DNA from: a virus
Length of the DNA: 36,698 bases
Strand: one strand, 5' to 3'
IMG/VR virus record: IMGVR_UViG_3300009432_000003
Span: 1-36,698 of that record
This document shows, piece by piece, positions 1 through 36,698 of the stretch. A program made the position numbers and the translations under genes. Each line of letters starts with the position of its first letter. Position 1 is the first letter of the stretch. The notes under the pieces are model-generated. The model saw only the letters and a program-made list of their open reading frames with translations, had not been told where the DNA came from and did no database searches.

Positions 1-123
1 CCTGAGTCTGCTATTCGCAGTCTTTCTTTATATGTTGAAGTCGCGCCACTGTATCCTTGAATCACAAAATCAGATACTGACGCGCTTGTACTAGGACGGA
101 CAAGACCAATAAATCCTTCGGTA
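1..123. repeat. Left copy of 123-bp terminal overlap (circular closure)
   Basis: The first 123 bases are identical to the last 123 bases of the window. Both copies lie inside the same open reading frame, which reads through the join without changing frame, so this is the assembly overlap of a circular or circularly permuted genome and not an extra repeat. The unit length is 36,575 bp. A real direct terminal repeat inside a fibre gene would be unusual. Confidence 0.95.
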
Positions 124-3100
124 ATCCCTGAGTGAGTAAATTGAATCCCTGCATAGTTATTTTGAGCAGAGGCTACATCTATTTTTATTTGAGCGGCACT
201 ATTGAAACCTGTGGGGGAGTATGCGGAATTTGCCGCGCCAGAATCTACTGTTAATAAACTACTAGGGACAGTAGTGTTGATGCCTACTTTTGAATTGTAA
301 CCAACAGACATAATCGTAACTGGAGTCTGACCGCTTAATCGAGCAATGTTAAAGTCCATGCGAGAGTCAGCACTACTATTCCAGTAATTTAATATCTGGT
401 TTCTGTAGTTGTTGCTAGTGTCATAATTAAACTGAATGCCTTCTGCTTGAGAACTTCCTATCGTTAGGTTCTTTTGAGGTGTGGCAATTTGACTAACCAT
501 TAGCTTATTCGCTAAGGCTGTGTGGGTGTTAAACGTAGCTAGTTTTGTGGCATCACCTACAGTCAAAAGTACGCCTGTACTTCCGTTCATAAATGACCTA
601 GTTGAATCAAAGTCAATGTAACTTGTAGCTACAGTTTGATCTCTAATTTTGTAATTTCTTCTAAGCAACAATCCATCTGTTGTTATCTGTACAATATTCT
701 CTGTACCAGAGGGATGGAAAGCTATGATGCCGTTGGAGTTGTAAATATTAAATGCTCTTGAGCCGCCCCAAGAAGTGTAATTTATACCGCCTTTAAATAA
801 CTCAGCATTACCGCCATCAGTTATAAGTTGCAAGTCAGTATAATCAGTTTGAGTTCCTGCGCCTATTGGCACAACTAGAGTAGTAGCTGAAGAATCTAGA
901 TTTAAGACGGTAGAACTAGCCGACGTTATATTAAGTGTTCCTGTAAGGCTCCCCCCTGCACTTTCAATCGTACCCTGCACTTTTAGACTATTAGCATCAA
1001 CAGCCGTTGCATCGTAAGTAGAGCCAACAGTCATGCCGCCATCAACGTGTAGCTTTTTGTTTGCTACGCTTGAACCTCCCCCACCAAAGGCAAAGGTTCC
1101 GTGAGTTCCGTTGTGCCATAGATATTCTGTACCACCTGCCGCGCTGTCATTAAAACCAATCCCTGTCCATGAACTAGGAGATGTTAATAGAATTTGATTA
1201 TCATTAGTGTTGTTGATTGTAAGAACACCTGTAAGCGTCCCCCCTGTTAGAGGTAAATGTCCTACTTGGGAATAGGTATAAGCAGTATTCCAGTTAGTAG
1301 AATTGCCGCCTGTAGCTGATAACGTCCCAATCGTACTGAGATTGCCGCTTTGCGTTAACTCCATTAGGCTTGAACTAGCTGTTGATAGTCGGAAATGAGT
1401 TGTGGCTGTTCCTGTACCTGCAACGAACATTTCTAGATTAGCGGTTGCACCATTTAGTAGTGTTAGCTTATTCGTTGAAACATCACCAAGAGAAATATTG
1501 GTCAACACTCTGCCAGAAGTGATTACTTCCTGATTGCCGATGTATAGACCTCCTGAAACAATGGCTACGTCTCCATTACCCTTAATGGTAAATCTTTCAT
1601 TAGATGTAGAAAAAGAATCTGAAGTTTTTGTGTGAAACCTTATAGCGGCCGCATCATTGTTGAACGACGTACCTAAATGCACATCTCCTACACTATTAGA
1701 ATACTGAACATGAAATCCTTCGCTGGACATTGCTCCGCTAGATGTCATCTCAATTATCGGGTCAGTAGAGTTGCTGTCTGTTTTTATAACTAACTTTGGA
1801 TTTTGTTGAGATATAGTAATGTTGCCACTATCTAAAGTACTTGAGAATGATGCTGTTGTCCCAGATAAACCACCTGTAAGCGTTCCACCCGCTTTAGGCA
1901 ATGCGGCATTGGCTGTAGTGTTAGCTGAGTTAGCGGTGGTGGTGGTAGTAGTTAATACTCCGTCCCTTGTAGCTATGTCTACTCCATCTACGGTTCCAGT
2001 TACGGCAATGTTGCCGCCTACATCTAAACTGGGTGTAGTTAGCTTGTGGCTAAAATCAAACTTGTCGTTAGTTGAGTCCCATAGAATAGTGGCGTTAGTT
2101 GTGGAATTAACCGCATCCTGAATGGTGATACCTGCACCGTTAGCATTCCCTGACGAATCTCCAGTGGAATAATTTAAGGTAATGTTTTTATCTTTTACAT
2201 TTAAATCATCAGTATCAACAGTTGTCGTTGTTCCTTGGACAGTAAGATTGCCTTCAATGGTTAAATTATCCTCAAAGGTATGATCGCCTATGATTGTGCT
2301 GTCAAGGTTAAGGATTACATCACCAGACGCACCACCGCCATTAAGATTAGTTCCTGCTTCTACGCCTGTAATGTCTCCAGATGCCGCGGCCTGAGTAATC
2401 TCGTTTGCGCTGATTACATTAAATCCAGTAGAACCATTATCTTCTACAAGGAATGATCTAGGCCATGTCGCCAGATTGTTTAATGAAGTGTCGTAACTGG
2501 TATCTGTAGTCGTTAGCTGAACCCTAAACCAGAAAATATCTTGAGCATAGGTTGCGGTATTTTCTAAAGTTCTATCACCGTTTTCATCTAATCCAGTAAC
2601 GCTTGCATGATTAGAAACATCAATTTCTGCGGGTGTCGCAAAAGTAGTCGTTCCTGACGGCACAAAGTACGCAGATGTAGCCCGATAATTAGTTGCTGAA
2701 CTACTTCCAGTTGTGACTTTAGTATAAGCCTGAGACACGACATCAGTAAATCCTGCTCCTGCCGATGTAGTTGATTTCTGTATCTTGAGCGTAAAGTTGT
2801 CAGGTATGTCTGCCAAGGCGTTAGCCATTGACTGAGCCGAACCGATAGTTACTGACGATAAATCTAAGCCAGAAAATAGGTTAGATGCTTTAATCCCAAG
2901 CGTTAAAGAGGTGCTTTGAATCAGCGTCACTTTAACTGATTGTAAGTTGTAGACTAAATTACTTTCAAACTTAGAAACTCTAGATGCTGTATTAGCCGCT
3001 ATCTCAGAGTAAGCAAGATCAGTAAATCCTTGCGGGCTGAAATAAGCGTTGGCGCTTCCATCTTGTAAATGCATACCTTTAGCGGTCAGCGTTCCATCTT

Positions 3101-6002
3101 TATGGACTGAAAACTTTGCATTCTCTGGCGTAGAACTACCTACCCACATACGATAATCAGACGCGGTACTGAGCGTGATCGTGTCGGCAGAGTTAGTACC
3201 AATAGATATAAGCGGAGCAGTGCCAGATACAGTTATTTTGGTTGCTTTTAACGCTCCACCTTTAGTCACAAAGAAAGGTGCTGTGGCTCTGTTGGCAAAC
3301 GTGTTGCCCGCCCAGAACCGCACATCATCCTCGCTAGACGCAACAGAAGACAGACCCATAGTGTTAGCGGCATCTTTTAGGTAAGTACCTGCAATGTCAA
3401 AGCCGCCAATCTCACCATCGTTTGCAAATATACCTCCACGAATAATTGCTTGCTCAAACTCAACTGCTCCGCTTTTTTGTATCTTCCAACCGAATGAACC
3501 AGAGACATAATTAGTAGATTGAAGACTAGCCGCAATTTTAGCGATTGTTACTGCATCGTCATCAAGTTGGTCAGTCTCAACCGCTTGGTCTGCTATCTGT
3601 TCTGTACCTACAGCATCGTCAGCAATGCCACCGACAGGAACTAGGGTAGTAGTCGCGTTAACAATAGCACTATAAACAGGTTGATTTTGTGCATTCTTAG
3701 TTGCGTTACCACTGTAATCAACAGACCTTAATTTATAGAATTTCTGCACTGGTAATTCATTAACTAACAGAAGCCCAGTATCAATAAAAGTTGTGCCAAA
3801 GCTTTTTTCTAAAAAAGCATAAGTACCGCTTAAAGTATCGGAGCGATAAACAAGTACATGACTGAAATCATCTACCGTTGGATTAGTCCAGTTGATTGTT
3901 ATCTGCTCAAACTCACCGTTTGCAGAAACAGGAGATGGCGCATCTGGCGCAGTGGTATCAGTTGCCGATGTTTCGGTTGCAGATAAATAGGCACTAGAAA
4001 CGCCTAATTCGTTAACAGCTTTAACTCTGACGTTGTAGCTTGCATTGTTTACTAGATTGACAATATGAAACGGAGTAGCTTTAGTTGTCTGACTAAAATA
4101 ATAAGTGTCGCTTGCTAACTTCCATTCAACTACATAATGATCGGTAAATGCATCGACTGCGTTTGTCCAAGTCACTTTAAATTGAGAATTAAATGTTCCG
4201 TCATTACTTAAAAATGAATCACTTGTGACCCCTATACCTATAGGAGCAATCGCAACCGCGCCAGTATATAAATCAACCTCTCCCGCGCCCAAGAACACTT
4301 CCGCATCGGACGCTTGCCAATCCCAAATAGATGCCGCTGTTTCCATCGCATTGACATTAATTACAATCTGTCCGTCTGCTTTAAAGTCCATTGCATAACC
4401 AACAACTTCAAATACTTTTCCTGCATATCCAAGACGAGTATTGTTAACGCTTATATTGTCTCCTACTTTAAATCTAAGCGCACTTAGATTGCAGGGTATA
4501 GTTATAGCCTCTTGTTGCCTAGAACGGAACAGGGCGAGTTTAGCAAGCCTTTGAGCGCGTATATTGTTTGCGGTATACGGTAACGCCATATCAAGAAAGA
4601 TAGCTTCGCCATCTTGAGCAAGAAATAACGATGCAACACCGTCACCACTTCCAACGCCTGTCGCTCCAAAATCTAAGCCAACAGTATTTGAAGCCGCACC
4701 AATAGCAGTAAAATCGGTAGTTCCAATTTCAAGTATTTTATATCTTGTGGGAGGCGTAGTAACTACAAAGTCGCCCGCTGTAGTTTTAGATTGCTGTGCG
4801 GGGTAATCGGCAAGAATGTAATTATCATCTTCACTGAGGAAGACACCCTTTACGCCATTATAAGCATTTCGCCTCGATTGCTTAGTTTGGATTGTAATGT
4901 CGCCAACAATTTGCGATTCGTCTACAGTAAAAGAAGGGGCAATGTATTTTCCTGCATGTATTTCAAATTTGCCGCCAGAATAGACTAGCCGACCCGCCAT
5001 AGAGCCGACCATAAGTTCTATATTGTTTTTGATAGAGTTGGCTGAATCAACAACCCCATCCATTGTGTATCTAGCTTGAGTGACGTTTGCCGCAATCGTA
5101 ATTGGTTCATCACAAACACTTCTTGCAACTGAAACAGAAGAAGTTAAAATGTTTTCCTCAGCTTCTCCAAGACCGTATTTAGTTTCTCTTAAATAATCAT
5201 AGATACATAATGCAGGATTTTGCGACCAATCAAAGTGATTAGCTTTACCTGAACCACTGCCTACGTTAGTCGCAATAAATTCTATTCCAACGGTATTAGA
5301 TGCCGCACCAATCGGGACAAAATTAGTATCTCCAACCTCAGTGATTTTATACCTTTCTCCAACGTAAAAATTTCCTGCACTTACATTTGCTGTATGCAAG
5401 ACTTTTTTGCCGCGAATAATAGTTGATATGTTTGGCAATCCACTGGAAAATTTATCAGGGTCGTGAGTCAGCTTAACAACCATATAAGCTGTATCTAATA
5501 ATTTGTGGTCTGTTGTCCACTTGCCATTATTTGTTGCTGATGCAATTCGTAATGCATTGTCTGCGGTTGTTTGGTCTCCTTTGTAAAAAGATATATTTAC
5601 AAAATCACCCCAACTATCAAGATAGTTTGTTCCGTTCCATATCTTTTCATCGTTAAACCAGACACTTTCGTAAGCATCAATTTCATGTCCTGCTACTGTG
5701 ATCACTAGCCACAAATATTTATTATCATCACCAGTTGATTCTAGGTAGGCAATGTTGCCGCCAATACGAGCGCGACCATAAACAATCTTTCTGCTTTGCG
5801 CGGCTTCCCTTGTGGTGATAGATTGACCACCCATCTGAGTGCCAATATCGGGCTTAGATTGTAACGCCCTAGAAACCAATGACAAACCCGCACCAAGAGC
5901 AAATGCCCCCGCGATAGCCCAACCACTAATAGCCGCAAAACCACCTGCCGCTATAATTGCGCTACCTGCTGACGCTATTCCTGCAATTAATGCTATTGCC
6001 AT
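1..6002 (-). CDS. Giant tail-tip/fibre protein, N-terminal part (J-like, 5' portion of a 3,440-aa gene)
   Basis: ATG at 6002 (AAGGA ribosome site, 8 bases upstream) opens a frame with no stop down to base 1. It continues across the circular join to the stop at 32255, 3,440 residues in all. The N-terminus has an Ala/Gly-rich hydrophobic stretch (about 1-45), then a region with KIVYGRARIGG typical of lambda J-like tail-tip proteins. Two 37-residue copies of a YKI-E-G-T-F-IGAASNTVG module follow (216-252 and 419-455). Two fibronectin III-like domains occupy about 585-775, and a long fibre region rich in Ser/Thr/Gly begins near 800. The gene lies last in the tail operon, after the tape measure and distal tail genes, the usual position of the host-recognition tip. 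Tail-tip function is well supported; the receptor is unknown. Confidence 0.93.
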   Translation of the reverse strand, partial: MAIALIAGIASAGSAIIAAGGFAAISGWAIAGAFALGAGLSLVSRALQSKPDIGTQMGGQSITTREAAQSRKIVYGRARIGGNIAYLESTGDDNKYLWLVITVAGHEIDAYESVWFNDEKIWNGTNYLDSWGDFVNISFYKGDQTTADNALRIASATNNGKWTTDHKLLDTAYMVVKLTHDPDKFSSGLPNISTIIRGKKVLHTANVSAGNFYVGERYKITEVGDTNFVPIGAASNTVGIEFIATNVGSGSGKANHFDWSQNPALCIYDYLRETKYGLGEAEENILTSSVSVARSVCDEPITIAANVTQARYTMDGVVDSANSIKNNIELMVGSMAGRLVYSGGKFEIHAGKYIAPSFTVDESQIVGDITIQTKQSRRNAYNGVKGVFLSEDDNYILADYPAQQSKTTAGDFVVTTPPTRYKILEIGTTDFTAIGAASNTVGLDFGATGVGSGDGVASLFLAQDGEAIFLDMALPYTANNIRAQRLAKLALFRSRQQEAITIPCNLSALRFKVGDNISVNNTRLGYAGKVFEVVGYAMDFKADGQIVINVNAMETAASIWDWQASDAEVFLGAGEVDLYTGAVAIAPIGIGVTSDSFLSNDGTFNSQFKVTWTNAVDAFTDHYVVEWKLASDTYYFSQTTKATPFHIVNLVNNASYNVRVKAVNELGVSSAYLSATETSATDTTAPDAPSPVSANGEFEQITINWTNPTVDDFSHVLVYRSDTLSGTYAFLEKSFGTTFIDTGLLLVNELPVQKFYKLRSVDYSGNATKNAQNQPVYSAIVNATTTLVPVGGIADDAVGTEQIADQAVETDQLDDDAVTIAKIAASLQSTNYVSGSFGWKIQKSGAVEFEQAIIRGGIFANDGEIGGFDIAGTYLKDAANTMGLSSVASSEDDVRFWAGNTFANRATAPFFVTKGGALKATKITVSGTAPLISIGTNSADTITLSTASDYRMWVGSSTPENAKFSVHKDGTLTAKGMHLQDGSANAYFSPQGFTDLAYSEIAANTASRVSKFESNLVYNLQSVKVTLIQSTSLTLGIKASNLFSGLDLSSVTIGSAQSMANALADIPDNFTLKIQKSTTSAGAGFTDVVSQAYTKVTTGSSSATNYRATSAYFVPSGTTTFATPAEIDVSNHASVTGLDENGDRTLENTATYAQDIFWFRVQLTTTDTSYDTSLNNLATWPRSFLVEDNGSTGFNVISANEITQAAASGDITGVEAGTNLNGGGASGDVILNLDSTIIGDHTFEDNLTIEGNLTVQGTTTTVDTDDLNVKDKNITLNYSTGDSSGNANGAGITIQDAVNSTTNATILWDSTNDKFDFSHKLTTPSLDVGGNIAVTGTVDGVDIATRDGVLTTTTTTANSANTTANAALPKAGGTLTGGLSGTTASFSSTLDSGNITISQQNPKLVIKTDSNSTDPIIEMTSSGAMSSEGFHVQYSNSVGDVHLGTSFNNDAAAIRFHTKTSDSFSTSNERFTIKGNGDVAIVSGGLYIGNQEVITSGRVLTNISLGDVSTNKLTLLNGATANLEMFVAGTGTATTHFRLSTASSSLMELTQSGNLSTIGTLSATGGNSTNWNTAYTYSQVGHLPLTGGTLTGVLTINNTNDNQILLTSPSSWTGIGFNDSAAGGTEYLWHNGTHGTFAFGGGGSSVANKKLHVDGGMTVGSTYDATAVDANSLKVQGTIESAGGSLTGTLNITSASSTVLNLDSSATTLVVPIGAGTQTDYTDLQLITDGGNAELFKGGINYTSWGGSRAFNIYNSNGIIAFHPSGTENIVQITTDGLLLRRNYKIRDQTVATSYIDFDSTRSFMNGSTGVLLTVGDATKLATFNTHTALANKLMVSQIATPQKNLTIGSSQAEGIQFNYDTSNNYRNQILNYWNSSADSRMDFNIARLSGQTPVTIMSVGYNSKVGINTTVPSSLLTVDSGAANSAYSPTGFNSAAQIKIDVASAQNNYAGIQFTHSGITEGFIGLVRPSTSASVSDFVIQGYSGATSTYKERLRIADS
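684..917 (-). repeat. 78-aa fibre repeat B, copy 1
   Basis: Encodes a 78-residue segment starting SSTVLNLDSS and ending ENIVQI. It matches the segment at 32816-33049 without gaps, sharing the core motifs DLQLI-DGG, FKGG, WGG and AFHPSGT. This is a diverged duplication inside the fibre, in the same frame as the parent gene. Confidence 0.85.
1350..1550 (-). repeat. 67-aa fibre repeat A, copy 1
   Basis: Encodes GLYIGNQEVITSGRV and the following residues up to LMELTQ. It is 60 of 67 residues identical to the copy at 36335-36535, with no gaps. The core holds TNKLTLLNGATAN and GTGTATTHFRLS. Confidence 0.9.
4638..4748 (-). repeat. 37-aa tail-tip module, copy 2
   Basis: Encodes TRYKILEIGTTDFTAIGAAS and 17 further residues ending VGSGDG. 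It is 25 of 37 residues identical to the module at 5247-5357. Both copies appear to be inserted into the J-like N-terminal region. Confidence 0.85.
5247..5357 (-). repeat. 37-aa tail-tip module, copy 1
   Basis: Encodes ERYKITEVGDTNFVPIGAAS and 17 further residues ending VGSGSG, paired with the copy at 4638-4748. It looks like a small exposed beta domain; its function is unknown. Confidence 0.85.
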
Positions 6003-6005
6003 TTT

Positions 6006-6458
6006 CTAGTCCTTAAAGCATTTGGAATAAATCCTTTCTATAAGATCGAATCCCATGCCTATTAATAAGTTGTCAAAAGGTATATGTACTTTCGTATTTA
6101 TGTTCATCAAAGATATGTCATTTTCTTGACAGTAATCTTCTGCAAATTTTAGCAGATAATAACCTGTAGCGCCCGCTCTGTATTCAGGTAAAACGAAAGT
6201 GACATCATTGTTAGCAAAGATATGATCTTGATAGTGGATACTGCGGCTAACAACCAGAACGCAATACCCAACTAATTGACCTTCATGTCTTGCGGTAAAG
6301 GCTCGGAGAATCCCTGCGGCATCAAGTCGCGCATATTCTTCCCAGTTTGGATTTAATTTTATTTTCCCTTGATTTAAAGCAACCATTTCCCAGTGTTTTT
6401 CGATTAGTGGTTTGATATCTTCTTTGACGGATGCTAGGCATTCATGTGCAATCTTCAT
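6006..6458 (-). CDS. GNAT-like acetyltransferase family protein in the tail operon
   Basis: A 150-residue protein with the outline of a GNAT N-acetyltransferase fold: a central strand (GQLVGYCVLVV), then VTFVLPEYRAGATGYYLLKF resembling motif A with the R-x-x-x-x-G loop that binds acetyl-CoA pyrophosphate, and a C-terminal (I)GMGFDLIERIYSK segment. It has an AAGGGG ribosome site and lies between the distal tail gene and the tail-tip gene, only 3 bases before the latter. Small GNAT-like proteins recur at this position in other phage tail operons. Whether this one is catalytic or has become a structural or assembly factor cannot be told from sequence; the substrate is unknown. Confidence 0.7.
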   Translation of the reverse strand: MKIAHECLASVKEDIKPLIEKHWEMVALNQGKIKLNPNWEEYARLDAAGILRAFTARHEGQLVGYCVLVVSRSIHYQDHIFANNDVTFVLPEYRAGATGYYLLKFAEDYCQENDISLMNINTKVHIPFDNLLIGMGFDLIERIYSKCFKD

Positions 6459-6485
6459 ATATTCCCCTTAATATATTTTTTTCCT

Positions 6486-7100
6486 TTAACGTAAATCTCT
6501 CGGGTCAAAGTCCGCAGAAGATGTCGGTGAAGGTCTTCCCCATATAATCTCTTTTTCTACAATAGCGGTAACATACTCAAAACCTTTATCTGTAGGATGA
6601 TCTATTTTCTGATCTTCTGCAGTGTAACGCCTAACCTTAGTCCTTTCAAATGCGACTAATTTATTTTCAACTGAAATTGATATAGTAGAATACGACCCGC
6701 TTTCTGAGATAGTCATAGTATCCATGAATCCAGAAAAGATAATAACAGGGCTACTGATTAGAGTGCCAGATGCATTGAACGCCCCAAGAGAAACAGTTAA
6801 TGGTCTGCCTTGATATTCGTGACGTAAAGCAATGGATAAAAAAGAAGATTTAATCCCTGTTAATGTAACATCAATACCAGTAGCTTGAACGTCTGATGTT
6901 TCGGTTATTTGGCTTATCGAAAGTAAATCACCTGTGCCTGTGTAAGTTATGCCGTCATAGGTTAGGTCACCGATACCATTCCAAATATTTAAATCGCTTG
7001 GGCTTTCACCTGAATTAAATACCATACGAACAAAATAAGCAGGACGGACTACACCCGCGATGGTCTCGTCTCTCATTGAGGTTGTTAAAGTTCTGCTCAC
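6486..7100 (-). CDS. Minor/distal tail protein
   Basis: A 204-residue protein with GTG start. The GTGA overlap with the stop of the preceding gene and a GAGG site support this start. It is rich in beta-strand segments (LTYDGITYTGTGDLLSISQI) and has no catalytic motif. The position between the tape measure and J-like genes and the DLTYDG-type N-terminal strand pattern fit the baseplate-hub or distal tail proteins of phages with long flexible tails, including DUF2163-like proteins. The assignment rests mostly on gene order. Confidence 0.65.
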   Translation of the reverse strand: MSRTLTTSMRDETIAGVVRPAYFVRMVFNSGESPSDLNIWNGIGDLTYDGITYTGTGDLLSISQITETSDVQATGIDVTLTGIKSSFLSIALRHEYQGRPLTVSLGAFNASGTLISSPVIIFSGFMDTMTISESGSYSTISISVENKLVAFERTKVRRYTAEDQKIDHPTDKGFEYVTAIVEKEIIWGRPSPTSSADFDPRDLR

Positions 7101-7657
7101 AATGCTTCCTCACACGCAAAAGAAAATCCGTAAATACTTGCTTCGCTAATAGACCAACCTACATCATTAGAAGCCATACGCCAGATGCTTTTTGGAAGGT
7201 TATACTTAACTACTAAAGATGAGGTAACTGCTGATCGCAACGGAGGCTGAAAGTTTAATGTAGTAGCACCTGCGGCCTTGTCTGATGTGACGCAATACAG
7301 GTAATTATTTAACTCAAAATATGTTCCTGCTGATACTGCCGCTGTCCCCGAACCTAATGTAAATGATTCTGCTCTTATAGCCGCACTGCTAACAGTATTA
7401 TTAGACAGAGTGCTAGTGTGCAATGGATTACCAAAAGTAAACGTACCTTCGCGACCTATCAAACCAACTATAAAACCCTCAACAGATCGTGCCTCTGCGT
7501 GGTCCAATGGCGGTAGACTGATCTCTGCTTGCCATCTAGCCCCTTGATGAGTATATACCTGAGTATCTAAAGTAAAAGGAGATTCCGAAACAGAAACAAC
7601 CCTTTTAAGCCGCATAGACATATTCTGTATTCCGACACTTGGAAAAGCTAAAGGCAT
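7097..7657 (-). CDS. Distal tail / minor tail protein
   Basis: A 186-residue beta-rich protein whose ATG overlaps the tape measure stop (TAATG). The N-terminus MPLAFPSVGIQ and the following GARWQAEISLPPL-like strand are typical of small tail proteins just downstream of tape measures, which form the ring at the tail end. A middle insertion rich in Ser/Thr/Val (about 95-150) may be a surface domain. No enzymatic motif is seen. Function is inferred from position. Confidence 0.65.
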   Translation of the reverse strand: MPLAFPSVGIQNMSMRLKRVVSVSESPFTLDTQVYTHQGARWQAEISLPPLDHAEARSVEGFIVGLIGREGTFTFGNPLHTSTLSNNTVSSAAIRAESFTLGSGTAAVSAGTYFELNNYLYCVTSDKAAGATTLNFQPPLRSAVTSSLVVKYNLPKSIWRMASNDVGWSISEASIYGFSFACEEAL

Positions 7658-9501
7658 TATGCGCCTCCCATTGCTTTGGAGAAGTTACCACCGCGCAATC
7701 GTGCGTCAGCGACAGCACCTTTAGCGGCCTGTGCGATCTGAGGCATTAGCTGAACTATCTCAGCGCGAACAGTGGATTGTATGCCTGTAGTCACGTTAAT
7801 GGTTTGGTTTACAGTTACACCGCCACCACCACCGCCACCCATCTTGTTGTTTGGGATTATGTTGCCGCCCGCGTTTGGAACAAATAACTCAGGACCACGC
7901 TCTCCTACAAGATAAGGCTTGCTGTTCTGCACTGGACCACCTAATGCTTTTGGTGGAACTGTTGTGTCTGCTGTTCTGGCTCCGGGAAACATCATGTCAA
8001 ATAGAGGCTGAACAATAAGATATTTAATATACATTTTCATTAAAGCGTCAATAACTGTTTTAGCCATATCCTTCATCGCATCACCAAAGCTTTTTGCGCC
8101 TGTCATCATGTCAGAGAATCCTTGAACCATTGCATCAATAGAGCCTGTAACTAAAGAATCCATTGACTTATCAAAATCAAAAACATTGTCTCTTACTTTA
8201 GCGAATGATGTGCCGACTTTCTCTGAAAAATCCAACGCGCTAGATATTAATTTATCAAACCAATTTCGCTCACCTAGTGACGTGATCTCATCTATTACTG
8301 GCTCAACCGCTTCACCGACTACACCGATAGCGTCTTTAACCCTAACAAGACCTCCAATTAATTCTGAAAAATCAAAAGGTATAAAATCACCTTCTTCTCC
8401 TGCAATCTTGGCTTTTAGTGCCGCAATTTCTGCTTCAAATTGAGCGGCTTGCTCATCTGAAAATAGATTAATGTTTTCAATAGGCGTACTGAACAAATCG
8501 TTTAAGCGTTTTTTGTCAGCTTCCATTTCCTTGCTTGGGAAAAAGTTTCTATATATTTTTTTGATTTCGTGCGCCATTTCACCAAACGCATTCATCATTT
8601 TCTGTATGACTTCCAGAACAGAAACTAGACCGTCAACAATAGATTTAGCGATAACTTCGCCAATGTTTTGCACATCACCGTCAGCCGCTTTTAATCCTAG
8701 ATTTACTAACGCTGTAGATATTTCGTCTATTGCAGGGGCGAATGCGGCAACCGCTTGGCGACTAAAGCCAACAAACAACTTCTTCAAACGATTCATAGAA
8801 TCATTAGCCGCTTCTACACCATCAACAGCATCTTCTGACAAGACAAGACCAAGCTGTTCAGCGTCAACAAACATCGCTTTAAGACCATCCGAACCTGCGC
8901 TTAAAGTGTTTACAAGAGCCACACCCTCACTGTCAAACAGCTTCATAGCAAGCCTGACTTTATCAGCAGGAGTTTCTACTGTTTCAAATGCTTTTGATAG
9001 GGCAAGAACTTGATCTTCCAAAGGCATCTTGAGCAATTCTTTTGCATTTAGATTTAACTCTTTTAACGCACCTTTAGCTTCGCCTGTTCCTCTAGCCGCT
9101 TCTGCCGCTCTACGTGTAAAGCGTTGCATTGCCATACCCATAGTCTCAGCGGATACGCCTGTTTGCTCTGCGGCAAATTGAAGTTTAGCAAGTGAACCTG
9201 CGGTTGTTCCGATTTTAGATGCCATTTTCCCAAGCGAATCAATGGACTTCATCGTTTTGACGGTGATAGCAATGAATGCCGCACCAAAAGCAAGAGCAAA
9301 CCCTGCCGCCATTTTTGCCAACCCACCGATAGCAGTTTTTAACCCGCTAAAGGCTTTAGAGGCCGCGGCTGATAAAGTAGGGAATCGGTTTTTTAGCTTG
9401 TCAACGGCTTTAGTGACTTTAGCAAAATTGGCTTTTACTTTAGCAAACATCGCCTCAGTATTATCTAGTCCCGCTATTGCAATTTTAATAGGTTTAATCA
9501 T
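7657..9501 (-). CDS. Tail tape measure protein
   Basis: A 614-residue protein beginning directly after the frameshift-extended chaperone (ATGA overlap). It has long Ala/Lys-rich helices, hydrophobic stretches around 50-85 (GLAKMAAGFALAFGAAFIAI), and a GTTAGSLAKLQFAAEQTGVS segment typical of tape measure N-terminal regions. The C-terminus has a run of seven Gly and an RLRGGNFSKAMGGA tail. The family sets tail length and enters the host envelope during DNA injection. At about 1.5 angstrom per residue, 614 residues would correspond to a tail near 90 nm, a short siphovirus tail (an estimate from the general rule). Confidence 0.92.
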   Translation of the reverse strand: MIKPIKIAIAGLDNTEAMFAKVKANFAKVTKAVDKLKNRFPTLSAAASKAFSGLKTAIGGLAKMAAGFALAFGAAFIAITVKTMKSIDSLGKMASKIGTTAGSLAKLQFAAEQTGVSAETMGMAMQRFTRRAAEAARGTGEAKGALKELNLNAKELLKMPLEDQVLALSKAFETVETPADKVRLAMKLFDSEGVALVNTLSAGSDGLKAMFVDAEQLGLVLSEDAVDGVEAANDSMNRLKKLFVGFSRQAVAAFAPAIDEISTALVNLGLKAADGDVQNIGEVIAKSIVDGLVSVLEVIQKMMNAFGEMAHEIKKIYRNFFPSKEMEADKKRLNDLFSTPIENINLFSDEQAAQFEAEIAALKAKIAGEEGDFIPFDFSELIGGLVRVKDAIGVVGEAVEPVIDEITSLGERNWFDKLISSALDFSEKVGTSFAKVRDNVFDFDKSMDSLVTGSIDAMVQGFSDMMTGAKSFGDAMKDMAKTVIDALMKMYIKYLIVQPLFDMMFPGARTADTTVPPKALGGPVQNSKPYLVGERGPELFVPNAGGNIIPNNKMGGGGGGGVTVNQTINVTTGIQSTVRAEIVQLMPQIAQAAKGAVADARLRGGNFSKAMGGA

Positions 9502-9982
9502 TCACTTTTACCAGATAATTTGTGATAGGCAATCCACTCGTTTAAATGAGTGATAGGCGTTTGCTCTGCCTCTTCTATGCTTATATGCAAGCGATCAGCC
9601 AAAGATAACATCGTCATCCTTGAGTGATCGCTTTTTAGTTTTTTTCGTGTGCCTCCACCGATTCAATGTCACTAAACATTTGATTAGCAATCTCTGATAT
9701 GACGTTTGTTTCTTCGCCCATCAAATCCATCCGATCTTCGCCAGAGTTAAATAGCTTCTGGTCGTTCTCATCCATTGCTTTCATTACAATCAAATCTACC
9801 ATCGCACCGATAGTGGTGTTCTGTAAAAAATTGGGGTGCTTCTTCTGCAGTACGTCTAAATCGTAGCAGGTAATGCTTCTGCAATACAGTTTAAACGCTC
9901 CAGTTTCGTCACCCCACGCAGGAACTAGAACCTCTCTAGCTTCTACTGTTCTTCTACCTCGTAACTCTTTTGCTAATCCCAT
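9498..9982 (-). CDS. Frameshifted tail assembly chaperone (GT-type fusion)
   Basis: Produced by a -1 ribosomal shift at A AAA AAC (9644-9638), just before the stop of the 115-residue G-type protein. The shifted frame adds 46 residues starting LKSDHSRMTMLSL and containing PITHLNEWIAYHKL, the hydrophobic/aromatic pattern of lambda gpT-like domains. It ends at TGA 9500-9498, overlapping the tape measure ATG. The product would have 161 residues. In lambda and relatives a small fraction of ribosomes make the fusion, which binds the tape measure and recruits tail-tube subunits. The extension has no plausible independent start with a ribosome site. Confidence 0.88.
9635..9982 (-). CDS. Tail assembly chaperone (G-type)
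   Basis: A 115-residue acidic protein lying between the tail tube and tape measure genes, the fixed place of the G chaperone. It begins MGLAKELRGRRTVEAREVLV, has an AAGGGG ribosome site, and terminates with TAA immediately after the slippery heptamer. It is the unshifted, more abundant product of the frameshift pair and should not be part of the finished virion. Confidence 0.88.
   Translation of the reverse strand: MGLAKELRGRRTVEAREVLVPAWGDETGAFKLYCRSITCYDLDVLQKKHPNFLQNTTIGAMVDLIVMKAMDENDQKLFNSGEDRMDLMGEETNVISEIANQMFSDIESVEAHEKN
9638..9644 (-). promoter_or_regulatory. -1 ribosomal frameshift slippery site (A AAA AAC)
   Basis: On the minus strand, zero-frame codons GAA AAA AAC TAA contain the canonical X XXY YYZ heptamer A AAA AAC directly before the stop. 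Slipping back one base opens a 46-codon frame that ends exactly at the tape measure start. Confidence 0.88.
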
Positions 9983-10004
9983 GATTTTCCCCTTATGTTG
10001 TTGT

Positions 10005-10409
10005 TTATGGAACTTGTGCTTCTACTACTGCTCCACTGCACTGAACAGTAAAGCTCGCTTCAACCATTCCGTCAAACGCGCCACTGATAGAGCGAGAAGT
10101 AACAATGCCGCCACCAGTAAAGAATGTCTCACCGCTTCCTGCGCCAGTAGGATATATTTCAAAATCAACATCAGCACCTTCATCAAGGAGTAATTGCTGA
10201 ACATCATCCTCATCCCAGTATACTTCTAATGATACAGTGTTAGTTTTTAAACCTTGTTTATAGGTTCGTGTTGAATCACCCATTACTGAGTCTTCAATAG
10301 TGTCTGCTGAACCTTCAAATGTAAATGAACGCACTTCGCCTACCACAGCAACAGCCGTGCCTGACGCTTGTACTTTTACTACTCCAGATGCGCCTGTGTT
10401 AGTCGCCAT
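10005..10409 (-). CDS. Major tail tube protein
   Basis: A 134-residue beta-rich protein starting MATNTGASGVVKVQ, with EVRSFTFEGSADTIEDSVMG and GEVYW-like strands typical of TP901-1/lambda V-type tube subunits. It lacks the extra Ig-like domain that many tube proteins carry. Its place between the tail terminator and chaperone genes fits. A strong ribosome site is not obvious in the 22-base spacer, although tail tube genes are usually highly translated. Confidence 0.87.
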   Translation of the reverse strand: MATNTGASGVVKVQASGTAVAVVGEVRSFTFEGSADTIEDSVMGDSTRTYKQGLKTNTVSLEVYWDEDDVQQLLLDEGADVDFEIYPTGAGSGETFFTGGGIVTSRSISGAFDGMVEASFTVQCSGAVVEAQVP

Positions 10410-10431
10410 GATATGTACCTTTTAATTAAAG

Positions 10432-10866
10432 TTAAGTTGTTCCGCGAGTGTATTGGTATACAACACGGACTGTAATAATGACCCCGCCAATGGGGTCAAT
10501 AGAACCTTCGTCAATCTCAATGTTTACCACCTGTGTATCTAAGGCTTTATTGCCTCTGGTGCGGTCTACATCAAGCCCTTCCTCTATTGCTTCGATTATG
10601 TTGTTTCTTGCGGCATCAATTAATGAGCCTTTAACAAAACAAACTAAATCATAATTGATCGTTCCCATTCGCTGAGTCATAGACCCGCCAATAGAAGTAT
10701 CTTCTCTGTTCTCATCTGCACTGCGAACTAAAATAGCAGGGTATTGAGCGTTGGATAATTTTGAAAAATCAAACGGCTCTCTAGTTACATATTTTATCGC
10801 AACAGGAGATGTTATTCCTTGCAAAGTTGTTACTATATTTGCCGCTATCTGTTCTCTTACGCTCAT
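10432..10866 (-). CDS. Tail terminator protein
   Basis: A 144-residue protein whose ATG overlaps the preceding stop (ATGA). The helix at the start (REQIAANIVTTLQGI), the central strand YDLVCFVKG and the C-terminal strand GGVIITVRVVYQYTRG follow the pattern of lambda U/gp17-like tail terminators. Position directly before the tube gene supports this. Confidence 0.78.
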   Translation of the reverse strand: MSVREQIAANIVTTLQGITSPVAIKYVTREPFDFSKLSNAQYPAILVRSADENREDTSIGGSMTQRMGTINYDLVCFVKGSLIDAARNNIIEAIEEGLDVDRTRGNKALDTQVVNIEIDEGSIDPIGGVIITVRVVYQYTRGTT

Positions 10867-11285
10867 TTCAAATTCCTTTCAAACACGCTACTAAGAGTTT
10901 TTCGCTCTCTTCGGTTAAACCCAAAAAACGGACGCGACTTATCATTCATTGCGGCTTTTTTAGCCTCGGTTGCTCTGTTAAAAAATATCTCAGCTTCTTG
11001 GCTGTTTGCTTTAACTGTCATCGCACTAAACATCAGACCAGTAAATTGCAAATCAGGCACGACACCTCTGCCGTTGTTTCTTCTAAAAGCAGAATACGCA
11101 GAACTATATCCTTTAAACGTGCCGCCTTTATAGCCTTGACCTTTCTTGGTTCGGCTTTGAATTATGTTTAAACCCGCTAGAGCAGTTCTAAGCAAAGCTA
11201 TTTTCGTGCTTTCGCGTAAATCTTTTCCGCGCTTATTAACTATCTTTTGGACTTCTTTAAAATTAGTGTCCAAAGTAAGTTTCAT
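10863..11285 (-). CDS. HK97 gp10-like neck/head-closure protein
   Basis: A 140-residue, very basic protein with an ATGA overlap with the connector gene upstream. The N-terminal helix (KEVQKIVNKRGKDLRESTKI), central SGLMFSAMTVKA-like segment (QFTGLMFSAM) and terminal NRRERKTLSSVFERNLK match the layout of HK97 gp10-like proteins in the head-tail joining region. It contains a G-Y-K-G-G-T-F-K-G-Y loop. Confidence 0.72.
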   Translation of the reverse strand: MKLTLDTNFKEVQKIVNKRGKDLRESTKIALLRTALAGLNIIQSRTKKGQGYKGGTFKGYSSAYSAFRRNNGRGVVPDLQFTGLMFSAMTVKANSQEAEIFFNRATEAKKAAMNDKSRPFFGFNRRERKTLSSVFERNLK

Positions 11286-11716
11286 CTGTCTAACCTATTT
11301 ACGTGTTGTGACTGCTTTTCGTAATCAGTGATCGTACCGTCACCGTCCGTATCATACTGAACGCCATCACCAAAAATAGCTTCCATCTCTTCGGTGTATC
11401 TTGAATGATAGAAATCAATCATGCTCAAGAATCTATCGTTGTCTACCCAGTTACTTAACTTGGGCAAAGCGTGGCGAGACAAAACCAAATAAGCAGACGC
11501 TTCTGTAAATTGCGCGTCAACTAACTTGTCTGCATCCATTTCCAAATAACTGTGCGAATCGGTAAACGAAAGCCTTTTCTTAGGCCACCATTTAATGCGT
11601 AACTCTCTTTCAATCTCAGCTTGCGCCTTAACATGATCGTCAGTAAAAGACGTAATGCCTAACAACAAGATATCAGGAATTAATTTTACAAGATCAGCGT
11701 CAGTGGAAAATGCCAT
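11282..11716 (-). CDS. Head-tail connector (adaptor) protein with EF-hand-like loop
   Basis: ATG at 11716 is preferred over an upstream TTG because GAGG lies a few bases before it; this gives 144 residues. The helical N-terminal two-thirds and the location after the coat gene fit the adaptor that plugs onto the portal. Near the C-terminus DTDGDGTITDYE (11353-11318) has the spacing of a calcium-binding EF-hand loop: Asp at 1, 3 and 5, Gly at 6, Ile at 8, Glu at 12. The next segment is only 12 residues long, so a full helix-loop-helix pair is not evident. Confidence 0.72.
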   Translation of the reverse strand: MAFSTDADLVKLIPDILLLGITSFTDDHVKAQAEIERELRIKWWPKKRLSFTDSHSYLEMDADKLVDAQFTEASAYLVLSRHALPKLSNWVDNDRFLSMIDFYHSRYTEEMEAIFGDGVQYDTDGDGTITDYEKQSQHVNRLDR

Positions 11717-11767
11717 ATCAAACCTCAATTAAAAGCCCCACCCCCGAAAGGATAGGGCTAGTCTTAA

Positions 11768-12922
11768 TTACCCAAGTAGCAATGCAGTATGCTCTGGCTT
11801 GATGTTTTTAACACCCCAAGCTAGTGCAACTTCATAACGTACTTTTCTGTAGCCTTTGTACATGCTGAATTCCATGCTCAGTCCAGAGCGTGGGTCAGTA
11901 ATTACAATTACGTCTTCGGCCATATCACCTTCTGACGGACGAGCAGGGGCGCGTGAAGCAAGGACTAGAGCAGAGCGGTTGAACGCCATGTTTCTAGAAC
12001 CTGCGGCATCGCCTGTACAAGTCTTTCCTGCTGTCTGAGCCTGTCGCAATCCTGGAGCCGCAATGACGATATCGCCAGTTGCTCCTGCCGCAATGTCTTT
12101 AGCCGCGGCCACAACATACTTGCGAGAATCATCTTCAAACACAACAATATCACCTGCAACAGCAGAGAAAGCACCGCCACCCGCGACAGTAATGTTGATA
12201 GTAGTTTGGCCGATAGCCTCACCACCAGTAACAGTACAGTTAGTTTGCGCTTGAGCCGCTTGGTCAACAACTTGTGCAGACTCGCGAATAGGCATTCCGT
12301 TAATGTCCAAGAGAACGCCTTGACGTAAGATAGAATCGCTACCTGCATCAGATACGTTTGCTTGCTTACCTAACAGATTGACACCCGCAGTAGTGTTAAT
12401 CACTAACTGGTTGTCTTGCAAAGGTGCGCCATTGTCCTTGAGTATCTTTAGGACGTTAGAAGCATCAGTGTAATCGTTAGCAGTTCCAAAAGGAGTTGTG
12501 CCAGAAGCACCTGCCGCACGAGAGAAAGAAGACTGCAGACCACACAGATCAACTTCAACTTCGTTAGTCAGAGCGCGAATTGCTTGAGCGATCTTAGCCG
12601 CACGAACATTCTGGTAGCCCGCACCAGTGTCAAGACCTTTGGCCTCTTCACCGTTAAATCCAAACTCAGCCGCTCGTGACTTGCTGATAACGATATCAGT
12701 AAAGCCAGAAGTTTGTGCAGTAGGGTTTGGCACGACCATAGCAGGAGCGATGTTAGAAACATTACCTGCGGGTTCAACGTCAACACGGATGTTTTGCCCG
12801 ACAGCGGCAGTGTTGGAAGATGCGTTCATAGTTACGGATGGAATCATTCCAGTGAGTTCACGAGAAACAACGTCCAACGCTTCGTAGATATCAGGTACGA
12901 GACCTGTGATTGTATTAGCCAT
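11768..12922 (-). CDS. Major capsid protein (P22 coat protein-like)
   Basis: A 384-residue protein starting MANTITGLVPDIYEALDVVSRE, the conserved start of P22 gp5-type coat proteins (HK97 fold). Residues about 220-300 (GGEAIGQTTINITVAGG, then VVFEDDSRKYVVAA) form a beta-rich insertion at the place of the P22 I-domain. The last part (GLSMEFSMYKGYRKVRYEVALAWG) is the conserved P-domain/C-arm strand region. The gene follows the scaffold gene directly, so procapsid assembly presumably uses a separate scaffold. P22-type coats occur in several siphoviruses as well as podoviruses. Confidence 0.92.
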   Translation of the reverse strand: MANTITGLVPDIYEALDVVSRELTGMIPSVTMNASSNTAAVGQNIRVDVEPAGNVSNIAPAMVVPNPTAQTSGFTDIVISKSRAAEFGFNGEEAKGLDTGAGYQNVRAAKIAQAIRALTNEVEVDLCGLQSSFSRAAGASGTTPFGTANDYTDASNVLKILKDNGAPLQDNQLVINTTAGVNLLGKQANVSDAGSDSILRQGVLLDINGMPIRESAQVVDQAAQAQTNCTVTGGEAIGQTTINITVAGGGAFSAVAGDIVVFEDDSRKYVVAAAKDIAAGATGDIVIAAPGLRQAQTAGKTCTGDAAGSRNMAFNRSALVLASRAPARPSEGDMAEDVIVITDPRSGLSMEFSMYKGYRKVRYEVALAWGVKNIKPEHTALLLG

Positions 12923-12940
12923 TTTAAAAAGTCCTTAAAT

Positions 12941-13609
12941 TTAGGTTATAGTCCCACCACTTTTAACGAATTGCATTCGCTTGGTAGGGTTAAGTAGTTC
13001 AAATTCTGCACGACTTTTAGTTTTCACCGAGCCATCGTTAATGCCGCCAGTGTTACCCTGAGAACCTGACCCGCCTTGAGAGGCGCGAACAAAGTGTGGG
13101 TTCACCGTTAAAAATTCAGATACCATCTCGTTTACAGACAATAAATCACCCTTGTCATTGTAACGAGGCAAGCCATTAACGTCTAGCACTTCAACCGCTC
13201 CATCATCAGAGAGTCGGGCGTGTCGCTTTAACAGCATAGCTACCTGATCGGGATTTACAGCGTTATTACTACCTGCCGCACCTACGATAGCCCCATCGAC
13301 TAATGTCTGTTGCAACTTGGCTTTATAAGTCTGTATTTCCGCATCTTTCTTTTCGACTGTTTGCTTCAAGATAGAATCAAAGTCTCCGCGCTCTTTCATC
13401 CGCTCCACGTTTAAGGCTTCTTTCTCTGCCTTTAATGCTTTAGCTTCATCCAGATCAATACCAGAAATCTTTTTCTCAAACTTCCGTTGCTCTCGCGCAA
13501 TGCGGTCTGCAACAATTCTGTCTAAGTCATCTTGTGTAAAAGTCTTTGCCTGATCTTCCGCTACCAGTGTATCAGTCTCACCTTCTGTTCCCATGATTTC
13601 ATCGCTCAT
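12941..13609 (-). CDS. Capsid scaffolding protein
   Basis: A 222-residue acidic protein immediately before the coat gene. It has a charged predicted coiled coil (about 30-105, RIAREQRKFEKKI through ERMKERGDFDSI), a Gly/Ser-rich linker (VRASQGGSGSQGNTGG) and a short basic C-terminal segment (PTKRMQFVKSGGTIT) that could contact the coat, as in other scaffolds. It resembles GP20/DUF4355-type scaffolds. GAGG lies 9 bases before the ATG. It is the first gene after the leftward promoter at 13646-13673. Confidence 0.8.
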   Translation of the reverse strand: MSDEIMGTEGETDTLVAEDQAKTFTQDDLDRIVADRIAREQRKFEKKISGIDLDEAKALKAEKEALNVERMKERGDFDSILKQTVEKKDAEIQTYKAKLQQTLVDGAIVGAAGSNNAVNPDQVAMLLKRHARLSDDGAVEVLDVNGLPRYNDKGDLLSVNEMVSEFLTVNPHFVRASQGGSGSQGNTGGINDGSVKTKSRAEFELLNPTKRMQFVKSGGTIT

Positions 13610-13645
13610 GTTGACGTGCCTCTTAAAGAGTGGTTATGAGTCTGG

Positions 13646-13673
13646 ATTGTACCACAATTAAAATAATTGACAA
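13646..13673 (-). promoter_or_regulatory. Leftward promoter for the capsid-tail operon
   Basis: Minus-strand TTGTCA (13673-13668), a 16-bp spacer and TACAAT (13651-13646), about 35 bases before the scaffold ATG. It is near consensus for sigma-70. Its -35 box overlaps the -35 box of a rightward promoter, giving a compact divergent pair. Confidence 0.65.
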
Positions 13674-13695
13674 AAACAGTAATTCTTTTTAAATA
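13667..13695 (+). promoter_or_regulatory. Rightward sigma-70-like promoter upstream of the island
   Basis: TTGACA (13667-13672), 17-bp spacer, TAAATA (13690-13695). Its -35 box shares bases with the leftward promoter on the other strand. A second, phage-type promoter (13700-13739) lies just downstream. Confidence 0.5.
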
Positions 13696-13699
13696 AGTG

Positions 13700-13739
13700 T
13701 TTACTTTTATGTTTACTTAGTTGATCATGTAACCTCAAT
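13700..13739 (+). promoter_or_regulatory. Early promoter/leader element, copy A
   Basis: TTTACT, 17 bp, GATCAT, 4 bp, then CCTCAAT. This has the same architecture as three other copies in the window, and the leader runs on into an AAAGGG ribosome site before the ATG at 13761. The expected start of transcription falls within or next to CCTCAAT. Confidence 0.75.
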
Positions 13740-13760
13740 CAAAAAACAAAGGGCATCGCC

Positions 13761-14048
13761 ATGAACATCATTAAAGAAATGACTCGCAGAATCGAAGAAA
13801 CTCGCGAGCATAATAAAGTTCCTTGCAAAAACTACGCTACCGAAGAAGCCGCAGAAAAAGCACTCGCAAAAATGGCAACTTTGGTTGGACAGCATCACGG
13901 TACTAGACAAGCAGACTACGTTGTTTTTTACAATGAAGCATGGGGTCGTTGGGTTGGCGCGATTTCTTTAAACGAACTATTACAGCGTGCCGATTCTTGG
14001 GGCGGCTATATTGGACTTTCAGCAGACAGAGGCTTTTACAGCTTCTAA
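13761..14048 (+). CDS. Small conserved phage protein on a rightward island
   Basis: A 95-residue protein on the strand opposite its late-gene neighbours, directly behind promoter/leader copy A. It starts MNIIKEMTRRIEETREHNKV and contains KNYATEEAAEKALAKMA and YVVFYNEAWGRWVGAISLNE, a pattern recalled from small hypothetical proteins of other phages and mobile elements. No catalytic or membrane motif is visible. Early-type expression suggests a host-takeover or regulatory role, but no function is assigned. Confidence 0.8.
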   Translation: MNIIKEMTRRIEETREHNKVPCKNYATEEAAEKALAKMATLVGQHHGTRQADYVVFYNEAWGRWVGAISLNELLQRADSWGGYIGLSADRGFYSF

Positions 14049-14051
14049 ATC

Positions 14052-14069
14052 AACCGCCCCTTCGGGGGC
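14052..14069 (+). repeat. 18-bp hairpin repeat with UUCG loop, copy 1
   Basis: AACCGCCCCTTCGGGGGC forms a GCCCC/GGGGC stem closed by a TTCG tetraloop right after the stop of the 95-aa gene. It is not followed by a T run, so it is more likely an mRNA stabiliser or weak terminator between two co-transcribed genes. It is identical to 14404-14421. Confidence 0.75.
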
Positions 14070-14091
14070 AATCAATCAAGGGAATAAAGAC

Positions 14092-14400
14092 ATGATTAAA
14101 TTACACCCAGAAACATGCCAAGCCATTGCAAACCTAATCAACAAAATAGACGCTTCAAAAATTATGCATAGCGAATTAATTGAAGATCATGGAAATAATT
14201 GTTATTGGATGCGGAATAAATTTGAAGCGATGGTTGCTTTGACAGAAGAGTACGGAATACCGCACGTTGGTTATGATATTGCCGTCCGTGAATTAAAGTC
14301 AGACATGTACAAGAACGCAAAATTAACCGTTGCTTTTGAAGACTCTCCACTATATGACAAACATAGCGTAGAAGTTGGTGAAGCAATCAGAAACAATTAA
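14092..14400 (+). CDS. Hypothetical early protein, second gene of the island
   Basis: The ATG at 14092 follows CAAGGG at suitable distance and is preferred over an in-frame start 105 bases upstream, which would overlap the previous gene and read through the hairpin. The product has 102 residues, starts MIKLHPETCQAIANLINKID, and contains a VALTEEYGIPHVGYDIAVRE segment. It is soluble and mixed helical/strand, with no recognised domain. Hairpins of identical sequence flank the gene on both sides, so it looks like a cassette. Confidence 0.72.
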   Translation: MIKLHPETCQAIANLINKIDASKIMHSELIEDHGNNCYWMRNKFEAMVALTEEYGIPHVGYDIAVRELKSDMYKNAKLTVAFEDSPLYDKHSVEVGEAIRNN

Positions 14401-14403
14401 ACT

Positions 14404-14430
14404 AACCGCCCCTTCGGGGGCTATTTCTTT
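14404..14430 (+). terminator. Rho-independent terminator of the rightward island (hairpin repeat copy 2)
   Basis: The same 18 bases as at 14052-14069 (14404-14421) are here followed by TATTTCTTT on the plus strand. This ends the island transcript just before it would run against the leftward packaging operon. Confidence 0.72.
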
Positions 14431-14489
14431 GGCTTCTTCTTCTTGGGTCGCCCTGCTTTACTACCGTATGTTCCTTTACCTTTTGGCAT
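14421..14489 (-). CDS. 22-aa Lys-rich micropeptide with AT-hook-like motif
   Basis: The ATG overlaps the stop of the minor head gene (TAATG), and GGAGAAGAG just upstream can serve as ribosome site. The product is MPKGKGTYGSKAGRPKKKKP followed by KK. GRPKKKK resembles an AT-hook core, suggesting nucleic-acid binding. Similar KGTYGSK-x-GRP peptides are, from memory, found beside head genes of other phages, which favours a real gene. Its 3' end overlaps the terminator stem of the opposing island. The role (DNA packaging, capsid interior) is conjecture. Confidence 0.6.
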   Translation of the reverse strand: MPKGKGTYGSKAGRPKKKKPKK

Positions 14490-15244
14490 TACTCTTCTCC
14501 ATCAAATACTGGTCTAAATTGGTGTCCGCAGTTATAACCACCACGAACAATAAATGGGTCGCCTGACGCTTTACCCGCCCAAGAACCCGCCCACGTTGAT
14601 TCTATTTCTTCATCTGTAAATACTTGACCCTCATGCTCTCTGCAGAATGGTCTGGTTGTTTCAATAAGCCTACCAACGTATTTCCATTTGGTTGCGCCCG
14701 CTTCCTTGCCTATAACCACGTTCACAGAAGCATCGAATTGCATTAGAGAGTCGTGGACTTGCTGTTTAGCGTAACGTGCCATGTTGCCGCCAACGGCTTG
14801 CTTGACGGTTTTAACGCTCTCTGAGAACGCTCTGCCTGTTAGGGTATTTTGATAAACTTCTTTAGAAATGACATCAAGATATTCTTGCCCTATGTCTTCA
14901 AAGCCCTGAAATGAGAGTTTCTGCAACTGAGCAATCACAGCAGGGGATACTGTAGTAAATGCCCCATAGGTAGATAGCATTTCAGCGGCAGAGGCGGCTA
15001 CTATACTGTATTCCCTAACAATCTTATCGACGGTTACTAGGTATTCAGTCTCTATCGCCAGACGCACTTCTGCTCTTGCTTTAATTGCCCACTCAAGATC
15101 AAACAGTTTGCCGTCTTTCAATGGAGCAGTAGCGAGCAGGTCAGCTATCCTATCCTCAAGCACCCTTAACGCTTCTTCCAAACGCGCCTGATGTAATGCG
15201 GCTAACCTTGCAAGTTCTTCAACGTGGTCAACGTCAGTTGCCAT
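14489..15244 (-). CDS. Minor head / head morphogenesis protein (Mu gpF / SPP1 gp7-like)
   Basis: A 251-residue protein whose ATG overlaps the portal stop (TAATG). The N-terminal two-thirds is helical. The C-terminus carries the family signature TRPFCREHEGQVFT and GGYNCGHQFRPV, with a C-x-x-H / C-x-H set that may bind metal. Members of this family sit next to the portal and are carried in a few copies inside the head, sometimes ejected with DNA. Neighbours on both sides fit that role. Confidence 0.87.
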   Translation of the reverse strand: MATDVDHVEELARLAALHQARLEEALRVLEDRIADLLATAPLKDGKLFDLEWAIKARAEVRLAIETEYLVTVDKIVREYSIVAASAAEMLSTYGAFTTVSPAVIAQLQKLSFQGFEDIGQEYLDVISKEVYQNTLTGRAFSESVKTVKQAVGGNMARYAKQQVHDSLMQFDASVNVVIGKEAGATKWKYVGRLIETTRPFCREHEGQVFTDEEIESTWAGSWAGKASGDPFIVRGGYNCGHQFRPVFDGEE

Positions 15245-16623
15245 TAGACTTCTGTCTCTTCTTCCTGCGCGTTAAATTGGCCTAGCACCTGTGCGCCCGC
15301 TTCAATCTCAACATGGGCTTTCGCTAGTTGTTCGTCATCAAGGATTAGATCAGCAATCTTTTTGTCTATCTCTTGCGCCATTGTTACCGACTTTACGCCA
15401 GTAGAACGCAACTGCTGTAGGAACATTAATTCCTTATCATAATCTCTGAGGTCAAACGCATCAGGATATGAGATTTCAACATCTGGAGTAATGTCCTGCC
15501 ACTGGCAAAACAGAAACCACAACTGCTCTTCGGCAAGTTCAAGAATGTCAGCTTTCTCTGATAGCTTCGCATTGAGCATTTGAAACTCTGTCTGCATTGC
15601 TACGCCTGATTGAGTAATTGCTTGAGTGCCGCGCACTGCTCCCATGTGACTCATGCGGTTAATAGATTCAACTTTGTCATCAATGGCGTTGCGAACAGAA
15701 TCAAGATTTTGGCCGCTTGGCTGTATCTGATACGGCTTGAGACTTGCATCCATATCGTCAGGCATATTGATAACTGAGCCCGCACCCGCACTAGCGTCAG
15801 TAGCGTATGACTTGACCAAGGTCGGATGGTTGGATATACGAATAAGCTGTTCTATCTCGCTGAGTTCCTGATAGATAGCTTTCTGCATGTAAGCGGCATC
15901 ACTAAGATCGCTTGCTCCAATACCGCGAACCATTGAATGTTGAGCAGGTAAGAATATAGCAGGGATAACACCTAGCGGATTAATTTCATCTTCAACAAGG
16001 GTTTCTTTGCCATCTACTACGCGGTACAACTTGATACTATCTTCGTACCATGCGCGATAATAGCAAATCTCTTCATCATCTATAATCTCGACCAATTCTT
16101 TAATCAGCATATAGGTCAGTTTAAATCTACCGCTTGGGGTTCTTTCAAATTGCCAATCAAGTACATTTTCGGGGGTGTAGATGTTCACATAGGGACGAAT
16201 GTCTTGTGCCATTTCGTCAGCTTTTGTTCCTACGTTTGATTTGGGCTTGTCTACCATTAACCAGACATGACCGTATACGCTTGACCACACTTGCGCTTCA
16301 CGCATAAACGAATTAAAACTACGCCCTTCAAGGTCGCAATCTTTTAGAAAGGATTCAAGAGCGGGGCTGTTAGCCGCTGAATTGTAGTTACGTGTTGGAG
16401 GTACACGCCATAGAAAGCTAGAATAGATGTGGACAATGTTCTTACAGTGGTTGTCCATTGGTGTTAATTGTAATCTGCGCTTATATTCTTCATCGCTTTC
16501 ATTGATGTAGCGAGTTAGATATTTGCCATCAATATAATCCTGACCACCCATATATGATCTGAGATAAAATTCCCATCGTTGCCAATGTGAGTCATATTCA
16601 GGGTGTGTTTTTTCTATATTCAT
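15244..16623 (-). CDS. Portal protein
   Basis: ATG at 16623 (TGATG overlap with the terminase stop, AGGTGG ribosome site) is chosen over a GTG 9 bases upstream; it gives 459 residues. Features fit the SPP1/HK97-type portal superfamily: YLTRYINESDEEYKRRL near the start, a central helical stem region, and NRMSHMGAVRGTQAITQSGVAMQTEFQMLNAKL-like segments (read in parts: GTQAITQSGVAMQ, FQMLNAKLSEKA) in the long C-terminal helices. Twelve copies form the DNA channel at one capsid vertex and dock the terminase encoded just upstream. Confidence 0.9.
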   Translation of the reverse strand: MNIEKTHPEYDSHWQRWEFYLRSYMGGQDYIDGKYLTRYINESDEEYKRRLQLTPMDNHCKNIVHIYSSFLWRVPPTRNYNSAANSPALESFLKDCDLEGRSFNSFMREAQVWSSVYGHVWLMVDKPKSNVGTKADEMAQDIRPYVNIYTPENVLDWQFERTPSGRFKLTYMLIKELVEIIDDEEICYYRAWYEDSIKLYRVVDGKETLVEDEINPLGVIPAIFLPAQHSMVRGIGASDLSDAAYMQKAIYQELSEIEQLIRISNHPTLVKSYATDASAGAGSVINMPDDMDASLKPYQIQPSGQNLDSVRNAIDDKVESINRMSHMGAVRGTQAITQSGVAMQTEFQMLNAKLSEKADILELAEEQLWFLFCQWQDITPDVEISYPDAFDLRDYDKELMFLQQLRSTGVKSVTMAQEIDKKIADLILDDEQLAKAHVEIEAGAQVLGQFNAQEEETEV

Positions 16624-17840
16624 CAAGTCCACCTAGTTGGTTGCGGTGTATCGTATTCAGTCCTAACAGGGAACAAGTATTCTACCAAATAACCGAACGC
16701 ATCATTCATGTGATCGAATCCGTCTTTATTCGGTATGCTCGTTCCCTCTTTGTATGTCTGACGCTCTAAACTTTTAATTGTGTGCTTGCACTTAGGGCTA
16801 ACAAACAAATGTCTATCGCCACTGCTAGAAAGCAAGCGACTGTTCATTGCGTTAATTCTATCTCTAACCAGAGCGTGACTATTCTTGGCTTTCACCATGA
16901 ATCCACCGTTCTGTAAGATCGACAAATCTGTACGACCACCTGCGCTAGTCTTGCGCTGTCTTGATGCGGGGTCAGGATATACAATTATCTCACGATTTGG
17001 ATAACGGTCTTTAATTTCCGCAACCATCTCATCAGTATTCGACCCATACATGACAATCTCGTCAAATGCATACAGCTTCTCGCCTTTACGAATGCATATT
17101 ACGGCTGACATGGGATCTAAATTGAAGTCCATCCCTATGTGTATAGTGCCACCATTATCGGAGCAATCAAACACAGAGAGTTCCCTACTAAAGCCATAAT
17201 ATATTAAACCGCTGTATGTCACAAACTCCGCGCAATATTCTTGATTAAAAGTTCGCTCGTCTAGGTCGTTTCTAGCCGCTTCAATCTCTTCTGGAGGGAC
17301 ATTGCCGCCTTGTAAGGTTGTATACTGAAAGCTAGACCAATCATTAGCCCCATCCATGCCTTTAGCCCACAGATCATAAAAGTGATTCCTCCCTTTTGGT
17401 GTCCCAATAAAGACGGCAGAACCCTGACGGTCACTCAAACTTGGCCTAATCACTTCATACCATGCTTCGGGTCGCATATCTGCAAACTCATCAAGCACGA
17501 CAAAATCGAGTGCGCGACCTCTTAGATTGTTTGGCTTTTCTGCTCCTTTAAGCGATATGACAGAGCCATTAATTAGCCTGAGAGTTAATGAGCTTTCGTT
17601 AGTCTTAGATATGTACTCAAAAGGGATTGTGTTTATTAGCATATCCCAAGCGATTTCTTTAGCCGACCCATAGGTAGGAGCGACATACCAGACGTTGCGA
17701 TTCTTTCCGCTGATAGCTGACTGCATGATCTCGCCAATGCAAAAGAACGTCTTGCCAAATCTTCGCCCTGCAACGATTGTGCGAAAACGAGACCGATTAA
17801 CAAATATTTCACTCTGCGGGAGCGTTAATTGCACGACCAT
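16623..17840 (-). CDS. terL: Terminase large subunit
   Basis: The most likely start is ATG 17840 (405 residues, 32-base overlap with the small subunit); an in-frame ATG at 17936 would add 32 residues. The ATPase domain has Walker A AGRRFGKT (24-31) and Walker B DFVVLDE (112-118), followed by a GTPKGRNHFYDLW coupling segment. The RNase H-like nuclease has candidate metal ligands in HIGMDFNLDP (Asp 238), VYPDPAS (Asp 290) and DHMNDAFGY (Asp 380). It packages DNA into the procapsid through the adjacent portal and cuts concatemers. In this phage its substrate DNA may be glycosylated by the enzymes just upstream. Confidence 0.94.
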   Translation of the reverse strand: MVVQLTLPQSEIFVNRSRFRTIVAGRRFGKTFFCIGEIMQSAISGKNRNVWYVAPTYGSAKEIAWDMLINTIPFEYISKTNESSLTLRLINGSVISLKGAEKPNNLRGRALDFVVLDEFADMRPEAWYEVIRPSLSDRQGSAVFIGTPKGRNHFYDLWAKGMDGANDWSSFQYTTLQGGNVPPEEIEAARNDLDERTFNQEYCAEFVTYSGLIYYGFSRELSVFDCSDNGGTIHIGMDFNLDPMSAVICIRKGEKLYAFDEIVMYGSNTDEMVAEIKDRYPNREIIVYPDPASRQRKTSAGGRTDLSILQNGGFMVKAKNSHALVRDRINAMNSRLLSSSGDRHLFVSPKCKHTIKSLERQTYKEGTSIPNKDGFDHMNDAFGYLVEYLFPVRTEYDTPQPTRWT

Positions 17841-18189
17841 CCACCACGATATTGATTGCAGGTATTTCTTGAGTTTCAGACTCTTGCTCTTTCCACCCTG
17901 CTTGGGTTTTAAGATAGAAAATATTAGCCGCGACATTGCCTGATTTTGCTAATTGTATAAGGTTTGACCCCATACTAGCGCATTGTCTAACTCTTCCTTT
18001 TTTATAAGCGTCAGAAACTTCTGGCTGTCTTTCTTCAATAGCCCTTAAAGTAGTCTCAGATATGTTGAAATAATCAGCGACTTGTCCCTTCGTAAGGACT
18101 GCGGCTAATGCTTCGACTTGCGTTATTTGGTCAGAGGTAAACTCAATAATTGGTCTACCACCGCCATCTCCTTGATTTCCTAACTTCAT
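17809..18189 (-). CDS. terS: Terminase small subunit
   Basis: A 126-residue protein immediately before the large subunit. It has an HTH segment (TKGQVADYFNISETTLRAIE, about 34-53), a helical oligomerisation part (QCASMGSNLIQLAKSGNVAA) and a short C-terminal strand region (PAINIVVDGRAI). It recognises the packaging site and regulates the large subunit. Its start lies one base after the stop of the dioxygenase gene, so it shares the transcript of the modification cassette. Confidence 0.9.
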   Translation of the reverse strand: MKLGNQGDGGGRPIIEFTSDQITQVEALAAVLTKGQVADYFNISETTLRAIEERQPEVSDAYKKGRVRQCASMGSNLIQLAKSGNVAANIFYLKTQAGWKEQESETQEIPAINIVVDGRAINAPAE

Positions 18190-18190
18190 C

Positions 18191-18976
18191 TTACACCTTC
18201 GGGAAATTTGCTAATGGGTAGAATACTAACGTATTACGATACCCCCCTGAATGAGTTGGCACAATAGGCGTTACGCCATGCACGTTTCTCCAAGCAGGAT
18301 AATACAGCATAGAGTTATCCCTGCTGTCTACTGTTGCACCATAATCAGGTACAGTCGTGCATCCCCCTGTACTGTTACTTCGTTTCGTTATGATGACGTT
18401 AGAGCATCCTTTTAGGTTGCCGTTGTCCCTATGGAAGTCAGCGGCAATGTTGAAGTTTGAAATACTGCTAGTAAACAGGTCTCCAAACCTCCATTCTTTT
18501 GCGATGTTTTCAGCGATCAATTCTTTCTGTTGCTCATACAGTTCTGGAGTGATCTGTTTGACTATCTGCTCACTTTCTTTTGCAAGCATAAGCATCGCTT
18601 TGACAAACGTGTTTGCGCTCTTTACTCCATGAACACTGCTCCTCGTAGGATACGGTCTCCTCATGTGAGGCTTGGGAGGGATAGAGCCAAGTATAGTTGA
18701 ATATTGTAATACCTGTTTTGCCTTATCATCTTCCATAAACCCACTGCTTCTTTTCATTAAGCTTTTGGGTACATTTTTAGATCGTAATTCTTTGTCAGCT
18801 ATGTCAGCTAATTGAGCCGCTTTTTTGCTGTATTTAGCGATGTCTTTAATATAAAACCCTATAGGCTTTCCATCAATTAGGAACAATGAATCCTCTAGGA
18901 CGTTTGGGTCAATATGCCCGCAAGTGTCGCCTACTTTTACACTGTGCTCTATTTCCATCAATTCAAGATTCTTCAT
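18191..18976 (-). CDS. TET/JBP-type 2-oxoglutarate/Fe(II) DNA dioxygenase
   Basis: ATG 18976 overlaps the glycosyltransferase stop (ATGA) with GAGG 8-9 bases upstream; 261 residues. The C-terminal half has the double-stranded beta-helix signature: FHRDNGN (iron ligands His 182 and Asp 184), a GG turn in STGGCTTVPDYG, NVHGVTPI (distal iron ligand His 233) and GGYRNTLVFY (Arg 247 for 2-oxoglutarate). HxDxxN, HGVxP and RNSLxFY-like motifs together are characteristic of the TET/JBP family, which oxidises the methyl group of 5-methylcytosine or thymine in DNA. The N-terminal 170 residues are mostly helical. Overlap with a TAGT-like gene supports base modification. A general 2OG oxygenase acting on another substrate is the main alternative. 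Confidence 0.8.
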   Translation of the reverse strand: MKNLELMEIEHSVKVGDTCGHIDPNVLEDSLFLIDGKPIGFYIKDIAKYSKKAAQLADIADKELRSKNVPKSLMKRSSGFMEDDKAKQVLQYSTILGSIPPKPHMRRPYPTRSSVHGVKSANTFVKAMLMLAKESEQIVKQITPELYEQQKELIAENIAKEWRFGDLFTSSISNFNIAADFHRDNGNLKGCSNVIITKRSNSTGGCTTVPDYGATVDSRDNSMLYYPAWRNVHGVTPIVPTHSGGYRNTLVFYPLANFPKV

Positions 18977-19698
18977 TTTATTTTCCTCATGCAACTTTTA
19001 GCAAAACCAGATATGTCAGCTTTCACATCTAAGCGATTCGGTTTTTGTTTTAGCTGAATCCAAGGAGACCATGTTAATGCCAGTTTTTTAGCGGCATTAC
19101 TATCTCGGTTGTTCTTATACCAATCGTGGAGTCCACCCTTATTAGTCCCGACAACAGGCGTATCAAAAAACACTCTGTTAAACCTCAGTATCCCATGTCC
19201 TTGCTCTATACACTGGAAACAAAAGTCTCGGTCTTCTTTAGTGTCCTCTCTATAACGCCAATGGATATTCTTTACGTTAATCAGTACGCACCCCTCAACA
19301 AACTTTGAGTTGATAGACACCGCTTGTTTGGTACTCCACGCGAAAGCCCTAGTCCCTATCCCAACGATCTCAAACGGCAACTGAAACGCTTTCTCAGATA
19401 CACCCCATAATTCGTCAGCACTGGTCTTTCTAGTCTTTCCGTCAAACTTTCCAAACTGGGTAATGTCATCGTCACAGAACCACGCCCAATCTATTTGATT
19501 GTCCTTGCACCAATCAAGCATAAAATTGCGAACGTATGTCATCCCCATGTCATCGGCTTCAATGCAAATCTTGTTATTGACGCGATAACTGTCTACGTCT
19601 TGCGGCTCAACAAAATGATAGACGTCAAACCCTGCGGCCTCAAATAGTAAATGCGTCTTTGTCTCTGGCCTCCCCTTAGAGGGAATGCAGACAATCAA
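18973..19698 (-). CDS. TET/JBP-associated glycosyltransferase (TAGT-like, GT-A fold)
   Basis: Starts with TTG at 19698, overlapping the ParB stop and preceded by AAGG; no upstream ATG is available and the first strand (IVCIPSKGRPETK) begins at once. The 241 residues show a GT-A outline: a nucleotide-sugar-binding first strand, the metal-binding DDD in WAWFCDDDIT (76-78), a strand-rich middle, then an acidic EDTKEDRDF (151-159) and NKGGLHDWY near the expected catalytic/acceptor area. It would add a sugar to hydroxymethylated bases made by the enzyme encoded downstream. The sugar donor is unknown and no nucleotide-sugar synthesis gene is present, so a host donor is likely. Confidence 0.8.
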   Translation of the reverse strand: MIVCIPSKGRPETKTHLLFEAAGFDVYHFVEPQDVDSYRVNNKICIEADDMGMTYVRNFMLDWCKDNQIDWAWFCDDDITQFGKFDGKTRKTSADELWGVSEKAFQLPFEIVGIGTRAFAWSTKQAVSINSKFVEGCVLINVKNIHWRYREDTKEDRDFCFQCIEQGHGILRFNRVFFDTPVVGTNKGGLHDWYKNNRDSNAAKKLALTWSPWIQLKQKPNRLDVKADISGFAKSCMRKIK

Positions 19699-20291
19699 AG
19701 TTTAGCCTTTTCTTTACGGAAATAATCTAAGATAAGACCGCCAACATAAGCACCCTCACTTCTCCAGAATTTAATTAACTCCGCGGCTTCGTCATAGTCT
19801 TGTGATTCAAACTCTATCTGAATGGCTCTTTTAACTCCGTCCGTCATATCAGACAAATCAGCGTCTATGTCATCATCATCAAGGATAGAATAATCAACAT
19901 CATCCTTAAAGTCAGGCAATACGTCCCAACCCAACACGCCAAGATCAAAGTTAGAATCTGACAAAGCTTCTATCTCAACCTTTAGGAGTTCATCATCCCA
20001 TCCTGAATTTAAAGCAAGCTTATTGTCCGCTATGACATACGCCTTTCTCTGCGCGTCTGACAGATCGCCTAGAGTTATAGTAGGCACTTTATCAAGGTTA
20101 AGCATTTGAGCCGCTAGTAGACGCCCATGACCTGCTATCAATCCTCCATCATGATCTATCAAGATAGGATTAGTAAACCCAAACTCTTGGATGCTTGACG
20201 CAATCTGCTGTACCTGCCTCTCCCCATGAGTCCTAGAGTTATTAACGTATGGAATGACCTGATCTGTGCGTTTGTACTTTATTGATAACAT
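19695..20291 (-). CDS. ParB-like nuclease-domain protein
   Basis: A 198-residue protein beginning at a TAATG overlap. Residues about 5-95 form a ParB/Srx-like domain with LIAGHGRLLAAQML (GHGR at 54-57) and the following VPTITLGDLSDAQRKAYVIADNKLA region. Many phage relatives continue into a DNA methyltransferase domain; here the remainder is an acidic linker (DDDDIDADLSDMTDG) and a short helical tail ending in LDYFRKEKAKL, with no methyltransferase motif. The ParB-like fold in phages can be a nuclease or a CTP/ATP-dependent DNA-binding module. Its fixed place before the TAGT-like and dioxygenase genes suggests it directs or accompanies base modification. Confidence 0.82.
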   Translation of the reverse strand: MLSIKYKRTDQVIPYVNNSRTHGERQVQQIASSIQEFGFTNPILIDHDGGLIAGHGRLLAAQMLNLDKVPTITLGDLSDAQRKAYVIADNKLALNSGWDDELLKVEIEALSDSNFDLGVLGWDVLPDFKDDVDYSILDDDDIDADLSDMTDGVKRAIQIEFESQDYDEAAELIKFWRSEGAYVGGLILDYFRKEKAKL

Positions 20292-20530
20292 TATACCTCA
20301 GTACCGAATACAGTTTCGGATTGTTGATAGGGAATAGTCGGTGTAGGTTTTGGAATCGCTAAACGAAAATCAACTTCTTCTGACCACTCGTTTATCTGAG
20401 CCATAACTTGCTGTCGGTTGTATTCGTTGTATTTCAAAGTTTGGGTAATCTCATCTATCTGATTTACCAGATCAGACCACCCATTTTTGTCCGCTTCAAT
20501 GATTTTGGATACTATATTCAACTGTGCCAT
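20291..20530 (-). CDS. Small hypothetical protein, first gene of the packaging/modification operon
   Basis: ATG at 20530 (79 residues); a GTG one codon upstream is possible. Helical and acidic, starting MAQLNIVSKIIEADKNGWSD, with DEITQTLKYNEYNRQQVMAQ in the middle and a Pro-rich C-terminal end (PKPTPTIPYQQ). No domain recognised. It overlaps the ParB-like gene by one base (TAATG), so it is probably translated coupled with it. Confidence 0.7.
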   Translation of the reverse strand: MAQLNIVSKIIEADKNGWSDLVNQIDEITQTLKYNEYNRQQVMAQINEWSEEVDFRLAIPKPTPTIPYQQSETVFGTEV

Positions 20531-20559
20531 CACTGTGACCCGCTGTTATTAGTTCCCAA

Positions 20560-20588
20560 ATTGTAAACGAAAGGTAAAAGTTAATCAA
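20560..20588 (-). promoter_or_regulatory. Leftward promoter for the packaging/modification operon
   Basis: Minus-strand TTGATT (20588-20583), 17-bp spacer, TACAAT (20565-20560), with the expected start about 20 bases before the first ATG. It does not carry the CCTCAAT leader of the early promoters, consistent with a different expression class. Confidence 0.6.
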
Positions 20589-20847
20589 ATTGTTAATGAA
20601 GTGAGTCTTTGGCAATCGCGCATAAGCTAATCACGCAAAATATTATCATATATAAAATCATTCTGGCCTCTGTAGTAAATAAAAACCGTACCAACAATTC
20701 ACATGACACGGTTTGGAGGCGGTATTCTACAGAATCGTAAGTATAACTAGAAATGATAATAAGGTATGGAGGTCATGCAGAAAGTAAATAGTCCGTTGCG
20801 ACCACCAGTGGACTAGTCTGGCTCAAAAGGCGAGGGGATGCCTTGGT
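20589..20847. other. Non-coding spacer between the early leftward arm and the packaging operon
   Basis: No open frame of more than a few codons with a ribosome site is seen on either strand. It contains the candidate leftward terminator at 20678-20714. An AGTCC/GGACT inverted pair lies around 20791-20815, and a weak AAGGC/GCCTT hairpin just after the 37-aa gene. Because it is beside the terminase operon it could hold a packaging or cos-like site, but nothing in the sequence proves that. Confidence 0.5.
20678..20714 (-). terminator. Candidate leftward terminator
   Basis: On the minus strand AAACCGT (20714-20708) and ACGGTTT (20689-20683) form a 7-bp stem with an 18-base loop, followed by TTATTTA. 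It stands after the last gene of the early leftward arm and before the packaging promoter. The long loop makes it a modest candidate. Confidence 0.4.
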
Positions 20848-20961
20848 CTATTTGTTCCTCTCATTGTATCTGTCTTGTGCGTCTTTGACCATCAAGTATG
20901 AACCCCTCATCAAAATGGCTAGAATAAATGTTGCTGTAATCGTTCCTAATACTTCAATCAT
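20848..20961 (-). CDS. 37-aa single-pass membrane protein
   Basis: Starts one base after the stop of the preceding gene, with GAGGG 8 bases upstream. MIEVLGTITATFILAILMRG gives a hydrophobic N-terminal helix, followed by a charged tail (KDAQDRYNERNK). The tight spacing and ribosome site support expression. Function unknown; small membrane proteins of this size in phages often act on the host envelope or exclude other phages. Confidence 0.6.
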   Translation of the reverse strand: MIEVLGTITATFILAILMRGSYLMVKDAQDRYNERNK

Positions 20962-20962
20962 C

Positions 20963-21325
20963 TTATTGCCCTCTTTCATAGCCCGCGAAAGGCTCTGGTT
21001 TAATATTATTAACCCTATTAAAAGAATCTTGCACCATTTCCCTCAAACGATCTTCAAGGTATAGATAAATATCGCCTCGGATTATATTCGATAACATTGA
21101 TGCATCAGAATTGTCGTAAAGCTTTGCGATAAACTCAGCCTGATTAATAATGATTGAAGGCAATATATCATCCCACCAACTCTCTGCGTGAAGAAGAAAT
21201 TGAAAGCAAAGCCTGTCTTTAACATAGTCGTTACAGTCGATTACGTCCCCATCCCAACCATTGTTTACATTGGCGTAGGAGGCAACCATATCATCAAGGC
21301 GGTCTTCAAACTGTAAAATTCTCAT
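20963..21325 (-). CDS. Hypothetical acidic protein
   Basis: ATG at 21325 overlaps the stop of the upstream 37-aa gene (TAATG); an in-frame start 24 bases earlier is less likely. 120 residues, starting MRILQFEDRLDDMVASYANV, mostly helical, with DVIDCNDYVKDRLCFQFLLHA and QAEFIAKLYDN. No known domain recognised. Its neighbours are early small genes. Confidence 0.7.
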   Translation of the reverse strand: MRILQFEDRLDDMVASYANVNNGWDGDVIDCNDYVKDRLCFQFLLHAESWWDDILPSIIINQAEFIAKLYDNSDASMLSNIIRGDIYLYLEDRLREMVQDSFNRVNNIKPEPFAGYERGQ

Positions 21326-21438
21326 TAGCACACCCCCAGATTGATACAATCGTTATAAGCCATGTTGGATACTACGCAATAAAGGAAAAACAACACTCCC
21401 GCTAGAACCCAGTTTTTTGCATTTTCTGTAATTTTCAT
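21325..21438 (-). CDS. 37-aa membrane peptide
   Basis: The ATG overlaps the stop of the 85-aa gene (ATGA), with GGGGGTGAAG upstream as ribosome site. MKITENAKNWVLAGVLFFLY begins a single transmembrane helix (about 10-25), ending INLGVC with cysteines near both ends of the tail. Its stop overlaps the next start, so it is embedded in a chain of coupled genes. Function unknown. Confidence 0.6.
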   Translation of the reverse strand: MKITENAKNWVLAGVLFFLYCVVSNMAYNDCINLGVC

Positions 21439-21692
21439 GCTTCACCCCCTACAAAAACGTCTAAAGCAATAGTTTCGTAAATTTCCTGCCAGTTAATACC
21501 GCTAATGTCGATAAAATCGCGAATAATAGAGTGAGCGTTGTCTTCTTGATACTGCAAAATATCTAAAATATAATTAGAAATAGTTTCGGCAGTGTTTGAT
21601 GCGTCTTCTTCCATCTCCTCGCGGATAGTGTCGCCAAAATGCAAGTTGATAAGCCAAGTGTTGCGATTAGTCCAACCGTTGTAATCTGTCAT
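21435..21692 (-). CDS. Conserved phage protein (NGWTNRxTW family)
   Basis: 85 residues, first gene behind early promoter/leader copy D, with AAGAGG before the ATG. The N-terminal NGWTNRNTWLINLHFGD is a motif found in many phage hypothetical proteins (DUF7249-like by memory). The rest is acidic and helical. Its role is unknown; position in an early unit suggests host takeover or DNA metabolism. Confidence 0.82.
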   Translation of the reverse strand: MTDYNGWTNRNTWLINLHFGDTIREEMEEDASNTAETISNYILDILQYQEDNAHSIIRDFIDISGINWQEIYETIALDVFVGGEA

Positions 21693-21712
21693 TTGATAAT
21701 TCCTCTTAATTG

Positions 21713-21752
21713 ATTGAGGTGTAACTATCAGTCATTTCTTCAAGAATGTAAA
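21713..21752 (-). promoter_or_regulatory. Early promoter/leader element, copy D
   Basis: Minus strand: TTTACA (21752-21747), 17 bp, GATAGT (21729-21724), TACA, then CCTCAAT (21719-21713). Spacings are identical to the other three copies. It drives the 85-aa gene and the small membrane proteins. Confidence 0.78.
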
Positions 21753-21781
21753 CCTTTTTGATTATAAATATACAAAATAAT

Positions 21782-22213
21782 TTAAATATCCCCAATTCTG
21801 TACAGTTCTTGACCAATTTTCTCCTTTAATTCTCGCTGAAACTGTATGACTTCCTCGCGATTAAACTTAGGCGATGCTCTCCACGCTAATCGTTGCATTG
21901 CTCTTATGCGTCTTGCTCCGTACATATCTTCCATAAATATGCGATAGGCTTCTTGGATTTTAGTAGTCTTCATCCCCCACTGGTTGCAAGCAGGACATTG
22001 AACATGGATGTTCTCCTCAAACAGCTTGAAAACAATATGCCGTCTGCTGTAAAAGTGGCCTCCCTGCATTGCGGTATAGTGATCTAGTTTCCCGCAAGTA
22101 ACACAATGGCAATATCCATTATCATCAGATGATTTTAGCCTTACATAGCGTTGGAGTAGTTTAGCGGCCATGTCTACTTCTTGGGCTATCGTCCTTTTTT
22201 TACGAGTCCCCAT
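21782..22213 (-). CDS. ninG: NinG (Rap)-like recombination protein
   Basis: 143 residues starting MGTRKKRTIAQEVDMAAKLLQRYVRLK (read as two parts), then CHCVTCGKLDHY, GGHFYSRRH and VQCPACN. The paired Cys residues (35-40 and 73-76) plus the His/Arg-rich HNH-like centre match lambda NinG, an endonuclease-type protein that resolves recombination intermediates. It overlaps the DUF3310 gene by 14 bases and ends just before promoter D. Confidence 0.85.
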   Translation of the reverse strand: MGTRKKRTIAQEVDMAAKLLQRYVRLKSSDDNGYCHCVTCGKLDHYTAMQGGHFYSRRHIVFKLFEENIHVQCPACNQWGMKTTKIQEAYRIFMEDMYGARRIRAMQRLAWRASPKFNREEVIQFQRELKEKIGQELYRIGDI

Positions 22214-22433
22214 TTTCCTCTTCCTTCTCTGGGTATTCTGCCGCTATCAACAAATTAATGTAGTGCTTGGCTTTCAGCAAATCCTGTTTGCCGTTTTTAT
22301 TCTTATGCCTACAAACGTACTTGATCACGTTCGCTTCATGATATGGAATAGAGTTTTTGTGTATAAATTCAATGGGTTGTATGCTCATCGACTTATAATG
22401 ATCGCCACCAATTTGAGTTTTCAATGCTTCCAT
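22200..22433 (-). CDS. DUF3310 / SaV-like protein
   Basis: 77 residues, with the family hallmark IGGDHYKSMSIQPIEFIHKN, then ANVIKYVCRHKNKNGKQDLLKA and KHYINLLI. DUF3310 proteins are frequent in phages, often near or fused to nucleotide-metabolism genes; their activity is not settled. It overlaps both the Zn-ribbon protein upstream and ninG downstream. Confidence 0.87.
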   Translation of the reverse strand: MEALKTQIGGDHYKSMSIQPIEFIHKNSIPYHEANVIKYVCRHKNKNGKQDLLKAKHYINLLIAAEYPEKEEENGDS

Positions 22434-22603
22434 TCTTCTTCCCCTTTAAGTGTAATTTCAATAGGAGTGTCAAGATCGCAAACAGGACAAATCCCATAAC
22501 CGCACTCGTCATCCCCCAACCAATATTCAAGGCTATGCCCGCAATCACAAAACAACTTTTTGATAGTAATGTTCCCAGACCGTAAATTGATAACATTGCT
22601 CAT
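22421..22603 (-). CDS. Small zinc-ribbon-like protein
   Basis: 60 residues starting MSNVINLRSGN, with FCDCGHSLEYW and CGYGICPVCD giving two Cys clusters that could bind zinc. The ATG overlaps the metallophosphoesterase stop (ATGA), but the AGGAGG lies directly against it, so initiation probably depends on re-use of the terminating ribosome. An alternative frame beginning 7 bases downstream is discussed under findings. Small ribbons of this kind are common in phage early operons and often bind nucleic acid or host polymerase. Confidence 0.7.
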   Translation of the reverse strand: MSNVINLRSGNITIKKLFCDCGHSLEYWLGDDECGYGICPVCDLDTPIEITLKGEEEWKH

Positions 22604-23775
22604 CCTCCTACCTTAATTTTGACCCTTGAATCTTCCCCGCTGTCTTTATGGTATACAACCGCAGTCATAGATCGTTCTGCTCCATATCCGCTGTCGCTAT
22701 GCCATTGGTCTGTCGCTGTCATTGACCCCCAATGCTCAAAATGCATAGAACCGACTTCTCTAGCGGTATGATGGTGAATATGACCTAAGTGACAATAACG
22801 ATTTTTGCTTTGCGACCACTGATCATCTAAGTTCTTTATGACAGTTTGCAGGATTTGCTCATGCTTAATTCTATCCCCATGATGAAATACGAACAAATTA
22901 TTGTGCCATTGCAGATGGATAAACTTTGAGTAGTTTTGTAACACTTCAACTCTTGGCTCTTTGTCGTACAGCAACTCAAGACAGCTAGACAAGTGACAAG
23001 CCATGTCAGAGTCGTGATTGCCGCGCACGTTAATAACTATGACACGCTTATGAGTTAAAAGCATTTTGTCTATAAGTATCTGAAAAAGCCGCCCTCCTAG
23101 CTTAAACGTCTTTCCTATGCGCGTATCAACATCAACCCGCGTACCGTTTGTGGTTTCGTTTTTACTGCTGTCAGCGTGAAAGAAGTCACCGACATTTAAC
23201 AGCACCCCCACTTCTGCATCCCCAACTCTTTTGGCAAGGCGCTCAGTTGACTCAAGCAGAATCTGGCTTGCAATTTTAACGTCCCAATCGTCATCGTCTA
23301 ACTTTGTCTCAGAGTCAGCAAGCATTCCAAAGTGGTGATCGCCTAGAATATACATCGCAAGGTAATCAGCATCAACTTTTGCGGGAGGCTCTACTGGGCT
23401 TTTAAACCCACTTAAATCATCTTTAATACCGTCAATCATTAAAGCTAACCGTTCTTTAAGGCTTTGCTTCTGCGGCTCTTGTATGTGCCATTGCAAGGCA
23501 ACAGAACCATCTTCTTTGTAAGCAGTTGATACGCGCTTAGTCTCAAAACCTGCGGCTGTCTGATGCGTCAAATCTCTGTGAGGTGCGACCCCTTTACTAG
23601 CCGCTTTGCTTTCTAACCTTATAACTGTTTTATCAACTGATCGTCGATTTATGCCTAACACTTTAGACGCTTTACTAGCCGACCCTTCGCTGATTACTGC
23701 ATCAATTATTTGATGTTGTCTTTCAGTTTCTGCAAATTCTTTTAAAATTCTTGGGTCAACTTTTGGATTTAACAT
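22600..23775 (-). CDS. Metallophosphoesterase with N-terminal HTH
   Basis: 391 residues. An N-terminal helix-turn-helix (about 17-55; SEGSASKASKVLGINRRSVD) is followed by a linker and a calcineurin-like phosphoesterase domain with its metal motifs in order: GDHHFG (145-150), GDFFH (196-200), GNHD (252-255), HHGD (298-301) and GHIHHH (331-336). The fold includes Mre11/SbcD-type nucleases and phosphatases. With a DNA-binding HTH and NinB/NinG neighbours, action on DNA is likely. The ATG overlaps the NinB-like stop (TAATG). Confidence 0.9.
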   Translation of the reverse strand: MLNPKVDPRILKEFAETERQHQIIDAVISEGSASKASKVLGINRRSVDKTVIRLESKAASKGVAPHRDLTHQTAAGFETKRVSTAYKEDGSVALQWHIQEPQKQSLKERLALMIDGIKDDLSGFKSPVEPPAKVDADYLAMYILGDHHFGMLADSETKLDDDDWDVKIASQILLESTERLAKRVGDAEVGVLLNVGDFFHADSSKNETTNGTRVDVDTRIGKTFKLGGRLFQILIDKMLLTHKRVIVINVRGNHDSDMACHLSSCLELLYDKEPRVEVLQNYSKFIHLQWHNNLFVFHHGDRIKHEQILQTVIKNLDDQWSQSKNRYCHLGHIHHHTAREVGSMHFEHWGSMTATDQWHSDSGYGAERSMTAVVYHKDSGEDSRVKIKVGG

Positions 23776-24224
23776 TATGTCACCTGTTGAGTTTTTAGTT
23801 TCTGGTAGTCGCTTTCCCTAGGGATTAACAAAGGAACTTTATGCTCTATTGCCCAATGATAAACTTCATCCATAAAATGCACCATTTCTCCTACATCCAA
23901 TTCGCTAGTCTTTCGGACTTGATGTTCTACCTGATATTCCTTGCCAATCTTAACAGTTTCGACACCTAAAAAACGATGCTTGAGCATTAATTTCATATTT
24001 TCACGAGTACAAGTCGGGTTTTTTGTGATAAACAAATCAGACATTTGCCCGCACCAATGGTGAAATAATGCGTTCTGGCTTGTCGTTCTAGGGTTTTTAT
24101 AAGGCTTTAATTTAAAGCAGAGCGGGGTTCGGTAATCCCACTCTTTTATTCGTTTGATAATATACGGAATCTGCTTTTCAGCGTGTTCAAGGTTATTGAT
24201 TTTGTTGTTATCGCCTTGACTCAT
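23775..24224 (-). CDS. NinB-like recombination protein
   Basis: ATG 24224 (ATGA overlap with the HTH gene, GAGGG upstream) is preferred over an in-frame ATG at 24245; 149 residues. NPRTTSQNALFHHWCGQMSD (the QN-x-LFHxW element) and RKTSELDVGEMVHFMDEVYHW followed by AIEHKV resemble the NinB/YbcN family, whose lambda member (Orf) assists Red recombination and binds SSB and ssDNA. The recombination genes of the rightward arm and ninG support this context. Family membership is moderately sure. Confidence 0.68.
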   Translation of the reverse strand: MSQGDNNKINNLEHAEKQIPYIIKRIKEWDYRTPLCFKLKPYKNPRTTSQNALFHHWCGQMSDLFITKNPTCTRENMKLMLKHRFLGVETVKIGKEYQVEHQVRKTSELDVGEMVHFMDEVYHWAIEHKVPLLIPRESDYQKLKTQQVT

Positions 24225-24475
24225 ATTATCGCCCTCTTTAACCATTGGTAAGAAAGTGACTGTGGTTCTTCAAATACGACACTTCGCTTGCCTCTGCTTG
24301 CTTTTCTAAAATCGTATGAAGTACAACTTGATCTTTGACTAATTCTTGACCTTATTGATGGGTCACTCATTCCTGTTAATTCCGACAATTCTTTTATTGT
24401 GTATTGCGCACCATCTTCTAATTTAGGATGTTTTCCTAAAAATGTTATTTTTCTTGCGACTGTTACACTGCTCAC
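24221..24475 (-). CDS. Small HTH regulator
   Basis: GTG at 24475 overlaps the upstream stop (GTGA) and follows GGGGAACGG; a TTG 15 bases upstream is possible. 84 residues with YTIKELSELTGMSDPSIRSR, a clear helix-turn-helix (about 27-46), then a basic stretch RKASRGKRSV. It may regulate the leftward early genes; no operator can be assigned. Confidence 0.68.
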   Translation of the reverse strand: MSSVTVARKITFLGKHPKLEDGAQYTIKELSELTGMSDPSIRSRISQRSSCTSYDFRKASRGKRSVVFEEPQSLSYQWLKRAII

Positions 24476-24969
24476 TTTACCGTTCCCCAATCTGTTCTTT
24501 TATCCCTAGACTTGACGTTTATTCGCATCCTTACACCTTTTTCACCATTATTTTCATCGCGATATTGTTGCAACCCTTTTTTCTTTTGTTGGTAATTGCT
24601 TTTCGCTCTTATTTTTTGATTGTGCCTAACCCATGTATAAAGTCTTATGTTTTTTAACACATCCATGTTGTCTAGTTTTTGATCAGCCAACGCCAACAAG
24701 AGAGGTAAACAATGAGAGCCAATAAAATCATCTACGGTTTGCTTGTATTTTTGAAACCGTAAATCTCCATTCCATGCCCTATCCCTGCAACGCCTTAATT
24801 CAAGGCTATCAAAATAATCATAACCTTCTTTTGTCATGTGGTTATTTTCATCAATTAGATCAGGACGGTATTCGCTCATAAATTTCCACACTACATAACC
24901 CATTTTGCGCCTATAACCATAATTTACGATCATGGTCTTATCCCAAAGGTTTTGCATTTCCTTATCCAT
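24472..24969 (-). CDS. Hypothetical basic protein in the replication arm
   Basis: 165 residues starting MDKEMQNLWDKTMIVNYGYR, overlapping the upstream gene by 8 bases. Rich in Lys/Arg and Tyr, with WNGDLRFQKYKQTVDDFIGS in the middle and a strongly basic C-terminal third (KIRAKSNYQQKKKGLQQYRD). Probably nucleic-acid binding; no family recognised. Confidence 0.7.
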   Translation of the reverse strand: MDKEMQNLWDKTMIVNYGYRRKMGYVVWKFMSEYRPDLIDENNHMTKEGYDYFDSLELRRCRDRAWNGDLRFQKYKQTVDDFIGSHCLPLLLALADQKLDNMDVLKNIRLYTWVRHNQKIRAKSNYQQKKKGLQQYRDENNGEKGVRMRINVKSRDKRTDWGTVK

Positions 24970-25354
24970 TAATCACCCCCTGCGCATTTTTAAGCTGACC
25001 ATCATAATAATATCCGCGAGTGTTTAGATAGTGTGCTTTCATCATTTCTAATTCGTCGCCTGATAACCAACTAACATCCGTTAATTTCATATCCATAGTC
25101 ATGGCGCGTAGGCTGTCAGATTTCTTATAGCTTTTTGCCATAGGAGAAGAACCACCCTGACTCTGTGCGCGTGATAACCAAGAGTTAATAAAGCGTTTAA
25201 TGCCGCCCTTGGTTTTGCGCCTAGATGGATTAGCGTCAAGCCATGATTCCATAGCGGCTAATTCTTGATGTACATCTACTGCAGGAAAGGCGCGTTGCCA
25301 TGCTATGACATCGCTGTCTACGGTTTGATAAGTGTCGCCAGTTACTAATTGCAT
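24962..25354 (-). CDS. Replication-associated protein (replisome organiser C-terminal-like)
   Basis: 130 residues, first gene behind promoter/leader copy C. It contains AFPAVDVHQELAAMESWLDA followed by NPSRRKTKGGIKRFINSWLS, the segment usually seen at the C-terminal end of phage replication initiators and helicase-loader organisers. The usual N-terminal winged-helix DNA-binding part is absent, so it is a short stand-alone form. It is the only replication-like gene found in the genome. Confidence 0.65.
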   Translation of the reverse strand: MQLVTGDTYQTVDSDVIAWQRAFPAVDVHQELAAMESWLDANPSRRKTKGGIKRFINSWLSRAQSQGGSSPMAKSYKKSDSLRAMTMDMKLTDVSWLSGDELEMMKAHYLNTRGYYYDGQLKNAQGVING

Positions 25355-25371
25355 TTTGATGCCCTTTTTTG

Positions 25372-25411
25372 ATTGAGGTTTAATTAAATACTATTTTTTA
25401 TTCAATGTAAA
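25372..25411 (-). promoter_or_regulatory. Early promoter/leader element, copy C
   Basis: Minus strand: TTTACA (25411-25406), 17 bp, TTTAAT (25388-25383), TAAA, then CCTCAAT (25378-25372), leading through AAAAAAGGGCATC to the ATG at 25354. The -35 box lies inside the 3' end of the upstream gene. Confidence 0.78.
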
Positions 25412-25757
25412 CACTTTTGGATACCATTAGCGGTGTTGCTTCTAAACCGTTGGCAGGTCTGCTTGCGCTTTTCTGCTCTCGGATTCTAAAGAACCCTTCA
25501 TATTTAGGCCACATCTTCATAAACCGTCTGGCATAGAATGGGCGAATGTTATTGTTGATTTTAAATTCAGTAATGCCGTCACCACCTACATTGCTCAAGT
25601 CCCACCTGATTCGCTCCATAACAGTGTAAACAGAGTAATTTTTAAAGCCTTTATTAATGCGATCAAAGGTAAATTCTAAAAACTTCTCCCACACTTCTGG
25701 GTGATCATTATGGAATTGATTTGCTTGTAACTTTAATTCATCGAGTCTTGTTTTCAT
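25398..25757 (-). CDS. Conserved phage hypothetical protein
   Basis: 119 residues. VYTVMERIRWDLSNVGGDG and EFKINNNIRPFYARRFMKMW followed by PKYEGFFRIRE form a pattern common to small proteins near replication genes of many phages. AAGGAAATAAAAA precedes the ATG. No enzymatic motif. Basic and helical; a DNA-related role is possible but unproven. Confidence 0.78.
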   Translation of the reverse strand: MKTRLDELKLQANQFHNDHPEVWEKFLEFTFDRINKGFKNYSVYTVMERIRWDLSNVGGDGITEFKINNNIRPFYARRFMKMWPKYEGFFRIREQKSASRPANGLEATPLMVSKSVYIE

Positions 25758-25869
25758 TTTTTATTTCCTTTTTTTTGAGTTTAGGTTTTTGGTTATTAAA
25801 GATTGCTTCAAAATTCTTATCGAAGGTCTTTTTGTCAGTTGGTCTTTGCTTGTCGCCTTTACCGCTCAT
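25738..25869 (-). CDS. 43-aa basic protein (GKGDKxRPTD family)
   Basis: A short gene with CAGGAG 6 bases before the ATG. It encodes MSGKGDKQRPTDKKTFDKNF and 23 further residues, Lys-rich to the end. The start motif GKGDK-x-RP-(T)D-x-x-x-F followed by an N-(F/W)-x-x-IF segment is shared by many small phage proteins. It overlaps the next gene by 20 bases. It is the first gene of the leftward arm. Function unknown. Confidence 0.75.
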   Translation of the reverse strand: MSGKGDKQRPTDKKTFDKNFEAIFNNQKPKLKKKEIKNENKTR

Positions 25870-26265
25870 TTGAACTCCTGTGGCTCGGCAAGCCTCGCTA
25901 GATTAATTAAATGGTATTTTTTTGATTACTTTTTTTAAAAACATATATTAGAGATGATTTAACCCTTTTACTGCAAAACAGTAAATTTACGATCAAAGGG
26001 CTAAAGCGACTCTGCGGTTAAATTATGTTTGTATCGTATTTCCAAACTATTCACAGGTAAAAACCGATTTAACTGTGAGGCTATGTGCGGAGGGTCAACC
26101 GCGACTATGGCATTATTTAAGGAATTCGCCACCCGAAGGGTCATGTTAATTCATGACTGCTCTAGCCCAAACATCATGCAATGATCGTTTATGTAGCCAA
26201 AAAAGTAAACCCAATCCATAATAACATTTTGTAATAAGCTTATTACTAAATACTATAAACAGAAC
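25870..26265. other. Control region between the two early arms (possible origin)
   Basis: About 450 bases up to the next ATG with no credible gene. It is AT-rich at both ends and contains a TTTACTG/CAGTAAA hairpin (25967-25985), a GTCATG/CATGAC inverted repeat with a 6-base gap (26140-26157), an ACCC/GGGT mini-hairpin beside it, and the 16-bp palindrome listed separately. The position between divergent early operons suits operators and a replication origin, but no iteron series is seen. Confidence 0.55.
26231..26246. promoter_or_regulatory. 16-bp perfect palindrome, candidate operator
   Basis: GTAATAAGCTTATTAC is fully self-complementary and lies 19 bases upstream of the -35 box of early promoter B. 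Size and symmetry fit a dimeric repressor or activator site. The small HTH proteins encoded at 28424-28639 and 24221-24475 are candidates. No second copy was noticed. Confidence 0.5.
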
Positions 26266-26305
26266 TGTACATTTATATTTATATAAACGATAATGTAACC
26301 TCAAT
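26266..26305 (+). promoter_or_regulatory. Early promoter/leader element, copy B
   Basis: TGTACA (26266-26271), 17 bp, GATAAT (26289-26294), GTAA, CCTCAAT (26299-26305), then AAACAAAGGG before the ATG at 26324. It is the strongest -10 match of the four copies and drives the rightward recombination operon. Confidence 0.8.
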
Positions 26306-26323
26306 TAAACAAAGGGTATAAAT

Positions 26324-26488
26324 ATGAAATACGAAACCGCCATAAAAATCTTAAAAAAAGACATGGAGTTTTTGGGTTTAACTTTAGAAGAGTTTTTAAT
26401 TTTTTCTGCAAGAAACCCATGGACTGTGCCAAACAGAGTCATCAAAGCGATTGAAGTTTATAACAATCACAATAAGGTGGCTGTATGA
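26324..26488 (+). CDS. 54-aa hypothetical protein, first gene of the rightward arm
   Basis: Begins right after promoter/leader B with AAAGGG about 7 bases upstream. MKYETAIKILKKDMEFLGLT starts a helical protein that continues LEEFLIFSARNPWTVPNRVI and ends at TGA, overlapping the next ATG. No family recognised; promoter, ribosome site and overlap make it a convincing gene. Confidence 0.7.
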   Translation: MKYETAIKILKKDMEFLGLTLEEFLIFSARNPWTVPNRVIKAIEVYNNHNKVAV

Positions 26489-26652
26489 GTGTTAATGATC
26501 TGTGTGACTATGAGCGTGGCGAGTATGACTGTTTACATGGTCACGATGTAAAGGACAATGAATCACCTGACTATTATAGTGGTTATGGTGACCGTTATTG
26601 TGAAGAACAAAACCAAACCGCAAGAACCGTACAACAATTTAATGGGGAATAA
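26485..26652 (+). CDS. 55-aa acidic small protein (GYGxRY-EQ type)
   Basis: The ATG overlaps the previous stop (ATGA). MSVNDLCDYERGEYDCLHGH, then SPDYYSGYGDRYCEEQNQTA: the C-x-H-G followed by Y-x-x-GYG-x-RY-x-EQ pattern is shared by many small early phage proteins. Cys/His residues could bind a metal. Function unknown. Confidence 0.65.
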   Translation: MSVNDLCDYERGEYDCLHGHDVKDNESPDYYSGYGDRYCEEQNQTARTVQQFNGE

Positions 26653-26653
26653 A

Positions 26654-27274
26654 ATGAGCTTATCTAAAAAAGTTTGGCAGACTCTATCTGCTATTGACGT
26701 ATCTAACCATATTGAAAAGAAAGGAAATTTGTCTTATTTATCATGGGCTTGGGCTTACGGCACGATGATGGAACACTACCCTGAGTTGCATTATTCTTTT
26801 GAGGAAGATAAATGCGAGGACACTAATACGGTTGAGATTAGTTGCGTGGTTCATATTCATACTGGCTCTGAGCAAGATCAAATGATGATGCGTCACATGT
26901 GGTTGCCAGTTATGGACCATCGAAATAAGGCAATACCCAATCCTGATAAATTCGCAATCAACAGTTCAAAAATGAGATGTCTCGTCAAGTGTTTTGCAAT
27001 GTTCGGTTTAGGGCATTACATATATGCAGGTGAAGATTTGCCTCAAGCAGTAGTCAACGCAACAATTAGCGAAGATCAGGTAATTGCTATCAAGAAATTA
27101 ATTGATGAAACCAAAGTCAATCAGGATTCGTTTTTAGAATGGGTTAAGGTTAAATCAATTAGCGAAATCTTAGTAAGCAAATATGATCGCGTTGTTGCCG
27201 CTTTGGAGGCTAAGAAAAAGCCTATGACTGACGATCAACTTGCCGCTGTAGGCAAAAAAATAGCGGGGAAATAA
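26654..27274 (+). CDS. DUF1071/Sak3-type single-strand annealing protein
   Basis: The ATG one base after the previous stop, with GGGG upstream, is preferred over an in-frame start 96 bases earlier; 206 residues. NLSYLSWAWAYGTMMEHYPE, LPVMDHRNKAIPNPD, and INSSKMRCLVKCFAMFGLGH followed by YIYAGEDLP are the core blocks of DUF1071 (Sak3) proteins, a group of phage ssDNA annealing proteins. The C-terminal quarter (AIKKLIDETKVNQDSFLEWV) resembles the tails seen in other recombinases. Together with the exonuclease and SSB-like genes behind it, it forms a recombination module. Confidence 0.85.
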   Translation: MSLSKKVWQTLSAIDVSNHIEKKGNLSYLSWAWAYGTMMEHYPELHYSFEEDKCEDTNTVEISCVVHIHTGSEQDQMMMRHMWLPVMDHRNKAIPNPDKFAINSSKMRCLVKCFAMFGLGHYIYAGEDLPQAVVNATISEDQVIAIKKLIDETKVNQDSFLEWVKVKSISEILVSKYDRVVAALEAKKKPMTDDQLAAVGKKIAGK

Positions 27275-27277
27275 TTA

Positions 27278-27427
27278 ATGCAAAATAGCAAAGGAAAAGG
27301 CAATAAAAATAAGAGCAAAAAAAGTAAAAAGTTATTAAGTTATAGGGCGTCTAGAGATGATTATAAACAATCTCGCAATCCTTATTCTGCAATCAAATTA
27401 GCCAAAAGAAAAGAGATGGAAGAATAA
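27278..27427 (+). CDS. 49-aa very basic protein
   Basis: Starts MQNSKGKGNKNKSKKSKKLL, 3 bases after the annealing protein gene and overlapping the exonuclease ATG (TAATG). About a third of the residues are Lys/Arg. The ribosome site is weak (GCGGGGAAATAATTA). It may bind DNA or RNA and is inserted between two recombination genes; no family recognised. Confidence 0.6.
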   Translation: MQNSKGKGNKNKSKKSKKLLSYRASRDDYKQSRNPYSAIKLAKRKEMEE

Positions 27428-28038
27428 TGATTATCCTAAATCACGAACAAGGAACTGAGGAATGGTTTGCCGCTAGAATGGGCAAGCCATCCGCAAGTAA
27501 CTTTGGAAAGCTAATTACCGCTACTGGTAAACCGTCTACCAGTGCTGATGGGTATATCAATCAGTTAATTGCAGAACGTCTAACAGGGCAATCTGAGCCG
27601 TTTTATCAAAATGAACACATGGCAAGGGGGACTGAGTTAGAACCAGAAGCGCGGGAAGCATACGAGTTTATCACTGGCTATACTGTCACAGAGCATGGGT
27701 TTATTCTTGATGATAGCGAGGAGTTTGGTTGTTCACCTGACGGAATTGTGGAATTTATTACTCAAACGTGTACAGGTCTTGAAATTAAATGTCCTGCGGC
27801 TAACACGATGGTCAAGTATATGCGCGACCCTCAGAGTCTAGTTAAAGCCTATTATCAGCAAATCCAAGGCTGTATGTTAGTCACTGGAGCAACTTCTTGG
27901 GATGCGTTTGCATACCACCCTGAAATGCCTCATGTGCTTGTTACTGTAAAAAGAAATGAAGAATACATAAACCAATTAGCCGATCAAATTAAGTCGGCTG
28001 TCAAAGTAATTTTAACCGAAGTGGAGAGACTAAAATGA
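27427..28038 (+). CDS. YqaJ-type viral recombinase / lambda exonuclease family
   Basis: 203 residues with the PD-(D/E)XK arrangement of the YqaJ family: HEQGTEEWFAARMGKPSAS at the start, GTELEPEAREAYE (68-80), SPDGIV with metal ligand Asp 105, and GLEIKCP with Glu 119 and Lys 121, followed by QIQGCMLVTGATSWDAFAY (two blocks). It degrades one strand of dsDNA ends to supply ssDNA for the annealing protein encoded upstream. ATG overlaps the stop of the small basic gene and its own stop overlaps the SSB-like start. Confidence 0.92.
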   Translation: MIILNHEQGTEEWFAARMGKPSASNFGKLITATGKPSTSADGYINQLIAERLTGQSEPFYQNEHMARGTELEPEAREAYEFITGYTVTEHGFILDDSEEFGCSPDGIVEFITQTCTGLEIKCPAANTMVKYMRDPQSLVKAYYQQIQGCMLVTGATSWDAFAYHPEMPHVLVTVKRNEEYINQLADQIKSAVKVILTEVERLK

Positions 28039-28337
28039 AAGTAGGAATATCTTTAAGAATTGATGTAACCAAGATCGACAAATCACGATTATACAAAGGC
28101 GCAAAGGGGACTTATTTAGACTTGACTACCTTTGTTGACACTATGGTTACAGATGAATATGACAATAATGGCCGTATCAATCAATCGCTAACTAAAGAAG
28201 AGCGAGAAGCAAAAGTGCAGACGCCAATTCTGGGTAATGTAAAAGTGTTTTATACAGATGGTAGTCAAACAGGAATTGAAAAACCTGCTGTTGCTGATAT
28301 GAGTATAGGCGATCTGGACGATGATATACCGTTCTAA
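28035..28337 (+). CDS. Single-stranded DNA-binding protein-like
   Basis: 100 residues. The beta-rich core with LYKGAKGTYLDLTTFVDT and the acidic C-terminal tip ending DLDDDIPF match the SSB plan, in which the terminal D-D-x-P-F tail recruits partner proteins. It is shorter than bacterial SSB, as in other phage versions. Location behind annealing protein and exonuclease supports a role in recombination/replication. Confidence 0.78.
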   Translation: MKVGISLRIDVTKIDKSRLYKGAKGTYLDLTTFVDTMVTDEYDNNGRINQSLTKEEREAKVQTPILGNVKVFYTDGSQTGIEKPAVADMSIGDLDDDIPF

Positions 28338-28360
28338 AAAACCCCCCCTTTCGAGGGGGA
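28336..28360 (-). terminator. Leftward rho-independent terminator
   Basis: A CCCCCT/AGGGGG stem with TTCG loop (28344-28359). On the minus strand the hairpin is followed by GGTTTTTTAG, a proper U-run, whereas on the plus strand it is followed by AAACC. It therefore ends leftward transcripts arriving from the lysis genes, after passing antisense through the HTH gene. Partial action on the rightward operon is possible. Confidence 0.7.
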
Positions 28361-28373
28361 AACCATAGGAGGT

Positions 28374-28402
28374 TTGTCAGCAGGGGAGAACTGACTTAAC
28401 TA
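28374..28402 (+). promoter_or_regulatory. Promoter of the small HTH regulator
   Basis: TTGTCA (28374-28379), 17 bp, TAACTA (28397-28402), 21 bases before the ATG. The spacer is framed by GTCAG and CTGAC (28376-28380 and 28391-28395), a short inverted repeat that could be an operator for autoregulation. Confidence 0.5.
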
Positions 28403-28423
28403 GAATAACACAGGATTGAAAAG

Positions 28424-28639
28424 ATGGAAATGATCGACGCGGGAAAATGCGTGAGATTTGCGCAAGAAAAAAGTCAGGTCAGCAGTGCAGAATTATCTCG
28501 CTTGACCAAAACATCACCCCAACAAGTGCTTCGATGGAGAAAGCACAAGAATATGAAACTCCATACGATGCAATTAATTTGCTCTTGCTTGGAAACAAGC
28601 ATTGTAGATTTTTTGGCGTTACCTTTAGGTGACCGCTAA
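28424..28639 (+). CDS. Small Cro/CI-like HTH regulator
   Basis: 71 residues, preceded by AGGATTGAAAAG. VRFAQEKSQVSSAELSRLTK followed by TSPQQVLRWRKHKNM gives an HTH in which the second helix reads TSPQQVLRW, like Cro/XRE-type regulators. It has no C-terminal peptidase or oligomerisation domain. It lies convergent with the endolysin gene, overlapping its last 4 bases. It could switch between early and late expression; lysogeny is not indicated because no integrase is present. Confidence 0.75.
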   Translation: MEMIDAGKCVRFAQEKSQVSSAELSRLTKTSPQQVLRWRKHKNMKLHTMQLICSCLETSIVDFLALPLGDR

Positions 28640-29034
28640 TAAGACCACATAGCAGGGGAGGGGAAACCCTCCTCTTCTGTGCAAGCGTCTAGATGTATAA
28701 ACCGACCACCACCTTTCTGCTGAACACCAATTCTTTTGATACCATGTTTTTGTGCCACTCTAATGATCTCTAAAGCCTTTTCTCCATTACATAGGATATC
28801 AACCGCCTTTCCAGTTGTATGCGCTCCTAGGTGGTCTTTACGCGCTTCTATGGGGTGCGAGGGCGATCTGTAAGCACTAGACAAAGGAAATGCAAATCCA
28901 CACTCGTCGCGGATAGCACATAAGGTAATTAAGAAGTCATCATCAAAACCTGACTCGCCTGTATGTTTGCATTTAAGTTCTTTAGGCTTGAAATAAACTT
29001 TAGCTTCTTTTTCTTTCTTTGGTGACTTTGCCAT
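28636..29034 (-). CDS. M15-family peptidase endolysin
   Basis: 132 residues. Zinc ligands of the M15A group are visible: His 72 in AHTTGKAVDI with Asp 79, and His 114 in RFIHLD; SAYRSP (Arg 56) is the conserved preceding motif. The family cleaves peptide cross-links of peptidoglycan. A basic, Lys-rich N-terminus precedes the domain and there is no signal peptide, so release depends on the holin-like proteins encoded just upstream. Final gene of the late transcript. Confidence 0.9.
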   Translation of the reverse strand: MAKSPKKEKEAKVYFKPKELKCKHTGESGFDDDFLITLCAIRDECGFAFPLSSAYRSPSHPIEARKDHLGAHTTGKAVDILCNGEKALEIIRVAQKHGIKRIGVQQKGGGRFIHLDACTEEEGFPSPAMWSY

Positions 29035-29036
29035 AA

Positions 29037-29411
29037 TTATTTACCTTCGATTTGATTCTTTTTTTCAAAGCTTCTCATGCCGCCAAGACCCAAAAGACCC
29101 ATTAAGATAGGCATCAACGTCCCACCATCTGCTTGAGGAATATCTATTCCTGCTCCTGCCGCAAGTGGGGATATTAAGTAGTTGACTCCGAGGGCAAGAA
29201 CGCAGACCCAACCTGTAGCGGGTCTCCAATTTCGTTGGAATGCGCTTCCTTTTGCTTCTGCGGTGTTAAGCTTAATCTGAGCAAGTGCAATTTCTTGCGC
29301 GTGTTTCTGTGACATTGTTGCAATTTCATGCGCTATTTTCTGCTTAGTATCGGCATCAGGTATGAAACGCTCCAGTAGGTTGGAAACAGGGGCAATTAAA
29401 GACTCTAACAT
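29037..29411 (-). CDS. Holin (GTA-type, 3 TM family)
   Basis: 124 residues. An amphipathic/coiled N-terminal half (AHEIATMSQKHAQEIALAQI) is followed by NWRPATGWVCVLALGVNYLI and a second hydrophobic segment MPILMGLLGLGGM. NWRP-x-TGW is the hallmark of the GTA_holin_3TM family. ATG overlaps the preceding stop (TAATG). It would permeabilise the inner membrane for the M15 peptidase encoded next. Confidence 0.85.
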   Translation of the reverse strand: MLESLIAPVSNLLERFIPDADTKQKIAHEIATMSQKHAQEIALAQIKLNTAEAKGSAFQRNWRPATGWVCVLALGVNYLISPLAAGAGIDIPQADGGTLMPILMGLLGLGGMRSFEKKNQIEGK

Positions 29412-29614
29412 TACGATAGCCTTTCAATAAGAAACAAACCGATGATGAGGGGATACATACCCCACACCATCATCTCTGTTTTCTTAAAACGAACAGAACC
29501 CTCATCGAGTCGCTTTTCAATTTGGTGGAATTTATCATCAATAGATTTCATTCGGACAATACATTCCCGCTCGTGAGCGTCAAGTTTGAGAAGCGCCTCT
29601 TTGACGGTAGCCAT
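29411..29614 (-). CDS. Small coiled-coil membrane protein, holin-associated (XhlA-like)
   Basis: 67 residues: a helical charged segment (HERECIVRMKSIDDKFHQIE) predicted to form a coiled coil, and one C-terminal transmembrane helix (MVWGMYPLIIGLFLIERL). This topology is that of XhlA/haemolysin-like partners of phage holins. Position before the holin supports a lysis role. Confidence 0.65.
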   Translation of the reverse strand: MATVKEALLKLDAHERECIVRMKSIDDKFHQIEKRLDEGSVRFKKTEMMVWGMYPLIIGLFLIERLS

Positions 29615-29615
29615 C

Positions 29616-29864
29616 TTAGTTCAACTCGTCCACAGCTTCATCAACTAACTCAGCATCTTCAACTGGGTTTTCTAGCTGTTGAGTCAGCATATTAATAAAC
29701 GAATCTTTCGTCACATTAGCATGATCTGCGTCAAATTTAGCTTGCGACAAACGCTGTTCAGCAACTTGAATGTGTTGAACCATCATCTGTTGCTCTTCGG
29801 TCATATCTTCTAAAATGTAATCTTTGTCATTAATCTTTAATTCGGTTTTCTTTTCTTCTGACAT
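29616..29864 (-). CDS. Small acidic phage protein
   Basis: 82 residues. ELKINDKDYILEDMTEEQQM and QHIQVAEQRLSQAKFDADHA resemble a group of short hypothetical proteins in marine tailed phages (DUF6447-like, from memory). Entirely helical apart from the first strand, very acidic C-terminus. It lies two bases before the next gene in the lysis operon; function unknown. Confidence 0.7.
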   Translation of the reverse strand: MSEEKKTELKINDKDYILEDMTEEQQMMVQHIQVAEQRLSQAKFDADHANVTKDSFINMLTQQLENPVEDAELVDEAVDELN

Positions 29865-29905
29865 TTTAAACTCTCCTAAGGTTTGTGAATTACCATTATA
29901 GCTGA

Positions 29906-30415
29906 TTACTTTAATGGATTGCTAATATAGTCTAGTGCTGACCATAAATCTTCTACTTCTCTTTTTACATTTACAATTCTTGCTTCAAATCCTGTTACTT
30001 TTTCTGTAACGATTTCTGCTTTTGCTACGGTTGCTTTCATTGACTCAATATCTTTTTCCAGAGCATCTACGTTGTCATCAATTAACAGTAGTTTATTTTG
30101 TTGCTCTATGATCGTTTGTAGGTTTACTCCGAGTGCCGCCAACTTACCTTGGAGTTGCGATACATCGTTGTCTTTAAGTTCTTGCTTGATTAAGTCAATT
30201 TCGCTTAGCAGTTCTTGCTTATTTGTCGTAACTTGCTCTTCCAAGGGAGCAATATTTGGAATAAAACGAGACTCTACAGATTCTAATCGGCCATATAGAC
30301 TGCTTGCCGTCCAAACACCACCGCCAAGAGTGGTCGCAAGACTAAACAAAATCGCAATGTACACTCCTTTAAACGATGTTCCACCTATTTTAAGTTCGGT
30401 TTCTTGCAAACTCAC
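29906..30415 (-). CDS. Membrane-anchored coiled-coil protein (spanin-like topology)
   Basis: 169 residues from GTG (GTGA overlap with the upstream stop, GGAGGCGG ribosome site). One N-terminal transmembrane helix (GVYIAILFSLATTLGGGVW, about 17-36) is followed by a long coiled coil (about 45-160). An inner-membrane protein with an extended periplasmic coil looks like an i-spanin or a structural membrane protein. No lipoprotein partner gene is nested in it, so a spanin call is tentative. Confidence 0.6.
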   Translation of the reverse strand: MSLQETELKIGGTSFKGVYIAILFSLATTLGGGVWTASSLYGRLESVESRFIPNIAPLEEQVTTNKQELLSEIDLIKQELKDNDVSQLQGKLAALGVNLQTIIEQQNKLLLIDDNVDALEKDIESMKATVAKAEIVTEKVTGFEARIVNVKREVEDLWSALDYISNPLK

Positions 30416-31281
30416 GAGCCGCCTCCGTCAGTTTCTTCACAATTTAAACCTGTAGTGAAACATTCATAGCCCAAATAGGTCGGTCCAGTAAGGTAGAGTT
30501 CAGATTGAGCCCCATACTCCATAATAGAAACGTCTGTCATGTAGATATCAATGCCAAAATTGTCAGTTCCGTTTAAATAAACGCTACTTGCAAGACTCCC
30601 AGAAGACCAAGCAATACTAATCGCTTGATTAGACGCTGAATAACTTAGCGTATTATCCTCAATCCTAGTGTTGTTATCCATCGCGCCTTGATCTAAGAAA
30701 GCTACCGCGTCAGGATTTGCGCTTACAGCAATAAAAGCAGACGCATTATTGGCGTGTTCTTCTATGTCGGACAGACTCTGGTTATAAGTGTCAGCATCTT
30801 CTTGATCTATTGTTAAAGCATCAGTGTTAGCCCCCACAAAGTCCTGAACCGCGGCCTCTTCGTCTGGGGTATTAGCGGCATCAGCTAATTCTGCGACCTG
30901 CTGAACAGCAAGCATATCAACTACCACTGCGGTAAAAGCATCTATAGCATCATCCATCTGGTCAAGTTCTGACTGCGCTTGCTCTTCAAGATATTGTTGC
31001 GCACTGCCGTAAGGTAGATAATTAACCATGCCTGACAAAGCCAAATTGTAATTAGATACCATGTCGCTTGATATGTATGACGTTCCCGCTAATTGTCCAT
31101 TAGATAAGCCTGTGCCAGTATTAGCAAAATCCATTGCCGCTCCTGTCATCAAAATACCTTTATTAATCTGATCTACAATGACAGAAGAAGATTGTATTAA
31201 ATCATCAAGTTCACTGGCTTGACCGCCTGAACATATCAGAAACAGACTCGTCAGAGCCGCTTTCTTGAGATTCATCGTCAT
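30412..31281 (-). CDS. Secreted hypothetical protein
   Basis: 289 residues with a signal peptide (MTMNLKKAALTSLFLICSGG, cleavage probably after GGQA). The mature part is acidic, helical at first (QSELDQMDDAIDAFTAVVVD) and strand-rich at the end, with two Cys near the C-terminus (YECFTTGLNCEE) that may pair in the periplasm. Its first 71 bases overlap the 3' end of the preceding gene in another frame. No family recognised; it follows the tail fibre and may alter the host envelope. Confidence 0.72.
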   Translation of the reverse strand: MTMNLKKAALTSLFLICSGGQASELDDLIQSSSVIVDQINKGILMTGAAMDFANTGTGLSNGQLAGTSYISSDMVSNYNLALSGMVNYLPYGSAQQYLEEQAQSELDQMDDAIDAFTAVVVDMLAVQQVAELADAANTPDEEAAVQDFVGANTDALTIDQEDADTYNQSLSDIEEHANNASAFIAVSANPDAVAFLDQGAMDNNTRIEDNTLSYSASNQAISIAWSSGSLASSVYLNGTDNFGIDIYMTDVSIMEYGAQSELYLTGPTYLGYECFTTGLNCEETDGGGS

Positions 31282-31939
31282 CTACTCCTATACCTAAAAT
31301 TTGATTATACCATTCCTGGGATTTTGTATACTTGGGAAATTTTGGCCGTTTTGTAAATATAGCATGTTTTCCCATACGGACTTTGCCATAATCTGGAATA
31401 TAAAGTTCAGGTTTAGTCTTCATCAAAAGAAAAGCACGTTTCCCAACTATTAGTTTTCCGCTTGCGATTAATGGGCAAGGCGTAGCTGATAACATCATCG
31501 CTCTAAATGTTTCCACCGAACCCTGACAAAGACGGCTAATCGCGGCTACTTTCATTCCTAAATCTGAGAGCAACTTGGCATCTCTGCGACGATTACAATC
31601 AACATCCGCTTCATAAGAACCATCCGTATAACCGATCAGTCCTGTTTGAATGCTTCGCCCTGACCCTTGCAAGCACGTTTCCATTCCGTTGGACATGTAA
31701 CTAGGGGCAATAGCAGAGCCGACAGGCATATCAGATGATGAACCTGCTCCGTTGTAAGTATTAGAGACAGATTCATCTTTGCTGTTATTGTTACTACTAA
31801 CGGTACTACCGACCGTATTAGTATTAAGTGACCCATCTTGATTGTTATCAGAATCGGTATCGCCCATCGGCTCTGTTTCTTGCGCTATACAAAAAGAGCA
31901 AAAAGCAAACAATAAGAAACATAATGGAACGCTTTTCAT
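31211..31939 (-). CDS. Secreted phage protein with Cys-rich central domain
   Basis: 242 residues. Signal peptide (MKSVPLCFLLFAFCSFCIAQ) followed by a low-complexity Asn/Ser/Asp linker (about 22-75). The core is METCLQGSGRSIQTGLIG, DVDCNRRRDAKLLSDLGMKV and RLCQGSVETFRAMM, with spaced cysteines, and a basic stretch comes later. The core pattern is recalled from uncharacterised marine phage proteins lying behind tail fibre genes. An accessory virion or periplasmic role is possible. Confidence 0.75.
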   Translation of the reverse strand: MKSVPLCFLLFAFCSFCIAQETEPMGDTDSDNNQDGSLNTNTVGSTVSSNNNSKDESVSNTYNGAGSSSDMPVGSAIAPSYMSNGMETCLQGSGRSIQTGLIGYTDGSYEADVDCNRRRDAKLLSDLGMKVAAISRLCQGSVETFRAMMLSATPCPLIASGKLIVGKRAFLLMKTKPELYIPDYGKVRMGKHAIFTKRPKFPKYTKSQEWYNQILGIGVDDDESQESGSDESVSDMFRRSSQ

Positions 31940-31962
31940 ATTATACCTAATGCTCTAATTCT

Positions 31963-32226
31963 TTACGCCCAGATTCCCGCACATATATCTTGTACGATTT
32001 GCGCTTGCCCAGTTATTACAGTTGGGTCGCCATTTTCATCGTAACGAGACAGATGAGAAACGTGGTTAGATACTGCGGGTAACTCAGCATCGCCAGTGTC
32101 ATCAAATGTAATTGTAGTAACGACCATCAAAGTAGGATTACCCTCATTGGTGCTAGATGCCGCTGTAGAATCTGCGGCTACATATACTTCTGTCCGTTGG
32201 TTTACTTCTGTCTTAGTTATTGCCAT
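31963..32226 (-). CDS. Small protein following the tail fibre
   Basis: 87 residues starting MAITKTEVNQRTEVYVAADS, with AGGGAG before the ATG. Strand-rich (LMVVTTITFDDTGDAELPAV) and with no membrane segment. Placement 28 bases after the fibre stop suggests a small virion or fibre-assembly protein; no family recognised. Confidence 0.72.
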   Translation of the reverse strand: MAITKTEVNQRTEVYVAADSTAASSTNEGNPTLMVVTTITFDDTGDAELPAVSNHVSHLSRYDENGDPTVITGQAQIVQDICAGIWA

Positions 32227-32254
32227 GATTTAATCTCCCTTAGAGATAGTTAAG

Positions 32255-35200
32255 TTATGCGCTTTCAAGCGCGGTAATTCTTGCTTCAAGTTCTTGAATC
32301 GTTTTGACCAGTATAGGAATTAATTTTGATTGGTCAATAGTTTGGTAGTCTGGAGCGGAAGCTACTTTGATATCTCCGACACTTACCCCTTCTGGTAACT
32401 CTTCCCCTTCCAGATACAACGTAGGGGCAGTCATGGCATCTTTTTCACCAACGACAGCTTCTGGAACGATTGCCGCTACTTCGTGAGCAACAAAACCCTG
32501 TACTACAGTATTGTCAGCATCCTGAATCCAATTAAAAGTGCAGGGATTTAAAGCTAAAGTTAGACTTGTTGCGCTAGATAAAGGCTGTATGTTTTCTTTT
32601 AATCTGTAATCAGAAGCTCCAGTGTATTGAGTTCCATAAACATTGTTAGTAATTTGACCTCGTACAGTTCCATCGGCTTGCTTAAAGATTATGTGATAGT
32701 TGTAAGCTGTTCCTGATGATAACGCTCCATACGAATCAATATTAGGAGTGCTTATGCTATTGCTATGAGAGCCAGATATTCTTGTCGCTTTAGTTGAACT
32801 TACTAGCGAGGACGATATTTGGAATACGTTAGCAGTTCCAGAAGGGTGAAAAGCTAAGATACCGTCAGAGTTATAGAAGTTGAACGCTTTTAATCCACCC
32901 CAACCTGAATAAAGTGTTCCACCCTTAAATATCTCTCCACTACCGCCATCACTTATAAGTTGCAAGTCAACGTATGCGGTTTGTGCGCTCCCACCTATCG
33001 GCACAAGTAAAGAGTTAGCAGAACTATCAATATTTAAAGCAGTGGCAGAAGTGGTATTTATCGTAACCACTCCACTGGCTATATTTCCACAGGTTATATC
33101 TCCACTAGAAATTGTGCCTATGTTTACAAGGTTTCTACTGGTATCTATGACATCAACAGTTGCTATCTGTAAACTGCCTTGATGCAATCTGACAGTTCCA
33201 TTATCAAAGATGGTTACTAAGTTTAGGCTGTCAGCTTGGTTGTTAAACCTGTATCCGTGTGCAGAGTTTCCTTTGAAGTAAGCCCCACTGCTAGACATAT
33301 TAATGACTGAAGTGGGCGTAATACTCCCATTAGCTGTAATAGAACCACTAGATAAACTCCCTGTAAAAGTTGCATCTCCATTTCTTGTAAGCGTAAATTT
33401 ATCAGCAGAGCCATCTGCGTGTAAGGCAAAGTTAAAGTTAGTATCTGTTGCAAGCCACCACCCATAACTTGCGCTCACGGTATTGTTAGGATTTCTTATT
33501 TGTATTTGATAACGGCTAGTGGTGCTTGTTTGCAGGGGATAGCCTGTCCCTGCATTTATATCCACCGTTGCAAAAGTAGCGTTTCTACTTGCGTCAATAA
33601 CCGTAGTGCCGCCAACTTTGAAATTGCCTGTAATGTTTGCACCATCAGCTTGTGCTTCTATTTTAGTAGCACCACCTCTATGAATCTCAACATCATGCGC
33701 TGTAGATGTACCAAATTTAATTGAGTCGTGACCAGTGTGAGCATACCAATGAGATCGCATAGAGTTTGCGTCTTGGTTAACCTCAATTTTAGAGTGAACA
33801 TCATCTGTTACATTTAATCTTGCACCCCAACCGCCATCGTTTGTCGCTCCCTGTGTACCGTCACCAACTACAACAAACCGCCTAAACTTTCCACTGAGTG
33901 TAGTATTTGCAAATTCAGCGTAATAGGCTTGGTCGTCTGAATCTTTAAATTGCGTAGCAACTACTTTTCCTGTTGTCGTTAACTCGCCAGTTTGAGATAA
34001 CGTCATTATGTTAGAACTAGCGTTGGAAAGCCTAAAGTTAGTCGTGGCCGTACCTGTACCAGAAACGAACATTTCCATATTCGCAGACGCGCCATTTAAA
34101 AGCGTTAGCTTGTTTGTATTAATGTCACCAAGGGCAATGTTAGTTAACACCCTTGCATCAGTAATTACTTCTACACCACCAATCAACAGCCCTCCAGTTT
34201 GGATATTCATTCCTGTAGAATTAGAAGTAAAGAATGTAGATGAACCATATCCAACATTGCTGTGAATTAAGCCCTGACTATGGATGTACATTGTTGAGGA
34301 GTTTGCGCTACCGATTCGGGTTTTCCAAGAACCATAGTTTGCAGATGTAATACCAAAATAGAGGTAGCTTGCACCTCTTATAGAAGCGTTACTTACAATA
34401 TCCAAGTCTAAGTTAGTGGTGTCCATTGCCGAAACATCTTGACCTATACATAAAGCGGTTACGTTGCTAATTTGACGGCTAGAGTCTATTACTGTGGTGC
34501 CGTTTAGACGATAACCATTTTTAGCTTCAATTTGATCACCTGCATAAATGTAGCCCCTATAAGGAGATAACATGATATTGAGGTAAGAGCCACTTTGAGT
34601 GCCAGTCCACGTTGACGGCATAACAGGGCCATAACCCGACACGGATGAGGTGAAGAAATATTCTGCACCAACAGTTGTATAAGCGCCAACTGTGGCACCT
34701 GCTTCGGAACCTGAGTTGAAATAGTAAATGCCCCAATTCGCGGCATTCTCTTTAAACAACCAGTTGTTAGCTTCTGAGGTATTTGATTTAAGAAATATTC
34801 CTCCGTTGGTGTTATTAATGAAATTACCAGTAGTAGTGATAGACCCACTAGAACTTATAGACCCACTAGAGATAGTTCCTGCTGATATATTCCTACTACC
34901 GTCTATGACAGTGGTAGTGCCTATTTGATAGCTTCCTGCCGCTAGATACTTACTGCCACCACTACCAATTTTCACGCCAGTACCGTTGTGATAAACCAAT
35001 TCTAATGGGTCTGTGCTATACCCTGAATCAACCGTATCAAACCTAGCACTTGTTGCATTAACAATACCTACACCATAAACTGAACTATTGCTCCCTAGAT
35101 AATATTTGGGAGCAGTTATATTTCCACTAGAGATTGTTCCTGCTGTGATATTTCTACTAGCGTCTATTACAGTTGTGCCGCCCATCTGAAAGCTACTGCC

Positions 35201-36698
35201 TGTAACGTCTACATTTCCAGATGAACCGTGAATCTTTAGTCGGGTTGTTAGACTAGAAGAACCGTTAGGACAGTTTCGGAAATTAATTGTGCTGTAAACA
35301 GAATTGTTGCCTTGATAAGCATTATCTATATATAACTGAGCATCACCTGTCGTATATCTAAAATGACCTGCCAGAGTTGCGCTAGATAAATACCCTGCGC
35401 GGAATCCAACAGTCTGACCATCTGCTGATGATTGCGCGTCAATAACTACGTTAGCGGCTCTAGTAGTAATATTGCCTGTGCCAGAGATAGTTCCAACGCT
35501 AATGTTGCCGCCCACAACAGTGTTAGTCATATTAATAGCCGCAGAACCATCAAACGTAACCGAACCTGTAACATTACCAGATAAGGTTAAGGTTCTTGCA
35601 GTTGTCCACTTATCAGCGTTTGGATGATAAGCATCGTGGAATACTCGCTTATCTCCGCTATTGTCATCGTTGACTACAAGTTGTTTAGATGTATTTATTT
35701 TTGCTCTATGGACTCCCGCTACATCGTCATAGGCCATATAGAAAGTATTATCGCCAACACCCACAGAATATCGTGTGTCTGCACTTCCTGCACCAGTACC
35801 TCTTAGGTGAATGACTCCGTAACCAGTAGTGCCATCTATTGCTAACTCTGCATTCCCTGAACCCCAATTAGTATCTGTAATGGAGGTTGTGCCAATTCCT
35901 ATAGCAGATGCAAACATATTTCTGCTTGCGTTTATTACAGTAGTGCTACCCATCTTTAGATCGTTATAAACCCGAACGTGGGAGTCTCCTTCTCCGACAG
36001 AAAATAGCTTAGTTGTTGAATTGTAATACCCAACAGAGTTGTCAAAGAAACGAACCCCACCATAAGTTGATGCCGCGCCTAGAGTAATACCTGTATGCCA
36101 ATCAATATTTAGCTTTGTGTAATTGCCATTAATATTTTCTTTTCTTTTTAGTCCTATTGAATAACCAAGCTTGTCGCCCAAATCATCATCTGCAAAATAA
36201 AGCTGACCGCCTGATAATGTGTTGTAAGCATCGCCAGAAGTGTTACCAACAACAACGTCAGATGTAGTAAGTATTTTCCCAGAAAATGCTCCTGTGGTAG
36301 TTGTTAATCCTCCTATTGGCGCAAGGTTTCCCGCTTGCGTTAGTTCCATTAGACTAGAACTAGCGGTTGACAACCTGAAATGAGTGGTAGCTGTGCCTGT
36401 CCCAACAACAAACATTTCCATATTGGCAGTCGCGCCATTTAGCAATGTCAGTTTATTTGTGTTGATATCACCAAGAGCAATGTTAGTCAACACTCTGCCA
36501 GAAGTGATAACCTCTTGACCACCGATAGAAAGACCACCGCTTGCTATATTGATAGCCCCTGCAAACGTAGCCGCGCCTGAGTCTGCTATTCGCAGTCTTT
36601 CTTTATATGTTGAAGTCGCGCCACTGTATCCTTGAATCACAAAATCAGATACTGACGCGCTTGTACTAGGACGGACAAGACCAATAAATCCTTCGGTA
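32255..36698 (-). CDS. Giant tail-tip/fibre protein, C-terminal part with S74 intramolecular chaperone
   Basis: This is the 3' portion of the gene starting at 6002; the ATG at 36640 is internal (residue 1980). The fibre consists of repeated segments marked by GTTVIDASRN-like turns followed by G(T/N)ISSG-type strands, probably a trimeric beta-structured shaft. The last 119 residues start at SDYRLKEN and match the peptidase S74 intramolecular chaperone of endosialidase-type fibres. That domain drives trimerisation and then cuts itself off, normally just before the conserved Ser (codon 32614-32612). It ends in a Leu-rich helix. Two longer internal duplications (67 and 78 residues) are listed separately. 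A small virion-type gene follows 28 bases downstream. Processing at the Ser is inferred from the family. Confidence 0.93.
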   Translation of the reverse strand, partial: TEGFIGLVRPSTSASVSDFVIQGYSGATSTYKERLRIADSGAATFAGAINIASGGLSIGGQEVITSGRVLTNIALGDINTNKLTLLNGATANMEMFVVGTGTATTHFRLSTASSSLMELTQAGNLAPIGGLTTTTGAFSGKILTTSDVVVGNTSGDAYNTLSGGQLYFADDDLGDKLGYSIGLKRKENINGNYTKLNIDWHTGITLGAASTYGGVRFFDNSVGYYNSTTKLFSVGEGDSHVRVYNDLKMGSTTVINASRNMFASAIGIGTTSITDTNWGSGNAELAIDGTTGYGVIHLRGTGAGSADTRYSVGVGDNTFYMAYDDVAGVHRAKINTSKQLVVNDDNSGDKRVFHDAYHPNADKWTTARTLTLSGNVTGSVTFDGSAAINMTNTVVGGNISVGTISGTGNITTRAANVVIDAQSSADGQTVGFRAGYLSSATLAGHFRYTTGDAQLYIDNAYQGNNSVYSTINFRNCPNGSSSLTTRLKIHGSSGNVDVTGSSFQMGGTTVIDASRNITAGTISSGNITAPKYYLGSNSSVYGVGIVNATSARFDTVDSGYSTDPLELVYHNGTGVKIGSGGSKYLAAGSYQIGTTTVIDGSRNISAGTISSGSISSSGSITTTGNFINNTNGGIFLKSNTSEANNWLFKENAANWGIYYFNSGSEAGATVGAYTTVGAEYFFTSSVSGYGPVMPSTWTGTQSGSYLNIMLSPYRGYIYAGDQIEAKNGYRLNGTTVIDSSRQISNVTALCIGQDVSAMDTTNLDLDIVSNASIRGASYLYFGITSANYGSWKTRIGSANSSTMYIHSQGLIHSNVGYGSSTFFTSNSTGMNIQTGGLLIGGVEVITDARVLTNIALGDINTNKLTLLNGASANMEMFVSGTGTATTNFRLSNASSNIMTLSQTGELTTTGKVVATQFKDSDDQAYYAEFANTTLSGKFRRFVVVGDGTQGATNDGGWGARLNVTDDVHSKIEVNQDANSMRSHWYAHTGHDSIKFGTSTAHDVEIHRGGATKIEAQADGANITGNFKVGGTTVIDASRNATFATVDINAGTGYPLQTSTTSRYQIQIRNPNNTVSASYGWWLATDTNFNFALHADGSADKFTLTRNGDATFTGSLSSGSITANGSITPTSVINMSSSGAYFKGNSAHGYRFNNQADSLNLVTIFDNGTVRLHQGSLQIATVDVIDTSRNLVNIGTISSGDITCGNIASGVVTINTTSATALNIDSSANSLLVPIGGSAQTAYVDLQLISDGGSGEIFKGGTLYSGWGGLKAFNFYNSDGILAFHPSGTANVFQISSSLVSSTKATRISGSHSNSISTPNIDSYGALSSGTAYNYHIIFKQADGTVRGQITNNVYGTQYTGASDYRLKENIQPLSSATSLTLALNPCTFNWIQDADNTVVQGFVAHEVAAIVPEAVVGEKDAMTAPTLYLEGEELPEGVSVGDIKVASAPDYQTIDQSKLIPILVKTIQELEARITALESA
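32816..33049 (-). repeat. 78-aa fibre repeat B, copy 2
   Basis: Starts SATALNIDSS and ends ANVFQI, with the same length and core motifs as the copy at 684-917. It lies close to the C-terminal chaperone domain, whereas copy 1 lies mid-fibre. Confidence 0.85.
33992..34192 (-). repeat. 67-aa fibre repeat A, copy 3
   Basis: Starts GLLIGGVEVITDARV and ends NIMTLSQ. It is the most diverged of the three copies and has exactly the same length. Confidence 0.9.
36335..36535 (-). repeat. 67-aa fibre repeat A, copy 2
   Basis: Starts GLSIGGQEVITSGRV and ends LMELTQ. It is the nearest relative of the copy at 1350-1550 and differs from the third copy at 12 of 67 residues. Confidence 0.9.
36576..36698. repeat. 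Right copy of 123-bp terminal overlap (circular closure)
   Basis: Identical to the first 123 bases of the window. Joining the copies unites the two parts of the tail-tip/fibre gene in one frame, which independently supports circularity. Confidence 0.95.

Follow-up and report, generated by a model that had tools for sequence, protein, structure and literature searches.

A conserved leader sequence and a candidate repressor shared by putative early promoters of an uncultured marine phage

Four promoter-leader elements in one phage genome

The window, i.e., the whole stretch of DNA analyzed here, is a 36.7-kb virus record from IMG/VR, with a G+C content of 41%, that comes from an uncultured marine phage. 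It carries a tailed-phage gene set (terminase, portal, capsid, tape measure) and, furthermore, genes for a Sak annealing protein, a RecE-like exonuclease, NinB, NinG and a queuine tRNA-ribosyltransferase-like protein; at 18191-19698 on the minus strand, the latter adjoins a glucosyltransferase-like protein, and these are possible 7-deazaguanine DNA modification genes. Among the gene families matched, no partner CI or integrase was recognized. Four look-alike elements are found on the two strands:

13700-13742, plus strand: element 1, with the -35 box TTTACT (13700-13705), the -10 box GATCAT (13723-13728) and the leader CCTCAATCAA (13733-13742), reading TTTACT-N17-GATCAT-GTAA-CCTCAATCAA-..AAAGGG; downstream lie 13761-14048 (phrog_3633 family) and an open reading frame at 14092
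26266-26308, plus strand: element 2, with the -35 box TGTACA (26266-26271), the -10 box GATAAT (26289-26294) and the leader CCTCAATTAA (26299-26308), reading TGTACA-N17-GATAAT-GTAA-CCTCAATTAA-..AAAGGG; downstream, from 26324 onward, lie the Sak annealing protein, the RecE-like exonuclease and an HTH protein
25369-25411, minus strand: element 3, with the -35 box TTTACA (25411-25406), the -10 box TTTAAT (25388-25383) and the leader CCTCAATCAA (25378-25369), reading TTTACA-N17-TTTAAT-TAAA-CCTCAATCAA-AAAAGGG; downstream, from 25354 leftward, lie a replisome-organizer-like protein, NinB, an exonuclease and NinG
21710-21752, minus strand: element 4, with the -35 box TTTACA (21752-21747), the -10 box GATAGT (21729-21724) and the leader CCTCAATCAA (21719-21710), reading TTTACA-N17-GATAGT-TACA-CCTCAATCAA-TTAAGAGGA; downstream lies 21692-21435 (DUF7249)

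The layout shared by all four comprises a TTKACW-type box, 17 bp, a -10-like box, 4 bp, CCTCAAYYAA, a Shine-Dalgarno (SD) site and ATG. The first-pass annotation had placed four such elements at these sites with these spacings, and all four are indeed present; its description of the boxes holds at most sites, the exceptions being the third -10 box, TTTAAT, which is not GATAAT-like, and the SD site behind 21719, which is GAGGA rather than AAAGGG. The window contains exactly five copies of the string CCTCAATYAA, and the fifth (11723, plus strand) has no promoter and is not ahead of any gene. In each element, as in sigma70-type promoters, a gene is preceded by a -35 and a -10 hexamer with 17 bp between them, and the four could well be sigma70-type early promoters of a single phage regulon. 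That this regulon is early, we infer solely from the gene content of the units, which includes recombination and replication genes.

Spread of the layout and constraint on the leader

A weight matrix of the whole element gives the four sites of the window scores of 35-46, whereas a single Markov shuffle of the window and related contigs (709 kb) never exceeded about -0.5; the matrix was trained on exact-leader sites, the four of the window included, and therefore under-counts variants. When about 30 related contigs were scanned with it, most contained one to four elements, with scores mostly above 20, and the four copies of the window are the maximum per record among those examined. The bias of a motif-based search is answered by 622 kb of relatives that were fetched with the Sak protein and without use of the motif: here, 35 of the 39 ACCTCAAT octamers stand in the exact layout. 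Thus, the search over the genome and related phages that had been proposed as a check finds the layout recurring. A gapped leader-SD pattern matches at least 119 stretches in viral contigs, and among the matches listed about 38 sites show the full promoter geometry before an ATG. The tolerated leader variants include CCTTAATCAA, TCTCAATCAA, CTTCAATCAA and CCACATTCAA, so that the consensus is roughly YYTCANTCAA. The relatives compared are metagenomic fragments throughout, and even with identical copies merged, kinship among the remaining sequences still inflates these counts.

Beyond viral contigs, the strict leader pattern hit only five unrelated sites in bacterial genomes, all without a promoter, and yielded no host or prophage; the collections searched contained no close cultured member of the phage group. 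Matches of the consensus element to coliphages in blastn are dismissed as chance because the two representative phages that were read have no promoter there, and two Vibrio phages that share part of the replisome-organizer-like protein carry no such element. To judge from titles and abstracts, a literature search for the leader string returned no paper concerning it. In three loci upstream of a phrog_3633 relative (L146, L147, L158), from phages without the HTH gene, the sequence TTGCAC-N17-TACAAT-CACA-GCTCAAGCAAC has the same geometry with a changed leader and appears to be a distant relative of element 1.

The conservation of the leader is best gauged against that of the promoter spacer. Among 18 distinct upstream regions of DUF7249 orthologues, chosen by protein similarity, the mean pairwise identity of the leader is 0.83, compared with 0.49 for the 17-bp spacer, 0.67 for the -10 box and 0.50 for the next four bases; the value of 0.93 for the -35 box is inflated since the alignment was anchored on TTTAC. 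Leader identity, moreover, holds where that of the spacer drops. This indicates that the leader is under a constraint of its own and bears out the earlier suggestion that conservation extends past the probable transcription start. In other phages, where the DUF7249 relatives fall below about 45% identity, promoter and leader are both missing. Furthermore, at 78 TCAATCAA sites with an open reading frame behind them, a -10-like hexamer lies exactly 4 bp upstream in 46 and at any other single distance in no more than 10, whereas between leader and ATG there are anywhere from 14 to 22 nt. The position of the leader is thus tied to the promoter rather than to the start codon.

The HTH protein, its candidate operator and a structured RNA

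The following features bear on the control of these promoters:

28424-28639, plus strand: small Cro/CI-type HTH protein of 71 aa (Pfam HTH_26, E 5.4e-8; 33.4 bits, cutoff 22)
26181-26209, minus strand: fifth promoter, leaderless, with TTTACT (26209-26204), 17 bp and GATCAT (26186-26181)
25958-26175, minus strand: conserved structured non-coding RNA of about 215 nt; the modelled part, 26175-26021, comprises the closing helix and a three-way core

The HTH gene is the last in the run of genes that starts at element 2 on the same strand, an order that is kept in the relatives compared by position. Homologues are present in 27 of 36 related contigs, including every near-complete one that bears the leader (G001-G010, G012, G013), and are absent from the leaderless contigs G011 and G035-G037; where a homologue is otherwise lacking (G021-G023, G027, G032), the contig is a fragment. 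The type of the HTH protein tracks the -35 box and the spacer. In the subgroup with the residues TSKPQV, a perfect GTTTAC-N6-GTAAAC dyad spans the -35 box in all four distinct promoters, and in the VSRQR subgroup, TTGAC replaces TTTAC in every promoter; the remaining types have mostly TTTAC, along with TGTAC, GTTAC, TATAC and two TTGAC exceptions, which occur with SPQQ-type proteins. This correlation comprises few independent switches and one main clade, and the dyad is weak in the promoters of the window itself (1 to 4 of 6 positions matched). The leader, in contrast, is unchanged across all HTH types. Hence the likely contact of the HTH protein is the -35/spacer region, which is probably the repressor site; CCTCAAT, for which that role had been considered, probably is not. 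One small repressor probably runs the layout across the phage group. Of 27 related contigs, only 8 encode a homologue of the window's other small HTH-like protein (24221-24490).

Same-type promoters that lack CCTCAAT emerged from a search with the -35 signature; most of them directly follow the HTH gene, and in the window the fifth promoter stands ahead of the structured RNA. Here the RNA is encoded on the other strand from the HTH gene and points away from element 2; in relatives it usually follows directly behind the HTH gene. Its structure is supported by covariation: RNAalifold on 20 sequences gave 38 pairs, 21 of them with compensatory changes, and a covariance model of the first 130 positions had 84 hits in a set of 85 loci, many of them fetched by a pattern derived from the RNA. 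Refolding of the covariance-model alignment predicted 31 pairs, 27 with compensatory changes, a count that leans toward the model to which the alignment was fitted. The single-sequence minimum-free-energy test was strong for the RNA of the window (z -3.4) and not strong for that of L215 (z -0.9). Against the 4227 covariance models of Rfam, the window RNA had only a chance-level match on the other strand (23.6 of 88 bits), and none of ten relatives reached a gathering threshold; a blastn search of cultured phages gave no match. In viral contigs the RNA has at least 120 hits. With strong covariation, no Rfam match and this many hits, it may well represent a new RNA family.

Among 106 loci newly fetched with the RNA-derived pattern, 97 also hold the HTH gene. 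The -35/N17/-10 layout occurs in 21 of 76 distinct 5' flanks of the RNA, and in none of the 21 is there a leader in register; TCANTCAA is found nearby in three flanks, each time overlapping the -10 box rather than forming an in-register leader. The regulon thus seems, from these comparisons, to make an undescribed structured RNA as well. The earlier proposal of an early regulon of four units is right in that the elements form one set and falls short in number, given at least a fifth unit with a leaderless promoter ahead of this RNA. Loss of CCTCAAT with retention of the boxes, which had been named as an observation that would refute the proposal, is accordingly seen at the non-coding-RNA promoters and is not seen at the protein-coding ones. 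Phages with TTGAC promoters have the RNA without this promoter type. In five loci of another subgroup (L282, L284, L285, L314, L320), a repeated GTCTT-like or GCGTCC-like sequence, not TTTAC, lies upstream of the RNA and is perhaps the operator of a different HTH type.

How the leader may work

A part of the leader recurs in a different setting, exemplified in the window by one feature:

14056-14092, plus strand: intercistronic hairpin GCCCC-TTCG-GGGGC with AATCAATCAAGGGAATAAAGAC-ATG directly behind it, a leader-like sequence with no promoter

About a dozen related places have a promoter-less hairpin GCCCC-N4-GGGGC that leads directly into AATCAA, an A-rich stretch, AAGGGG and ATG, and other hairpins are followed by a second type of ribosome-binding site (RBS), ATTTGCTGTAGGAGGCAAT. 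What stands ahead of the 26485-26652 gene family differs between phages, being the promoter-leader in some and a hairpin-RBS cassette in others, and in one phage CCTCAATCAA is joined straight to the second RBS type. These swaps indicate that promoter-leader and RBS are exchangeable modules, and in the sequences compared CCTCAATCAA stays with the promoter end.

The explanation that we prefer has two layers. In the first, the operator of the phage's own Cro-type HTH protein would be formed by the -35 box together with the first part of the spacer; as this protein is encoded in the operon of element 2, its accumulation would switch off the promoter of its own operon along with the other early ones. 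In the second, the decamer YYTCANTCAA, which invariably starts 4 bp past the -10 box, would form the 5' end of the early mRNAs, and the leader, running into A-rich sequence and the SD site, would make an unstructured, CA/A-rich ribosome loading site. The argument for an mRNA 5' end is that the leader is predicted to be 5'-terminal and is unstructured, CA/A-rich, present on mRNAs, absent from the co-regulated RNA and partly reused behind hairpins. On this basis, early mRNAs may quite plausibly begin with the leader, which would aid their translation or ribosome loading. To the two-layer regulon as a whole we assign a probability of about one half; the transcription start, HTH binding, repression and the effect on translation we infer from comparative sequence analysis. 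In a permutation test, the actual order of the first four leader bases folds more weakly than all 100 of 100 permuted orders. A hairpin between CCTC and the SD site was accordingly rejected: it shows no covariation and folds more weakly than with permuted orders, so that the order in the leader disfavours pairing with the SD site. An anti-termination signal (boxA/boxB or put-like), another of the functions first suggested, finds no support either, for the leaders fold weakly and there is no conserved hairpin within or after them.

The main rival to this translation reading, clearly less probable in our estimate, is that the leader acts on DNA at initiation, with CCTC as a C-rich discriminator and AATCAA as the initial transcribed sequence tuning the lifetime of the open complex and the escape of the host polymerase; selection would then be for promoter strength or growth-state response, as in T5 early or rRNA promoters. 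Such a role agrees with the tolerance of pyrimidines at the first two leader positions and with the T5 N25 promoter, where productive initiation depends strongly on the initial transcribed sequence (PMC12464699). The exact 4-bp distance to the -10 box, next to a variable distance to the SD site, fits a promoter role at the DNA level equally well and is a point against the reading that we prefer. What speaks against the initiation role is that same-type promoters before the non-coding RNA lack the leader, that AATCAA also follows promoter-less hairpins, and that, in our judgement, a near-invariant block of ten bases exceeds the usual initial transcribed sequence; the first of these is not clean proof because a non-coding RNA needs its own 5' end. 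The known T5 early promoters resemble the present ones in that the sequence just behind the start belongs to a strong sigma70 phage promoter; the present case differs in that many promoters and phages have a near-invariant ten-base block in common, which same-type promoters ahead of the non-coding RNA lack.

It is improbable that CCTCAATCAA serves as the binding site of a phage or host protein, whether at the DNA level as a second operator or in the RNA, and so marks all early units for joint control. Many invariant positions, common to unrelated first genes and all HTH types, would suit such a target; the sequence, however, is not palindromic, no second regulator was seen to track it (the sparse distribution of the 24221-24490 protein being a case in point), and the structured RNA pairs no better with the leader than with shuffled leaders. 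Least probable of all is that recombination spreading promoter-leader cassettes among early genes, as boundary sequences, is what mainly keeps the leader, given that near-identical promoters ahead of differing first genes in related phages, the alternative cassettes before the 26485-26652 family and the Sak, RecE-like and NinB/NinG recombination genes are all compatible with such traffic but copying of whole cassettes does not explain a leader at 83% identity beside a spacer at 49% or less.

Returning to the two-layer reading, its translation part recalls the ACA motifs that raise translation from just upstream of the SD site, with no strict spacing to SD or AUG (yifK, dppA; PMC3879156). The likeness is an unstructured CA-rich sequence shortly before the SD site; the phage element differs in being longer and promoter-locked, and the ACA triplet that defines those enhancers is present behind 13733 and 26299 and missing behind 25378 and 21719, i.e., in two of the four leaders of the window. 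The repression part is akin to Cro/CI-type early control in lambdoid and other phages, with a small HTH_26-type DNA-binding protein in an early operon and a candidate operator dyad that overlies the -35 box at several of the early promoters, among them the one ahead of the HTH gene itself; the differences are the single candidate operator per promoter and the presence of the same boxes ahead of a non-coding RNA. An extension that we consider rather unlikely is that, across a large group of uncultured marine phages, YYTCANTCAA is a common 5'-terminal tag of early mRNAs which sets phage messages apart from other transcripts with respect to translation or stability, and that untagged promoters under the same repressor make a new class of structured non-coding RNA with a part in early control.

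In practical terms, the four look-alike sites provide a regulon signature by which the early genes of this phage group, its likely master repressor and the candidate operators can be recognized. Because promoters of one type occur both with the tag, ahead of mRNAs, and without it, ahead of the RNA, the function of the leader can be tested directly.

In the nin region of lambdoid phages, short conserved boundary sequences with translation signals lie at gene borders, and neighbouring genes are exchanged across them. The borders described here likewise have conserved translation signals across which genes appear to be exchanged, and differ in consisting either of the promoter-leader or of a GC hairpin that carries an RBS of one or the other type. 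At the loci with a GC hairpin and an RBS cassette (14056-14092 in the window; L175, L183, L204, L209, L221 and L254), the neighbouring genes appear to be exchanged between phages.
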